A stretch of 56,547 nt of DNA. Origin: Lachnospiraceae bacterium (GTDB taxonomy: Bacteria; Bacillota; Clostridia; Lachnospirales; Lachnospiraceae). The position numbers were made by a program, and so were the translations under genes. This document shows, piece after piece, positions 1 through 56,547 of this stretch (the first letter of the stretch is position 1; each line of letters starts with the position of its first letter). Below the pieces are notes generated by a model. The model did not search any database, had not been told where the DNA came from, and saw nothing but the letters and a program-made list of their open reading frames with translations. The DNA lies in the NCBI GenBank assembly GCA_016281335.1, contig JAEEIK010000043.1:1-56547 (forward strand), given 5' to 3'.

Positions 1-1
1 G

Positions 2-1492
2 AAAGTAAAACAGGAAAGAGGAGCCACACGGGAAGCGGTACTTTTTAATATGGAGACAAATCCGATGCCGTATTATCCGCTGGATCACGACTTCGGCGGT
101 TATGTCGGAGAACAGAAAAATATTCTGTTTACGGAGATCGGGATCACGTTCCCCGGCGGGATGAATCCGATCGACCGGGATGGCGTATCGTATCCGGCTA
201 GCGGTAAAATGAAACTGAATAAAAATATTCTTGCGGTTCCGAAGATGCTCAGACGCGTAAACAATATCGAAAACAATATGACATGCGCACAGCAATCCTT
301 AAAGGAATGCCGCACGGAATATGAAAGAGAAAGTGAAAAGGAATATACGAATGCGAAGGATATCGGAAAAGCGCTGCGGCGGATGCATGATCTGATCGGC
401 CGGACGGCGTATGACCGATTCTTGTATGCCTTGTTTCCGAATGCACTGGAAAGTAAAAAGGTGACGGCTGTACTTAAGAAGGTGGACCCGCAGCGGAATG
501 CCTATGATATCCTGGAAGGTCTGGGCTATGTGACGGCGGATATGAACCGTGAGATGAAACAGCTGTGTGAGTGGATCGCTCCGGATGCAGCTATGACGGA
601 ATGTGTGATGCAAAAAGATTACCGCACGATCTCGGAACGCTATCCGGAGCTGGGGAAAAAGTTTACGGAGTTTCTGAAAAAATACGGGAGCAAATCGGAT
701 TTTAACTGCTATTGTTTTGCGGCGGAAACCTGGAGAGAAAATCCGGACCGGTTTGTGAATACGCTGCGTCCGATGCTCAAGGACGGCGGACGCAGTGTGG
801 CAACGAAGGAGAAAGGGGAAACACGCTATAGGGAATTGATGCAGCGTGTACAGCAGAGATTGCCGGAAAAGAAATTTGCCGATTTCAAACGCCGGGTAAA
901 AGGGCTGCGCTTTTATCACTATATCCGTGAAGCGTCACAGTATCTGTGGGAATCGGAGTTTGCTTATTGCAGAAAGCTGCTCCGCGATCTGAGTGCGGTC
1001 TGCGGGATCGCCTATGGGGATCTGCTGTATCTGTTTGCAGAGGAACTGTATGATGCGTGTGAAAACGGATTTGACAAGGCGAAGGAACTGATCGCGGCAA
1101 GAAAAGAGAAGAGACCATTCGCGGAAGCATACTGGGACAAGTGCATGAAGGATGCCCTGGCGGGGGAGGATGATACGATCCGGGGTGTCGGCGCATCAAA
1201 CGGGCAGGCAAAAGGGCGTGTGTGTATTGTTCGTTCGCCGGAGGAATTTTACAAACTGGAGAAGGGAGATATCCTGGTCTGCACCTATACCGATCCGGAG
1301 TGGACACCGCTCTTTGCCCTGGCGGGGGGTGTGGTGGTGGATACCGGCGGAACGCTGTCCCACGCGGCAATCGTTGCCAGAGAGTATGGCATACCGGCAG
1401 TACTGGCGACCGGTGATGCCACACAGAAACTGAAGGATGGAGATATGGTGATCGTAAACGCCGGGGAAGGAAGCGTAACGGTGCTGGACTAG
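2..1492 (+). CDS. PEP-utilising enzyme with phosphohistidine swivel domain (5'-partial)
   Basis: The C-terminus is a classic PEP-utilising mobile domain. A GGTLSHAAIVARE motif carries the phosphorylatable His near residue 438, counting from the ATG at 50, so the protein belongs to the PEP synthase / PPDK / rifampin phosphotransferase-like group that moves phosphate from PEP or ATP through a His. The reading frame stays open upstream of the ATG at 50 for 16 more codons to the window edge. No ribosome binding site sits at a usable distance from that ATG. I therefore read this as the C-terminal part of a larger protein whose ATP-grasp half lies to the left. The middle ~350 residues are helical and charged and I cannot assign a substrate. 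Codon use is distinctive: Ile is almost always ATC, as in the next two genes. Confidence 0.72.
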   Translation, partial: KVKQERGATREAVLFNMETNPMPYYPLDHDFGGYVGEQKNILFTEIGITFPGGMNPIDRDGVSYPASGKMKLNKNILAVPKMLRRVNNIENNMTCAQQSLKECRTEYERESEKEYTNAKDIGKALRRMHDLIGRTAYDRFLYALFPNALESKKVTAVLKKVDPQRNAYDILEGLGYVTADMNREMKQLCEWIAPDAAMTECVMQKDYRTISERYPELGKKFTEFLKKYGSKSDFNCYCFAAETWRENPDRFVNTLRPMLKDGGRSVATKEKGETRYRELMQRVQQRLPEKKFADFKRRVKGLRFYHYIREASQYLWESEFAYCRKLLRDLSAVCGIAYGDLLYLFAEELYDACENGFDKAKELIAARKEKRPFAEAYWDKCMKDALAGEDDTIRGVGASNGQAKGRVCIVRSPEEFYKLEKGDILVCTYTDPEWTPLFALAGGVVVDTGGTLSHAAIVAREYGIPAVLATGDATQKLKDGDMVIVNAGEGSVTVLD

Positions 1493-1583
1493 CAGTAAAA
1501 GTTGACAACTGCCATTGGAAAAATATAGTATAAAAGCAGAGCAGTTCGTAACAGAGAACGGGGGAAATTCGGAGGTAGTCGCT

Positions 1584-2363
1584 ATGAAAACAGTTCTTGC
1601 GGGATTATTGATCCCGTTTCTCGGAACGGCCGGCGGAGCGGCATGTGTGTTCTTTCTGAAAAAGGAATTGAAGATCAGCGTACAGCGTGCATTGAGCGGC
1701 TTTGCAGCAGGAGTGATGGTTGCGGCTTCAGTCTGGAGTCTGCTGATCCCGGCGATGGAACAGTCGGAGCATATGGGACGGCTTTCCTTTGTGCCGGCAT
1801 TTGTCGGGTTCTGGCTGGGAATACTGTTTCTGCTCCTTCTGGACTGCGTGATCCCGCATCTGCATGTTCATGCAGAGAAAGCAGAGGGGCCGCATTCCAA
1901 ACTGCGCAGGACGACCATGATGGTGCTGGCAGTAACGCTGCATAATATCCCGGAGGGAATGGCGGTCGGTGTGGTGTACGCCGGATGGCTGGCCGGCAGC
2001 AAAACGATCACCGCCGGCGGTGCACTTGCCCTGGCGCTTGGTATTGCGATCCAGAATTTTCCGGAAGGCGCGATCGTCTCCATGCCCTTGTGCGCAGAAG
2101 GAAAGAGCAAAGGGAAAGCATTTATGAATGGAGTGCTCTCCGGTGCGGTGGAACCCATCGGTGCACTGCTTACCATCCTGGCGGCCGGTTTTATCGTACC
2201 GGCAATGCCGTATCTCTTGAGTTTTGCGGCAGGCGCAATGCTGTATGTGGTTGTGGAGGAACTGATCCCGGAGATGACGGAAGGGGAGCATTCCAATGTG
2301 GGAGTGCTCATGTTTGCCGTCGGCTTTTCCCTGATGATGGCGTTGGATGTGGCACTTGGGTAA
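1584..2363 (+). CDS. ZIP family divalent metal transporter
   Basis: A 259-residue integral membrane protein of the ZIP (ZupT/GufA-like) family, expected to import zinc or other divalent metals across the cytoplasmic membrane. The two family signatures are visible: HNIPEG at residues 120-125 and QNFPEG at 157-162, the metal-binding pair in TM4 and TM5. A His-rich cytoplasmic loop (PHLHVHAE) lies near residue 90. About eight hydrophobic segments fit the family. The ATG at 1584 is chosen because GGAGG lies at 1571-1575; an upstream in-frame TTG at 1515 has no ribosome binding site. It follows the PEP-domain gene by about 90 bases and has the same ATC-rich codon use. Metal specificity cannot be told from the sequence. 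Confidence 0.88.
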   Translation: MKTVLAGLLIPFLGTAGGAACVFFLKKELKISVQRALSGFAAGVMVAASVWSLLIPAMEQSEHMGRLSFVPAFVGFWLGILFLLLLDCVIPHLHVHAEKAEGPHSKLRRTTMMVLAVTLHNIPEGMAVGVVYAGWLAGSKTITAGGALALALGIAIQNFPEGAIVSMPLCAEGKSKGKAFMNGVLSGAVEPIGALLTILAAGFIVPAMPYLLSFAAGAMLYVVVEELIPEMTEGEHSNVGVLMFAVGFSLMMALDVALG

Positions 2364-2440
2364 AAACAGAAAGAGAGCAAAAAAAGTCGAGAGATAAAAA
2401 ACGATGATAGCGTATTATAGGCTCACAAGGAGATGAGCAG

Positions 2441-3334
2441 ATGGACGAACAAAGAGAAGCGGTCAGAAAAATGCAGGACTATATCCGGGAACATGTTCAG
2501 GAGGATATCACGATCGAGGATCTTGCAGAAGCAGCGGCATTTTCACCCTGGTACGCAAGACGCTTGTTCCAGAAATATCTGAATATGACGCCGGCAGTTT
2601 ACATCAGGCGCCTGAAACTGTCAAAGTCCGCATTAAGACTGAGAGATGAAAAAGTGACCGTTCTGGATGTCGCCCTGGATATGGGATTCGGAAGTGTTGA
2701 CGGTTACCAGAGGGCATTCCGAAGAGAATTCGGATGTAACCCGAAGGAATATTCCACAAGTCCGGTTCCTGTCTGGCTGTTTACACCTTCATTGATCGAA
2801 AACAAGTCAAGCAAAGAAAGGAATGTGAGCGACATGAGTGAAAACAAAGATATCAGAAACGTATTTATCCAGGTGATCGAGAAACCCGCAAGAAAGGTGA
2901 TCATCAAAAGAGGCGTCAAGGCAAACGAATACTTCAGTTATTGTGAAGAGGTAGGCTGTGATGTATGGGGACTGCTGACGAGCATTAAGTCGATCAGCGG
3001 AGAGCCGGTATGTATGTGGCTGCCGAAGCATTTAAGAAAGCCGGTGACGAACGAGTATGTACAGGGAGTGGAAGTAGAGAGTGACTACAACGGAAGCGTA
3101 CCGGAAGGCTTTGAGCTCATCGAGCTGCCTGCAGCAAAGTATCTTCTGTTCCGTGGGGAACCCTTTGCGGACGAAGATTATGAGCAGGCGATCACAGAGA
3201 TCTGGCAGGCAGAAAAGAAGTATGATCCCGCTTTTATCGGATATGAGTGGGATGAGGAAAATCCCAGGATCCAGCTGGAGCCCAGAGGCAAGAGAGGATA
3301 TATCGAGCTGGTGCCGGTGAAAGAAAAGAAATAA
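2441..3334 (+). CDS. AraC-family regulator with GyrI-like effector domain
   Basis: 297 residues in the SoxS/Rob-like layout. An N-terminal AraC DNA-binding domain (about residues 8-105) has two helix-turn-helices, the second in the conserved stretch around LDMGFGSVDGYQRAFRREFG. It is joined to a C-terminal GyrI-like / AraC effector-binding domain (about residues 140-296), which in this family binds hydrophobic ligands such as drugs. An AAGGAG ribosome binding site precedes the ATG. The gene is followed by a strong terminator at 3365. Its target is unknown; the ZIP transporter just upstream on the same strand is a possible partner by position only. It is the last gene of the ATC-rich block. 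Confidence 0.88.
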   Translation: MDEQREAVRKMQDYIREHVQEDITIEDLAEAAAFSPWYARRLFQKYLNMTPAVYIRRLKLSKSALRLRDEKVTVLDVALDMGFGSVDGYQRAFRREFGCNPKEYSTSPVPVWLFTPSLIENKSSKERNVSDMSENKDIRNVFIQVIEKPARKVIIKRGVKANEYFSYCEEVGCDVWGLLTSIKSISGEPVCMWLPKHLRKPVTNEYVQGVEVESDYNGSVPEGFELIELPAAKYLLFRGEPFADEDYEQAITEIWQAEKKYDPAFIGYEWDEENPRIQLEPRGKRGYIELVPVKEKK

Positions 3335-3364
3335 GGCAATAAATTGTAAAACAGGCAGAAAAAT

Positions 3365-3398
3365 GGTACACTAAATAATTAGTGTACCGTTTTTTATT
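3365..3398 (+). terminator. Rho-independent terminator after the AraC gene
   Basis: A perfect 10-bp stem (arms 3365-3374 and 3379-3388) with an ATAA loop is followed by GTTTTTTATT. It separates the first three genes from uvrB and coincides with the abrupt change in Ile codon choice. Confidence 0.85.
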
Positions 3399-3413
3399 GA
3401 GGATTTTAACTAT

Positions 3414-5405
3414 ATGAACTTCAAATTACACTCCGAATATAAACCCACCGGCGACCAGCCGGAAGCGATAAAACAGCTTGTTGAAGGATTCAAGGCAGGC
3501 AATCAATTCCAGACTTTGCTGGGTGTTACGGGTTCAGGTAAGACTTTCACGATGGCTAATGTGATCGAGCAGCTGAACAAGCCGACACTGGTTCTTGCCC
3601 ATAATAAGACTCTGGCAGGACAGCTCTATTCCGAGTTTAAAGAGTTCTTCCCTGAAAATGCGGTGGAGTATTTTGTATCCTACTACGATTATTACCAGCC
3701 GGAAGCCTATGTTCCTCAGTCGGATACATATATCGAAAAAGATTCCTCTATAAATGATGAAATAGACAGGCTGAGGCTCTCTGCTACGGCATCACTTACG
3801 GAAAGGCGTGATGTGATAGTGGTGGCATCGGTGTCCTGTATCTATGGTCTGGGTTCACCCAAAGAATTCAAGGCCATGGCAGTTTCCTTAAGAAGAGGAC
3901 AGCGTATTGACAGGGATGAGGTTATAAGAGCTCTGGTGAATATCCAGTACAACCGCAACGATATGGAACTGCAGCGCTGTACTTTCAGGGTAAGGGGCGA
4001 TGTTTTGGAAGTGGCTCCCTCCGTTACGTTTCACAGTACGGACTATACCGTAAGGATAGAGTTCTTCGGAGATGAGATCGACAGGATATCGGAAGTAGAT
4101 GCTGTCACAGGTAAGATACTCAGGAATCCCGAGCATGTGATGCTTTTTCCGGCTTCCCATTATGTAGTGGAACCGGAAGTAATGGAAAGGGCCTGTGAGA
4201 GCATAGAGGCTGAGCTGGAAGAGAGAGTCGCGGAGTTTAAAGCCCAGGATAAACTGATAGAAGCACAGCGCATTAAAGAGCGCACGGTCTTTGATATAGA
4301 GATGCTTAAAGAAACGGGCGTGTGTTCAGGCATAGAAAACTATTCCAGACATTTCGCAGGGACAGCCCCCGGAGTGCCGCCCAAATGTCTGCTGGATTAT
4401 TTCGAAGATGATTATCTGATCATCGTGGATGAATCCCATATGACCATACCACAGGTACGTGGTATGTATAATGGTGACAGGGCAAGGAAGACCACTCTGG
4501 TGGATTACGGTTTCCGCCTTCCTTCTGCTTTGGATAACAGGCCTCTCAATTTCAGCGAATTTGAATCTCATATTGACCAGATGATGTTTGTGTCTGCGAC
4601 ACCGGCCGAATATGAGAGCGAACATGAACTGCTGAGGACCGAGCAGATCATAAGACCTACCGGACTGCTGGATCCGGAGATAAGTGTGCGTCCTGTGGAA
4701 GGACAGATCGACGATCTGCTTGCAGAGATAAAAAAGGAAACAAAAAAGAAAAACAAAGTGATGATCACTACCCTTACAAAGCGCATGGCAGAAGACCTGA
4801 CGGATTATCTGCATGACGTGGGCATAAGGGTCAAGTATCTTCATTCTGATATAGATACGCTTGAGCGAGCAGAGATAATAAGGGATTTAAGACTCGATGT
4901 CTTTGATGTGCTGGTCGGCATCAACCTTTTAAGAGAAGGTCTTGATATACCTGAAGTCACGCTGGTAGCCATACTGGATGCGGATAAGGAAGGTTTCCTG
5001 AGATCAGGAACGGCTCTGATACAGACTGTAGGACGTGCCGCGCGTAATTCCGAAGGACATGTTATAATGTATGCGGATACGATGACCGATTCCATGAAGC
5101 AGTGTATCGATGAGACAAACCGAAGACGTTCGATACAGATGAAGTATAATGAAGAGCACGGCATCACGCCTACAACGATAAAGAAGGCTGTCAGGGATGT
5201 GATAGCAATAAGCAAGTCCATAGCCGATACGGAAAGCAGGCTTGAGAAAGATCCCGAGAGCATGGACGAAAAAGAACTGAGAGAACTCATCGAAAAGACC
5301 GAGAAACAGATGAGGAAAGCCGCTGCGGACCTCAATTTCGAAGTGGCTGCGGAACTCAGGGATAAGATGATAAATCTGAAAAAGCATTTGGAGGAAAACA
5401 GCTAA
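3414..5405 (+). CDS. uvrB: Excinuclease ABC subunit B
   Basis: Full-length UvrB (663 residues), the helicase-like damage-verification subunit of nucleotide excision repair that works with UvrA and UvrC. Walker A GVTGSGKT lies at residues 37-44. The damage-probing beta-hairpin region carries [12 protein letters not shown], the Walker B region reads IIVDESH, and the helicase motif VI region carries QTVGRAARN. The C-terminus is a UVR motif with helical [10 protein letters not shown] that contacts UvrC. GAGG at 3399-3402 serves as ribosome binding site. Six bases separate its stop from the next ATG, so it probably leads a short operon. Ile codons switch to ATA here. Confidence 0.97.
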
Positions 5406-5411
5406 GTTCAT

Positions 5412-6374
5412 ATGAAGAAGTATTTGCTGATGTCCGCCATGATCCTTTGTCTGTTCTTTCTGCTGTATCTGCCGGTATCCGCAGCTGAAGAAGATGTGAC
5501 GGAAGATACGGTCGAAGAAAGTGACGACGAAGTAAAGGATCCTGTTTGGGGAGAGGGAAACACCATAGTTTTCGCCGGAAGACTGATACCGGCCAATGCT
5601 GAGAGGCTTGATCTGTCGGGAATAAACCTTATGCAATGGAATGTGGTGAAGCTTTTCCTCAACATGCCGGATCTTAAAACGGTAAAGCTTATAAACTGCG
5701 GGCTTTCAAATGACAGCTATGCCAAGCTGCAGGATGCGTTCCCGCGCATAAGGATGATCTGGGACATACAGTTATCAAGAAGAAAGATCCGCACCGATTC
5801 CGTAGGCTATTCGTCTTTCAGGGGCGGCGCCCTGGATCAGTGGATGACCGATGAAGATGCCAAATATCTTAAGTATTGTAAGGATATGGTAGCAGTTGAT
5901 CTCGGACACAATCCGGTGCATGACCTGAGTTTTTTACAGTACATGCCGAATCTGAAGATACTGATCATGGTGGATAACCACGGTCTTAAGGATCTGACGA
6001 ATTTAAGATATGTTCCCCAGCTTACTTATCTTGAGATATTCGTGAACTCGGTAAGTGATCTGAGCGTATTCCAAAATCTGCATCAGATGGAGGATCTGAA
6101 CATCAGTTATAATCCGATCAGTTCTACCGAGTATCTTAAGGATTTTCCGAAACTTGAAAGACTGTGGATGGAAAGCACCCGTGTGCCTTATGATGATTTT
6201 CTTGAATTATGCGAGATATATCCCGACGCAACTATGGTATACTATGGTTCGGGATCCGTTGATAAGGGATGGAGAGTCGGATCGCATTACAATGCGATGC
6301 GCGCCATAGTCAAGGATAATGAAGAGAATGAGATATACTATAAAGAATATACAAGAAATTACGAAGACAGATAG
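5412..6374 (+). CDS. Secreted leucine-rich-repeat protein
   Basis: 320 residues beginning with an N-terminal signal peptide (MKK, hydrophobic core, VSA-A cleavage near residue 25) and an acidic linker. Leucine-rich repeats span roughly residues 70-265, with recurring units such as MPNLKILIM, VPQLTYLEIF, LHQMEDLNISYNPI and FPKLERLWM. It is probably exported and binds a partner outside the cell. There is no sortase motif, lipobox or C-terminal membrane anchor, so how it is retained is unclear. It starts 6 bases after uvrB, using GGAGG inside the uvrB 3' end, and ends with its TAG abutting the ribosome binding site of the AAA+ gene. The function is unknown; the LRR fold is the only supported part of the call. 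Confidence 0.75.
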   Translation: MKKYLLMSAMILCLFFLLYLPVSAAEEDVTEDTVEESDDEVKDPVWGEGNTIVFAGRLIPANAERLDLSGINLMQWNVVKLFLNMPDLKTVKLINCGLSNDSYAKLQDAFPRIRMIWDIQLSRRKIRTDSVGYSSFRGGALDQWMTDEDAKYLKYCKDMVAVDLGHNPVHDLSFLQYMPNLKILIMVDNHGLKDLTNLRYVPQLTYLEIFVNSVSDLSVFQNLHQMEDLNISYNPISSTEYLKDFPKLERLWMESTRVPYDDFLELCEIYPDATMVYYGSGSVDKGWRVGSHYNAMRAIVKDNEENEIYYKEYTRNYEDR

Positions 6375-6383
6375 GAGGGGAAG

Positions 6384-8498
6384 ATGAAAGACGATTTTCT
6401 TGAGCTGATGAGCGGGAAAAAAGCCGACTATACCTTGGAGGAAATAGAGAAGGCCGAAAAACTTAAAAAGAAAAACGGCGGCAGCCTGACGGAGAACCTG
6501 ATAAAAGTGACGGGACGCAGACCTTCGGCCGAGACTTTTTCTTTTGTCTCTTCGATGAAGGGGAATGATCCTCTCGCAGACATGAACAATATACTGCTAA
6601 AGAACAGTGAACAGCTGGACAGGGAACTGAAGGAACTGAACAAGAATATCGCAGAGGATTATGGTGTGACCAAGGAGAACCGTGACAGCTTCAAAAAACC
6701 GGAGCCCGTCCTTGAGGGTGATAATGCGATGAAGGCCTTTGACGGACTGGAGGAGGAACTGAAAAAAGAGATCTACGGTCAGGATGAATTCCTTCACAAG
6801 CTGACAATAGCATTTAAGCGTCCGTATGTAATGGTGCCCGAAGGAGTAAAGGCTCTCAACAGCATATATGTATGCGGCAGTGAAGACAGCGGAAAACATC
6901 TGGCTGTAAGCAGCATAGTAAAACTTCTGAAAGAAAGAAATGTGCTGAAAAGCGAAAAGACCGTGACAGTGGATCTCGGTATCTATACGGATGCCACAAT
7001 GGAAAAGATATTCCTTCAGGATATCTACTCCGCGATAGCCGGTGACGAGCAGGTGATAGTTTTTGAAAACTTTGAAAACGCTCACCCTTCTTTCCTTATA
7101 CATATCGCATCTCTTGTTACCAACGGGGAATTCATGCTGCCTGAAAGATATGTTCTGAAAGACGGACAGATGATAGGCGTGCAGAATTCGCTTGCTTCAG
7201 AAACTGTGGGCAGTATCAACGCAAAGGATAAGTATCTGGTATTCATCTCAAAAACATCCCTGACCAAGGCAGCAGGCATAATGGGCGCTCCTTTTGTGGA
7301 TGCCCTCGGAGATATATGTGAGACCGGAAAGCCTGAAGAAGAAGTGATAAAGAAGATAGCCGAAAGGGAAGACGGAGAACTGATACAGCTTGCAAAAGAA
7401 AGATTCACTTATGAAATAACGATAGCGGAATCATTTACCTCTTATGCTGTAAAGTGTTCGGAAAAGCAGGCCGGAGTCAAAGGCGTGCTTGACTTCTATG
7501 CAAAGGTGACAAAGGCTCTAGCCCAGGCCAGACTGGAAGGGACTTTCGGCAGTGATGCGAAACTGACACTGGAAGCAGAAGATGAAAAGATAATCGCCAT
7601 TAACGGCGAAGAGAAAACAGAACTGTTTGCGCTGCTTCCGGGAGCTTATAAGGGCGAGATAGAAAAGATACGTGAAGAGATAGATGCGATAGTTGGCCTG
7701 GAAGAGATCAAGGAATATGTGCTTGGTCTGGAAGAGTACTACAAGGTGCAGAAGCGCAGGGAAGAGGAAGGTTTAAAGACCGGTGGTGTCAGCAAGCACA
7801 TGATCTTCACGGGAAGCCCCGGAACAGGAAAGACCACTATAGCAAGAATAATCAGCAAATATCTGAAAGCCATAGGCGTGCTTTCCGGCGGACAGCTGGT
7901 GGAAGTATCAAGGGCCGATCTGGTAGGAAAATATGTGGGACATACAGCTCCCCTTACCCAGAAGGTGCTGACTTCTGCGATAGGTGGCGTGCTGTTCATC
8001 GATGAGGCCTACAGTCTGTACCGCGGAAAAGATGATACTTTCGGGCTTGAAGCTATTGATACGCTGGTAAAGGGAATAGAGGACAACCGTGAAAACCTGA
8101 TAGTCATACTTGCAGGTTATTCCTATGAGATGGCAGAATTCCTTACCTCGAACTCCGGCTTGAAGAGCCGTTTCCCGAACGTGATCAACTTTCCCGATTA
8201 CACCGGCGAGGAACTGTTAAAAATATCAAAGAGCATAGCTTCATCAAAGGGCTATACTATCGATGAGGGAGCAGACGGACCGCTGAAAGGTTACTTTGAT
8301 GCAGTGCAGGCCGTAAGGGCAGCAGATGCCGGAAACGGACGACTGGCAAGAAACATGGTGGAACAGGCCATACTCAACCAGTCAAGACGTCTTGTGGCAG
8401 AACCCGAAGCAGAGCTGTCGACGCTGCTTGTTAAGGATTTTGAACTCCCCGGATTTGAGGGTGAAGAAGAGACATCAAAAGAGGATGCGGATGTATAG
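6384..8498 (+). CDS. Two-domain AAA+ ATPase (degenerate Clp-like + CbbX/SpoVK-like)
   Basis: 704 cytoplasmic residues with two ATPase units. The first (about residues 125-330) resembles a Clp-type AAA+ module (EEELKKEIYGQDEF). Its Walker A reads GSEDSGKH with the final Thr/Ser missing and its Walker B reads VIVFENFENAHP, so it is probably impaired in hydrolysis. The second (about residues 430-690) is a canonical CbbX/SpoVK-type AAA+ domain with Walker A GSPGTGKT at 477-484, Walker B VLFIDEAY near 536 and a GLKSRFPNVINF sensor region. Members of this class remodel or unfold partner proteins; the type VII secretion ATPase EccA is related, but no other type VII gene is present here. A strong GGAGGGG site overlaps the stop of the LRR gene, suggesting co-translation. 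Confidence 0.8.
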   Translation: MKDDFLELMSGKKADYTLEEIEKAEKLKKKNGGSLTENLIKVTGRRPSAETFSFVSSMKGNDPLADMNNILLKNSEQLDRELKELNKNIAEDYGVTKENRDSFKKPEPVLEGDNAMKAFDGLEEELKKEIYGQDEFLHKLTIAFKRPYVMVPEGVKALNSIYVCGSEDSGKHLAVSSIVKLLKERNVLKSEKTVTVDLGIYTDATMEKIFLQDIYSAIAGDEQVIVFENFENAHPSFLIHIASLVTNGEFMLPERYVLKDGQMIGVQNSLASETVGSINAKDKYLVFISKTSLTKAAGIMGAPFVDALGDICETGKPEEEVIKKIAEREDGELIQLAKERFTYEITIAESFTSYAVKCSEKQAGVKGVLDFYAKVTKALAQARLEGTFGSDAKLTLEAEDEKIIAINGEEKTELFALLPGAYKGEIEKIREEIDAIVGLEEIKEYVLGLEEYYKVQKRREEEGLKTGGVSKHMIFTGSPGTGKTTIARIISKYLKAIGVLSGGQLVEVSRADLVGKYVGHTAPLTQKVLTSAIGGVLFIDEAYSLYRGKDDTFGLEAIDTLVKGIEDNRENLIVILAGYSYEMAEFLTSNSGLKSRFPNVINFPDYTGEELLKISKSIASSKGYTIDEGADGPLKGYFDAVQAVRAADAGNGRLARNMVEQAILNQSRRLVAEPEAELSTLLVKDFELPGFEGEEETSKEDADV

Positions 8499-8518
8499 TA
8501 GATTGTGCAAAACAGATG

Positions 8519-8534
8519 ATGTAAACGGTTACAT
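8519..8534. promoter_or_regulatory. LacI/CcpA-type operator before kdgK
   Basis: ATGTAAACGGTTACAT is a near-perfect palindrome around a central CG and matches the LacI-family/cre consensus TGTAANCGNTTACA at every fixed base. It lies just upstream of the kdgK -35 box. The LacI-type regulator encoded at 11718 in the same operon is the obvious candidate ligand; CcpA is the alternative. Confidence 0.75.
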
Positions 8535-8540
8535 TTTGGC

Positions 8541-8569
8541 TTGACTTTGCAGGAAGCGGCATATAATAT
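8541..8569 (+). promoter_or_regulatory. Putative kdgK operon promoter
   Basis: TTGACT at 8541-8546 and TAATAT at 8564-8569 are separated by 17 bases. An overlapping TATAAT at 8562 would give only 15. The predicted start near 8576 falls inside the hairpin at 8572-8596. Confidence 0.6.
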
Positions 8570-8571
8570 TT

Positions 8572-8604
8572 AAGGTGTATGTTTTACATACACCTTATTT
8601 TTTT
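8572..8604 (+). terminator. Terminator/early hairpin between AAA+ gene and kdgK
   Basis: A perfect 10-bp stem (8572-8581 with 8587-8596) and a TTTTA loop are followed by ATTTTTTT. It most simply terminates transcripts from the AAA+ operon. Because the kdgK promoter fires into it, it could also shape the 5' end of the kdgK mRNA. A second 6-bp hairpin (8613-8630) follows. Confidence 0.75.
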
Positions 8605-8653
8605 CAAATAAACGGACAGGTTTTTGTCCGGTGCTCACAGGAGGATAAATGAT

Positions 8654-9751
8654 ATGGATTTAAATTTAAGGGACAGCAGCGAGTGCAGATTTGATGCGGT
8701 TTCTCTGGGAGAGATAATGCTGCGTCTTGATCCGGGCGAGGGCCGCATCAGGACGGCAAGACAGTTCACTGCCTGGGAAGGCGGCGGAGAATACAATGTT
8801 ATCCGCGGACTTCACAAATGTTTCGGATTAAATACGGCTGTTATAACTTCTTTTGCAGATAACGAAGTGGGGCGTCTGATGAAGGACCTGATAGAACAGG
8901 GGGGCGTTGACACTTCGCTTATTTATTGGAAAAAGACGGACGGGATAGGACGCATCTGCAGGAACGGATTGAATTTCACGGAGAGGGGCTTCGGCATAAG
9001 AGGCGCAGTGGGCTGCTCGGACAGAGCAAATACCGCTATCTCCCAGGCAAAACCGGAAGATTTCGATTTCGATCATATCTTCGGAGAACTGGGCGTACGC
9101 TGGCTGCATACCGGAGGCATATATGCAGCATTATCGGAGCAGGCCTGCGAGACCGTGATAGAAGCCTGCAAGACCGCGAAGAAATACGGCACAGTGATCT
9201 CTTATGACCTGAATTACCGTCCTTCCATGTGGAGCGCCATAGGCGGACAGGCAAAGGCTCAGGAAGTGAACAGGGAAGTGGCAAAGTATGTCGACGTGAT
9301 GATAGGAAACGAAGAAGACTTTACAGCCTGCCTCGGTTTTCAGATAGAAGGCAATGACGAGAATCTGAAAGAACTGAACCTGGACGGTTACAGAAAGATG
9401 ATAGGTGAAGCTGCCAAGACCTATCCTAATTTCAAAGCCGTGGCGACCACTCTGCGTACTGTAAGGACTGCGACCGTTAATGACTGGAAAGCAATGTGCT
9501 GGGCAGACGGAGAGATATACATGTCAAAGGAGTACAACGGTCTTGAGATCATGGACAGGGTAGGCGGAGGAGATTCTTTTGCTTCAGGTCTAGTATACGG
9601 CCTCATGACTACAGGAGATGCAGAGAAGGCAGTCAATTACGGAGCAGCCCACGGAGCATTGGCAATGACTACACCCGGTGATACCTCCATGGCTTCAAAG
9701 GAAGAAGTCGAAGCCATAATGGGCGGAGCCGGTGCAAGAGTGAAGAGATAA
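8654..9751 (+). CDS. kdgK: 2-keto-3-deoxygluconate kinase (PfkB family)
   Basis: A 365-residue PfkB-family sugar kinase, expected to phosphorylate 2-keto-3-deoxygluconate to KDPG in the cytoplasm. The N-terminus reads FDAVSLGEIMLRLDPG, the sugar-binding GG is in WEGGGEYNV, and the ATP/anion-hole signature DRVGGGDSFASG places the catalytic Asp at residue 307. It is immediately followed by the KDPG aldolase gene, which fixes the substrate with good confidence. The ATG at 8654 is preceded by AGGAGG at 8639-8644. It is the first gene of the uronate operon behind the LacI-type operator at 8519. Confidence 0.92.
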   Translation: MDLNLRDSSECRFDAVSLGEIMLRLDPGEGRIRTARQFTAWEGGGEYNVIRGLHKCFGLNTAVITSFADNEVGRLMKDLIEQGGVDTSLIYWKKTDGIGRICRNGLNFTERGFGIRGAVGCSDRANTAISQAKPEDFDFDHIFGELGVRWLHTGGIYAALSEQACETVIEACKTAKKYGTVISYDLNYRPSMWSAIGGQAKAQEVNREVAKYVDVMIGNEEDFTACLGFQIEGNDENLKELNLDGYRKMIGEAAKTYPNFKAVATTLRTVRTATVNDWKAMCWADGEIYMSKEYNGLEIMDRVGGGDSFASGLVYGLMTTGDAEKAVNYGAAHGALAMTTPGDTSMASKEEVEAIMGGAGARVKR

Positions 9752-9761
9752 GGAGAAAAGA

Positions 9762-10406
9762 ATGAGCGCAAAGACAGAGGAAGTATTCAGCAGATTTGAA
9801 GAAGTAGGGATAATACCGGTTGTGGTACTTAATGATGCAAAGGATGCAGAGCCTTTAGGCAAAGCTCTGATGGAGGGCGGGCTTCCTGCTGCGGAAGTTA
9901 CTTTCCGTACGGATGCTGCGGAAGAGTCCATCAGGATCATGGCTGCAAAGTTTCCGGAAATGCTGGTAGGCGCAGGTACGGTGCTGACTACCGAACAGGT
10001 GGATCGTGCAGTCAATGCAGGCGCCAAGTTTATAGTGGCTCCCGGCTTTGATGAAGAGATAGTGCAGTACTGTCTTGACAGGGATATACCCGTATGTCCC
10101 GGAACACAGACAGCTACTGAAATGACAAAAGCACTTAAGATGGGACTTACACACGTAAAGTTTTTCCCTGCGGAGAATGCAGGAGGGCTGAAGATGATCA
10201 AGGCCATAGGAGCAGCGCTTACTAAGCTCAGATTCATGCCTACCGGCGGTATCAGTGCGGATAATGTCCTGGATTATCTTAAGGATGATAAGATCTTCTG
10301 CTGCGGCGGATCATGGATGGTAAAAGGTGACATGATCAGGGCAGGGAAATTTGACGAGATAAAAGAAAAAGTGAAAGAAGCAGCAGAGCTCAGGAAAAAA
10401 GCATGA
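9762..10406 (+). CDS. eda: KDPG/KHG aldolase
   Basis: A 214-residue class I aldolase that splits 2-keto-3-deoxy-6-phosphogluconate into pyruvate and glyceraldehyde-3-phosphate. The catalytic Glu45 (AAEVTFRT) and the Schiff-base Lys133 (HVKFFPAE) fall at the same numbers as in the E. coli enzyme, and the phosphate-binding MPTGGIS is present. It sits 10 bases after kdgK with an AAGGAG site, and its stop overlaps the next ATG as ATGA, so all three genes are translationally linked. Confidence 0.96.
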   Translation: MSAKTEEVFSRFEEVGIIPVVVLNDAKDAEPLGKALMEGGLPAAEVTFRTDAAEESIRIMAAKFPEMLVGAGTVLTTEQVDRAVNAGAKFIVAPGFDEEIVQYCLDRDIPVCPGTQTATEMTKALKMGLTHVKFFPAENAGGLKMIKAIGAALTKLRFMPTGGISADNVLDYLKDDKIFCCGGSWMVKGDMIRAGKFDEIKEKVKEAAELRKKA

Positions 10407-11713
10407 AAAGAAAGTTTTTAAGGAAGATCATAAGTCTGTGCCTCGGCTTATCAATACCCGCAGCATCTGCAGCGGAGTTTATGGGAGCTGCGATATATGC
10501 GGAAGCTTCGGCAGATTACAGCGTCATCTTTGATGCGGCTTTCTATGTCGGTAAATATCCGGAACTGAGAGCCAGCTTCGGTAAAGATGCAGAGAAGCTG
10601 TATACCCATTATCTGAATTTCGGTATCAAAGAAGGAAGACAGCCTTCGGCAAAATTCAATCCGCAGTATTACAGGAGCAATTATCCGGACCTGCAGGCAG
10701 CCTTCGCAAATAACTGGAGACTCTATGTCGATCATTACATCAATTTCGGCATGAAAGAAGGAAGGGTTGCTGATAAGATACTGCAGGGAAATGCAGAGGA
10801 TACTTCTGTCTCTTATACCGTAAAACCTGCGGGAGCCCTGGCTACTGTGGTGGCCAATCCTCCAAATGCAGCAGGTTTTCTCACAACCACGGACCCAACA
10901 CAGTTAAGCAGTAAGATAGCAGCTTCTCCGCTGGCAGCAGGAAAAAAGATGGTATATTCATCGGCTGTGCCTTATGCGGGAGCGCCGCTTAAAGCTTACA
11001 GTGATGACAGCATACTGGCTGTGGGATGGAAGGAATCCATAGCGGGAAGGCTCTGTACTTTTACCGAAGTGGTGATAAAAGACGGATCGCAGTTCAGAAG
11101 AAAACTTACCGGAGATATGTACGGTTCACCCTTACGTCAGACACCTACCCAGATGGCTGCACAGGTGGGAGCTGTGGTGGCTTCGACAGCGGATTTCTAT
11201 GCATACAGATCCGTAGGTACGATAGTATATGCCGGCAATATCTGCAGATTCGATCCGAATCTTGATACCTGTTATATCACCTATAGCGGTGATATGCTGA
11301 TGACTTATGCGGGACAGATCAAGACGCTTGAGGAAATGCAAAAATACATTACGGACAACAATGTGAATTTCGCCATGACTTTCGGGCCGATAATAGTGGA
11401 TAACGGCCAGGCAAGGGCTGTGGCAGCCTATGCTCTCGGAGAAATACATCAGAATTATTCGCGCTGTGCGTTTGGATGTTTTGAAAGAGGGCATTTCCTG
11501 ATAATGACCATGAATTACGAATATGGTCACACTGTCGCAACGCTTGCGGAAGAGACAAGCGTAATGGCGCTCAAGGGATGTACCAAAGCCTACGCTATGG
11601 ACGGCGGCGGCACAGGTGAGATAGTGTTCGGCGGAGTAATGTATAACCGTCCGGACTGGAATAAAGAAAGGGCGATAAGCGATATAATGTATTTTGTATC
11701 GGCATCGCAGTGA
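10403..11713 (+). CDS. Secreted phosphodiester-glycosidase-like protein with two N-terminal repeats
   Basis: 436 residues. An N-terminal signal peptide (basic start, hydrophobic core, cleavage around residue 33) is followed by two tandem repeats of about 40 residues (approximately 47-85 and 88-126). Each has a FDAAFYVGKYPELR / FNPQYYRSNYPDLQ-type first half and ends NFGIKEGR or NFGMKEGR. The C-terminal half resembles the NAGPA / DUF2233 phosphodiester-glycosidase fold: AVAAYALGEIHQNYSRC, a CFERGHFLIM strand and the AMDGGGTGEIVF segment. Such enzymes act on sugar-phosphate linkages outside the cell, often in exopolysaccharide turnover. Its ATGA overlap with eda ties it to uronate catabolism, an unexpected partner. 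The substrate is unknown. Confidence 0.75.
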   Translation: MKRKFLRKIISLCLGLSIPAASAAEFMGAAIYAEASADYSVIFDAAFYVGKYPELRASFGKDAEKLYTHYLNFGIKEGRQPSAKFNPQYYRSNYPDLQAAFANNWRLYVDHYINFGMKEGRVADKILQGNAEDTSVSYTVKPAGALATVVANPPNAAGFLTTTDPTQLSSKIAASPLAAGKKMVYSSAVPYAGAPLKAYSDDSILAVGWKESIAGRLCTFTEVVIKDGSQFRRKLTGDMYGSPLRQTPTQMAAQVGAVVASTADFYAYRSVGTIVYAGNICRFDPNLDTCYITYSGDMLMTYAGQIKTLEEMQKYITDNNVNFAMTFGPIIVDNGQARAVAAYALGEIHQNYSRCAFGCFERGHFLIMTMNYEYGHTVATLAEETSVMALKGCTKAYAMDGGGTGEIVFGGVMYNRPDWNKERAISDIMYFVSASQ

Positions 11714-11717
11714 GCAG

Positions 11718-12743
11718 ATGAAAAAAGACAAGGTTAATATTTATGATATAGCTGAAATGGCCGGGGTATCAATAGCAACGGTATCCCGGGTTATGAACGG
11801 TTCTGACAAGGTTAGCGAAAAGACCCGGAAAAAAGTGATGGAGATCATAGAAAGAGAAAGCTTCACACCAAACGTATTTGCGCAGGGTCTGGGACTTCAT
11901 ACCATGCATACCGTGGGCATACTTGTACCGGATATTTCCGATCCTTATATGTCTGCGGCTGTGGCCTGGATCGAGAAAGGCCTGTCGGAGAACGGATACG
12001 ACTGCATCTTAAGCTGCAGCGGTTTTGAACCTGAAGGCAAACAGAGACATACGGAGATGCTTCTCTCCAAACACGTGGATGCGCTGATCTTTCTGGGATC
12101 GACCTATGCGGGCAGCGGAAAGAGCACAGAGGAAACGGAATATATCAGAAAGGCAGCAGCGCAGGTACCTGTATTTACCATAAACGGATATGTAAAAGGT
12201 GATAATATCTACAGCAGTGTAAACGGTGATGAAGAAGCCGTATATGAAGTGACAAAAAAGCTGATACTCAAAGGTCGCAGAAAGCCTGTATTTCTCACGG
12301 ATTCGGGTTCTTACAGTGCATTGAAAAAAAGAAAAGGTTTTGAGAGAGCATTGAGAGAATGCGGGATAGAAGCTGACGAAAGTACTAAGATACATGTTGA
12401 AAATACCATTTACGGTGTAAGGGATGCCCTGCTTTCAAAGAAAGAAAGCTTTGATGCCGTGATAGCAGCAAATGATATCATTGCGGTAGGTGCGGTCAAG
12501 TATGCTACAGCTGCAAAAAGAAAACTGCCGGAGGATCTGGAGATAGTCGGTTATAACAATTCGGGACTGGTGAGAGTATGCGAGCCGGAGCTGTCAAGTA
12601 TAGACAACAAGACAGAGCAGATGTGCAGGGATACGGTAAAAAGGATGATAGCAGTACTGGAAAACGGCAGCACCGTCGAGAATAAAAAAGTAGTGATTTC
12701 CTGTGATTTTGTGGAAAGAGGCACTACGGATATAGGAGGATGA
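11718..12743 (+). CDS. LacI-family transcriptional regulator
   Basis: 341 residues. The N-terminal LacI helix-turn-helix reads IYDIAEMAGVSIATVSRVMNG (residues 7-27, positions approximate) and a periplasmic-binding-protein-like sugar-sensing domain follows (about residues 60-340). The ATG at 11718 lies 4 bases after the stop of the previous gene and gives the standard LacI start. It is embedded in the kdgK-eda-uxaC operon and a textbook LacI operator lies at 8519-8534, so autoregulated control of uronate catabolism by a pathway sugar acid such as KDG is likely. This is inferred from context. Confidence 0.9.
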   Translation: MKKDKVNIYDIAEMAGVSIATVSRVMNGSDKVSEKTRKKVMEIIERESFTPNVFAQGLGLHTMHTVGILVPDISDPYMSAAVAWIEKGLSENGYDCILSCSGFEPEGKQRHTEMLLSKHVDALIFLGSTYAGSGKSTEETEYIRKAAAQVPVFTINGYVKGDNIYSSVNGDEEAVYEVTKKLILKGRRKPVFLTDSGSYSALKKRKGFERALRECGIEADESTKIHVENTIYGVRDALLSKKESFDAVIAANDIIAVGAVKYATAAKRKLPEDLEIVGYNNSGLVRVCEPELSSIDNKTEQMCRDTVKRMIAVLENGSTVENKKVVISCDFVERGTTDIGG

Positions 12744-12747
12744 AAGA

Positions 12748-14178
12748 TTGAGGACTTTTATGGATAAGGATTTCATGCTTTACAATGATACGGCAAAGCA
12801 TCTGTTTCATGATTATGCGGAGAGCCTGCCGATCATAGATTATCATTGTCATATATCGCCGCAGGAGATATACGAAGATCGTCATTTTGAAAATATAGCC
12901 CAGCTGTGGCTGGGCGGAAGACAGCCTGACGGTTCGTATGCAGGAGATCATTATAAATGGCGTCTGATGCGTTCCAACGGTGTCAGCGAAGATAAGGTAA
13001 CAGGTGAGGCTCCGGCATATGAAAGATTCCTCGAGTTTGCAAAAACATTGGAGATGGCTATAGGTAATCCAATGTATCACTGGTCGCATCTGGAACTGAA
13101 AAAATACTTCGGGATAAACGAAGCGCTGACTTCCGAGAATGCGAAAGAGATATGGGATAAGACTTCGGAGATGCTGAAGAATGATCCTCAGCTTAGTGTT
13201 CGCGGGATAATACGAAAATCAAACGTTAAGTTCATCGGAACAACGGACGATCCGACAGACAGTCTGGAATGGCATGAGAAGCTTGCCAAGGAAGATCTGG
13301 GATTTATGGTCAGACCTTCTTACAGACCTGATAAGGCAGTAAATATCACAAAGGACGGCTTTGTTGCATATATAAATAAACTGACTGCAAGCGTCGGAAA
13401 AGAAAAACTTTCTTCTGTGCAGGAAGTGATCGATGCACTGTATGAAAGGCTGGATCATTTTATAGCGAACGGCTGTAAGGCATCCGATCACGGACTTGAC
13501 TATGTCATGTTCCGAAAAGGCAGCATGGAAGAAGCCGATGTTGCTTTCAAAAAGGTGATGGCAGGAGAGAAGATAAGCAAAGAAGAAGCGGAGATTTATC
13601 AGACCATGCTTCTTACTGCTTTAGCCAAAAAGTATCATAAAGACAATATAGTCATGGAGATCCATTTCTCCTGTTCAAGAAACATAAATGAGAGAGTATG
13701 CTCGGCACAGGGGCCTGATACGGGCTATGACATGATAGCCAAGAGTAATTGCTATAACGAGCTTGCGGCCTTTTTCTCGGAGCTCGACAAAACACAGGAA
13801 CTGCCGAAGTGTATAGTGTTCTCTCTCGATCATAACGACTTTAACCAGATAGCTACCTGTCTCGGTGGCTTCCAATCTCCTGAGATACCGGGTAAGATGC
13901 AGCTTGGCGCAGCATGGTGGTTCCTGGATTCCAGGGACGGAATGGAAGAACAGATGAGAGCTCTCGGCAATCTGGGACTGCTCGGCAATTTCATTGGTAT
14001 GCTTACGGATTCCAGATCCTTCCTTTCATATACCAGGCATGATTATTTCAGACGTATAGCCTGCAATCTTATAGGTAAGTGGGTAGAGGACGGTGAATAC
14101 CCGGCGAATGAGAGTTCACTTAAGAAGATCATCGAAGGTATATCCTATAATAACGCTGCAAGATATTTTGGCATTTAA
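12748..14178 (+). CDS. uxaC: Glucuronate/galacturonate isomerase
   Basis: A 476-residue UxaC of the amidohydrolase superfamily, converting D-glucuronate to fructuronate and D-galacturonate to tagaturonate, the entry step of the pathway that ends at KDG. Visible family features are the metal-binding DYHCHISPQEI near residue 30, the GTTDDPTDSLEWH strand, and MEIHFSCSRNIN plus GMLTDSRSFLSYTRHDYFRR toward the C-terminus. The start is probably the TTG at 12748: GGAGGA at 12735-12740 is correctly spaced for it and the resulting N-terminus (RTFMDKDFML) matches family members. The ATG at 12760, with GAGG at 12750, is the alternative. It lies 4 bases after the LacI gene. The oxidoreductase and dehydratase steps are not encoded in the window. 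Confidence 0.95.
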   Translation: MRTFMDKDFMLYNDTAKHLFHDYAESLPIIDYHCHISPQEIYEDRHFENIAQLWLGGRQPDGSYAGDHYKWRLMRSNGVSEDKVTGEAPAYERFLEFAKTLEMAIGNPMYHWSHLELKKYFGINEALTSENAKEIWDKTSEMLKNDPQLSVRGIIRKSNVKFIGTTDDPTDSLEWHEKLAKEDLGFMVRPSYRPDKAVNITKDGFVAYINKLTASVGKEKLSSVQEVIDALYERLDHFIANGCKASDHGLDYVMFRKGSMEEADVAFKKVMAGEKISKEEAEIYQTMLLTALAKKYHKDNIVMEIHFSCSRNINERVCSAQGPDTGYDMIAKSNCYNELAAFFSELDKTQELPKCIVFSLDHNDFNQIATCLGGFQSPEIPGKMQLGAAWWFLDSRDGMEEQMRALGNLGLLGNFIGMLTDSRSFLSYTRHDYFRRIACNLIGKWVEDGEYPANESSLKKIIEGISYNNAARYFGI

Positions 14179-14237
14179 GGATGTAAGTGACGGGAAAAAG
14201 GTGTATAATGGTGTAGTGGTCTGACAGGAGGTGCAGG

Positions 14238-15221
14238 ATGTTCGGATTTGGCGCGATGATAGAAAAACTGAAAAAAGATCCCAAGAGGATAGTTTTCACG
14301 GAAGGGGAAGACCCCAGAATACTTGAGGCTGCATCACGTCTGCTGGCAAGCTGTTTCCTGACACCGATACTCCTCGGTGATGAGAAGGAAGTGGCTGAGG
14401 CCGCAGAGGAAGCCGGTTTTAATATACGCGGGGCCCAGATAATCAATCCTCTTACTTATGAGAAGAGAGATGAAGTAATTAAGGAATTCTATGAGATCCG
14501 TAAAGCTAAAGGTATGACTCCCGAAAAAGCAGAGAAACTCATGAGGGAGAGAAACTACTTCGGTACCATGCTGGTAAAAATGGGAGTCGCGGACTGTCTT
14601 CTCGGAGGAGCAACATATTCGACTGCAGATACCGTAAGGCCTGCTCTTCAGATCATCAAGACCAAACCCGAGAACAGCATAGTATCCTCGTGTTTTATAC
14701 TGGTACGTCCCGGAGCCACGGGAGAAAACGAAGTGCTGGCGATGGCAGACTGTGCGATAAATATACAGCCCTCTGAAGATGAACTGGTGGAGATCTGCGG
14801 AGAGACCATTAAATGCGCCAGGCTTTTTGGTATAGATCCCAAGGTGGCTTTTTTAAGCTATTCGTCGCTGGGATCAGGTAAGGGTGATTCCGTTGAGAAG
14901 ATGCGAAACGCCGCAGAAAAGGCAAAGGAAGAGTTTCCCGATATACCCATAGAAGGTGAGCTGCAGTTTGATGCAGCTGTTTCACCGCGTGTGGCAAGAC
15001 AGAAAGCACCCGGATCAAATGTGGCAGGTTATGCCAATACCTTTATATTCCCTGATATAAATGCCGGAAATATCGGCTATAAGATAGCACAGCGCATGGG
15101 TAATTTCGAAGCATACGGTCCCATACTGCTGGGACTTAATGCACAGGTCAACGATCTGTCAAGAGGATGTAATGCGCTGGAAGTTTATTCAATGTCAATA
15201 ATCACGGCAGCATTGACGTGA
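14238..15221 (+). CDS. pta: Phosphate acetyltransferase
   Basis: A 327-residue short-form Pta, exchanging acetyl-CoA and phosphate for acetyl-phosphate. Conserved stretches include RIVFTEGEDPRILEAA at the N-terminus, DCLLGGATYSTADTVRPALQ, and QFDAAVSPRVARQKAPGS toward the C-terminus. AGGAGGTG gives a strong ribosome binding site. It is followed 40 bases later by ackA, the usual pairing for acetate and ATP production. A TATAAT at 14204-14209 could be its own -10 box, but no good -35 is seen. Confidence 0.95.
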   Translation: MFGFGAMIEKLKKDPKRIVFTEGEDPRILEAASRLLASCFLTPILLGDEKEVAEAAEEAGFNIRGAQIINPLTYEKRDEVIKEFYEIRKAKGMTPEKAEKLMRERNYFGTMLVKMGVADCLLGGATYSTADTVRPALQIIKTKPENSIVSSCFILVRPGATGENEVLAMADCAINIQPSEDELVEICGETIKCARLFGIDPKVAFLSYSSLGSGKGDSVEKMRNAAEKAKEEFPDIPIEGELQFDAAVSPRVARQKAPGSNVAGYANTFIFPDINAGNIGYKIAQRMGNFEAYGPILLGLNAQVNDLSRGCNALEVYSMSIITAALT

Positions 15222-15261
15222 ATTTAGAAATAATCAAATTTTCAAATAAGGAGAGACTGAA

Positions 15262-16458
15262 ATGAACATACTTGTCATCAATTGCGGAAGTTCTTCACTC
15301 AAGTATCAGCTGATCGATTCCGACAGCGAGAAGGTACTGGCCAAGGGTCTGGCAGAACGTATAGGTATAGAAGGTTCTGTGCTTACACATACACCGGCAG
15401 GTAAGGATAAGGTGGTGAAGGAAGCGCCCATGGAAGACCATAGTGTAGCTGTAAAGCTGGTGATAGAAGCGCTTACGGACAAAGAAAACGGAGTGATATC
15501 TTCACTTTCCGAGATAGGCGCAGTAGGACACAGAGTGGTACATGGCGGCGAGATATTTACAAAGGCAGTGCTGATCGATGATGAAGTGATAAAGGATATA
15601 GAGGAACTGAGTTCACTTGCACCTCTTCACAACCCTGCCAACCTTATAGGCATACATGCCTGTGAAAAGAATATGCCCGGAGTTCCCCAGGTGGCAGTGT
15701 TCGATACGGCTTTCCACCAGACCATGCCTCAGAAGGCTTATATGTACGGCATACCTTATGAGTATTACAGAAAGTATAAGATCCGCCGTTACGGTTTCCA
15801 CGGTACCAGTCATGATTATGTATCAAAACGCGCAGCCGAGATACTCGGTAAAGACAGGAAGGATCTGAAGATCATCGTTTGCCATCTCGGTAACGGCGCC
15901 AGCATATCTGCGGTAAAGAACGGAGAATGTGTTGATACTTCCATGGGACTTACTCCGCTTGAAGGTCTGATGATGGGAACCAGAAGCGGTGACCTCGATC
16001 CCGCTATCATAGATTTTATCTGTGAGAAAGAGGGAAAGACAGTTTCCGAAATGAATACGATACTGAACAAGAAGTCCGGTGTACTGGGACTGTCCGATAA
16101 TCTGTCCAGTGATTTCCGTGATCTCTGCGATGCAGCTGACAACGGCAATGAGCTTGCAGCAATGACGCTTGATACTTATGCATATCATGTGGCAAAATAC
16201 ATCGGTGCTTATGCTATGGCAATGCAGGGCGTGGATGTGATAGCATTTACTGCAGGCATAGGAGAGAACAGCTACGGTGTAAGAAGCCGTGTGGCTCCGT
16301 ATCTTAAGTATTTCGATACGGAAGTGGATGATGAGAAACTTAAGATACGCGGTGAGGAGATGATAGTATCCAATCCCGGATCGAAAGTAACGGTTATGAT
16401 AGTGCCTACCGATGAAGAGCTTTCCATTGCAAGACAGACACTGGAACTGGTAAAATAA
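15262..16458 (+). CDS. ackA: Acetate kinase
   Basis: 398 residues, normal length for AckA, converting acetyl-phosphate and ADP to acetate and ATP. The ASKHA-fold signatures are clear: INCGSSSLKYQ at residues 5-15, GHRVVHGGE, FHGTSHDYVSKRA, and AFTAGIGENS near the C-terminus. AAGGAG precedes the ATG. Together with pta it gives this organism an acetate-forming energy route downstream of pyruvate from the uronate operon. A strong terminator follows at 16474. Confidence 0.97.
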   Translation: MNILVINCGSSSLKYQLIDSDSEKVLAKGLAERIGIEGSVLTHTPAGKDKVVKEAPMEDHSVAVKLVIEALTDKENGVISSLSEIGAVGHRVVHGGEIFTKAVLIDDEVIKDIEELSSLAPLHNPANLIGIHACEKNMPGVPQVAVFDTAFHQTMPQKAYMYGIPYEYYRKYKIRRYGFHGTSHDYVSKRAAEILGKDRKDLKIIVCHLGNGASISAVKNGECVDTSMGLTPLEGLMMGTRSGDLDPAIIDFICEKEGKTVSEMNTILNKKSGVLGLSDNLSSDFRDLCDAADNGNELAAMTLDTYAYHVAKYIGAYAMAMQGVDVIAFTAGIGENSYGVRSRVAPYLKYFDTEVDDEKLKIRGEEMIVSNPGSKVTVMIVPTDEELSIARQTLELVK

Positions 16459-16473
16459 AGCTTGTATAAATGC

Positions 16474-16503
16474 GGGGCTGTCGCTTTTGCGACAGCCCCT
16501 TTT
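16474..16503 (+). terminator. Rho-independent terminator after ackA
   Basis: A perfect 11-bp GC-rich stem (16474-16484 with 16489-16499) and a TTTT loop are followed by TTTT. The next ATG lies at 16520, so the lipoprotein gene would need read-through or a promoter not recognised here. Confidence 0.88.
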
Positions 16504-16519
16504 ATGTAAGGTGAGAGGA

Positions 16520-17767
16520 ATGAAAACAAAGATCTTAAGAACGCTGTTATCAATATCTCTGATATCCGTATTTACTCTTAATTTATCGGCCTGCGGTCGT
16601 GACAATGACGGAAGTACGGATAATACGGAAGCTGCACCTGCTGATGAAACGCTGACTCCGATCGTTGCTATCGATAATAACAATGAGCAGGAAAATGAAG
16701 AGCCGTCTCCGACACCGGAAGTTATAGAAGAGCAGAAGGGTTTAACAAAAGTCGAGTGCGAAGAGAGGATCGATGTCTTAAGGGAAGGCGAAGCCGTTAC
16801 TCCGGCAGATGAGGAAGTACTTACACAAATGGCCGGCTGTGTTGCCTTTGCCCGTATCCTTGATAGTGATGGTATGATCTTTTCCGAAATGGATAATGCA
16901 GACAGAGCATCACTGCGCTCTGAGATAATCGACAGTATCATCTGGGGAGAGACTCCTCTTTATGAAAAGATACTGACTACAGTAAATGATGAGTATGCGA
17001 TCCCTGTTGAAGAAGCGGAGAAAGTGTTCAGAGACTTTTACGGAGAAGAAGCTTTTGTTCCGTATGAATACGAACGTGTTGAAAACGGATATATCTACCC
17101 GCTGTTTGCCGACGGAGACCCATGGCACAGAGTGGAACATATGCAGTATTTTGAAGATGATGACTATATACTCTTTACGGGCCCGTCTTTTTATGAGAGT
17201 AACGGAGGAGATCAGGAATTCATCGGATATGCTGATATACTTTTTGAAAAAAATACGGACAGCAGATACGGAGTTACATTGCTTTACGGAAGATACCGGG
17301 ATGAGAAGATCAATATCGTTTCTGTTGAGACATCATCGGAGCTACAGGCATCAGGAGATAAGACATATTCCGGAAACAATCTGACTGATGGCGATCCCAC
17401 AACCGTATGGGCTGAAGGCGTTAAGGGAAGCGGTGTCGGAGAGACCATAGTTCTTCATCTTGATAAACCTACATCTGTATATGGTGTTGTTATCTGTAAC
17501 GGATATACGGCAAGCTGCGAGCAGTACAGGGATAACGGTTTTGTGACTGAAGCAAGCGCGGACTTTGGTGATGGTAATGTTGTTAAAAATGAAGTATCCG
17601 GTTATTGGTGTGAGGGATTTACAAGTCAGGATCTGGCAGACATAAACAGAACAAAACTTGAACTTGAGAAGCCGGTGATAACGGATACCATCGTGATAAC
17701 GATAACGGGAGCAAGCGCAGGAGAGAAGTATGATGATACCTGCATAAGTGAGATATACGCGTATTAA
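16520..17767 (+). CDS. Lipoprotein with C-terminal discoidin-like (NADase-type glycan-binding) domain
   Basis: 415 residues starting with a lipoprotein signal peptide whose lipobox LSAC puts the modified Cys at residue 25. An acidic, Thr/Pro-rich linker follows (about 30-75), then an alpha/beta middle region I do not recognise. The C-terminal ~150 residues read like a carbohydrate-binding beta-sandwich (NNLTDGDPTTVWAEG, ETIVLHLDKP, YGVVICNGY), the discoidin or NADase-type glycan-binding style common in surface proteins of Clostridia. It should be anchored outside the membrane and bind glycans. The start at 16520 is preceded by AAGGTGAG. It shares a strand and close spacing with the dehydrogenase gene after it. 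Confidence 0.72.
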   Translation: MKTKILRTLLSISLISVFTLNLSACGRDNDGSTDNTEAAPADETLTPIVAIDNNNEQENEEPSPTPEVIEEQKGLTKVECEERIDVLREGEAVTPADEEVLTQMAGCVAFARILDSDGMIFSEMDNADRASLRSEIIDSIIWGETPLYEKILTTVNDEYAIPVEEAEKVFRDFYGEEAFVPYEYERVENGYIYPLFADGDPWHRVEHMQYFEDDDYILFTGPSFYESNGGDQEFIGYADILFEKNTDSRYGVTLLYGRYRDEKINIVSVETSSELQASGDKTYSGNNLTDGDPTTVWAEGVKGSGVGETIVLHLDKPTSVYGVVICNGYTASCEQYRDNGFVTEASADFGDGNVVKNEVSGYWCEGFTSQDLADINRTKLELEKPVITDTIVITITGASAGEKYDDTCISEIYAY

Positions 17768-17786
17768 CAGGAGAAAGGAAGCAGGC

Positions 17787-18848
17787 ATGAACAGATTCAG
17801 ATTACCATATCACTTAACGGTAGAAGAGGGAGTATTTGAAGATATACCGGGCAGTCTGGAAGATGTATTTCCGAATATAACTGCAGATAAAACTATTCTG
17901 GTCACGGAAGAGAATCTGAAAAATATATTTGAAGCTATACTTGATGAGATACAGAGAGATTTTCCGGCATGTGAATTATATCTTATCAAAAAAGCTGATT
18001 ATGATTCGGCAGTTGCACTGGCAAAATATATCACCATGAACGATGTAAAGCAGGTGATAGGTTTTGGAGGTGGTACAGTGCTGGATCTGGCCAAGTTTGC
18101 TGCCTTTGTTTCTAAAAGCCGTCTGATCAGCCTGCCTACAACACTGTCAAATGATTCACTGGCATCACCTGTAGCGGTTCTTGGAACAGAAGGTCTTGCA
18201 AGAAAGAGTTTCCGCTGTACCATTCCCGATGCGATACTGATCGATGTGAATGTAGTTAAGAGCGCGCCGGATCGTCAGCTGTTAGCCGGAATAGGTGATA
18301 CGGTTTCAAAGTATACAGCGCTCTATGATTGGAAACTGGCAGCCGCAAAGGGACGGGAATCAGTGGATGATTTTGCTTATATGATATCGGATATGGCTTT
18401 TGAATCCATGCTGCATGCGGAGGGAGCAGAGCTTAAGAGTACGGATTTTATCCGTCGCCTTACATATGCTTTGGTTATGGGAGGACTGGCCATGGAGATT
18501 GCGGGCAATTCGCGTCCGTCCTCGGGATCTGAGCATCTTTTCTGTCACGCATTGGAAGAAGAATTTGCCGATAAGGTAGGTATACCTCATGGAATAGCAA
18601 CAGCTATGGGTTCATATCCAGCCTGCATATTTCAGAACAGAAGTGTCGATAAAGTTGAGAAGATAATCAGACAGTTCAATATACCGGTAAAACCATCTGT
18701 ATATGGCATTTCTGAAGAGATATTTATAAAAGCATGGCAGATGTCTGCAGCTACAAGAGCTGATCGTTATACCATATTGAATGAAGCAGACTTAAGCGAC
18801 GGAAGACTTTCAGCTGTATATAAAGAGATGGAAGAAAAGTTTGCCTAG
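17787..18848 (+). CDS. Glycerol-1-phosphate dehydrogenase-like iron/zinc alcohol dehydrogenase
   Basis: A 353-residue dehydroquinate-synthase-fold dehydrogenase closest in style to sn-glycerol-1-phosphate dehydrogenases (AraM/EgsA). The NAD(P)-binding GFGGGTVLDLAKFAA and the SLPTTLSNDSLASPVAV loop are visible, and a metal-site segment SRPSSGSEHLFCHALEE with a following GIPHGIATAMGSY supplies His ligands. In bacteria such enzymes make glycerol-1-phosphate for unusual lipids or act in sugar-alcohol metabolism; the exact substrate here is not certain. AGGAGAAAGG precedes the ATG at 17787. Its TAG overlaps the stop codon of the convergent SulP gene, the two sharing CTAG. Confidence 0.78.
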   Translation: MNRFRLPYHLTVEEGVFEDIPGSLEDVFPNITADKTILVTEENLKNIFEAILDEIQRDFPACELYLIKKADYDSAVALAKYITMNDVKQVIGFGGGTVLDLAKFAAFVSKSRLISLPTTLSNDSLASPVAVLGTEGLARKSFRCTIPDAILIDVNVVKSAPDRQLLAGIGDTVSKYTALYDWKLAAAKGRESVDDFAYMISDMAFESMLHAEGAELKSTDFIRRLTYALVMGGLAMEIAGNSRPSSGSEHLFCHALEEEFADKVGIPHGIATAMGSYPACIFQNRSVDKVEKIIRQFNIPVKPSVYGISEEIFIKAWQMSAATRADRYTILNEADLSDGRLSAVYKEMEEKFA

Positions 18849-21070
18849 TCTTTTTTGCGCATCCGGATGAAAGATTCGTATTCATTCGGATGTTTGTTTT
18901 TTATGTAATTGCGTATAACTTTTTCGTGTTTATTAAGAAGACGCATAGCCTGAGGGTTTATCAGACTTAAGCGCTGCTGGCCGAAAGTTCTGCGTCTTTC
19001 GATATGACGTTCTATCCTTGCGGTGAGTTCAGGGCTTATCTTTCCCTCTGCTCTCAGCTCTTCGAGACGTATCTCAAGAAGATCCCAGAATTCGTCTTCA
19101 TCAAAGCGGCCAAGCATACCCCAGGAAGTACGTATGCCTTCCTTGCTCAGGATCCTGGCTTCCAGTTCTTCGTGATTTTCTGCGGTCAAAGCCAGCTCAT
19201 CAGCAATACTTCTGGCCAGAAGTTCCATGCGTTCTTCGGCTTCACTTCCGAACAGCCATTCAAATTCCGAGAGTCTCTCTTCAGCTTCCACGGCGGTTTC
19301 TACATCCATGATCCTTATCCTTGCAGTTTCGGAAAGATCATGAACATCAGTATTTTCCAGATCGTAAGGTTTCTCCAGTCCCGCATCCCTCAGAGCCAGA
19401 GTGATAGTGCGGCGGACAGCGCCTTCTTCTATGAGCAGACTGCCGCCAAGGCTGCGCAATTGGTCATTCAATGAGCCGTCATGTTCGGTAAGATAAAAGA
19501 GTATGCCGCGTTCACGAAGTTCTGCATACAGCTGCATGAGTCTTTCCACGGAAGTCATATCAATACTGCCGATGCCTCGGGCATCCACCACCACCTGGTG
19601 AGTATCATCTTTTATCGCTTCTTCTATCTCATTACAAAATAGTTCAATGTTTGCAAAAAAGAGATTGCCGCTGAAACGATAGACCACCGTATTCTTTATG
19701 GGTCTTGCAGCGGAATTGCGCTTCAGCGAATAGAAATTGCCGTGGCCGGGGATACGTCCGACAAAAGCTGTGGGCGGACTTACGCTTCGTATTGCGGTCT
19801 CTCCGAAAGAGAGTACCACTCCGATGATAATGCCGTATAAGGTCCCGAAGAACATAACACCAAGGAAAGCTATCATAAAAACTATCCATTCATTCTTAAC
19901 GGTGTGCCAGAGCTTCCGTTCCAGCTTAAGTTCAAGTATGCCGATAAGGGCTGTTATCACGATCCCGGTAAGTACCGGAACGGGAAGATATTTGATAAAC
20001 GGTGTTCCGAAGAGAAGGATCAGTATCATGGTAAGCCCGGCGGATACTGACATAAGCTGTGACCTGACACCCTGGGAATCTGCGATGCCGCTGCGGGATA
20101 CACTTCCGTTGATCGGACAGGATCCGAAGAAGGCGCTCATGAGATTCATTACGCCATAGGCTAACAGTTCCGCATTATTATCAAGAGTATCCTGATATTT
20201 CCTTGCATAATTTCCGGATGCCAGAAGGGTCTGTGCCATGATAACGGCCGCTATACCGAGAGTCTGCATGATAAGATCGGGAAAACTGTCTAAGAAACCA
20301 TCGATTCCGTTTAGTGCAAAGAACGGCATGCCGTTATCATTGATCTTATAACCGGGAAGGATAAATTCAGGGAGTCCCGGAACGACCTCAGCCATTAATT
20401 TTACTCCATAACGGTCAAGCCGGAAGAGGATCTGCAGAAGTGCCGAGATGATCAACATGATAACTGTGACAGGCACTTTGGGAATGATCCTTTTGCATAC
20501 AAGAATGATAACTATTGTTGAAAGACCAAGGATGAACGAGAGTAGGTGAAAGCTCTTTGACTGGAAAACAAGATTGGTGATAAGTTCTATCACTTCACCT
20601 GTACCCGGATCACCGCCAAAAAGCTTGGGAAGCTGCATAAGTATTATGGTCAGTCCGACACCGGAGATAAAGCCTCCCATCACGGGAGTAGAAACATATT
20701 TTACTATCCTGCCGGCTTTTAGGAGATACAAAACAAGAAACCAGACGGCAGTCAGCAGAGTCATAAAAGGGACTAGCAAGAGGGCTTCTTTTGATCCTGC
20801 GCTGACACCCATTTGTGCCAGCATGCTGCCGACTATCACGGCAGGCATTGCATCCACACCTACAACAAACTGTTTTGATGTTGATAAAAATCCGAATATC
20901 AGTATTGGAAAGAGTGATCCGTATAAGCCATACACCGCAGGCAGTCCGGCAATCTGCGCATACCCCATTGATATTGGAATGGAAACCAGCGCTACTACTA
21001 TACCGCCGAAGATATCCCTTCCGTAGTTGATGGTCTTATGTTCGGATCTTATCTGTGTGATGAGCCTCAT
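18845..21070 (-). CDS. SulP-family anion transporter with STAS domain and long C-terminal extension
   Basis: 741 residues from the ATG at 21070. About 12 membrane segments of the SLC26/SulP family (GGIVVALVSIPISMGYAQIAGLP near the N-terminus, positions approximate) are followed by a cytoplasmic STAS domain (about 440-550; VVDARGIGSIDMTSVERL). Beyond STAS lies an acidic then basic helical extension of about 190 residues that ordinary SulP proteins lack and that I cannot name. Substrates in the family include sulfate, bicarbonate and dicarboxylates; none can be chosen here. No ribosome binding site precedes the ATG, while an extended -10 box ends 6 bases before it. An in-frame ATG at 21100 also lacks a ribosome binding site. 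Confidence 0.88.
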   Translation of the reverse strand: MRLITQIRSEHKTINYGRDIFGGIVVALVSIPISMGYAQIAGLPAVYGLYGSLFPILIFGFLSTSKQFVVGVDAMPAVIVGSMLAQMGVSAGSKEALLLVPFMTLLTAVWFLVLYLLKAGRIVKYVSTPVMGGFISGVGLTIILMQLPKLFGGDPGTGEVIELITNLVFQSKSFHLLSFILGLSTIVIILVCKRIIPKVPVTVIMLIISALLQILFRLDRYGVKLMAEVVPGLPEFILPGYKINDNGMPFFALNGIDGFLDSFPDLIMQTLGIAAVIMAQTLLASGNYARKYQDTLDNNAELLAYGVMNLMSAFFGSCPINGSVSRSGIADSQGVRSQLMSVSAGLTMILILLFGTPFIKYLPVPVLTGIVITALIGILELKLERKLWHTVKNEWIVFMIAFLGVMFFGTLYGIIIGVVLSFGETAIRSVSPPTAFVGRIPGHGNFYSLKRNSAARPIKNTVVYRFSGNLFFANIELFCNEIEEAIKDDTHQVVVDARGIGSIDMTSVERLMQLYAELRERGILFYLTEHDGSLNDQLRSLGGSLLIEEGAVRRTITLALRDAGLEKPYDLENTDVHDLSETARIRIMDVETAVEAEERLSEFEWLFGSEAEERMELLARSIADELALTAENHEELEARILSKEGIRTSWGMLGRFDEDEFWDLLEIRLEELRAEGKISPELTARIERHIERRRTFGQQRLSLINPQAMRLLNKHEKVIRNYIKNKHPNEYESFIRMRKKD

Positions 21071-21076
21071 GGCAGT

Positions 21077-21085
21077 ATTATAGCA
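21077..21085 (-). promoter_or_regulatory. Extended -10 element of the SulP gene
   Basis: The minus strand reads TGCTATAAT, ending 6 bases before the ATG at 21070. Initiation about 7 bases downstream would start the mRNA at the initiation codon. No matching -35 is visible, as is allowed for TGn extended promoters. Confidence 0.5.
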
Positions 21086-21118
21086 TATTTTCGCCGGCAT
21101 ACATAAGCTGTGTTTTTA

Positions 21119-21147
21119 TAGAAATGAACTGCTTAGTATGATAAAAT
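21119..21147 (+). promoter_or_regulatory. Promoter of the GH13 operon (repeated block, copy A)
   Basis: TAGAAA and extended TGA-TAAAAT are separated by 17 bases. It is part of a 37-base block (21114-21150) whose flanks TTTTATAGAAATG and ATA-rich end recur with the same spacing at 28064 and 31062. Confidence 0.65.
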
Positions 21148-21189
21148 ATATCTGCGTTTACATTGCGTAAAATGGATTGGAGGTTTGCC

Positions 21190-22728
21190 ATGGGAAGAAG
21201 ACCGGATTGGCTTGAAGAAGCTGTTTTCTACGAGATATATCCGCAATCCTTTAAGGATACGGATAATGACGGTATAGGGAATATCCGCGGGATTACAGAG
21301 AAGCTCAGCTATATAAAGGAGCTTGGATGTAATGCCATATGGATCAATCCATGCTTTGAATCACCTTTTGGTGATGCAGGATATGATGTTTCCGATTATT
21401 ACAGGGTGGCGCCGCGCTATGGCAGTAATGAAGATCTGGAGCAGCTGTTTGAGGAGGCGCATAAGACAGGGATCCATATACTTCTGGATCTTGTTCCGGG
21501 GCATACATCCTGGGAACACCCGTGGTTTAAGGAAAGTCAGAAGGCAGAGAAAAACGAATATACAGACAGATATATATGGACAGACAGCATATGGGAATCA
21601 CCGGAGGGATATGCATCTCTTCGCGGTATATCCGATCGTGACGGAAGCTGTCTTGTCAATTTCTTTACACATCAGCCGGCTCTGAATTACGGTTTTTATA
21701 AACCGGATCGTCTCTGGCAGCAGTCGATGGATTCTGAGGGTGCAAGGGCTACCCGCGAAGAGATAAAGAATATCATGAGATTCTGGCTCTCAAAGGGCTG
21801 CGACGGATTTCGCGTGGATATGGCGGGATCGCTTGTAAAGAATGATGAGGAAAGCAGAGGTACCATTGCTTTATGGCAGGATATAAGGGGATTTCTTGAT
21901 AAAGAATTTCCCGAAGCCGTGCTTATATCGGAATGGGGAGAACCGGATAAGAGTATTGAGGCCGGTTTTCATATGGATTTTCTTCTTCACTTCGGACCCT
22001 CACATTATAATGATCTGTTCCGCTGTGACGATCCTTTCTTTGGCGGAAAGGGAGATGCTTCCGAATTTGTGAAGAAATATCTTGAGAGCTGCGCTAAAGC
22101 AGATAACAAAGGTTATATCTGTATCCCATCCGGAAATCATGATATGGACAGGCTTGCAAAATATATAAAGGGAGACAGGGCGAAGATGGCTTTCGCATTT
22201 CTCTTATCCATGCCCGGCGCGCCTTATATCTATTATGGCGACGAGATCGGTATGAGGTATGTGGAGGGATTAACGTCTGTAGAGGGAGGTTATAACAGGA
22301 CAGGTTCGCGTTCTCCCATGCAGTGGAACAGCGAAAAGAATGCAGGTTTCTCCGGAGGAGATGAGAACAGTCTGTATATTCCTCTTGATCCTGACAAGGA
22401 CAGACCCGATGTTGAAAAGCAATTAACAGATCCGGGATCATTGCTCAATGAAGTAAAAAAACTGATATCAGTCAGGAGGTCATACAGGGCATTGATGAAT
22501 TCAGGTGAAATAAAATTTGTCTGTGACGGTGAAGAAGGAAAGCCTTTGATATATATCAGGTCATACGATGGTGAAAGAATAATTGTTGCACTGAACCCGA
22601 CGGACAGAGAGTATAAGATGGAAAACACGGATGTGAAAGAGCTGATATATGTTTTGGGAGATGAGCCGGATATGACAGACGGTAAGCTGTTGCTGAAGCC
22701 GGGATCGGCTTTCTTTGCAATTATCTGA
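21190..22728 (+). CDS. GH13 alpha-glucosidase/alpha-amylase family enzyme
   Basis: 512 residues without a signal peptide, so cytoplasmic. It is a GH13 (beta/alpha)8 glycoside hydrolase acting on alpha-glucosidic bonds. The catalytic set is complete: nucleophile Asp210 in GFRVDMAG, acid/base Glu248 in LISEWGE and the transition-state Asp318 in SGNHDMDR. The N-terminal EIYPQSFKDTDNDGIGNIRGI is typical of oligo-1,6-glucosidase and trehalose-type subgroups. A C-terminal beta-domain closes the protein. GGAGG at 21179-21183 fixes the ATG at 21190. It leads an operon with the two small hydrolase genes downstream and has promoter copy A. Confidence 0.92.
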   Translation: MGRRPDWLEEAVFYEIYPQSFKDTDNDGIGNIRGITEKLSYIKELGCNAIWINPCFESPFGDAGYDVSDYYRVAPRYGSNEDLEQLFEEAHKTGIHILLDLVPGHTSWEHPWFKESQKAEKNEYTDRYIWTDSIWESPEGYASLRGISDRDGSCLVNFFTHQPALNYGFYKPDRLWQQSMDSEGARATREEIKNIMRFWLSKGCDGFRVDMAGSLVKNDEESRGTIALWQDIRGFLDKEFPEAVLISEWGEPDKSIEAGFHMDFLLHFGPSHYNDLFRCDDPFFGGKGDASEFVKKYLESCAKADNKGYICIPSGNHDMDRLAKYIKGDRAKMAFAFLLSMPGAPYIYYGDEIGMRYVEGLTSVEGGYNRTGSRSPMQWNSEKNAGFSGGDENSLYIPLDPDKDRPDVEKQLTDPGSLLNEVKKLISVRRSYRALMNSGEIKFVCDGEEGKPLIYIRSYDGERIIVALNPTDREYKMENTDVKELIYVLGDEPDMTDGKLLLKPGSAFFAII

Positions 22729-22761
22729 GTAAAGTATTGATGAGGAGGACATATAGACGAA

Positions 22762-23313
22762 ATGGGAAAGTTTGCTGTTGTTTTTCCGGGAATAGGGTAT
22801 CACAAAGATAAACCCTTATTATATTACAGCGTGAAGATCGCAAGGGAGGCAGGATATCAGCCGGTTTATATTGATTTCTCAGGTATAGCCTGGGATAAAG
22901 CTGATCTGAGAGATCCGGATAAAATGAAAGAGTTATTTGTTCAGGCAATGCTTGCAGCCGAAAGGGCATTCTCGGATATTGATATTTCTGCTGAAGATGA
23001 GCTTCTGTTTATCTCCAAAAGTATAGGAACGGCTGTAGCTGCTTATTATGCAAAAAAGAATTCTCTGAAAGCAAAACAGATATATTTTTCGCCGGTTGTG
23101 CAGTTCGGTGAATTTGTACAGGATTATGGCCTGGCATTCTACGGTGATAATGACCCGTTGGCAGATTATATAAAGATTGAAGAAATCTGTGCAGATAATA
23201 AGATAGAAGCTCACCTGATCGCAGGGGGCAATCATTCTCTTGAGATCGGAGATACGGAAACGGATCTTATAAATCTGTCAAAAATAATGAGCCTTGTAAA
23301 GACATTTATATAA
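22762..23313 (+). CDS. Small alpha/beta-hydrolase-like protein
   Basis: A 183-residue cytoplasmic protein with the spacing of an alpha/beta hydrolase. The N-terminal strand and oxyanion turn read VVFPGIGYHKDK, the nucleophile elbow FISKSIGT puts Ser at residue 87, an acidic residue in GDNDPL lies at 129 or 131, and the His in GGNHSLE is at 158. The elbow is not the standard GxSxG, so the call is at fold level. AGGAGG lies about 13 bases before the ATG. It sits between the GH13 and MBL-fold genes and is probably co-transcribed with them; its substrate is unknown. Confidence 0.68.
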   Translation: MGKFAVVFPGIGYHKDKPLLYYSVKIAREAGYQPVYIDFSGIAWDKADLRDPDKMKELFVQAMLAAERAFSDIDISAEDELLFISKSIGTAVAAYYAKKNSLKAKQIYFSPVVQFGEFVQDYGLAFYGDNDPLADYIKIEEICADNKIEAHLIAGGNHSLEIGDTETDLINLSKIMSLVKTFI

Positions 23314-23326
23314 GGAGATATGTATA

Positions 23327-23962
23327 ATGATCGATAATATTGAAGTGTTCAAACATAACAGCATAAGGATAAAGTCATCTTGCGGAAATATATATATCGA
23401 TCCTTTTCAGATCAATGATGCAGCTCATGATGCAGCTTATATCTTTGTCACCCATGATCATTATGATCACTTTTCACCCGGGGATATAGAAAAAGTTTCA
23501 AATAAAGAAACCATACTTATAGTACCCGAAAAGATGGAAAAGTCCGCTCACAAAATATCCGGAAGCGTAGGGAAAATATATACAGTGAAGCCGGCAACTA
23601 ATCATCAGGTAAAAGATGTTGAATTTGAAACAGTTCCTATGTACAACATATTAAAACCCTTTCATCCCAAGTCTGCGGGGTGGGTAGGTTACGTTCTTCA
23701 TATTGACGGAAAACGTATATACATAGCAGGGGATATTGATAAAATTAAAGAAGCTGCGGCAGTTAAATGTGATATAGCCCTGTTGCCTATAGGCGGTTTC
23801 TATACAATGAATGTCAAGCAGGCTGTGGAACTTACCAAAGAAATATGCCCCGAATATGTCATACCTGTACATTATGGCAGTATAGCAGGTAAACAGGAAG
23901 ACGGGGCATTATTCTCTGAAAAGGTTGAAAAGCCGGTGAAGGCAGTTCTGAAGATCACTTAA
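23327..23962 (+). CDS. MBL-fold metal-dependent hydrolase
   Basis: A 211-residue metallo-beta-lactamase-fold protein of the UlaG-like kind. Metal ligands are visible in THDHYDH (His43, His45, Asp47, His48), the later Asp in YIAGDIDK and a C-terminal His in VIPVHYG. It lacks a signal peptide. Substrates in this group range from lactone sugars to unknown metabolites. It starts 14 bases after the alpha/beta hydrolase gene with AAGGAG. Its last 8 bases overlap the end of the convergent transglutaminase gene. Confidence 0.85.
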   Translation: MIDNIEVFKHNSIRIKSSCGNIYIDPFQINDAAHDAAYIFVTHDHYDHFSPGDIEKVSNKETILIVPEKMEKSAHKISGSVGKIYTVKPATNHQVKDVEFETVPMYNILKPFHPKSAGWVGYVLHIDGKRIYIAGDIDKIKEAAAVKCDIALLPIGGFYTMNVKQAVELTKEICPEYVIPVHYGSIAGKQEDGALFSEKVEKPVKAVLKIT

Positions 23963-26192
23963 TGGTCAGCTGACAGTTATATTCCTGTTCGTCAACGATA
24001 GCTCTGACATTGATCGTATCACCGGGGGTGCCGTTGGCTGTCAGTTTTATCTTAGATGTTTTATTTGTAGGAACGAATTCTGCATTACCATCCACCTTCC
24101 ATTCAACGTTCGTATAGGAACTCACATTGGAGAGTGTGATGGTTTTTGTTTTTCCGTTCTTTATCTTTATAACAGCTTTTTTGAATTTCGGGTGTTTAAC
24201 TTTGATAGTGAAGCTGTATTTTGCATCAATGTAATATTCCGGATGATCTCCGATCCCTTTGATCATACAGCTGAGTTTTACGGTACCGTTTTTAGCGCCT
24301 GCTCTTACTGTTCCGCTTGCTTCATCGACTGTTGCTATCGCCGCCTTTTTAGCGGGGATGCTCCAGCTTAATTGTGTCCCTTCGGGCAGATCGCTTATAT
24401 ATTCAGATACCTTTAACTCCTCTCCTTCATAAGTCAGATCTTTGGAAGGAACAGCAATCTGCGGTTCGAAGGTATGTATCACTACACTGCCGATCTTATA
24501 ATACTTTACGCCATTCCTTGTATAGATATCAACCGATGTGATCCCCTGTTTTTTTGCGGTAAAGATACCTTTCGAGTTGACCGTTCCCACGCCCTTTAAG
24601 TCAGGGGAACCGATCTGAAATTTAGCAATATTCAGCTCAGTACCCATCATCTGATCCCGTGCGATCGCTGCTACATCCAGTTTCTGCTTGACTACAAGGG
24701 AATAGGTTCCGAATGTGTTGTTGGACATTTCATTCAGATCGGGATTACCCATTACATCCGTCTTACTCAGATCATAAGCAGACCAGTCGACAGTTATTTC
24801 TTTATTTCCTTCAGACATTTCATGAAAGCTGGTAAAAACAACTTTTTTGTCTACTATCCGTATATCATGTATACCGACAAAATTACCGCTGCTCTCTTCC
24901 GGATCGACTTTGTATTCTTCGCAGATATTCCCGTTATTTCTGTCTATCAGTATCATGGTATCAAAGATGCTTATGATAACATATTTATCTCTCGTGATTA
25001 TGTATCTGAAAAGGCTCTTATGGCAGTTTTTAAATTCATAGAATAGATCATCACTGTTGCAGGTGTAATCATACTTTCTTATATAATCCGAATCAAAATG
25101 GAGCCAACCTCCGGCAACATAAGGGATGGAACGTGCTGTACTGCTCCACCAGTATTCATCATGATCGGTAGGTGTTTTGATATTCTCATATACATTCAGA
25201 TAATCGTCACCGATAAAACCTTCCCAGTCTGTTGTTCTGTGTCTTACGGCAAAAGCATCCCTGCTGAGAAGAAGATAGTGATGAGAGGTATAGCGTGACT
25301 GTCCGTCCCATGTGCTGTCAAGATAGTACCAGTTACCGTTTATTTTTGCCAGATTGAATGCATGATTCAGATCCCGGCTCTGTATAACGGGACATTCGAT
25401 GCCTGCCGCTTTTGATAATACTTCCATTGCGCTGGCATAACCGCAGCAGACTGCGCATCCCTGAACGATGGCGTCATAAGCGGAACTGTTTTCTTTGCTG
25501 TCATCGTAATCACAGTTATCACACAGCCATTGATAAAGATATAATAACTGTTCTTCCTGGGTCCACCTGCTGTCCATGCTCCTGATCACGGCAGAAACAA
25601 CCCGGTTCATTTCCTCGATCTGATCATGATAAGAGGTCCCGATCGCTTTATCCGAGGCATTGCCATCCGTTTTAATTTCTTTTGATGCAGAGGGTCTTTC
25701 CTTATATGAAAGGGTTATGGATTTAACGCATGCATTTTCGGAAAGAGTATAAGAGAAAGAACTGTCAACATAAAAGACTTCCGGAAGTGTATTAAGAAGG
25801 GTTGCAAGTCTTCCTTTTACCTTGCTCAGGTTAAGGCCGTAAGGCGTTACATCTATTACAAGATTGCTTTCTGCAGGAGAAAGGATCTGAGTCTTTACTA
25901 CATTGCAAAAAGGATCGGCTTCGATACCGCCCTCAGCAATACCGCTCAGATCAAAGTCATAGCTTGAGGGGAAAGCCCCGCAGGAATAAAGAAGATCTGA
26001 AATATCTTCTCTGTTTTCCGTATCTGCTTCTGTCGCAGCTTCTGTCGCAGCTTCTGTGTCATGATCCGTTTCATCGGAGATCACAACCTCCTCTTCACCT
26101 GCATACACATTAAGAACAGGGATATCGCAAGCCAGTACCACCGTTAGCAGAAGCAGAGAAATAAATCTTCTTAGTCTGATATTTTTAAGCAT
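23955..26192 (-). CDS. Secreted transglutaminase-like protein with bacterial Ig-like domains
   Basis: 745 residues with a cleavable signal peptide (MLKNIRLRRF, Leu/Val-rich core, cleavage after VYA near residue 31). An acidic Thr/Glu-rich linker includes a short ATEAATEAA repeat. A transglutaminase-like cysteine-protease fold covers about residues 190-310: the catalytic Cys is in GCAVCCGYASA near residue 250, the His in RDLNHAFNL and the Asp in WYYLDSTWD. The C-terminal ~250 residues contain two or three Ig-like (BIG2-style) beta domains. It probably acts on, or binds, cell-surface or host proteins or peptides. GGAGG lies upstream of the ATG and a promoter lies at 26229-26257. Confidence 0.85.
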   Translation of the reverse strand: MLKNIRLRRFISLLLLTVVLACDIPVLNVYAGEEEVVISDETDHDTEAATEAATEADTENREDISDLLYSCGAFPSSYDFDLSGIAEGGIEADPFCNVVKTQILSPAESNLVIDVTPYGLNLSKVKGRLATLLNTLPEVFYVDSSFSYTLSENACVKSITLSYKERPSASKEIKTDGNASDKAIGTSYHDQIEEMNRVVSAVIRSMDSRWTQEEQLLYLYQWLCDNCDYDDSKENSSAYDAIVQGCAVCCGYASAMEVLSKAAGIECPVIQSRDLNHAFNLAKINGNWYYLDSTWDGQSRYTSHHYLLLSRDAFAVRHRTTDWEGFIGDDYLNVYENIKTPTDHDEYWWSSTARSIPYVAGGWLHFDSDYIRKYDYTCNSDDLFYEFKNCHKSLFRYIITRDKYVIISIFDTMILIDRNNGNICEEYKVDPEESSGNFVGIHDIRIVDKKVVFTSFHEMSEGNKEITVDWSAYDLSKTDVMGNPDLNEMSNNTFGTYSLVVKQKLDVAAIARDQMMGTELNIAKFQIGSPDLKGVGTVNSKGIFTAKKQGITSVDIYTRNGVKYYKIGSVVIHTFEPQIAVPSKDLTYEGEELKVSEYISDLPEGTQLSWSIPAKKAAIATVDEASGTVRAGAKNGTVKLSCMIKGIGDHPEYYIDAKYSFTIKVKHPKFKKAVIKIKNGKTKTITLSNVSSYTNVEWKVDGNAEFVPTNKTSKIKLTANGTPGDTINVRAIVDEQEYNCQLTIK

Positions 26193-26228
26193 ATTTTTAT
26201 CCTCCGGGAATTGTTTTCATTGCTATAG

Positions 26229-26257
26229 ATTCTAACAGAACAGGGATGAAAATTCAA
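26229..26257 (-). promoter_or_regulatory. Promoter of the transglutaminase gene
   Basis: On the minus strand TTGAAT (26257-26252) and TAGAAT (26234-26229) are separated by 17 bases. It diverges from the promoter at 26293. Confidence 0.6.
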
Positions 26258-26292
26258 ATTTCCGGCAGCTGCTATAAGAACGAAAAAAAGTA

Positions 26293-26321
26293 TTGACAGA
26301 ATATATTTGATAAAATATAAT
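26293..26321 (+). promoter_or_regulatory. Consensus sigma-A promoter of the glutathione peroxidase gene
   Basis: TTGACA (26293-26298) and TATAAT (26316-26321) with a 17-base spacer form a perfect consensus match, 42 bases before the ATG. Confidence 0.88.
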
Positions 26322-26363
26322 ATGGACAAATATAAAAAGCAAAAACCAAAGGAGGGCGTGACC

Positions 26364-26906
26364 ATGAACTTTTATGAACTGAGTGTTACAGCATCGACGG
26401 GCGAAGAGATATCAATGAAGGATTATGAAGGAAAGGTAATACTGGTCGTTAATACGGCAACAGGCTGCGGTTTCACTCCGCACTACAAAGACATCGAAGC
26501 CATGTATGAAAAATATCATGACAGAGGCTTCGAGGTTATTGACGTACCCTGCAATCAGTTTGCCGGTCAGACTCCGGGAACGGATGAAGAGATCCATGAG
26601 TTCTGCCAGCTGAAATACAAAACACAGTTTCCCCAGATGAAGAAGGCGGATGTGAACGGGGATACAGCTATTCCGCTGTTTAAATATCTGAAGGAGCAGA
26701 AAGGTTTTGAAGGTTTCGGAAAAGGACCTAAGGCCCTTGCTATGAGCGCAATGCTTGCAACGATTGATAAAGACTATAAGAACAATCCAGAGATCAAGTG
26801 GAATTTTACAAAGTTTGTAGTTGACCGCAACGGAGAGGTAGTGGCAAGATTTGAACCTACCATAAAGATGGAAGAAGTGGACAGGTTTGTTGAGGAATTG
26901 TTATAA
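26364..26906 (+). CDS. Glutathione peroxidase-family thiol peroxidase
   Basis: A 180-residue thioredoxin-fold peroxidase reducing hydroperoxides. The peroxidatic Cys35 lies in NTATGCGFT, Gln and Trp of the catalytic tetrad lie in PCNQFAGQ and KWNFTKF, and the active residue is Cys rather than selenocysteine. Bacterial members usually take electrons from thioredoxin. GGAGGG at 26351-26356 fixes the ATG at 26364, and a perfect consensus promoter lies upstream. The OhrR-like regulator gene begins 35 bases downstream, so peroxide control of both is plausible. Confidence 0.95.
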   Translation: MNFYELSVTASTGEEISMKDYEGKVILVVNTATGCGFTPHYKDIEAMYEKYHDRGFEVIDVPCNQFAGQTPGTDEEIHEFCQLKYKTQFPQMKKADVNGDTAIPLFKYLKEQKGFEGFGKGPKALAMSAMLATIDKDYKNNPEIKWNFTKFVVDRNGEVVARFEPTIKMEEVDRFVEELL

Positions 26907-26940
26907 TCATTGCAGATCAACGGACAAAAGGAGAGGGACA

Positions 26941-27375
26941 ATGGCACAGGAGTATGAACAGCTTTTACTGAAAAACCAATTATGCTTTCCGATGTATGCC
27001 TGCGGAAGAAAGATAGTGGCAGCATATACGCCGTATCTTAAACCTTTGGGACTTACTTATACCCAGTATGTGGTTTTCATGGTGCTGTGGGAAAAAGAGA
27101 GCGTGAACGTAGGGCAGCTGGGAAGCATACTGCACCTGGATGCCGGCACGCTTACTCCCCTGCTTAAGCATCTTGAAAAAGATGGTTATATCACAAGAGC
27201 GCGTTCCAAAGAAGATGAGAGAGTGACCAACATCTGCATAACAAAAAAGGGAAATGCGCTAAAGGAAAAGTGTAAGGATATACCTATTAAGCTTGCCGGG
27301 GCAGGTTCATCCCTGACAAAGAAAGAAGCTGAACAGCTGTATAAACTATTATATAAATATCTTGAGGATAAATAG
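26941..27375 (+). CDS. MarR/OhrR-family peroxide-responsive regulator
   Basis: A 144-residue MarR-family winged-helix repressor of the OhrR type. The N-terminal LKNQLCFPMYAC places a Cys at residue 15, the same position as the peroxide-sensing Cys15 of Bacillus OhrR. The winged-helix core (LGSILHLDAGTLTPLLKHL followed by a DERVTNICIT wing) is intact. A second Cys at residue 21 could act as a disulfide partner. AAGGAGAGG precedes the ATG at 26941. It lies directly after the glutathione peroxidase gene and probably represses it, although no clear operator palindrome was found at the 26293 promoter. Confidence 0.88.
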   Translation: MAQEYEQLLLKNQLCFPMYACGRKIVAAYTPYLKPLGLTYTQYVVFMVLWEKESVNVGQLGSILHLDAGTLTPLLKHLEKDGYITRARSKEDERVTNICITKKGNALKEKCKDIPIKLAGAGSSLTKKEAEQLYKLLYKYLEDK

Positions 27376-27397
27376 GACACAAAAGATTCACAGATAA

Positions 27398-27440
27398 TTA
27401 GCACTCACCTCTTGACTTGGCTAACAATAGGTGATATAAC
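27398..27440 (+). promoter_or_regulatory. Promoter of the small heat-shock gene with CIRCE-like operator
   Basis: TTGACT (27412-27417) and TATAAC (27435-27440) have a 17-base spacer. A perfect left CIRCE half TTAGCACTC (27398-27406), the canonical N9 spacer and a degenerate right half CTTGGCTAA (5 of 9) overlap the -35. HrcA control is suggested. Confidence 0.62.
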
Positions 27441-27551
27441 GTAGTCAGAACAAAGGAAACAGAGAAGATCCGGGAAAATGGATCCAAACACTCCTTCCCC
27501 TTGCTCATGAAACCTATAGTATATAGTTTTTATGTGAAGGAGGGATGACTT

Positions 27552-27998
27552 ATGTTGCTACCGAGTATTTTTGGAGAGAGATTACTGGACGATTGGATGG
27601 ACTTCCCGAGGATGGATTTCCCCGACATCGACAGAAAGCTGTATGGTAAACATGCAGCCAATGTGATGAAAACGGATGTCCACGAGCATGACGACGGATA
27701 TGAAGTGGATATCGATCTGCCGGGCTTCAAAAAAGATGAGATCAATCTTTCACTTGAGAACGGCTATCTGACAATCAATGCTGCCAAGGGTCTGGACAAG
27801 GAAAAGAAAGACAGGAAGGGCAAACTGATCCGTCAGGAGCGTTATGCCGGATCGATGACGAGAAGCTTTTATGTCGGAGAGGCCATTACCGAAGAAGAGA
27901 TAAAGGCCAAATTCGAGAACGGCGTGCTGCAGTTGAGTGTTCCTAAGAAAGAGGCTGCGAAAGTACCCGAGAAAAAACTGATCGCTATAGAAGGATGA
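27552..27998 (+). CDS. Hsp20/alpha-crystallin small heat-shock protein
   Basis: A 148-residue ATP-independent chaperone. The alpha-crystallin domain (about 38-135) is marked by DVHEHDDGYEVDIDLPGFKKD and the final ENGVLQLSVPKK strand with the GVL motif. A short aromatic N-terminal arm (WMDFPRMDFPD) should drive oligomerisation. AAGGAGGG lies before the ATG. A CIRCE-like element over the promoter points to heat control through HrcA. A terminator follows at 28037. Confidence 0.96.
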   Translation: MLLPSIFGERLLDDWMDFPRMDFPDIDRKLYGKHAANVMKTDVHEHDDGYEVDIDLPGFKKDEINLSLENGYLTINAAKGLDKEKKDRKGKLIRQERYAGSMTRSFYVGEAITEEEIKAKFENGVLQLSVPKKEAAKVPEKKLIAIEG

Positions 27999-28036
27999 TC
28001 GGCAAACAGCAAGATAGATAATAATTTAGTTATTAA

Positions 28037-28067
28037 CAGCCTCCCGGCATTGCCGGGAGGCTGTTTT
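28037..28067 (+). terminator. Terminator after the small heat-shock gene
   Basis: A 12-bp GC-rich stem (28037-28048 with 28052-28063) is followed by TTTT. The T-run is also the first base block of promoter copy B, so terminator and promoter are fused. Confidence 0.9.
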
Positions 28068-28068
28068 A

Positions 28069-28097
28069 TAGAAATGCTCTTTATACTGTGATAGAAT
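28069..28097 (+). promoter_or_regulatory. Promoter of the GH63-like gene (repeated block, copy B)
   Basis: TAGAAA and TGA-TAGAAT with a 17-base spacer, inside the 37-base block 28064-28100 shared with copies at 21114 and 31062. Confidence 0.62.
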
Positions 28098-28154
28098 ATA
28101 CACATATATATTTTTTCGATACCTGTGTCAGGATGATATCATGGAGTCTGCAGT

Positions 28155-29993
28155 ATGAACTATGAAGAGATCAAAAAACAATACATCAGAGGCTGGCATA
28201 CATGGAATGTGCGCAGTGTGCTCTCTTATGTGCATATGCCGGATGGCTTTGCGCTGAATATAGCATTCAAGGAGTACCGGGAAGGTCATTATCTGAAAGA
28301 AACACTCATCGGAAGATTTGTGAATGAGTACGGAAGAGAACCTACAGAAACGGCATTACCCGGAGCACATGCATTCGACGGAAGCTATACGGAAATGACG
28401 GTTAAGTGGTGTGATATGGAGATCAAAGTTGAGTCCGCTACTGATGGTGATAATCTTGTTCTTCTGATCGCCCCTGTAAAAAAACAGCTGAAACCGCCCA
28501 TGCTTGTATTGGAGGGAGGTTTTCTCTGGGGACGGAACGGCTGGGTGGAAAAAAAGGAAAATTGTCTGGTGTCACACAGTCTGCTGGGATCTTTTACAGT
28601 ATTTACAAGCGGGAAAGAAATGACGGATAACAATATCCCCGTGCAAACTGCATTCCTGTCTGTTATTCTTGACGGACCGGTCGGTTTTTCAACAGGCAAA
28701 GAAATGAGTCTTCTGCAGGTTCAGGAGTTTATTGACAGAAAAAGATGCGAACATGAGCAGAAGAGCAGTTGCTATGGTGATCTTCAGGAAATGTATATGG
28801 CAATGGAATCAGCTCTTGGCTGGGATACAATATATGATGCGAAGCATGACAGAGTGATCTCTCCGGTAAGCCGTTTGTGGAGTATCAGCAGCGGAGGCTA
28901 TGTACTCTTTTGCTGGGACAATTTCTTCGCCGGATACATGGCTTCCTGGGGAGACAGATATCTGGCATACAGTAATCTCAAGGAGATACTTAATGAGCAG
29001 ACAAAAGAAGGCTTCGTTCCGAACCTTGCATATGCAACCGGACAGGTAAGCGCAGACCGTTCCCAGCCGCCTGTGGGAAGTACCATGCTTCTGAAAACCT
29101 ATAAGGTATTTAAGGAAAAGTGGATCGTTGAAGAAATGTTTGACGGTCTGCTTAAATGGAATGACTGGTTTTACGAACATCGAATGAATGAGAACGGTGC
29201 ACTTTGCTGGGGAAGTGATCCGATTCCTGTGCTGTATGGAAACCGTTGGGAATCCGATGGTGTGAATGACCGTTTCGGAGCCGCATTGGAAAGCGGTCTT
29301 GATAATTCACCCATGTATGATGATATTCCGTTCAACAAAAAAACGAACAGGCTTGAACTGGAAGATGTGGGACTTACAGGTCTGTACATCATGGATTGCT
29401 TAAGTCTCATCGAGCTGGCAGAGATAACAGGACGGGAAGATGAAACAGCAGCTTTGCATGAACGTTTGGAAAAAGCCTGTGAAGGACTGGAAAAGCTCTG
29501 GGATGAAGAGAAGGGATTCTATTATAATCGAAGAACCGATACGGGCGAGTTTTCACGCAGGATATCTCCCACGAACTTTTATGCGTTATTTTCTCCAAAG
29601 ATAAGTGAGGAAAGACAGAGAAGGATAGCAGAGCATTACTATAATAAAGAGGAATTCTATGGAGAGTGGATGCTGCCATCCATAGCAAGAAACGATCCGG
29701 CATATCCGGAGCAGGAATACTGGCGCGGGCGTGTATGGGCGCCTCTGAACTTTCTTGTATATCTGGCTTTGGAGAATACAGTGTTGTCGGACGTACGTCA
29801 TGATCTTGCGGAAAAATCACGCAAGCTGTTTATGAAAGAATGGACAGAACACAGACATGTTCATGAGAACTATTCGGCCATAACCGGTGAAGGCTGTGAC
29901 AGCTGGAACAGTGATAAGTTTTATCACTGGGGAGCCTTGCTGTGTATTATAGCTATGCTTGAAAACGGACAAACACCGGTATGGGAAATCTGA
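28155..29993 (+). CDS. GH63-like (MGH1-type) glucosidase
   Basis: 612 residues, cytoplasmic by lack of a signal peptide. An N-terminal beta-sandwich region (about 1-200) precedes an (alpha/alpha)6 barrel (about 215-605). Family marks are CWDNFFAGYMASWGD, ESGLDNSPMYDD (candidate catalytic Asp), EWMLPSIARNDPAYPEQEYWRGRVWAP (split here as EWMLPSIARNDPAYPEQ then EYWRGRVWAP) and the late HENYSAITGEG (candidate catalytic base). It probably hydrolyses alpha-glucosyl or glucosylglycerate-type linkages. The start has no strong ribosome binding site (GGAG at 28142). Its stop overlaps a small ORF (29993) that in turn overlaps the dehydrogenase start. Confidence 0.82.
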   Translation: MNYEEIKKQYIRGWHTWNVRSVLSYVHMPDGFALNIAFKEYREGHYLKETLIGRFVNEYGREPTETALPGAHAFDGSYTEMTVKWCDMEIKVESATDGDNLVLLIAPVKKQLKPPMLVLEGGFLWGRNGWVEKKENCLVSHSLLGSFTVFTSGKEMTDNNIPVQTAFLSVILDGPVGFSTGKEMSLLQVQEFIDRKRCEHEQKSSCYGDLQEMYMAMESALGWDTIYDAKHDRVISPVSRLWSISSGGYVLFCWDNFFAGYMASWGDRYLAYSNLKEILNEQTKEGFVPNLAYATGQVSADRSQPPVGSTMLLKTYKVFKEKWIVEEMFDGLLKWNDWFYEHRMNENGALCWGSDPIPVLYGNRWESDGVNDRFGAALESGLDNSPMYDDIPFNKKTNRLELEDVGLTGLYIMDCLSLIELAEITGREDETAALHERLEKACEGLEKLWDEEKGFYYNRRTDTGEFSRRISPTNFYALFSPKISEERQRRIAEHYYNKEEFYGEWMLPSIARNDPAYPEQEYWRGRVWAPLNFLVYLALENTVLSDVRHDLAEKSRKLFMKEWTEHRHVHENYSAITGEGCDSWNSDKFYHWGALLCIIAMLENGQTPVWEI

Positions 29994-30061
29994 TGAATGC
30001 AGCTGAACCTGCAAAAGCTCCTGCGCCGAGAAAAGAAAACTATGTGTATTATAAAAAATGA
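29993..30061 (+). CDS. 22-codon ORF linking the GH63-like and dehydrogenase genes
   Basis: The ATG at 29993 shares a base with the upstream TGA (TGATG), and its own TGA at 30059 overlaps the next ATG (ATGA). It encodes an Ala/Pro/Lys-rich peptide ending in YVYYKK. The dehydrogenase gene has no ribosome binding site, so this mini-ORF may deliver ribosomes to it. The peptide is not recognised and no ribosome binding site is seen for the mini-ORF itself. Confidence 0.4.
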   Translation: MNAAEPAKAPAPRKENYVYYKK

Positions 30062-31017
30062 AAGTTATAGTTCTGAGCAGTGAATTACAACAAAAGCATA
30101 TTGATACCATCAAAGAGACAGTAGAAAAAGTCGGGGCAGATGTATGTTTTGTCAGGACAGAGGATGATATACCTGATGATTATACGGATGCGGAAGTCCT
30201 GTATGGCTTCGGTATGAGAACAGCAGCAAAAAGCAGACAGCTTAAGTGGCTCTGTGTTCCTTCGGCAGGCGTGGAATATCTTTTTAAGCCGGGAGCCTTT
30301 GCTAATGAAGATTGTATAATTACCAATTCTGCCGGAGCTTTTGGTGTCAGCATAGCTGAACATATCATTATGGTCAGTCTGATGATGATGCGTAAGATGA
30401 CGATCACATTTAAGCGATCGATCCGGGGTGAATGGGGAGACCGTCTTCCGCAGAAATCCCTGAAGGATTGCAGGATCACGGTATTGGGAACCGGTGATAT
30501 AGGCTGCTGTTTTGCGAGGAGAGTAAAGGCCTTTGGGCCCAAACAGCTTATCGGGATCTGCAGAAGCGGGATATGTGAGGAACCGGCTTTTGATGAAATA
30601 ATTAAAAGTGAAGATTTGGATAAAGTTTTGCCTGAAACGGATCTTCTGATATTGTGTCTTCCTGCTACGGCGGAGACTAAGGGAATACTGTCTGAGGAAA
30701 GGATAAGAAAACTTCCTCCGGATAGTTATATTGTAAACGTGGGAAGAGGCTCGGCAATAGATGAAGATGCGTTAGCAGATGCTCTTGATGAAAACAGACT
30801 TGCAGGAGCTGCTCTTGATGTCTTTCTGAATGAACCGCTTCCTGAAAGCAGCCGTCTTTGGACTACCAAAAACCTTCTCATTACTCCTCATATTGCCGGA
30901 AACCTGACCATCGACTATACTATTGATAAAAATGTGGAAATGTTTTGTGACGACCTGATAAACTATGCAAAGGGTCGACCACTGAAACACTTGGTTGATA
31001 AGATAAAGGGATATTAA
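30058..31017 (+). CDS. D-2-hydroxyacid dehydrogenase family protein
   Basis: A 319-residue NAD-dependent enzyme of the phosphoglycerate dehydrogenase / D-lactate dehydrogenase superfamily, interconverting a 2-hydroxyacid and 2-oxoacid. The Rossmann glycine motif reads VLGTGDIG (residues ~141-148) and the catalytic triad lies in NVGRGSAID (Arg), NEPLPESS (Glu) and ITPHIAGN (His). There are no ACT or other regulatory domains. The substrate is unknown. The start lacks a ribosome binding site and is overlapped by the stop of a 22-codon ORF, which suggests translational coupling to the GH63-like gene. Confidence 0.9.
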   Translation: MKVIVLSSELQQKHIDTIKETVEKVGADVCFVRTEDDIPDDYTDAEVLYGFGMRTAAKSRQLKWLCVPSAGVEYLFKPGAFANEDCIITNSAGAFGVSIAEHIIMVSLMMMRKMTITFKRSIRGEWGDRLPQKSLKDCRITVLGTGDIGCCFARRVKAFGPKQLIGICRSGICEEPAFDEIIKSEDLDKVLPETDLLILCLPATAETKGILSEERIRKLPPDSYIVNVGRGSAIDEDALADALDENRLAGAALDVFLNEPLPESSRLWTTKNLLITPHIAGNLTIDYTIDKNVEMFCDDLINYAKGRPLKHLVDKIKGY

Positions 31018-31035
31018 TACAACACATAATAAAAG

Positions 31036-31065
31036 AACAGCCTCTCAATATTGAGAGGCTGTTTT
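31036..31065 (+). terminator. Palindromic terminator after the dehydrogenase gene
   Basis: A perfect 28-base palindrome (31036-31063) is followed by TTATAG. Its outer stem (AACAGCCTC) and the sequence just after are the same as in the terminator at 28037, and again the T-run opens a promoter copy. Confidence 0.82.
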
Positions 31066-31066
31066 A

Positions 31067-31095
31067 TAGAAATGGTCATTATAGTATGATAAAAT
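31067..31095 (+). promoter_or_regulatory. Promoter of the inositol-phosphatase-like gene (repeated block, copy C)
   Basis: TAGAAA and extended TGA-TAAAAT with a 17-base spacer, inside the 37-base block 31062-31098 that matches copies A and B. Confidence 0.65.
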
Positions 31096-31130
31096 ATATG
31101 CATGATCATTAAAGAAAGAGGATTTATACA

Positions 31131-31898
31131 ATGACAGTGAATAATATGATCGAAGCAGTAAAAGAGGCAGGAGAAATAATGCTGTCGGCAAAACGGCCGA
31201 AGATAATGGAAAAGGAAGGTCATGCCAATTTCTGTACGGAAACGGATGAGAAGATACAGGCATTTTTGATAGAACGGTTAAGAGTTTTGTTTCCCGAAGC
31301 TGAGTTTTTGGGAGAGGAAGACGGACAGGATGTTTTTTCTTCCAAGATGAGCAAAGGATACTGTTTTGTGATAGATCCGATCGACGGTACATCCAATTTT
31401 ATCTATGATTACAGACCATCTGTGATCTCAGTAGGGTTATTGAAAAACGGAAAACCGTATATGGCTGTTGTTTATGATCCTTATGACGACATGCTGTTTT
31501 CGGCTGTTCTTGGTCAGGGGGCTTTTCTGAACGGTGAAAGGATCATGTCATCAGAGGCAGCATTGAAAGATTCTCTTTCCGTATTCGGAACGGCCCCGTA
31601 CTATACGGAATTGCAGGAAAGAACTTTTGATATTGCAAAGAAACTTCTGCCTTTATGCGTTGATCTCAGAAGATCCGGAACAGCGGCATGGGATATGTGT
31701 TGTGTTGCCATGGGCAGATGCAGTCTGTATTTTGAATTAAAGATTCAGCTGTGGGATTATGCAGCGGCGGCTCTGATAGCGAAAGAGGCCGGGTGTATCG
31801 TTACCGATATAGTAGGAAATGAGCTTTCTTTTTCCGGTGCAACTTCCGTTCTGTGCCGCGCAAGAGGAGTAAAAGAAATACCGGAGTGTTTCGGATAA
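31131..31898 (+). CDS. Inositol monophosphatase-family phosphatase
   Basis: A 255-residue Mg-dependent sugar-phosphate or nucleotide phosphatase of the IMPase/CysQ/FBPase superfamily. Metal-binding motifs are GEED (61-64), DPIDGT (82-87) and a late QLWDYAAAALIAKEAG segment with the third acidic residue. Members hydrolyse inositol-1-phosphate, PAP or fructose-1,6-bisphosphate; the sequence does not decide which. GAAAGAGG precedes the ATG. It is preceded by promoter copy C and looks monocistronic. Confidence 0.9.
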   Translation: MTVNNMIEAVKEAGEIMLSAKRPKIMEKEGHANFCTETDEKIQAFLIERLRVLFPEAEFLGEEDGQDVFSSKMSKGYCFVIDPIDGTSNFIYDYRPSVISVGLLKNGKPYMAVVYDPYDDMLFSAVLGQGAFLNGERIMSSEAALKDSLSVFGTAPYYTELQERTFDIAKKLLPLCVDLRRSGTAAWDMCCVAMGRCSLYFELKIQLWDYAAAALIAKEAGCIVTDIVGNELSFSGATSVLCRARGVKEIPECFG

Positions 31899-31914
31899 AC
31901 ACGACAACAACATA

Positions 31915-31943
31915 TTGTATTTATCGCGCACATACGATAATAT
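31915..31943 (+). promoter_or_regulatory. Promoter of the DUF4143-type ATPase gene
   Basis: TTGTAT (31915-31920) and TAATAT (31938-31943) are separated by 17 bases, 54 bases before the chosen ATG. Confidence 0.5.
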
Positions 31944-31996
31944 AAGGATAGATTATAGCGATGATTCTGCAGAGTACTTATCGGAGGCTTAAAAAT

Positions 31997-33259
31997 ATGA
32001 ATCATAGTATACTCAAACAGGTTATTTTTGATCAAATTGAAGTAATCCGAAATGTAGAGATTATCCCGAGGGAATATTCTTTTGAAAAAAAAGTCAATTA
32101 TATTCTGGTAGGGCTCAGAAGATCCGGAAAGTCTACCCTTCTGTACAAGATAGCTAAAGAACTTGTCAGTGAAGGATGCGATTGGTCTCAGATAGTCTAT
32201 GTAAATTTTGAGGATGACAGATTATTGGGATTTACAAAGAATGACTTCAATGACATCGTGGAAACGGCATATGAACTGACTGATGCCAAAGATATTTATT
32301 ATTTTTTTGATGAGATCCAGATAATAGATGGATGGGAACATTTTGCGAGAAGAATGGCGGATCAGAAAAAGCATGTCTACATTGCCGGCAGCAATGCGAA
32401 AATGCTCAGTTCAGAGATGGCCAGCATTCTCGGGGGAAGATATATTCCCAGAATGATAATGCCTTTCTCTTATAGGGAAGTGCTGGATTACAAAAGGATT
32501 GATCATGATGATGCGGCATGGCTGACAACTTCAAAGGTAGCGAAGATAAGAAGGGCATGTCAGGAATATGTCTCAAGTGGTGGATTGCCTGAAGCTCAGC
32601 TTCTGAATAACAGAAGAGAGTACATTAAGAGTGTGTATGAAAAAGTTCTTCTTGGTGACATTATTGAACGTGAACAGATAAAGAATAAGATGGCACTTCG
32701 CCTCATGGTAAAAAAGATCGCTGAAACAGTTATGCATGAAATCTCTTATAATACACTTTCAGGTAATGTAAAGGCTGCAGGAACAAAAACATCTACTGAT
32801 TCAATGATCGAGTATACTTCCTATGCTGAGAATGCATATCTTATATTCAGGACAAGAAACTATGTTTCCAAGTTTGCTGAAAAGGAGAGTATCCCAAGGT
32901 TCTATTTTTTCGATAATGGACTTTTGTCACTGTTTCTTGTGGATAAGCTATCAGCACTATTGGAAAATGCAGTGGCAGTCAGCCTGAAGCGAAAATATGA
33001 AGATGGAGTGTATTATTACAAATCCAGGCAGACAGGAATAGATATCGATTTTTATATTCCTGAGGAGGCCATGGCAGTTCAGGTGACATATGCCCTTGGG
33101 GATGCAGAGGAAAGGGAAGCCCGAAGTCTTTTATCTTTTGCCGAAAAAACAGAGGATGTAAAACAGCTCATGATTGTTACTAATGAGGAAGAGAAAACTA
33201 TTGAAAAAGACGGTCATATAATAGAAGTGATTCCTGTGCACAAATTCCTTTTGAAATGA
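31997..33259 (+). CDS. ATP-binding protein of the AAA_14/DUF4143 type
   Basis: 420 residues with an N-terminal AAA_14-like ATPase and a C-terminal DUF4143 nuclease-like domain. Walker A is GLRRSGKST (39-47), the Walker B region reads YYFFDEIQ, and an arginine-rich AGSNAKMLSSEM follows. The C-terminal part (YYKSRQTGIDIDFYIPEEAMAVQV split as YYKSRQTGIDIDF and MAVQVTY) looks like the PD-(D/E)xK-type core seen in these proteins. They are common in anaerobes, often in many copies, and their role is unsettled. GGAGG at 31983-31987 supports the ATG at 31997 over one at 31961. A decayed relative lies at 36854. Confidence 0.88.
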   Translation: MNHSILKQVIFDQIEVIRNVEIIPREYSFEKKVNYILVGLRRSGKSTLLYKIAKELVSEGCDWSQIVYVNFEDDRLLGFTKNDFNDIVETAYELTDAKDIYYFFDEIQIIDGWEHFARRMADQKKHVYIAGSNAKMLSSEMASILGGRYIPRMIMPFSYREVLDYKRIDHDDAAWLTTSKVAKIRRACQEYVSSGGLPEAQLLNNRREYIKSVYEKVLLGDIIEREQIKNKMALRLMVKKIAETVMHEISYNTLSGNVKAAGTKTSTDSMIEYTSYAENAYLIFRTRNYVSKFAEKESIPRFYFFDNGLLSLFLVDKLSALLENAVAVSLKRKYEDGVYYYKSRQTGIDIDFYIPEEAMAVQVTYALGDAEEREARSLLSFAEKTEDVKQLMIVTNEEEKTIEKDGHIIEVIPVHKFLLK

Positions 33260-33401
33260 TAAATACTTGTCAGCGATCAAAGACATATATGACAGATATG
33301 TTGAAGATGGGAGTTTTACCATGTTGCCGGAGTTTTCATCGCAGAAAGAAAAAGAAAAGTATTTTCATTCACTGCATGATGAATCAGATAGAGGTAGATA
33401 A
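33255..33401 (+). pseudogene. Possible gene remnant between the ATPase and SRAP genes
   Basis: An open frame of 48 codons begins right at the ATPase stop with no good start codon or ribosome binding site and ends in TAA at 33399. The composition is protein-like (IKDIYDRYVEDGSF, SSQKEKEKYFHSLHDE), as if the C-terminus of a lost gene remains. A competing frame (33256-33408, overlapping the stop as ATGA) gives a Lys/Cys-rich peptide and looks less real. Not recognised. Confidence 0.3.
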
Positions 33402-33408
33402 AACATAA

Positions 33409-33975
33409 ATGTGCAGCAGGTATTATATAAAACATAAAATGTATGATAAGCTTCCGGCGTTTTTGATCGCAGCGGACAGTCGGCGGTATACAGGCGATAT
33501 TCGTCCTTCTGAGAAGGCGATGATCATTCGCAGAGGCAGCAAAGGATTAGAGGCAGGAGACTTATCATGGGGATATCCGTCAGCAAATAATAGTGGTCTT
33601 GTGATCAATGCCAGGGCTGAAAGCCTGCATGATAAACCAATGTTCAGTGATGATGTGATGAACAGGCGGTGTCTGATTCCGGCCAGCGGTTTCTATGAGT
33701 GGGATAAGGAGAAACAGAAAGCGATCATCAGTGTAGCGGATGAGCAGCTGATATATTTTGCAGGCATCTACAGTATACGTTCCGGAATGGAAAGATTTGT
33801 GATCATTACAAGAGAAGCATCGGAAGAAATGAGCAGGATTCATGAGCGTATGCCATTGATCGTGCCCGGAGAGTGCATGGAGCAATGGTTTTCGGATGAC
33901 TACAGGGACATATTGCGATCAGAGGCTGTACCTTTAAATGTGAGAATTGAAAACGAACAGCTGTCATTTATCTAA
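33409..33975 (+). CDS. SRAP-family (YedK/HMCES) abasic-site protein
   Basis: A 188-residue SOS-response-associated peptidase fold protein, which forms covalent crosslinks with abasic sites in single-stranded DNA. The catalytic Cys2 is exposed after Met removal (MCSRYY), Asn67 lies in NARAES, Glu97 in GFYEWDK and His145 in IHERMP, so the full active set is present. AGAGGTAG acts as ribosome binding site. It is followed 14 bases later by bcp, suggesting a stress-related pair. Confidence 0.95.
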   Translation: MCSRYYIKHKMYDKLPAFLIAADSRRYTGDIRPSEKAMIIRRGSKGLEAGDLSWGYPSANNSGLVINARAESLHDKPMFSDDVMNRRCLIPASGFYEWDKEKQKAIISVADEQLIYFAGIYSIRSGMERFVIITREASEEMSRIHERMPLIVPGECMEQWFSDDYRDILRSEAVPLNVRIENEQLSFI

Positions 33976-33989
33976 AGGAGGATGAGATA

Positions 33990-34445
33990 ATGCTTGAAAC
34001 AGGAACAAAAGCACCGGATTTTACGCTTCCCGATCAGAACGGTGATATGCACAGTTTATCAGAGTACAGGGGAAAGAAAGTGATACTGTATTTCTATCCG
34101 AAAGATAATACTTCCGGCTGTACTAAACAGGCATGCGGTTTTGCCGAGAGGTATCCGCAGATCCGTGAGAAGGGAGCTGTAGTTCTTGGTGTCAGCAAGG
34201 ATTCGGTTGCATCACATAAAAGATTTGAAGAGAATTACGGATTACCCTTTACACTTCTTTCAGATACGGAGTTAACGGTTATCAAGGCATATGATGTATG
34301 GAAAGAAAAGAAGAATTACGGAAAGGTTACTATGGGTGTAGTGAGGACAACATATCTGATCGATGAGAAGGGTGTCATAATTAAGGCAATGGACAAGGTA
34401 AAAGCTGCCGATAATCCTCAGGAGATGCTGGAAGAGTTGAAGTAA
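33990..34445 (+). CDS. bcp: Thioredoxin-dependent thiol peroxidase (Bcp)
   Basis: A 151-residue atypical 2-Cys peroxiredoxin that reduces peroxides with thioredoxin. The peroxidatic Cys44 and resolving Cys49 sit in DNTSGCTKQACGF, the usual C-x4-C arrangement, preceded by VILYFYPKD. AAAGGAGG is a strong ribosome binding site. It lies just after the SRAP gene and before the YjbR-like fusion. Confidence 0.96.
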   Translation: MLETGTKAPDFTLPDQNGDMHSLSEYRGKKVILYFYPKDNTSGCTKQACGFAERYPQIREKGAVVLGVSKDSVASHKRFEENYGLPFTLLSDTELTVIKAYDVWKEKKNYGKVTMGVVRTTYLIDEKGVIIKAMDKVKAADNPQEMLEELK

Positions 34446-34476
34446 GCGAGAATATGAAAAGGATCAGCGAAGAGTA

Positions 34477-35244
34477 ATGGGAAAGAAAGAACGATCTGCC
34501 AATGACATGAAGGACGTAGTATTTGCCTATATAAAGAAAAAGTATAAGGTACAGCCCGAATACCCATGGAGGAAGTATGACAGCAATGCGGTTTTCAGAC
34601 ATACAGATAATAAGAAGTGGTTTGCGCTTGTAATGGATGTCGCAGCTGATAAGCTTGGACAGCATTCAACGGAGTATGTGCCTGTTATCAATCTGAAGAT
34701 CGATGATGTGTTTTTTCGAGACATGCTTATACAGCAGGAAGGTATTTTTCCGGCTTATCATATGAACAAACAGCATTGGATCACGGTTCTCCTTGACGGG
34801 ACGGTACCTGAGGATAAAGTATTTAATCTGATCGATACGAGTTTTATGGCGACGGCTTCGGCAAAGAAAAAGCAGAAGATACGACCGCCGAAGGAGTGGA
34901 TCATACCGTCGAATCCCGCTTATTATGATGTCATTCATGCTTTTGACGATGCGGAAGAGATCGATTGGAAGCAGGGGGCCGGGATAAAAAAAGGTGATAC
35001 TGTATTCTTGTACGTTGGGTCACCGGTATCCGCAATACTATACAAATGCAAGGTGACAAAGACGGACATACCGTATCATTATGAAGATAAAAATCTGACT
35101 ATCAGGGCACTGATGAAGATAAAACTGCTGAAGAGATATAAACCGGAGAAATTTACTTTTACGGTACTTAAGGAAAAATACGGTATATTTGCGATCAGAG
35201 GACCGCGGGGAATAACGAACAGCCTGAGTGAGGCGCTCAAGTAG
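34477..35244 (+). CDS. MmcQ/YjbR-like protein fused to an EVE/PUA-like domain
   Basis: 255 residues in two parts. Residues ~8-120 have the MmcQ/YjbR pattern (YPWRKYDSNAVFRHTDNKKWFALVM, split as YPWRKYDSNAVFRH and NKKWFALVM; later HWITVLLDG), a fold in small proteins often labelled DNA-binding. Residues ~135-255 resemble an EVE-type PUA domain (IIPSNPAYYDVIHAF, GIKKGDTVFLYVG, ILYKCKVTKTDI), the kind that can read modified bases. The fusion is unusual and suggests nucleic-acid recognition. The ribosome binding site is weak (GAAGAG). Confidence 0.7.
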   Translation: MGKKERSANDMKDVVFAYIKKKYKVQPEYPWRKYDSNAVFRHTDNKKWFALVMDVAADKLGQHSTEYVPVINLKIDDVFFRDMLIQQEGIFPAYHMNKQHWITVLLDGTVPEDKVFNLIDTSFMATASAKKKQKIRPPKEWIIPSNPAYYDVIHAFDDAEEIDWKQGAGIKKGDTVFLYVGSPVSAILYKCKVTKTDIPYHYEDKNLTIRALMKIKLLKRYKPEKFTFTVLKEKYGIFAIRGPRGITNSLSEALK

Positions 35245-35267
35245 ATAAAACTTAGCAGGAGGAGAGT

Positions 35268-36719
35268 ATGAAAAAGATAAAGTATGGACTTATCACAGCA
35301 GTCGTAATGGTTTTGACAGGGTGTAGTGAGACTGCACCGGTGGCGGACCCGGAGCCGGATGTTGCAGAAGTAACGGTTATCCCTGAACCTGCAGAAGATG
35401 ATCAGGAAGTACCTGTGGCTGTCAGTACGATGTTAGGTGAATCGCCGGAATGGGTGGGACAGCTTCCCCAGGCTGCAGATGCAACGCAGCTTTTTGTAGT
35501 AGGTAATTATGAAGGAACTACGGCTTGGGTATCCATGCACGAAAAGGATGCTTCCGGTAAATGGCAGATGATAATGAGTACGCCCGGTTATATCGGGAAA
35601 AACGGACTGGGAAAGACAAAAGAGGGTGACGGTATGACGCCGGTAGGGACTTTTAAGTTTAATGCTGCATTTGGTATCGCGGCGGATCCCGGTTGTGCTA
35701 TTCCCTATGTTCAGGCGGATGACGATACCTATTGGTCCGGTGACGGACGTGAAGGATATCATTACAATGAGATGGTAGATATAAAGGACTATCCCGATCT
35801 GAACAGGGAGGACAGCGAGCATATCCTGGATTATACGAGACAATACCAGTACTGCCTGAACATAAGCTACAATGAGGAAGGTGTTGCTGGACTCGGATCC
35901 GCCATATTCCTGCATTGTCTAGGACCAAAGAATCCGTATACCGGCGGATGCGTGGCAATCCCGGAAGAACAGATGCGTGTAGTAATGCAGAAGGTAAAGC
36001 CGGATTGTGTAGTAGTGATAGACAGACTGGCGGATCTGGATGGGACTGCAGCAGCAAAGGAGTCTGTTGCTGAGGATGGGCGTAAGCTTTCAAATGACTC
36101 TTCGGATTTTGTTCTCATCGGAGAGGTTATACCGGATGCGATACTCGAGATCCGGTATTATACAAGCTATAATTTTGTGGGCGATCGTATTGACGGTTAT
36201 GAGGAACCGCTGGCAATGCTTACGCAAGAAGCTGCAGATTCGTTAAAGGCAGTGAGTGATGACCTGAGGGAAAAGGGATACCGTCTTAAGATCTATGATG
36301 CATACCGTCCGCAGATGGCCGTGGATAACTTCATGGAATGGGCGTTGGACGCCGATGATACAAAGATGAAAGAATACTTCTATCCTGAACTTGAAAAGGA
36401 TGTACTCTTTCCGCAGGGATATATTGCCGAGTATTCCGGACACAGCCGTGGCAGTACGGTTGACCTTACCCTGTTTGATATGAAGACAGAGAAAGAATTG
36501 GATATGGGCGGAACCTTTGACTACTTTGGGGAACTGTCTCATCCGGATTATAAAGATATCACCGAAGAGCAATATGCAAATCGTATGATACTGCGGGATG
36601 CTATGATGGAACATGGCTTCAAGCCGCTGGAAGAAGAGTGGTGGCATTTCACCCTGAAGGATGAACCTTATCCCGATACCTATTTTACTTTTCCTGTGAA
36701 CAGTGATTCTGTGGAGTAA
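35268..36719 (+). CDS. Lipoprotein fusing an L,D-transpeptidase to a VanX-type D-Ala-D-Ala dipeptidase
   Basis: 483 residues. A lipobox LTGC puts the lipidated Cys at residue 19. A YkuD-type L,D-transpeptidase domain (about 45-250) carries FLHCLGPKNPYTGGCVAIP at ~214-232, with its catalytic Cys in GGCV. A VanX/DdpX-type peptidase domain (about 275-478) has the zinc motifs SGHSRGSTVD (~390-399) and EEWWHF (~457). The first domain makes or remodels 3-3 peptidoglycan crosslinks; the second cleaves D-Ala-D-Ala dipeptides. Both would face the cell wall, tethered to the membrane. AGGAGG precedes the ATG. No vanR/vanS/vanH genes are nearby, so it is probably wall turnover rather than a resistance operon. 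Confidence 0.88.
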   Translation: MKKIKYGLITAVVMVLTGCSETAPVADPEPDVAEVTVIPEPAEDDQEVPVAVSTMLGESPEWVGQLPQAADATQLFVVGNYEGTTAWVSMHEKDASGKWQMIMSTPGYIGKNGLGKTKEGDGMTPVGTFKFNAAFGIAADPGCAIPYVQADDDTYWSGDGREGYHYNEMVDIKDYPDLNREDSEHILDYTRQYQYCLNISYNEEGVAGLGSAIFLHCLGPKNPYTGGCVAIPEEQMRVVMQKVKPDCVVVIDRLADLDGTAAAKESVAEDGRKLSNDSSDFVLIGEVIPDAILEIRYYTSYNFVGDRIDGYEEPLAMLTQEAADSLKAVSDDLREKGYRLKIYDAYRPQMAVDNFMEWALDADDTKMKEYFYPELEKDVLFPQGYIAEYSGHSRGSTVDLTLFDMKTEKELDMGGTFDYFGELSHPDYKDITEEQYANRMILRDAMMEHGFKPLEEEWWHFTLKDEPYPDTYFTFPVNSDSVE

Positions 36720-36853
36720 GCAGAGAGTTACGGTTGCTCATTTTCAAGGCTGGGGCAAGGATCAAATATAGATATTTGTGTATTGCTAAAAAACTGCGAT
36801 GTGACATAATGACATAAAAAGGCTTTTGAGCCCAAAAATGTCAGAAGAAAGAT

Positions 36854-37404
36854 ATGGAAATTAAACGGGATAAGTATTTGGAAGATTTACAAGATTGTAT
36901 GCATAATGGCATGGTCAAGGTTGTTACCGGGATCAGGAGAAGTGGGAAATCTTACCTGATTTTTTCTGTTTTTAAGGAGTATTTGATAAATGAAGGTGTG
37001 AAAGCAGATCACAGATAAAGATGATTACTATGTTCTTCTTGATGAAGTACAGATGCTCGTAAATTTCGAGGAAGTCCTTAATTCAATGTTGCATATAAGG
37101 AATCTTGATATCTATGTGACCGGAAGCTAGTATCGAGAAGACGGAAGAATTGGAAACACTTCTCAATGTACTTGCTTCAGCGGTAGGTTCACTTACAAAT
37201 CCGACAAAGATAGAGGCAACTTTTAAAAGTGTATTGAAGTCGAAGATATCCAGAAATACGATTGTGCAGTATATAGGATACCTGAAGGATGCATTTATCA
37301 TCAATGAGGCAAACAGGTATGATGTAAAAGGCAGAAAGTACATCGGAACACCGCTAAAGTATTATTATGAAGATATTGGACTCAGAAATGCCAGGCTGGG
37401 ATAA
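36854..37404 (+). pseudogene. Decayed AAA_14/DUF4143 ATPase gene
   Basis: Pieces of one family appear in order but in broken frames. The N-terminus from ATG 36854 has Walker A GIRRSGKSYL and ends at a TAA near 37015. A piece with DDYYVLLDEVQML and an IYVTGS end stops at a TAG near 37130. A middle/C-terminal piece from about 37130 to 37404 reads LKSKISRNTIVQYIGYLKDAF and ends GLRNARLG. Large segments between and after are missing, so this is a deleted, frameshifted relative of the intact gene at 31997. The 134 bases before it (36720-36853) hold no gene that I can see. Confidence 0.85.
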
Positions 37405-37440
37405 AAAGTGTTATGTCACGTTATTGGGGGAATTAATATC

Positions 37441-38691
37441 ATGAATGATGAAGTAAGGACTATGACGGAACGGGAAAAAGACGATCTGCATGAAGCGGAG
37501 ATGAAGCGTAAAGCAAGGGAGCCGTATCTTGATAAGGTACGGGGCTGTCTTATCGGAGGCGCCGCCGGCGATGCTCTCGGTTATCCCGTAGAATTTCTGA
37601 ACGAAAACGAGATCAGGAGAAGGTATGGAAAAAAAGGGATAACTGCGTATGTAAAAGACAGCAAGAGCGGCAAAGCCCTTATCTCAGATGATACGCAGAT
37701 GACTTTGTTTACTGCAAACGGTCTTCTTGTCGGTGATACAAGAGGCTGTCTGCGAGGTTTGCAGGGATCTCCGGCAGCATATGTGATGAATGCCTATATG
37801 GATTGGTATACGACGCAGGATGTACTAAGCATTGACAAAAGAGATAAGGAAGAGAAAAGCAGCAGCTGGTTAATGGAAATACCTGAGATGTATGTAAGAA
37901 GAGTTCCCGGGAATACCTGCCTGTCAGCATTGAGACAGTTAAAACACAATGGCGCATACAGCTTTGACGATATCTATAATAAAAGAAATGACAGTAAGGG
38001 AAACGGCGGTCTGATGCGAGTAGCTCCGCTTGCGCTGGATCATAACGGTTCTTCCGTATTGGACGGACTTGATAAGGATGGCGCCGATATAGCGAGGATC
38101 ACACATTGTCATTCTCTTGGTTATATGCCTGCAGCATTTCTGACACATGTGATAAACCGTATAGTATATCCGCAACAGGATATGTCTCTGGAGGAGATCA
38201 TAAAAGAAGCTAAAGAGACCATACTGCGTATATATAAGGATGACGAGAATGTCGCAAAACTGATATCAATAGTAAATCTTGCGATGAAGCTTGCCGGCAA
38301 CAGAGATAAGGATGTTTTCAATATCAACAGGATAGGGGAAGGCTGGGTAGCCGAAGAGACTCTGGGTATCGCATTATACTGTGCATTACGTTACCGCGAT
38401 GACTTCAGCGGAGGTATCATAGCAGCCGTTAATCATGACGGTGACAGTGATACCACCGCTGCAGTGGCGGGTAATATACTAGGAGCCTTATGCGGTTATG
38501 CCTCTATAGAACAGAAGTGGAAAGATGATCTGGAGCTCTCCGATATAATCCTGGAGATAGCTGATGATCTGTGTTACGGCTGTGTGATGGAAGAATACAG
38601 TACTTATATGGACCCGGTGTGGATAGGAAAGTATATCCATCATAAGTGGTTTGCCGATAAACAGGAATATAAGATTTTCTCCAGGGGTTGA
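37441..38691 (+). CDS. ADP-ribosylglycohydrolase family protein
   Basis: A 416-residue DraG/ARH-type hydrolase that removes ADP-ribose from proteins or small molecules using two Mg ions. Metal-binding signatures are GCLIGGAAGDALGYPVEF (36-53) with SDDTQMT (82-88), and near the C-terminus NHDGDSDTTAAVAGNILGA. The ATG at 37441 is preceded by GGGGGAA; an in-frame GTG at 37408 lacks a ribosome binding site. It follows the decayed ATPase and converges on the ABC operon. No ADP-ribosyltransferase partner is seen nearby. Confidence 0.92.
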   Translation: MNDEVRTMTEREKDDLHEAEMKRKAREPYLDKVRGCLIGGAAGDALGYPVEFLNENEIRRRYGKKGITAYVKDSKSGKALISDDTQMTLFTANGLLVGDTRGCLRGLQGSPAAYVMNAYMDWYTTQDVLSIDKRDKEEKSSSWLMEIPEMYVRRVPGNTCLSALRQLKHNGAYSFDDIYNKRNDSKGNGGLMRVAPLALDHNGSSVLDGLDKDGADIARITHCHSLGYMPAAFLTHVINRIVYPQQDMSLEEIIKEAKETILRIYKDDENVAKLISIVNLAMKLAGNRDKDVFNINRIGEGWVAEETLGIALYCALRYRDDFSGGIIAAVNHDGDSDTTAAVAGNILGALCGYASIEQKWKDDLELSDIILEIADDLCYGCVMEEYSTYMDPVWIGKYIHHKWFADKQEYKIFSRG

Positions 38692-38704
38692 TTGCTGATC
38701 TTTT

Positions 38705-39202
38705 TCAGTACCGTGTAAATTCAACCGCTACAGGCCAGAGTATCATCAGCAGCACGGGCATAAGTACATCCCAGACTGTAGCCGAGCCGTGAACTCCGAA
38801 TGATATCAGCAGACGAAAAGCTACAACAAAAGCTGTTGTGATAAGGCAGGGTTTTAAGATCTTTTTAATACGGTATATAGTCAGCTGCATTCTGTTTACC
38901 GGAAGGTATTTTGTGAGTTCCACGATATTCCTTACCTTTTTAGTCAGTGGTTCGGTAAAGGTCGCGTACTTTGATGCGTAAGTGAATATTCCCATTGCAA
39001 AGAGCAGGCATCCGTAAAATGCCACCTTAAGATATCCGTCATCGTATTCCAGACAGGGTATTATACTCAGAAGAAACGATACAACTATCAGGAATCCTGC
39101 CACAAAATTCAGCAATACATGATTCGGAAAATAAGTGGTCTCCTCTTTATAAAAAGCTGCGAGCCGTTCCTGCTGTTTTTTATCTTCTTTAAATGCTTTC
39201 AT
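38705..39202 (-). CDS. Membrane protein, last gene of the GntR-ABC operon
   Basis: 165 residues with four hydrophobic segments (about 29-48, 58-78, 118-136 and 143-160) and a charged N-terminus (MKAFKEDKKQQERL). It overlaps the upstream ABC ATPase gene by 14 bases, so it is most likely the membrane partner of that ATPase, although it is shorter than usual permeases. No named family recognised. Confidence 0.6.
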   Translation of the reverse strand: MKAFKEDKKQQERLAAFYKEETTYFPNHVLLNFVAGFLIVVSFLLSIIPCLEYDDGYLKVAFYGCLLFAMGIFTYASKYATFTEPLTKKVRNIVELTKYLPVNRMQLTIYRIKKILKPCLITTAFVVAFRLLISFGVHGSATVWDVLMPVLLMILWPVAVEFTRY

Positions 39203-39842
39203 TGAATCCTCCTAATCTGCCTTCTTTCATGATGGCTACATAGTCTGTGTTCTTTTCTATCTCTGTCATATTGTGGCTGCTCATCAGCACCGTGATGTTT
39301 TTCTCCGCCAGCAGTTTCCTGAGTACGTTGAAAAACTCTATCCTGTATACCGGATCAAGTCCCGCAGTAGCCTCATCCAGGAGTAAAAACCTTGATCCGT
39401 GTGCTATCGCAAAGGCCAGTTGCATTTTTATTTTTTCGCCTCTGGACATCTTCATATAGGTATGGCTTTCGGCGATATCCATGGACTTCAGTGTTTCCTT
39501 ATAAAGTTCCATATCAAACTTGTCGTAGAAGCCACCGAGGAGTTCACCGTTCTGCTTTGCGGAGCGTTCTTCGAAAAATCTGTTGTCCTCGGATACGAAG
39601 CCTATCGCATTCATGATATCCGCATGACGGCCGCTTATATCTTCACCTTCAAATAATATGCTTCCGGTATACAGAGTCTTTTCACTTAAGATGTATTTCA
39701 TAAGTGTCGATTTGCCTGCACCGTTCTCACCTGCTATCGCATAGATATATCCGGGTTCAAGCGAAAAGCTTACATCTTTTAGCGCGAAGCTTTTGCTTTT
39801 TCCGCAGACGTTTTTAAATTCAAGACAAATATCACTCATCAT
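39189..39842 (-). CDS. ABC transporter ATP-binding protein (second of the operon)
   Basis: A 217-residue ABC ATPase. Walker A GENGAGKST is near residue 38, the signature is degenerate (MSRGEKIKMQLA in place of LSGGQ), Walker B reads RFLLLDEATAGLDP and the H-loop reads MSSHNM. It has the YtrB/YtrE-like style of ATPases paired with GntR regulators. AGGAGG lies upstream and the gene begins 8 bases after the GntR gene. It overlaps the small membrane-protein gene at its 3' end. Confidence 0.92.
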   Translation of the reverse strand: MMSDICLEFKNVCGKSKSFALKDVSFSLEPGYIYAIAGENGAGKSTLMKYILSEKTLYTGSILFEGEDISGRHADIMNAIGFVSEDNRFFEERSAKQNGELLGGFYDKFDMELYKETLKSMDIAESHTYMKMSRGEKIKMQLAFAIAHGSRFLLLDEATAGLDPVYRIEFFNVLRKLLAEKNITVLMSSHNMTEIEKNTDYVAIMKEGRLGGFNESI

Positions 39843-39850
39843 TGTACCTC

Positions 39851-40228
39851 CTAAATCGTATCGTAAAGGGCTTCGGCCATTTCCAGAAAATCATCTTTGG
39901 AAATACCGGCATGCTTTACGTCACTGACTATTTCACTTAAACGTTTCTCGATCATCACCAGCTGCTTTTCTTTCAGATAATCCGTGTTGTATTCGCAGAC
40001 GTAGAATCCTTTGCCTGCTACCGAGCGTATGAGGCCTTCTTTTTCAAGTTCTTCATAGGCACGCTTGGTGGTGATCACGCTCACAGCCAGATCAGCTGCC
40101 AGATTCCTTATGGAAGGAAGCGCTTCACCTGCTTTCAGTTCTCCGCTTACTATGGCATTCTTCAGCTGGTTGACTATCTGTTCGTATATGGCCAGGGTTC
40201 CCTGGGGCATCAGGTCTATCTTCAGCAT
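39851..40228 (-). CDS. GntR-family (YtrA-type) transcriptional regulator
   Basis: A 125-residue short GntR repressor: a winged helix-turn-helix (about 10-75; GEALPSIRNLAADLAVSVITTKRAYEEL, key part PSIRNLAADLAVSVIT) and a brief C-terminal helical dimerisation tail, as in YtrA. It overlaps the preceding permease gene by 7 bases and is in the middle of the ABC operon. The inverted repeat at 41786-41809, lying across the operon's -10 box, is its likely binding site. Confidence 0.9.
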   Translation of the reverse strand: MLKIDLMPQGTLAIYEQIVNQLKNAIVSGELKAGEALPSIRNLAADLAVSVITTKRAYEELEKEGLIRSVAGKGFYVCEYNTDYLKEKQLVMIEKRLSEIVSDVKHAGISKDDFLEMAEALYDTI

Positions 40229-40905
40229 CTGTAGTAATCCTCCTCACTCAAAGCTCCTGTTTTTATATCTTTATCTATTTCCTTCATAAGTTTGACGAAC
40301 ATCGGCAGTTCAACGATCAGCAGGAATATAAAGGAACCGATTATAAAAAGATAATCTTCTTTGGTCAGGTTACTTTCCGGCAATGCGAACTGTACATACA
40401 TTGAAATGAACATCGCCGGTTTTAAAATTACTGCTCTCAAAAATTCCGTCTTTCCGTCGTGAACATTACCGAGGAAGCTGTACATGATGCCGCAGACCAG
40501 TATGTACATCAGTGACCAGAGGCTGACACCGTTTATCAGGTAAAGAACGGCGCACATGATCAGGATCAGCACTGAATGCAGGAGGCTCCGGAAGAGGTAA
40601 GCATTCTTAAGATATAAGGAACGTTCATCGGCGGACATCGGGCAGAGGTAATACATCCTGGATAGTTTAAGAGGATGTTTGGTCTGCGATATCCAAATGA
40701 ATATCAGGGTGATGAACAGAATAGTGTCCCGCAACGCATCTGTCCATATATAAAAGCTTCCCTGTCTCAGTATTCCTCTGGCGATGATGATCAGCTGAAG
40801 TATGATAGGATATATCGCGATGTCTCCTACGCCCGGAGAGGAAAAGTTATTTATGGGGGTGTTCTTCCCGGTCATTATATAATCGTTAAAAAGTTTTCTG
40901 ATCAT
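40222..40905 (-). CDS. ABC-operon multi-pass membrane protein
   Basis: 227 residues with about six hydrophobic segments, separated by charged loops such as HPLKLSRMYYLCPMSADERSLYL (key part CPMSADERS). It begins 2 bases after the stop of the first ABC ATPase gene, so it is presumably its membrane partner. The sequence resembles the loosely conserved permeases of GntR-linked ABC operons in Clostridia; the substrate is unknown. Confidence 0.72.
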   Translation of the reverse strand: MIRKLFNDYIMTGKNTPINNFSSPGVGDIAIYPIILQLIIIARGILRQGSFYIWTDALRDTILFITLIFIWISQTKHPLKLSRMYYLCPMSADERSLYLKNAYLFRSLLHSVLILIMCAVLYLINGVSLWSLMYILVCGIMYSFLGNVHDGKTEFLRAVILKPAMFISMYVQFALPESNLTKEDYLFIIGSFIFLLIVELPMFVKLMKEIDKDIKTGALSEEDYYRC

Positions 40906-40907
40906 TT

Positions 40908-41747
40908 TTATCCTTCTTTCTTACTATACAGATACATGAATTCTTCAATGGTCGGTGCCGCGCTCTTTAATTCGTCAGGACACTTTATTTTGCTCTTTAC
41001 CAATGCTCTGGAAGAGTATTTACCCTCTTCAATGCCTATCACATATTCTTTATTCAGATTCTTCAGCAGATAGGCCTCGCCGGTAAGTATACGGTAGTGA
41101 TCCCTGAAGCTTTCCATATCACCGGTAAATATCGTGCTGCCCTTGTCCAGGAATATCAGCTCATCAGCCATGCGGTCCAGGTCATCGGTGAGATGTGTTG
41201 CCAGCAGTACCGAGTGCCTGCCGTCTGCGATGAATTCCCGTACAAGCCTCCAGAAATCTTCCCGGAACTCCGGATCAAAGTTGGCTGTGGGCTCGTCGAG
41301 TATCAGATACTTGGGCTTGATACTTAAGGCAAAAGCAAACTGGCATTTAAGCTTCTCGCCTTTTGAAAGATCCTTAAAGCGCTTCCTTCCGGCGATCCTG
41401 AACATGTTCAGATATTTAATGTAGCTTTCCGCTTCATATGCTTCATAGAAACTTCCGAAGTGCTTACCGTTATCTTCGGGTGAAAGCTGCGGCATGAACA
41501 ATTCGTCGACCAGTACACAGCCGAAGAGTTTCCTTAAGTTCTTCTCATTTGTCGCATAATCCATGTCGTCGGTTCTGATCTCACCGGCATCAGGATTCAG
41601 GAGACCTAAAAGCAGATTCAATAAAGTAGTCTTGCCGGCGCCGTTCCTTCCCACCAGTCCGCATATACAGCCTTCCGGTATCGTGAAGTTTATGTCTTTA
41701 AGTTCAAATTTTCCGAGTTTCTTGTAAACTCCCGTAAACTCTATCAT
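40908..41747 (-). CDS. ABC transporter ATP-binding protein (first of the operon)
   Basis: A 279-residue ABC ATPase: Walker A GRNGAGKTT near residue 37, degenerate signature LSKGEKLKCQFA, Walker B KYLILDEPTANFDP and an LATHLTDD H-loop. A C-terminal extension of about 60 residues follows the ATPase core. The ATG at 41747 is preceded by AAGAGG; a longer reading from 41828 would run through the operator and promoter and is rejected. First gene of the five-gene minus-strand operon. Confidence 0.92.
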   Translation of the reverse strand: MIEFTGVYKKLGKFELKDINFTIPEGCICGLVGRNGAGKTTLLNLLLGLLNPDAGEIRTDDMDYATNEKNLRKLFGCVLVDELFMPQLSPEDNGKHFGSFYEAYEAESYIKYLNMFRIAGRKRFKDLSKGEKLKCQFAFALSIKPKYLILDEPTANFDPEFREDFWRLVREFIADGRHSVLLATHLTDDLDRMADELIFLDKGSTIFTGDMESFRDHYRILTGEAYLLKNLNKEYVIGIEEGKYSSRALVKSKIKCPDELKSAAPTIEEFMYLYSKKEG

Positions 41748-41785
41748 AATAACCTCTTTTCCAACTGTGTATATACTGTCTATCA

Positions 41786-41809
41786 ACTGTATATATGCGA
41801 ATATACAGT
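41786..41809. promoter_or_regulatory. Inverted-repeat operator of the GntR-ABC operon
   Basis: ACTGTATAT (41786-41794) and its exact reverse complement (41801-41809) flank ATGCGA. A further CTGTGTATATAC-like half lies just to the left. The right arm overlaps the operon's -10 box, fitting repression by the operon's own YtrA-type GntR protein. Confidence 0.7.
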
Positions 41810-41828
41810 ATGTTTTTTTATTTGTCAA
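41800..41828 (-). promoter_or_regulatory. Promoter of the GntR-ABC operon
   Basis: On the minus strand TTGACA (41828-41823) and TATATT (41805-41800) are separated by exactly 17 bases; the start would fall inside the operator. Confidence 0.78.
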
Positions 41829-41872
41829 GTACTTTTCACAAATATTTCACAAAATCACCGGGGGCCGATTTC

Positions 41873-41901
41873 TTGCTACTTCTGCGGAATTATGGTAAAA
41901 T
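41873..41901 (+). promoter_or_regulatory. Promoter of the RND pump gene
   Basis: TTGCTA (41873-41878) and extended TGG-TAAAAT (41896-41901) have a 17-base spacer. The remaining ~110-base leader holds a 24-codon ORF (41913-41987) of doubtful reality and a duplicated GGAGTACA; the pump ATG itself has no clear ribosome binding site. Confidence 0.55.
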
Positions 41902-42011
41902 ACTGTCTTTGCATGGACAGCGAAGATTACGAAATAAAAAAATGTAAAGGAGTACAGGAGTACATAACAGAAATTGTCTTAATATAGAAATAAACTCTTG
42001 AAATACAGATA

Positions 42012-45000
42012 ATGGAAAAATTCAGTGTAAAAAGACCATTTACCGTTCTTGTGGGTGTAATAGCGGCCGTTGTTCTCGGTTTTGTCAGCATGAGCAGTAT
42101 GCAGCTCGATCTGTTGCCCGATATATCCCTTCCTTACTTAATGGTGCTCACGACTTATCCGGGCGCCAGTTCCGAAAAGATAGAAACAGAGATATGCGAA
42201 CCCATTGAAGCTTCATTGGGTAAGATAAACGGAATAAAAAATGTTTCCAGTACCTGCAACGAAAACTATGGCCTGGTACAGCTTGAATTCGTGGATGACA
42301 CGGATCTTGACAGCGCCATGGTCAAAGTTTCCAGTGCTTTAAACACTCTTCAGCCCTATCTGCCGGAAGATGCCGGCACTCCCTCCATAATAGAGATAAG
42401 CACCGATATGGTAGCCAGTGTTTATCTGGCTGTTAGTATGGAAGGCATGGAGATGGAAGAACTCTCCCAGTTCGTTCGTGACGAGATCACTCCCCAGTAT
42501 GAAAAACAGAACGGCGTGGCTTCGGTTACGACTCTCGGTCTGGTGGACAAGAGCGTGGAAGTCAGGCTTAACGAAAAGAAGATCAAAGAGCTTAATGAGC
42601 GTATACTGGCTACGGTTGATGAGGCTTTTGATGATGCACAGGAGCAGCTGGATGATGCAAAGCAGCAGCTGGAAGATTCCCAGGAAACCCTGGATGAGAA
42701 TCGTAAGAAGCTGGAAGATTCCAAGAAAGATCTGGCCGACGGCATAAAGGAACTGCTGGATTCGCAGCAGGAACTAAATGACGGAAAAGCGGAGCTTGCC
42801 GACAATAAGAAAAAGTGGGAAGACTCAAAGCGTGATCTCGAAAAGGCAGAGCAGGAACTGGAGGATAAGAAAAAGGAATCCAATGAAAAACTGGCTGATC
42901 TGAGTTATCAGGTGGATCAGGCTTCTGCATCTTTAGCGTCTTTAAAAACCCAGCTTTCACAGAGTGAAGCTACGCTGCCTGCTTTAAAGAAGGGTATCAA
43001 GCAGATCGATGAAGGCATAGCAAAGATAGATGATGGCATCAAACAGATAGATGACGGCGTAAAGCAGATCGATGAAGGCATAGCAAAGATAGATGAAGGC
43101 CTGAAAGCCATTGAAGAAATAGAAGCAAAGGGAATAACTGCAGATAATGTCGGAGGCATGATCTCAGGTCTGGAAAGCAATATTTCCCTGATAGAGACTC
43201 AGATATCCGCCCTGGATCCGAGTGCTGCAGACTATGAGGTCCAGCTGGCAGGGCTTAATACCCAGCTTGCCAATCTAAAAGAACAGCTGGCACAGCTTAA
43301 GCAGGCGAAGGCAGTGCTTGACCAGAAGAGCAGTCTCACCAGCCAGAAGAAGCAGCTGGAAGACCAGAAAACTCAGCTGGAGGAACAGAAGAAACAGCTC
43401 GAGGAGCAGAAAAAGGGCCTTGAAGATCAGAAAGCTTCTATCGAAGCTCAGAAAACCCAGACCGAGGCAACAGTCAAAGGACTGAAAAAAGCCATATCTG
43501 ATATGGAAGGGCAGGTAGAGGATGCCTATAAAGAACTGGAAAAAGGCAAACTGGAGGCAGCAGCTTCCCTGGGAAGCGCCGATGCACAGCTTACTATAGG
43601 AAAGACTCAGTTAGACAGTGCAAAAGCCCAGTTTGACAGTGCCGAAGACCAGCTGGAATCTGCACAGGAACAGATCGATAACGGCTGGGACAGCATAGAA
43701 GACGGTCAAAAGCAGATCAATGATGGTCTGGAGCAGATAGAGGACGGTCAGAAGCAGATCGATGACGGCTGGACCGATTACGAAGACGGCGTAAGAAAAT
43801 TCGAGAAGCAGAAGGCAGAGGCGAAGAAGAGTGCAAATGCAGATAAACTGCTGACCCTGGAGACTCTGTCCGGTCTGATATATGCGCAGAACTTTGAAAT
43901 GCCTGCAGGCTATGTGGATGATACGGCAGATAGTTCATGGCTGGTAAAGATAGGCCAGAATTACGAAGATGTTTCGGAACTCAATGATATAGTGCTTACC
44001 AATATCAATAAAGTCGGTGATGTAAAAATCGGTGATGTGGCAGATATCGTTGTGATCGATAATGCTGATAAGAGCTATGTAAGACTCGGAAAAAACAAGG
44101 CCGTGATACTTTCGATATTCAAGAGCAGTACAACGGGTACCAATGATATGTCCAGGACCATTGCGGCGGCCAGCGAGGAGTTGAAAGCAGCACATCCCGG
44201 ACTGCAGGTGACCACACTGGTGGATATGGGAGATTATATTGACATTATAGTAAAAAGTGTGCTTACTTCCATGGGCATAGGCGCATTGCTTGCAGTCGTG
44301 ATACTGGCTATATTCTTAAAAGACGTAAAGCCTACTCTTGTGGTGGCGATAAGCATACCGGTTTCTGTTCTTACGGCTATCATGTGTATGTATTTCTCGG
44401 GCATATCACTTAATATGCTGTCGCTATCCGGTCTTGCTCTGGGTATAGGTATGCTGGTGGATAACTCCATAGTGGTCATGGAAAACATATACCGATTGAG
44501 AGGGCATGGTATAGAAGCGCCGCGTGCAGCGGTACAGGGTACCAGACAGGTAGCCGGCTCCATCATTGCTTCTACACTTACGACCGTGTGCGTGTTCCTT
44601 CCGATGATATTTACGACAGGTCTGGTGCGGGATCTCATCGCGCCAATGTGTCTGACCATAGTATTCTGTCTGATGGCATCGCTTTTGATAGCGATGACGG
44701 TGGTACCTGCTTCGGCTTCCACCCTGCTTAAGAACGCACAGCCTAAAGAACATCCTTTATTTGACAAGATAATGGTTCTTTATGAAAAGATCCTTCGTTT
44801 CTGTCTCAAAGTAAAGCCGGTGCCCATAGCGCTTGCGCTGGGCCTTCTGGTCTTCTCATGCATAATGATAGTACGTATGGGAATAGTAGTCATTCCCGAA
44901 ATGACAATGACTCAGATGCAGGCAGATATTTCTTATCCTGAGGAGATGACGAGGGAAGAAGCATATGCAACCACGGATGAAGTGATAGAGCGTATGCTTA

Positions 45001-46430
45001 AGATAGAAGGTATAGGAACGATAGGTGTACTGACCGGAAACGGTTCAGCTCTTCTGGTATCCGAATCTGCCGGAGAGGATGATTTCCGTCATATGTCATT
45101 TATGATAATGACCGCAGATGAGAATGCCGGAGAGGAAGAGATAAAACGTATTAACCGTGAGATAGAGCAGATAGGTACCGATATGAGTATTGATCTGACC
45201 ATGACTTCAATGGCTACAGAGATGGATTCGCTGACCGGAGGTTCGGGCCTGTCGCTTAATGTCTACGGTCAGGATATCGATGAACTTACACGCATTACAG
45301 GAGAGATCTGCGATATAGTTGATACGATAGACGGGTATGAGAATATCTCCAACGGGTCCGAGGATGCCGGAAAAGCCGCACACGTGACGATTGATAAGAA
45401 TAAGGCCATGGGCCTGGGACTCAGCGTGGTACAGATATATCAGGATATAAACAAAAAGCTCACACATTCAAAGAGCGCTGTGACTATCACGGTTGATGGC
45501 ATCGATATGGATATAGTGGTGGTGGATGAAACTAAGCCGATGACTTACGAGAATCTGCTGGACTATGAATTCACGGTTGAAAAGACCGATGATGATAATG
45601 ATACGATCCATGAAGATCACAAACTCAGAGAGTTTGCTACAGTGGAAGTTAAGGATGAGCTTAACAGTATAAACCGTAAAAACCAGAGCAGATTTATGAC
45701 TGTCACGGCATCCGTAGGTGAAGGTTATAATACAACACTGCTTACCAGAAAGCTGAAACCACTGCTTGATAAGTACAAGCTTCCCCAGGGTTATTCGATG
45801 GAACTGGGTGGCGAATATGATTCGGTACTTACCATGTTAAGGCAGATGGCGCTTGTGATAATACTGGGATTACTGATGGTCTATCTGGTAATGGTAGGAC
45901 AGTTCCAGAGTCTCCTAAGTCCTTTCATAGTGCTCTTTACCGTGCCTCTGGCCTTTACCGGAGGATTCCTTACCATGTGGCTGTGCAGGGAGAACCTGTC
46001 AATGATCAGTATACTCGGTATAGTAGTGCTGATGGGTACTGTCGTTAATAACGGTATAGTCTTCGTGGACTATGCTAACCAGTTAAGAAAGGGCGGACTG
46101 GACCGTACTACTGCGCTGGTAGTAACAGGAAAGACTCGTATGAGGCCGATATTGATGACGGCGCTTACCACCATACTTGCGGAGTCCAATCTGATCATGG
46201 GCGACGATATGGGAGCTCAGTTAGGACGAGGCATGGCACTGGTCATCGCAGGAGGTCTTGCTTATGCGACCCTGATGACGCTGTTCATCATACCCGTTAT
46301 GTATGACATACTGTTTAAGAGACAGCCTCTCGATGTTGACACGGGAAGCGAGAGCCTTGATGATATTCCCGATGATGCAGCGGAATACCTGGCAAGCCAG
46401 GACAAGGATGTGGAATTTATAGCTGATTAA
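42012..46430 (+). CDS. RND-family efflux permease with a ~415-residue coiled-coil insertion
   Basis: A 1472-residue HAE1/AcrB-type RND pump driven by the proton gradient. The usual two halves are present: TM1 near residues 10-30, TM2-6 from about 755, TM7 near 945 and the last TM set from about 1275. The relay-helix motif reads GIGMLVDNSIVVMEN near 815, so the second Asp of the usual pair is Asn. Residues ~196-610, within the first extracytoplasmic loop, are a long heptad-rich coiled coil full of KQQLEDSQ-, QKKQLEEQ- and IDDGVKQIDEGIAK-like repeats, absent from classic AcrB. Family length is normally ~1030. No membrane-fusion or outer-membrane partner gene is adjacent, so the insertion may replace an adaptor. 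Substrate unknown. Confidence 0.9.
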   Translation: MEKFSVKRPFTVLVGVIAAVVLGFVSMSSMQLDLLPDISLPYLMVLTTYPGASSEKIETEICEPIEASLGKINGIKNVSSTCNENYGLVQLEFVDDTDLDSAMVKVSSALNTLQPYLPEDAGTPSIIEISTDMVASVYLAVSMEGMEMEELSQFVRDEITPQYEKQNGVASVTTLGLVDKSVEVRLNEKKIKELNERILATVDEAFDDAQEQLDDAKQQLEDSQETLDENRKKLEDSKKDLADGIKELLDSQQELNDGKAELADNKKKWEDSKRDLEKAEQELEDKKKESNEKLADLSYQVDQASASLASLKTQLSQSEATLPALKKGIKQIDEGIAKIDDGIKQIDDGVKQIDEGIAKIDEGLKAIEEIEAKGITADNVGGMISGLESNISLIETQISALDPSAADYEVQLAGLNTQLANLKEQLAQLKQAKAVLDQKSSLTSQKKQLEDQKTQLEEQKKQLEEQKKGLEDQKASIEAQKTQTEATVKGLKKAISDMEGQVEDAYKELEKGKLEAAASLGSADAQLTIGKTQLDSAKAQFDSAEDQLESAQEQIDNGWDSIEDGQKQINDGLEQIEDGQKQIDDGWTDYEDGVRKFEKQKAEAKKSANADKLLTLETLSGLIYAQNFEMPAGYVDDTADSSWLVKIGQNYEDVSELNDIVLTNINKVGDVKIGDVADIVVIDNADKSYVRLGKNKAVILSIFKSSTTGTNDMSRTIAAASEELKAAHPGLQVTTLVDMGDYIDIIVKSVLTSMGIGALLAVVILAIFLKDVKPTLVVAISIPVSVLTAIMCMYFSGISLNMLSLSGLALGIGMLVDNSIVVMENIYRLRGHGIEAPRAAVQGTRQVAGSIIASTLTTVCVFLPMIFTTGLVRDLIAPMCLTIVFCLMASLLIAMTVVPASASTLLKNAQPKEHPLFDKIMVLYEKILRFCLKVKPVPIALALGLLVFSCIMIVRMGIVVIPEMTMTQMQADISYPEEMTREEAYATTDEVIERMLKIEGIGTIGVLTGNGSALLVSESAGEDDFRHMSFMIMTADENAGEEEIKRINREIEQIGTDMSIDLTMTSMATEMDSLTGGSGLSLNVYGQDIDELTRITGEICDIVDTIDGYENISNGSEDAGKAAHVTIDKNKAMGLGLSVVQIYQDINKKLTHSKSAVTITVDGIDMDIVVVDETKPMTYENLLDYEFTVEKTDDDNDTIHEDHKLREFATVEVKDELNSINRKNQSRFMTVTASVGEGYNTTLLTRKLKPLLDKYKLPQGYSMELGGEYDSVLTMLRQMALVIILGLLMVYLVMVGQFQSLLSPFIVLFTVPLAFTGGFLTMWLCRENLSMISILGIVVLMGTVVNNGIVFVDYANQLRKGGLDRTTALVVTGKTRMRPILMTALTTILAESNLIMGDDMGAQLGRGMALVIAGGLAYATLMTLFIIPVMYDILFKRQPLDVDTGSESLDDIPDDAAEYLASQDKDVEFIAD
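42600..43840 (+). repeat. Internal coiled-coil repeat region of the RND gene
   Basis: Short degenerate repeats (CAGCTGGAAGA-, AAGCAGATCGATGA- and ATAGATGA-type units) encode Gln/Glu/Lys/Asp-rich heptads. A nearly identical IDEGIAKID unit occurs twice around 43005-43100. These are coding repeats and not a CRISPR or mobile repeat. Confidence 0.8.
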
Positions 46431-46433
46431 ATA

Positions 46434-46832
46434 TCAGAGAAGATCACTTAGTTTCTTTTTATAAAAGAAGTCGTGTACCAGTTTGTCATACTCTTTCCAC
46501 ATGGGAAGGGTATGGCATTTTCTCTTTCTGGGACAGTTGTATTTCTTGTCGGCAAGACAGGCAACGGAAGAAAGGGAACCCTCCATATGCTCAAGGATCT
46601 CCCCGACGGTGTAATCTTTTGGAGCGCGCAGCAGCTTGTATCCGCCGCCTTTTCCGCTGACGCCGGTGACAAAATTGCCGTTAACGAGGTCCTTAACGAT
46701 TATCTCAAGGTATTTCTTGGATATTTCCTGGCGTTCCGCTATATCTTTTAAAGGAATATAGTTTCCTCCGTTATCATTTTCAGCAAGGTCTATCATCACT
46801 CTTATCGCGTAGCGTCCTCTTGTAGATATCAT
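46434..46832 (-). CDS. Rrf2-family regulator (CymR/IscR-like)
   Basis: A 132-residue Rrf2 winged-helix repressor: MISTRGRYAIRVMIDLA start, recognition region IAERQEISKKYLEIIVKDL and a GVSGKGGGYKL wing. Three Cys (92, 100 and 106) lie in the loop where IscR binds an iron-sulfur cluster, though the spacing (8 and 6) differs from IscR (6 and 6). It lies next to metY-cysK and inverted repeats cover both its own and the sulfur operon's promoters, pointing to cysteine or Fe-S control of sulfur assimilation. GGAGG precedes the ATG. It converges on the RND gene with 3 bases between stops. Confidence 0.9.
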   Translation of the reverse strand: MISTRGRYAIRVMIDLAENDNGGNYIPLKDIAERQEISKKYLEIIVKDLVNGNFVTGVSGKGGGYKLLRAPKDYTVGEILEHMEGSLSSVACLADKKYNCPRKRKCHTLPMWKEYDKLVHDFFYKKKLSDLL

Positions 46833-46857
46833 ATAAAAAACCTCCTTTGCCGTTGCT

Positions 46858-46890
46858 AAAACCTATTATACTACAGGAAAAATAGGTTTT
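46858..46890. promoter_or_regulatory. Inverted repeat over the Rrf2 gene promoter
   Basis: AAAACCTATT (46858-46867) and AATAGGTTTT (46881-46890) are perfect 10-bp arms around 13 bases. They overlap the minus-strand -10 TATAAT (46870-46865) whose -35 TTGAAA is at 46894-46889 (18-base spacer). Likely autoregulatory site. Confidence 0.68.
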
Positions 46891-46918
46891 TCAACGAAAT
46901 TTGAAAAAAATATATAAA

Positions 46919-46952
46919 ACCTATTGACACAGTAGGTAAATGATGATATATT
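46919..46952 (+). promoter_or_regulatory. Promoter and Rrf2-like operator of the sulfur operon
   Basis: TTGACA (46924-46929) and TATATT (46947-46952) are separated by 17 bases. ACCTA (46919-46923) and TAGGT (46933-46937) flank the -35, repeating the half-site seen over the Rrf2 promoter. Predicted start near 46959. Confidence 0.75.
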
Positions 46953-46984
46953 AAGTCCAGCTCAAGAGAAAGGAGGAGCGGATC

Positions 46985-47089
46985 ATGTGTAGAAAAGAGA
47001 TGTGTTGTCGAATGCAATACTCCCGGGCGAAGACGATGGCCGGAGCGTCGGATGAAAAGATCCTGCGCCTCGATAAAGAACGATGTTGA
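46985..47089 (+). CDS. Cysteine-rich 34-residue leader peptide
   Basis: A strong AAAGGAGGAG ribosome binding site (46970-46979) sits 5 bases before an ATG that opens a 34-codon ORF ending TGA at 47087-47089. Cys occurs at residues 2, 7, 8 and 34, all as TGT, a frequency (4 of 34) far above the surrounding proteins. The ORF is entirely within the transcribed leader of metY-cysK and is followed by a terminator at 47113, the arrangement of amino-acid-biosynthesis leader peptides. Codons 13-15 contain a CCCGGGCG segment that can pair with the terminator's left arm. The proposed role is ribosome-mediated attenuation: stalling at Cys codons when Cys-tRNA is scarce. The peptide itself matches no family I know. 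Confidence 0.72.
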   Translation: MCRKEMCCRMQYSRAKTMAGASDEKILRLDKERC

Positions 47090-47112
47090 TGCTGAAATTC
47101 TGAAGCCATTTG

Positions 47113-47142
47113 CCCGGGACGAAATGAGCGCCCGGTTTTTTT
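47113..47142 (+). terminator. Attenuator terminator in the metY-cysK leader
   Basis: CCGGG(A)CG (47114-47121) pairs with CGCCCGG (47129-47135) around AAATGAG, followed by seven T (47136-47142). The segment GCCCGGG (47112-47118) can instead pair over 7 GC pairs with CCCGGGC (47022-47028) inside the leader ORF, an antiterminator. Confidence 0.78.
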
Positions 47143-47203
47143 ATGAATAGAACCCCTCATCAGGGGGAAAGCCAAATAAAAAGAAAAAAAGGAGAATAGA
47201 AAA

Positions 47204-48487
47204 ATGAGTGATTATAGATTTGAAACATTACAGTTACACGTAGGACAGGAGCAGGCTGATCCCGCAACGGATTCCAGAGCAGTGCCCATTTATCAGACAA
47301 CTTCATATGTATTCCATAACAGCAAGCATGCAGCAGACCGTTTCGGTCTTGCAGACGCAGGAAATATTTACGGAAGACTTACCAATACCACTCAGGATGT
47401 ACTGGAGAAGAGAGTGGCAGCGCTTGAAGGCGGCAGCGCAGCGCTTGCAGTAGCATCCGGAGCAGCAGCAATCACTTATACAATAGAAGCGCTTGCCGCT
47501 AACGGCGGACATATAGTAGCACAGAAGACCATTTACGGAGGAAGCTACAATCTCTTATCACATACACTTCCCCAGTACGGTATAGAGACAACATTTGTTA
47601 ATGCTCATGACCTTGCAGAAGTAGAAGGAGCAATAAAGGATAACACAAGAGCAATCTATCTTGAGACTCTGGGTAATCCCAACAGTGATATTCCCGATAT
47701 AGATGCCATAGCTGAGATAGCTCATAAGCATGGCATTCCCCTGGTAATAGACAATACCTTCGGCACACCTTATCTGATCAGGCCTATTGAGCATGGCGCT
47801 GATATAGTGGTACATTCGGCAACCAAGTTCCTCGGCGGTCATGGTACTACCCTCGGCGGTATAATCGTTGAGAGTGGTAAGTTTAACTGGAAGGAGAGCG
47901 GCAAGTATCCCGGTATCGCAGAGCCCAATCCCAGCTATCACGGTGTATCCTTCTATGATGTTGTGGGACCGGCTGCATTCGTTACCTATATAAGAGCCAT
48001 ACTCTTAAGAGATACCGGCGCAAGCATTTCACCTTTCAATGCTTTCCTGCTGCTGCAGGGTATAGAGACCCTCTCACTCAGGCTTGAGAGACATGCCGAG
48101 AATACAAAGAAGGTAGTTGATTTCCTTGCATCCAATCCTCTGGTTGAGAGAGTAAATCATCCCTCACTGCCCGATCATCCCGATCATGCGCTTTATCAGA
48201 AGTATTTCCCGAACGGCGGAGCTTCAATATTCACCTTTGATATAAAGGGCGGAAAAGAGGAAGCATGGAAATTCATCGATAATCTTGAGATCTTCTCACT
48301 GCTGGCAAATGTTGCGGATGTTAAGAGCCTTGTGATCCATCCTGCATCAACAACTCATTCACAGCTTACCGAGGAAGAGTTGAAGGATCAGGGCATATAC
48401 CAGAGCACGATCCGTCTGTCCATAGGTACCGAGCATGTAGATGATATAATCGACGATCTGAAAAAAGGCTTTGCAGCTCTTCAGTAA
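47204..48487 (+). CDS. metY: O-acetylhomoserine sulfhydrylase-type PLP enzyme
   Basis: A 427-residue Cys/Met-metabolism PLP-dependent enzyme, of the length and pattern of MetY (O-acetyl-L-homoserine sulfhydrylase), which makes homocysteine from O-acetylhomoserine and sulfide. The N-terminus FETLQLHVGQEQADP and the SYVFHNSKHAADRF loop are typical. The PLP lysine is Lys208 in VVHSATKFLGGHG and the C-terminal SIGTEHVDDII is present. AAAGGAG precedes the ATG. It lies in an operon with cysK behind the cysteine leader and Rrf2 operator. A cystathionine gamma-synthase role is a less likely alternative given the length. Confidence 0.88.
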   Translation: MSDYRFETLQLHVGQEQADPATDSRAVPIYQTTSYVFHNSKHAADRFGLADAGNIYGRLTNTTQDVLEKRVAALEGGSAALAVASGAAAITYTIEALAANGGHIVAQKTIYGGSYNLLSHTLPQYGIETTFVNAHDLAEVEGAIKDNTRAIYLETLGNPNSDIPDIDAIAEIAHKHGIPLVIDNTFGTPYLIRPIEHGADIVVHSATKFLGGHGTTLGGIIVESGKFNWKESGKYPGIAEPNPSYHGVSFYDVVGPAAFVTYIRAILLRDTGASISPFNAFLLLQGIETLSLRLERHAENTKKVVDFLASNPLVERVNHPSLPDHPDHALYQKYFPNGGASIFTFDIKGGKEEAWKFIDNLEIFSLLANVADVKSLVIHPASTTHSQLTEEELKDQGIYQSTIRLSIGTEHVDDIIDDLKKGFAALQ

Positions 48488-48547
48488 GCGCTGCGGTTGA
48501 CGCTTGGAGTATATGGTGATAGAGTAAAAAAACAGGAGGAAGGAAAA

Positions 48548-49480
48548 ATGGCTAATATATATAAAGGAACACTGGGACTTATAGGTAATACACCCCTTGT
48601 AGAGGTAACGAATATAGAGAAGGAGCTTGGGCTTAAGGCAACAGTACTTGTAAAACTTGAGTATTTCAATCCCGCAGGAAGCGTAAAAGACCGTATCGCC
48701 AAGGCAATGATCGAAGATGCCGAGGAAAAGGGTCTGTTAAAAGAAGGTTCAGTGATCATCGAGCCTACCAGCGGCAATACAGGTATAGGCCTTGCATCCA
48801 TCGCTGCAGCCAAGGGATACAGGATCATCCTTACAATGCCCGAGACCATGAGCGTTGAGAGAAGAAACATACTGAAAGCTTACGGCGCAGAACTGGTGCT
48901 GACCGAGGGCGCAAAGGGAATGAAGGGCGCCATAGCGAAAGCTGAGGAGCTGGCTAAGGAGATACCCGGAGGTTTCATACCCGGCCAGTTTGTTAATCCA
49001 GCCAATCCCGCAGTTCATAAGGCAACTACCGGACCGGAGATATGGAAAGACACAGATGGTAAGGTAGATATCTTTATTGCAGGTGTGGGTACCGGCGGTA
49101 CCGTTACCGGAACCGGCGAGTATCTTAAGGAGCAGAATCCTTCGGTTAAGGTAGTGGCGCTTGAGCCTGCAGATTCACCGGTGCTTTCCGAAGGAAAGGC
49201 AGGAGCTCATAAGATCCAGGGTATAGGAGCCGGTTTCGTTCCTGATGTATTGAATACAAAGGTGTATGATGAGGTATTTAAGGCAGCTAATGAAGATGCT
49301 TTCGCAGCAGCAAAACTGCTGGCCAAGAAGGAAGGCATATCCGTAGGTATATCTTCGGGCGCAGCGCTTCATGCAGCCATCGAATATGCAAAGAAGGAAG
49401 AGAATGCCGGCAAGACCATAGTGGCACTGCTTCCTGACAGCGGCGACAGATATTATTCTACAGCGCTTTTCACAGACTGA
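48548..49480 (+). CDS. cysK: Cysteine synthase A
   Basis: A 310-residue O-acetylserine sulfhydrylase that makes cysteine from O-acetylserine and sulfide. The PLP lysine is Lys47 in [11 protein letters not shown], with the substrate-binding [10 protein letters not shown] loop, the phosphate-binding GTGGTVTG and the C-terminal [10 protein letters not shown]. The ATG at 48548 has AGGAGGAAGG upstream; an in-frame TTG at 48497 is not used. It is 60 bases downstream of metY, with a terminator at 49507. Being the end-product enzyme for cysteine, it makes sense as a target of the Cys-codon leader. Confidence 0.96.
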
Positions 49481-49506
49481 TAAAAAGTGAAAAATCATAA
49501 ACTATT

Positions 49507-49533
49507 AAAGAGCGCCCATTCGCGCTCTTTTTT
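49507..49533 (+). terminator. Rho-independent terminator after cysK
   Basis: An 8-bp stem AAAGAGCG/CGCTCTTT (49507-49514 with 49523-49530) with an 8-base loop and T-run to 49533. Confidence 0.85.
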
Positions 49534-49550
49534 GTGTTAGCGCTTTGTTC

Positions 49551-49578
49551 TTGAATAATTCTGCAATTTCGGTATACT
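49551..49578 (+). promoter_or_regulatory. Promoter of the DHH-TIR operon
   Basis: TTGAAT (49551-49556) and TATACT (49573-49578) are separated by 16 bases, 38 bases before the DHH ATG. Confidence 0.55.
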
Positions 49579-49616
49579 TAAGTGGTGTGAAAAATAATCC
49601 CGGGGGAATTACAAAT

Positions 49617-51125
49617 ATGAAACTTTCCGATCTTCTTTCCTATAAAGATATAGTGATACAGTGTCACGATAATCCGGATGCGGATGCTCTGGCCTGCGGA
49701 TTTGCCGTGAAGAAATTTCTTAAGATGAAGGGAACGGAGGCGCGCTTCATATACAGCGGAAGGACTCAGATACAGAAATGCAATCTGACCAAGATGATAG
49801 AGCTGCTTAACATAGATATAGAGTATGTGGATACTCTTGAAAAACCGGAGTTACTGGTAACGGTCGATTGTCAGTACGGAGAAAGCAATGTTACGAAATT
49901 TGAAGCAGAGAGCATTGCCGTATTTGATCATCACCAGGTATCCACCGAGCTTCCCGAGATGTCGGAGGTACGCAGCACTTACGGTTCCTGCGCGACATTG
50001 ATGTTTAAGCTGCTGGAGGAAGAAGGCATAGAGATTAATGACGATATAGAGCTGGCTACGGCTCTGTATTATGGACTCTTTACTGATACTGGAAGCCTTG
50101 CCGAAATATCCCATCCTGCAGACAGGGACCTGAGGGATCACGCTAAATATTCAAAGGAAGACATACTGATCTTCCGTAATTCCAATCTTTCCAGAGAAGA
50201 ACTTGAGATAGCGGGAAATGCTTTAAAGAATGCATATTATGAAGAGAAATTCCCCTACGCGATAATAGAGGCAGAACCCTGCGATCCTAATATCCTGGGT
50301 GTGATAAGTGATATGCTGCTGGAGGTGGAAGGACTGGAGAGCTGCCTCGTATACAGCTATCTTTCTTTCGGCGTTAAGATCTCGGTAAGAAGCTGCAGCA
50401 AAAATGTCAAAGCCAGTGAATTGGCAGGCTATATAGCAAAGGGTTTCGGCGGCGGCGGCGGGCATCTGACCAAAGCCGGAGGATTTTTGCAGAGAGATCT
50501 CTTCGAGCAGAACGGACTCGAATATAAGAACGAAGTCATAGAAGAGCTGATGAAGGACCGTATGTTCAGCTACTACAGAGACAGTGAGATACGCTATGCA
50601 GGCGTGGAGGATGAAGATCTCAGTGATTATCGCAGCTTTATAAAGCGCGAAGTCCTGATGGGTTATGTGGAAGGCATCAATCTCGGAGAGATCGGAAGAC
50701 GCGTGGTCATAAGGACGCTTGAAGGTGATGTTGAAGTAACGATAAAAGAAGACCTGATAATAGTCTTTGGCATAGAGGGCGAGATGTGGCCCATAGAAAA
50801 AAAGAAATTCGAAGTGTCTTACAGAAAGAGTGATGAGGAATATGTATATCCGGGAGAGTATGAGCCGACAGTGATAGATTCGGAAACGGAAGAACATATA
50901 AACATGCTTCCCTATGCGAAAAGCTGCATAGCTCTCGGAGGCAGCGGTATTTACGCAAAGGAACTGGATCACAGGGTTAAGATATTCTCTACCTGGGATC
51001 CCGATAAGTATTATCTCGGAGTACCCGGAGATTACCTGGCCGTAAGGACAGACGATCATAAAGATATCTACATCATAGCAAGAAATATTTTCAAAAGAAC
51101 TTATATTGAAATAGTAGGAGAATAG
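49617..51125 (+). CDS. DHH-family phosphoesterase with two extra C-terminal modules
   Basis: 502 residues, about 180 longer than NrnA-type nanoRNase/pAp phosphatases. The N-terminal DHH domain has HDNPDAD (17-23), VDCQYGES (83-90) and FDHHQ (103-107); the DHHA1 part ends with FGGGGGHLTKAGG (277-289). Residues ~350-402 and ~438-499 each end with a strand pattern of the type G-(D/E)-x-(L/W)-I...WPI...F-x-x-(S/T)-Y: EDLIIVFGIEGEMWPI with FEVSY, and PGDYLAVRTDD with IFKRTY. This resembles small phage-borne GDWI/IFxxTYE modules, here in tandem. It probably hydrolyses short oligonucleotides or nucleotide signals. GGGGGAA precedes the ATG at 49617. Its 3' end carries the ribosome binding site of the TIR gene. 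Confidence 0.8.
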   Translation: MKLSDLLSYKDIVIQCHDNPDADALACGFAVKKFLKMKGTEARFIYSGRTQIQKCNLTKMIELLNIDIEYVDTLEKPELLVTVDCQYGESNVTKFEAESIAVFDHHQVSTELPEMSEVRSTYGSCATLMFKLLEEEGIEINDDIELATALYYGLFTDTGSLAEISHPADRDLRDHAKYSKEDILIFRNSNLSREELEIAGNALKNAYYEEKFPYAIIEAEPCDPNILGVISDMLLEVEGLESCLVYSYLSFGVKISVRSCSKNVKASELAGYIAKGFGGGGGHLTKAGGFLQRDLFEQNGLEYKNEVIEELMKDRMFSYYRDSEIRYAGVEDEDLSDYRSFIKREVLMGYVEGINLGEIGRRVVIRTLEGDVEVTIKEDLIIVFGIEGEMWPIEKKKFEVSYRKSDEEYVYPGEYEPTVIDSETEEHINMLPYAKSCIALGGSGIYAKELDHRVKIFSTWDPDKYYLGVPGDYLAVRTDDHKDIYIIARNIFKRTYIEIVGE

Positions 51126-51129
51126 CAGT

Positions 51130-54100
51130 ATGAGGTATGATGCTTTTATAAGCTACAGACACAGCGAACTCGATATGGAGATCGCGAAGAAACTGCATAA
51201 GGGCCTTGAGACTTTTAAGATACCGGCTTCGGTCAGAAAGAAGTACGGAAAAAAGAAAATAGAAAGAGTATTCCGCGATCAGGAAGAACTGCCCATAGGA
51301 AGCGATCTGGATGATAATATCACGGCAGCTCTTAAGGATTCGGAATATCTTATTGTTATCTGTTCTCCGAGAACACCGAAATCAGTCTGGGTATGTAAGG
51401 AAATAGAAACCTTTATCAAGCTTCATGACAGAAGCCATGCGTTGGCGATACTTATTGAGGGAGAACCGAATGAGAGTTTCCCGGCAGCGCTGCTTACCGA
51501 TGAGAACGGAAAACCCGTGGAACCGCTGGCTGCAGATATAAGAGGCGAAACAAAGAAGGAGCGCGACAAGAAATTCAAGACTGAGTTGATGCGGCTCTGC
51601 GCTCCTCTTATCGGCTGTGAGTATGATGATCTGAAGCAGAGACACAGAGAGAGGATAATACGCAGGAATATCTGTATAGCGGCAATTGCAGCAGTTGCAA
51701 CAGCTGCGCTTGGTGTGGCTTTTGGACTTTACAATGCGGTAGTAGCAAGAAACATGGAAGCACTTGCTAAGAAAAATGCTGATCTTGCTTTGGAAAAAAC
51801 CGTTATGGCAGGTCAGATATTCGACCAGTATCAGGAAACACAGAAGAACCAGTCCAGGTTTTATGCTGAAAAATCTCTTTCACTTCTGGAAGAAGGAAAC
51901 AGGGAAGCAGCGATACTTACAGCGATAGCAGGATTGCCGGACGGAGGGCATGATGACAGGCCTTATGTTCCCGAAAATGAATTTGCCCTGAGTCAGGCGC
52001 TGCACGTATATGATGACGGAAGCGTGATCGATCATGACAGACTGCTCCATCATGATAATATAGTAACGGATATAGAATACTGTGCAGACGGAAAGTATCT
52101 CCTGACTGTTGACAGAAATGAAAATGTATATGTCTGGGATACGGAAAACTGGGAAAGAAAAGTGATGATACCCTACGTCATGGATGACAAGGGTTATCTT
52201 GAAACAGTTGAGGGCGCATCTGCCGATGAGAGCGGCGTATATATTGCAACGACAGCTTCCTTGACCAAATATGACTTTAACGGAGCTGTGCTGTTTAGCT
52301 ATGAAGGAGATTCGGATTATCTGGGTTTTGAACTGTGTGAGGATAAGAGTATCGCAGTGCTGATCGGAACACAGAAGATAGATTTTGTTGACATGCAGGG
52401 CGGTAAACTTCTTTTTTCCAAGGAAAACGGTGACGGCGCTTCTTATAGTGCAAGAGGCGCATATATAGGAGAGGGAGTCTATGCGGCAACACATGTTTCG
52501 GCAGATGACAGCAGGACGATCCTTACGCTGATAGATACTGAAACCTGGGAAAGTACGGAAACGGAAATAAGGCACGATTACGTATTGAAGCTGGCCGGAT
52601 CGAAGGAAGGATATGCAGTGGTACTCAGCTGTAATCCCGACTTTTATTACGGAGCCGGAGTGACTGAGCTTGGACTTGAGCGCATCAATAAGGACGGAAG
52701 CAAAAGCTGGTCGGAGGATCTTAACATACAGATAATCAATACCGCTACTTTCAATACGCAGCTGAAGGTTCAGGATTATAACAAAAAAGTAGTATTTGCT
52801 GTGGAGAACGGCGCCTATATCTATGATGCGGAAGACGGAACTGAGAGCGGACGCTTAGCTATGTTCGGTGAAGTGGAAACGATGCTGCTCTCTACCAATT
52901 CAAGTGTTGGCTGCGTGGGTTATTCCAACGGTGTGATGGACTGGATCGATACGGATAAGATAATGCTGTATGACGACTACAGGCTGGATACCGGCATTTC
53001 TCTCAGGGATATGTACTTCTTCGGAAACGAAAGAGTGATAATGAGCAGATCATCGGATATCTACGTGCTTAGTTATCATAAGGGAGAGGGATTGGAAGAG
53101 CTTCCGGAACTCGATAAACGTTATCTGGCTACAGCGATATCGCCCTCAGGCAGTTACTATATGATGAATGATTATATGGATGGCAAGAGCTACAGCTTCT
53201 ATGATAAGGACGGAGAGCAGCTTTATGTATTTGATCAGAGCAACAATTACGCATTCGATATATGCTGTCAAGATGATAAGACCCTGCTTGCTACGTCGGA
53301 AGGAATATGGGAGATAGATCCATATAAGGCAACGGCAACGCTGAATACATATAAAACACTTGGCAGTGACAATATTTACTCCAGAGGAGAGTTCACACGA
53401 GACGGGAACTTCTGTGTGGTATGGAACATTACTAAATTAGCAGCATTTAATATGAAAGATCAAAGTCTTGTATATGAGCAGGATTGTGAAGAAATGACAG
53501 GCTGCGCTGAAATTTCAGAAGACGGGACAAAGATACTTATCTCGTCGACAGGGAAAAATCTTTCGATCATAGATACGGCAAGCGGGAAAACACGTGAATA
53601 CGAGGATGTCAATCTTCGTGAGACCGCTAACAGCTATACTTCGGATTATTTAGCCGTAAATCCTTCGGGAACGACGGCAGCCATGTTCTGCGCAGACGGA
53701 AAAGTCCGTATCATCAATACCGAAGACGGCAAGCTGGTAGCAAGCCTGCCTATGCAGATAAATCTCAGCAGCTTTATACTTTTTGATAAGCAGGGAAAGC
53801 ATCTTATCATGCAGGGAGATGATCATACAGTTTATATCTGGGACATCAATAAGGGTGAATACAGCAGTATCATAACTGCTTATTCGGATCTTAAATATAT
53901 AACTACGGATGATAAGGATGGCATGATCATCTGCTGTGAAGGTACGGGTATTCATGTTCTTGAGGATAATACTTTTGCAAGGATAGCTTATGTACCGGAT
54001 GGCATAGCTTATATTGCTGACGAGAATGCATTTATCCAGAGAGACGGTACCAATGTATATAAGAATTACTATATGGATTACAAACAGCTTATAGAAGAGG

Positions 54101-54165
54101 CAAAACGGCAATTCCCCGATGCAAAGCTCGGAGCCAAAGAAAAGAAGGAACTTAATATAGAATAA
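51130..54165 (+). CDS. TIR domain - transmembrane - WD40-like protein
   Basis: 1011 residues. An N-terminal TIR domain (1-~165) starts DAFISYRHSELD and carries SVWVCKEIETF, where Glu91 fits the catalytic Glu of NAD-cleaving TIRs. A basic stretch precedes one transmembrane segment (181-203), then a coiled-coil linker (~205-245), then a ~760-residue beta-propeller-like region with WD40-type blades (FALSQALHVYDD, ADGKYLLTVDRNENVYVWD, DHTVYIWDINKG). Topology is probably TIR inside and propeller outside. It begins 4 bases after the DHH stop, with AGGAG overlapping that gene's end, so the two are co-translated. Whether it is a defence effector or signalling protein is open; no phage-defence neighbours are recognised. 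Confidence 0.88.
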   Translation: MRYDAFISYRHSELDMEIAKKLHKGLETFKIPASVRKKYGKKKIERVFRDQEELPIGSDLDDNITAALKDSEYLIVICSPRTPKSVWVCKEIETFIKLHDRSHALAILIEGEPNESFPAALLTDENGKPVEPLAADIRGETKKERDKKFKTELMRLCAPLIGCEYDDLKQRHRERIIRRNICIAAIAAVATAALGVAFGLYNAVVARNMEALAKKNADLALEKTVMAGQIFDQYQETQKNQSRFYAEKSLSLLEEGNREAAILTAIAGLPDGGHDDRPYVPENEFALSQALHVYDDGSVIDHDRLLHHDNIVTDIEYCADGKYLLTVDRNENVYVWDTENWERKVMIPYVMDDKGYLETVEGASADESGVYIATTASLTKYDFNGAVLFSYEGDSDYLGFELCEDKSIAVLIGTQKIDFVDMQGGKLLFSKENGDGASYSARGAYIGEGVYAATHVSADDSRTILTLIDTETWESTETEIRHDYVLKLAGSKEGYAVVLSCNPDFYYGAGVTELGLERINKDGSKSWSEDLNIQIINTATFNTQLKVQDYNKKVVFAVENGAYIYDAEDGTESGRLAMFGEVETMLLSTNSSVGCVGYSNGVMDWIDTDKIMLYDDYRLDTGISLRDMYFFGNERVIMSRSSDIYVLSYHKGEGLEELPELDKRYLATAISPSGSYYMMNDYMDGKSYSFYDKDGEQLYVFDQSNNYAFDICCQDDKTLLATSEGIWEIDPYKATATLNTYKTLGSDNIYSRGEFTRDGNFCVVWNITKLAAFNMKDQSLVYEQDCEEMTGCAEISEDGTKILISSTGKNLSIIDTASGKTREYEDVNLRETANSYTSDYLAVNPSGTTAAMFCADGKVRIINTEDGKLVASLPMQINLSSFILFDKQGKHLIMQGDDHTVYIWDINKGEYSSIITAYSDLKYITTDDKDGMIICCEGTGIHVLEDNTFARIAYVPDGIAYIADENAFIQRDGTNVYKNYYMDYKQLIEEAKRQFPDAKLGAKEKKELNIE

Positions 54166-54168
54166 AGT

Positions 54169-55569
54169 TTAAGTATTTGACACGATATTCTTTGCCCAGA
54201 TGCCGCTGTGCACCATACCGCCGCCGATAAGACATTTGACGATCTCCAGTGACTGTACGATGATCATCATGTAGAGTACATCTATCTGAGTGAAACGGCT
54301 CAGTATAAAAGCAGTCGGTACCGAGAGCAACCATACGAAGCAGCTGTCAAAGATAAAAGTGATAAGCGTGTTGCCGCCGGAACGTATGGTGAAATACGAA
54401 GCATGTGTAAAACCGTAGAGCGGCATCAGTACACCGCATACTACGATGAACTGCGAAGCCATGTGACGTACATGATACGAAGTGTTGTATAACAGAGGGA
54501 AGAAGGGGCTTATAATAACCATAAGTATACCGAAGATAAGCCCAAGCAAGGTTGTGAAAGCTATCATCTTTCTTGCATGGTCTTTTGCTTTGTCGATATC
54601 ACCGCTTCCCAGTATCTGGCCTACTACTATTCCCACAGCCTCTCCCATTGCGAGGAATGACACACCCATTAAGTTCCAAATGGTTGACTCTATATTCAGC
54701 GCAGCGACAGCATCAAGACTCCTGACTGAGTAACTCTGATTTAAGATCGTCTGACCGAGAGCCCACAGAGTTTCATTTGCCATAAGAGGAAGGGATTTTA
54801 AGATAAACTTACTTACCAGTCTCATGGGCACACGGAAGTCTTTGAAGGCACCTTTGATGAATTGGTGTTCTTCAGAATGTCGCAGGGTATAAATGATGAT
54901 AAAGCCCATCTCGACAAATCTGGATATGACGGTTGCAACTGCAGCACCTTTGGCGCCGAGAGCGGGAAGTCCGAAAAGTCCGTATATCAGAAGAGCATTG
55001 CCAACGAGATTTACAAATATGGCAACTATGGAAGCTGTCATCGGAGCTTTGGTCTGTCCGGTATCACGCAGCGTTCCGGCAAATGCATTGGTTATGCCAA
55101 TGGGTATAAGACCTATCAGCATGATATCCATGTATTCTATGCCTATACGCAGGGTTTCTTCCGCATCTTCAACTGCACCTTCTCCTTGAAGAAAAAGAGC
55201 GATCAATTTATCTGAAAAGATGAAATATACAAGTATGCTCAGCAGAGTCAGCACGGTATTGATCATCAGCTTGAAACGGAAAGTATAACGCACACCCTTG
55301 ATGTCATTCATCCCGTAATACTGCGCTGTGAAGATACCCACACCTGCCGAGGCTCCGAAGATGAGCAGATAATAAACAAATATCAACTGGTTGGAGATGG
55401 CAACGCCCGACAAAGCATTGGTGCCGACTCTTCCGATCATCAGATTGTCAAGAAGGCTCACGAAATTAGAGATACCGTTCTGTACCATGATCGGTACTGC
55501 AATAGCCAGTATCATCTTATAAAACGCCGCATCACCGACATATCTGTTTTTTAAACTCTTTTTTTCCAT
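54169..55569 (-). CDS. MATE-family multidrug/Na+ antiporter
   Basis: 466 residues with 12 membrane segments in the two-bundle MATE arrangement. The N-terminal AIAVPIMVQNGISNFVSLLDNLMIGRVG (key parts VPIMVQNGISN and DNLMIGRVG) and the mirrored LKSLPLMANETLWALGQTI segment are typical. It exports cationic drugs or metabolites with Na+ or H+. It converges on the TIR gene with 3 bases between stops. Only GGTGA is seen upstream of the ATG as a weak ribosome binding site. The predicted -10 ends 8 bases before the ATG and the -35 lies in the adjoining palindrome. Confidence 0.95.
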   Translation of the reverse strand: MEKKSLKNRYVGDAAFYKMILAIAVPIMVQNGISNFVSLLDNLMIGRVGTNALSGVAISNQLIFVYYLLIFGASAGVGIFTAQYYGMNDIKGVRYTFRFKLMINTVLTLLSILVYFIFSDKLIALFLQGEGAVEDAEETLRIGIEYMDIMLIGLIPIGITNAFAGTLRDTGQTKAPMTASIVAIFVNLVGNALLIYGLFGLPALGAKGAAVATVISRFVEMGFIIIYTLRHSEEHQFIKGAFKDFRVPMRLVSKFILKSLPLMANETLWALGQTILNQSYSVRSLDAVAALNIESTIWNLMGVSFLAMGEAVGIVVGQILGSGDIDKAKDHARKMIAFTTLLGLIFGILMVIISPFFPLLYNTSYHVRHMASQFIVVCGVLMPLYGFTHASYFTIRSGGNTLITFIFDSCFVWLLSVPTAFILSRFTQIDVLYMMIIVQSLEIVKCLIGGGMVHSGIWAKNIVSNT

Positions 55570-55577
55570 GAGTCACC

Positions 55578-55606
55578 ATACTAACACAGTTTCGTATAAT
55601 GGTCAA
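55578..55606 (-). promoter_or_regulatory. MATE promoter with -35 in the palindrome
   Basis: On the minus strand TTGACC (55606-55601) and TAGTAT (55583-55578) have a 17-base spacer. The -35 is the outer end of the palindrome's left arm. Confidence 0.5.
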
Positions 55607-55670
55607 TCACGGGGACGGTTCCGCGGTTGATTGTCAACAATCAACCGCGGAACCGTCCCCGTGATTGACC
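55601..55670. repeat. Perfect palindromic element with 34-bp arms
   Basis: Positions 55601-55634 are the exact reverse complement of 55637-55670, with only CA between them. The arms are GC-rich in the middle (GGGGACGGTTCCGCGG) and end in GGTCAA/TTGACC. Cores of the GGGACGGTTCC type recur as dispersed palindromes in many Firmicutes genomes as far as I recall, so this may be a mobile REP-like element. No transposase is adjacent. Confidence 0.9.
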
Positions 55671-55694
55671 GCGAGTCTGTAAGTATAGTAAAAT
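55665..55694 (+). promoter_or_regulatory. Promoter of the 55701 gene with -35 in the palindrome
   Basis: TTGACC (55665-55670, the outer end of the right arm) and TAAAAT (55689-55694) have an 18-base spacer. The -10 ends 6 bases before the ATG at 55701. Confidence 0.5.
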
Positions 55695-55700
55695 GGTGGC

Positions 55701-56345
55701 ATGTATGAAGATAACAGACAAAGCAGATTAAAGTATATATTGATCCTGGTCCTTCTGGGTGGATTCATTGCTTATTGTGTATATGCAAACGGCACAAGGA
55801 ATCATCTGAACGGGCTTACAGAGCCTATACAGACGGAATGTGAGGGCGGTACGGAATTCACATTAAAAGGTTATGATGTGAAGATAGATTATCTTTATGA
55901 ATATGATGCAACGGCGCTGGTGGTGCATACCAAGAACTATTTCGGGAATGATCTGGGTAACAGATTATCACCGAAGGATGTGGCACTGGCATGGGGAAGC
56001 GTGGCTGCCTGTAATGAACTGATAAATTTTCACTGGAGACAGACAGGACGATGGGTATATTGGAGGACTAATACCTATGAGGAGCTGCAACCTGTCGGCG
56101 ATGAATCGGATGTGGACCGCCAGTCTTCAAATAATCATATGGTACCTGCGGATGTCAGTGTGAGAAGAAAGATAGCTAAGATCCGAAGAGGGGATGTTGT
56201 GAGGATCAGAGGATATCTGATAAATATAGAAGCAAAGAATTCCAATGGAGCGACTTTTCACTGGAATTCCAGCACAAGCAGAAATGACTCCGGAAACGGA
56301 GCCTGTGAGCTTGTCTATGTTACTGATGTAGAATGGGTGAAATAA
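55701..56345 (+). CDS. Membrane-anchored protein of unknown function
   Basis: 214 residues. A short basic N-terminus, one membrane segment (about 11-29, LKYILILVLLGGFIAYCVY) and an extracytoplasmic domain. The domain is rich in aromatic residues and has WGSVAACNELINFHW, RWVYWRTNTYEEL and a C-terminal beta region (RRGDVVRIRGYLINIEAK; CELVYVTDVEWVK). I know no family name with confidence. The start has no ribosome binding site, and a -10 box ends 6 bases before the ATG. A terminator follows at 56351. Confidence 0.6.
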   Translation: MYEDNRQSRLKYILILVLLGGFIAYCVYANGTRNHLNGLTEPIQTECEGGTEFTLKGYDVKIDYLYEYDATALVVHTKNYFGNDLGNRLSPKDVALAWGSVAACNELINFHWRQTGRWVYWRTNTYEELQPVGDESDVDRQSSNNHMVPADVSVRRKIAKIRRGDVVRIRGYLINIEAKNSNGATFHWNSSTSRNDSGNGACELVYVTDVEWVK

Positions 56346-56350
56346 AAAAG

Positions 56351-56380
56351 GCCACGGGGATCGATGCCCCGTGGCTGTTT
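56351..56380 (+). terminator. Terminator after the 55701 gene
   Basis: A perfect 9-bp stem GCCACGGGG/CCCCGTGGC (56351-56359 with 56367-56375) with ATCGATG loop and TGTTTA after. With A-rich sequence on the left it could act bidirectionally for the convergent gene at 56394. Confidence 0.78.
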
Positions 56381-56393
56381 ATAAGGGAACGGA

Positions 56394-56547
56394 TCAGCGG
56401 GATTTATATTTTGTGCCGTAATCGGAACCGTTGATGGTGATGCTTCCCATGTCTGTATTAAGTGAAAGGCGGAGATCCTCAATATTATTTGAAGTACTTA
56501 TTTCGATGCTTCCCATATCGCAGTCGGCTTCAAGATCTTCGAAATCC
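56394..56547 (-). CDS. C-terminus of a DUF4097-like beta-strand-repeat protein (partial)
   Basis: Only the last 50 codons lie in the window, ending in TGA (56396-56394). Two near-identical turns, DMGSIEI and DMGSITI, about 22 residues apart, and a final INGSDYGTKY fit the repeating beta-strand DUF4097 (putative adhesin) domain found C-terminal to membrane or sensor proteins. The start lies beyond the right edge. Confidence 0.65.
   Translation of the reverse strand, partial: DFEDLEADCDMGSIEISTSNNIEDLRLSLNTDMGSITINGSDYGTKYKSR

Follow-up and report, generated by a model that had tools for sequence, protein, structure and literature searches.

A candidate cysteine-responsive, ribosome-mediated transcription attenuator upstream of metY-cysK and other sulfur genes in Clostridia

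The metY and cysK genes of a Lachnospiraceae bacterium, located in the window (the whole 56,547-nucleotide stretch of DNA analysed here), are preceded by a leader that, judged from sequence comparison and modelled folding, very probably acts as a cysteine-responsive, ribosome-mediated transcription attenuator. The anatomy of an attenuator and the selection acting on it are well shown by comparison of related leaders: a short ORF, its Cys codons, an intrinsic terminator, a covarying antiterminator and the recurrence of these parts upstream of cysteine and sulfur genes were all observed. From this anatomy we infer the response and its kinetics, namely that the ORF would be translated, that ribosomes would stall on its Cys codons, and that the direction and timing of stalling would favour read-through when cysteine is scarce.

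Architecture of the leader in the window

The following features were identified in and around the leader.

46434..46832, - strand: divergent Rrf2-family regulator gene, CymR/IscR-like (TIGR00738 rrf2_super, 109.1 bits, cut-off 73.3)
46920..46936 (within 46860-46936), + strand: operator-like inverted repeat CCTATTGACACAGTAGG (CCTATTGACA..AGTAGG-type), overlapping the -35 box (from sequence)
46924..46952, + strand: sigma-70-type promoter, TTGACA-17-TATATT (consensus matches 11/12)
46985..47089, + strand: leader peptide ORF, ATG start, 34 aa, MCRKEMCCRMQYSRAKTMAGASDEKILRLDKERC (from sequence; homologous ORFs in relatives)
47003..47008, + strand: tandem Cys codons 7-8 (TGT TGT), proposed sensor codons
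47009..47014, + strand: CGA ATG (Arg-Met), nearly invariant hexamer (131/141 model-found leaders)
47020..47029, + strand: segment A, antiterminator 5' strand, partner of B (covariation, helix 1)
47036..47040, + strand: AUGGC, 5' strand of antiterminator helix 2 (covariation, helix 2)
47040..47047, + strand: segment A', CCGGAG able to pair with A, 3' part in the central hairpin (weak covariation, synonymous-shuffle control)
47066..47071, + strand: CGCCTC, 3' strand of the central hairpin, about 5 codons ahead of the stop (covariation, helix 3)
47084..47089, + strand: terminal Cys codon and stop, TGT TGA (from sequence)
47105..47109, + strand: GCCAT, 3' strand of antiterminator helix 2 (covariation)
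47111..47119, + strand: segment B, antiterminator 3' strand and terminator 5' arm (complementarity, covariation)
47129..47142, + strand: terminator 3' arm CGCCCGG and seven-T tract (RNAfold -10.6 kcal/mol for 47112-47136)
47204..48487, + strand: metY, O-acetylhomoserine/O-acetylserine sulfhydrylase (TIGR01326, 629.6 bits, cut-off 495.1)
48548..49480, + strand: cysK, cysteine synthase A (TIGR01139, 452.9 bits, cut-off 350.95)

The Cys codons of the 34-codon ORF (2, 7, 8 and 34) are all TGT. The first-pass annotation had placed these codons as well as CCCGGGC (47022-47028), GCCCGGG (47112-47118), CGCCCGG (47129-47135) and the seven T residues (47136-47142), and all are present base for base at exactly these positions. 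Its reading of the downstream genes as metY and cysK also holds, both family matches lying above their cut-offs. A Shine-Dalgarno sequence (GGAGG) lies 8 nt ahead of the ORF start, segment A occupies codons for Ser-Arg-Ala and is complementary to B, and the ORF ends in Arg-Cys-stop (CGATGTTGA, 47081-47089). A simple terminator scan of the window did not list the leader terminator at 47112-47142, probably because the scan takes loops of 3-8 only, and NCBIfam holds no family matching the leader peptide of the window or that of one relative. Two candidates picked out by eye, a hairpin inside GUGUUGUCGAAUGC and an overlapping ATG at CGATGTTGA, both in the first leaders, were dropped, as divergent relatives do not keep them.

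Distribution of the leader and its downstream genes

With MetY as bait in 60 genomes, the upstream regions were compared at 30 loci including the window. An ORF running through CGAATG was found ahead of metY in 20 of the 30 loci, window counted. The ten others (L005, L006, L008, L013, L023, L025-L028 and L033) include one in which the contig ends early and segment B is still kept (L005) and one whose leader ORF has the Arg-Cys end without the Cys pair (L008).

A DNA pattern scan of public genomes recovered at least 120 stretches with the leader, with 122 matches in those loci. All 122 of the pattern matches listed sit in frame with a start codon, and 119 are complete and N-free. The scan pattern itself fixes C-C, CGAATG and CTCCCGG, so that those letters are no evidence in the pattern set. 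Among 80 of the matches listed, the titles nearly all refer to clostridial groups (Lachnospiraceae, Ruminococcaceae, Oscillospiraceae, Saccharofermentans, Clostridia and similar). One match (L103) is titled Eggerthellaceae (Actinobacteria) and may reflect transfer or a mis-binned contig.

A sequence-only model, R1, was built from an alignment (A2) of the window, 50 of the 98 listed references and 6 relatives; it is biased towards the letters fixed by the scan pattern. An earlier alignment (A1) used 17 of 19 segments. R1 matched 28 of 35 genomes in the genus, 82 of 115 in one other family, 7 of 148 in another, and 14 of 391 in the class; the leader is thus frequent in certain lineages, and most genomes searched across the class gave no match. 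From 155 model matches, removal of 12 antisense matches on palindromic segments left 143, of which 141 are distinct. These 141 are not every match listed, since 60 regions were chosen, mostly weaker matches, and four loci (L154, L156, L210 and L223) are absent from one step. The pooled set of 234 distinct curated leader ORFs leaves out L169, L202, L236, L237, L260 and L261 as well as incomplete pattern-set ORFs. The alignment of leaders from relatives, proposed as a check when the element was first noted, bears the reading out: the ORF and its Cys codons recur across these 234 ORFs, which rules out a chance ORF, and the antiterminator pairs covary.

In the genome of the window, R1 detects the leader at two places, a third weak match being the antisense of the second. 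The second copy (G000:C158:10981-11122, L155) lies ahead of genes for an NlpA lipoprotein and an iron alcohol dehydrogenase. The same genome has three T-box matches, one of them above the family cut-off and none at the leader copies; these T-boxes precede what look, from their translations, like thrS, trpE and one further gene. At another locus (L059), two leader matches lie 127 nt apart, the first with an ORF containing unknown residues, suggesting either a tandem duplicate or an assembly artefact.

The first genes downstream of the model-found leaders (135 in total, classed by best match to eight references) encode MetY (59), SBP/NlpA proteins (52), iron-containing alcohol dehydrogenases (6), permeases (3), other Cys/Met PLP enzymes (3) and CysK (2). 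The ten unmatched genes form clusters of 6, 3 and 1, which, by their representatives, encode a LysR regulator, an ABC ATPase with an NIL domain and a nitrogenase-component-1-type protein, respectively. No cysS-class gene was found among the 135, by best match or cluster representative. The first genes assigned in the pattern set (114 of the 122 matches listed) comprise 66 Cys/Met PLP enzyme, 37 SBP/NlpA, 5 permease, 2 JAB and 1 CysK-like genes and 3 singletons, with a CysK-like second gene in 42 loci among the matches listed. Judged by these assignments, the genes downstream of the leader appear to be mainly sulfur genes, serving cysteine synthesis or the import of sulfur compounds.

An iron-containing alcohol dehydrogenase gene is often found near the leader (L061, L155 and others; 6 first and 30 second genes), and its link to sulfur is not obvious. 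A weak relative of the leader (L264) lies ahead of a gene for a nitrogenase-component-1-type oxidoreductase.

Antiterminator, terminator and modelled ribosome positions

Among the pattern matches listed, segment B starts 14-45 nt past the stop codon in 113 of 119 leaders, and A and B form 9-10 contiguous pairs (G-U allowed) in 116 of 119, seven of the A bases being fixed by the pattern. Segment A is altered in 54 model-set leaders; some of these carry a compensating B (CTCCCAGGCA:TGCCTGGGAG, GTTCCGGGCA:TGCCCGGAAC and CTCCCGAGCA:TGTTCGGGAG), and in 18 of the 54 the best complement is 6 bases or fewer. When the altered A segments were compared with B regions, their own gave 13.0, those of other leaders 11.4 (sd 2.75), those of other altered leaders 10.8 and shuffled ones 7.4; the difference between own and other B regions is only modest because most B segments share CCGGG.

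Covariation was counted on a structure-blind alignment (A5) of 131 leaders, 10 of the 141 (weak, partial, shifted or odd) having been excluded beforehand. In the antiterminator, which comprises A:B, AUGGC:GCCAU and a central hairpin, 82.9% of cells are paired. Its covariation is 0.237, compared with 0.145 ± 0.006 in shuffled alignments (0/500 as high) and 0.047-0.130 in controls with the structure slid along the alignment; the slid controls weigh more because the shuffles do not preserve relatedness. Double-change cells number 167, compared with 56.7 ± 6.2 in shuffles, and are carried by all three helices; the excess of further pair types is less clear (51 versus 45.9 shuffled, 28/500). Paired cells make up 92.0% in helix 1 (A:B), 71.4% in helix 2 (AUGGC:GCCAU), where double changes occur at all 5 pairs, and 75.5% in helix 3 (the central hairpin). 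A terminator above threshold was found in 134 of 138 model-found leaders, and its 5' arm, B, is also the antiterminator 3' strand, so that the covarying antiterminator and the intrinsic terminator are mutually exclusive.

The evidence for a competing fold, A:A' with CGAAUG:CRUUCG, is weaker. Paired cells make up 70.6%, covariation is 0.122 versus 0.108 in shuffles (0/500), double-change cells number 15 versus 8.9 (7/500), and pairs with double changes 5 versus 5.5. CGAAUG and CRUUCG pair in 63% of cells, and their changes are nearly all one-sided, which leaves this pairing unproven. The switch is richer than the first-pass annotation had it, with AUGGC:GCCAU and the central hairpin lengthening the antiterminator and, less certainly, an A:A' hairpin competing with it.

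The effect of ribosome position was modelled by equilibrium folding with a 30-nt ribosome footprint held unpaired, in 107 of the 122 pattern matches listed; the rest are without a complete ORF, enough sequence or a script-located terminator over B. Without a ribosome, the mean terminator probability is 0.33 (median 0.04), and it is below 0.5 in 70 of the 107 leaders. The mean is lowest with Cys in the A site (0.20 for the first and 0.19 for the second Cys), rises to 0.40 at CGA, 0.80 at AUG and 0.84-0.86 over the next ten codons, and then varies between 0.22 and 0.60 from codon +12 to codon +17, with a mean of 0.51 (median 0.69) at the stop. The probability is below 0.5 at the second Cys and above 0.5 at the stop in 43 leaders, or in 79 when codon +5 is taken for the stop; in 19 it is not below 0.5 at the second Cys. 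A change of footprint shifts the single-codon edge by about one codon. Synonymous shuffling of the codons after A (6 shuffles) lowers the antiterminator probability at Cys from 0.785 to 0.691 and the terminator probability at the stop from 0.512 to 0.383; since both ends of the switch are weakened, the choice of synonymous codons looks tuned for switching.

These data suggest the following mechanism. When charged tRNA-Cys is scarce, the ribosome would wait with Cys codon 7 or 8 in the A site, its leading edge stopping just short of A. Segment A would then be free to pair with B, and this helix, lengthened by AUGGC:GCCAU and the central hairpin, would make B unavailable for the terminator, so that polymerase continues into metY-cysK. 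With ample cysteine, the ribosome would proceed and cover A, and in many family members A would refold onto A' once the ribosome is further downstream; B would then join the terminator arm and transcription would end. The core of this scheme, that a ribosome stalled at Cys frees A to block the terminator, had been put forward in the first-pass annotation; the conservation and covariation of the leader, its gene context and the folding at different ribosome positions all support it. The further proposal that a ribosome at the stop codon favours termination was sustained in part: in the equilibrium model, the terminator probability there exceeds 0.5 in 61 of 107 family members, but not in the leader of the window itself. 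In the latter, the antiterminator probability is 1.0 at the stop codon and also without a ribosome, and the terminator is favoured only with a ribosome at about codons 11-20, covering A. What turns this copy off must therefore be timing or something that the model does not include, and the worry raised at the outset, that a released ribosome would free A again, stands for the window copy as a matter of timing under equilibrium folding.

Sensor codons, rival explanations and known systems

A Cys codon lies within 3 codons before the Arg-Met pair in all 234 curated ORFs, up to 119 of which come from the pattern that forces Cys. The nearest Cys is adjacent to the Arg codon in 221, one codon off in 11 and two off in 2, with Cys-Cys again forced in the pattern set. 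Among model-found leaders with an ORF start, 136 of 139 have Cys within this distance; the three exceptions are shifted or partial, and two of them hold Cys-Cys-Cys slightly upstream. The start codon lies 14-16 codons before the Arg in 183 of 234 ORFs, the 8 of the window being short, and a Shine-Dalgarno match of at least 5 bases in 219 of 234 predicts that the ORFs are translated. The two sensor positions use TGT in 216 of 244 cases, compared with 28% of Cys codons in downstream genes. According to one theoretical study, only certain synonyms among the regulatory codons allow high sensitivity (PMC1183508). The remaining peptide appears to be weakly constrained in sequence, the third-position excess between related leaders being weak (132/187/226 before C-C and 480/557/601 after A). 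The role of the terminal Cys, which is the last residue in 113 of the 234 leaders, is puzzling: a ribosome stalled there would sit at a position that favours termination, the opposite of what a starvation switch needs. In one leader (L161:1501-1645), the ORF stops right after Cys-Cys-Arg-Met-Arg, before A, and a ribosome at that stop would cover A.

The peptide could instead be a nascent-chain arrest peptide of the TnaC type, with C-x-R-M as the arrest motif and the exit tunnel as the place where cysteine or some other ligand is sensed. Such a peptide would account for the near invariance of Arg-Met, with synonymous variants CGG and AGG retaining Arg, for the Met common just ahead of Cys-Cys (76/119 among the pattern matches listed) and for the Cys-stop ends. 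However, upstream residues are variable and the weak third-position excess points to a peptide that is little constrained; CGA is held at the codon level, which points to a nucleotide constraint; Arg is replaced by Leu in one variant and absent in one (L258 and L288); and about half of the leaders are without the Cys end. Conserved tunnel-region residues of the TnaC type were not found, apart from the Met beside the Cys pair, and we regard arrest as very unlikely.

The hexamer CGAATG is kept in 131 of the 141 distinct model-found leaders, and of the 133 Arg codons found here 131 are CGA, a codon that accounts for 2.1% of those for Arg in the downstream genes. Such a rare codon would suit a non-specific monitor, in which slowing at CGA-AUG rather than at Cys reports on general translation (antibiotics or Arg), and with shorter footprints segment A also stays free when the ribosome has CGA in its A site. 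A sensor of this kind would not explain why Cys is kept beside CGA even when the second Cys becomes M, G, W, H, E, R, P, F or Y, nor why the downstream genes are mainly sulfur genes, which makes it highly improbable.

Main control could also lie at the promoter, through the divergent Rrf2 (CymR-like) repressor, with the attenuator minor. The Rrf2-family gene adjoins the leader in the window; its match to the CymR model (83.6 bits) is under that model's cut-off of 195. A CCTA-NN-GACA, ACCTA-N-TGACA or CCTATTGAC element lies within 160 nt upstream of 107 of 137 model-found leaders. The inverted repeat at the -35 box is probably an Rrf2/CymR-like operator bound by such a protein, which suggests two layers of control at metY-cysK. 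The two layers are compatible, but repression leaves the ORF, the Cys codons and the covariation unaccounted for, and its being the main control is equally improbable.

T-boxes or S-boxes control many sulfur genes of clostridia. No Rfam family matched within 44000-52000 of the window (E up to 1) or in 20 related loci, which rules out a known Rfam element, and the T-box covariance model (RF00230) found no match in either. Least probable is a protein-free riboswitch or T-box-like RNA with an incidental ORF, which would fit the strong RNA covariation but not the missing Rfam match, the recurrence of the ORF, Shine-Dalgarno sequence and Cys codons, or the central strands, which lie within the ORF and would be opened by the ribosomes translating it.

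Attenuation by a ribosome stalled on Cys codons thus remains the preferred reading, and its kind is known. Ribosome-mediated attenuators of the trp/his/leu type are known from Proteobacteria. A branched-chain amino acid attenuator, Rli60, is reported from Listeria (PMC5864092) and His leaders have been predicted in bacilli (PMC2965389); all of these share with the present leader a translated ORF with regulatory codons, an antiterminator/terminator pair and an amino-acid gene downstream. Compared with them by description only, the present leader differs in its amino acid (cysteine), its hosts (Clostridia) and the hexamer CGAAUG. Blocking the translation of Rli60 lowered transcription (PMC5864092), whereas the modelled ribosome-free state here mostly disfavours the terminator (70/107). 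Closest in form is uORFC-8-2 upstream of cysS in Rhodobacterales, which shares a tandem-Cys uORF, a structure and a U-run terminator but belongs to Alphaproteobacteria, precedes cysS only, and has its Cys codons, dominated by UGC, within the first stem (PMC8632094); the clostridial leader precedes other genes (metY-cysK in the window) and has its Cys codons, mostly UGU, upstream of the stem. Actinobacterial cys-operon leaders (PMC1262725) and mycobacterial polycysteine short ORFs (PMC13236596) likewise place a Cys-codon ORF ahead of cysteine genes, but in these the Cys run lies near the stop and there is no conserved terminator. For the mycobacterial ORFs, a leaderless organisation and attenuation at the level of translation are described (PMC13236596, citing Canestrari 2020); the clostridial leader, in contrast, has a Shine-Dalgarno sequence and an intrinsic terminator. 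A Cys T-box (RF00230) also senses tRNA charging through a terminator/antiterminator switch; the present leader gives no T-box match.

The first-pass annotation had called a cysteine attenuator controlling metY-cysK in Clostridia unusual and knew of no described family. The principle is not new, Cys leader peptides being known in other phyla (PMC1262725 and PMC8632094). What is new is the family and the hosts that carry it: among the literature matches listed, which lie mostly outside subscription papers, none describes a cysteine leader from Clostridia. Evenly poised, in our judgement, is the fuller reading of a widespread, undescribed cysteine attenuator family of Clostridia in which the stalled ribosome just spares the antiterminator strand, the ribosome-free default is antitermination, five RNA segments interact partly within the ORF, and the near-invariant CGAAUG acts as a second switch element, possibly by pairing with CRUUCG or by pacing the ribosome.

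In Firmicutes, CymR, T-boxes and S-boxes are the usual explanation for cysteine control, and uncoupled transcription has been argued for this phylum. A leader-peptide attenuator recurring upstream of genes for sulfhydrylases and sulfur transport would give gut and rumen Clostridia a further, direct way of sensing charged tRNA-Cys and would bear on the timing between ribosome and polymerase in Firmicutes, and its covarying pairs make it testable with few reporter mutants.
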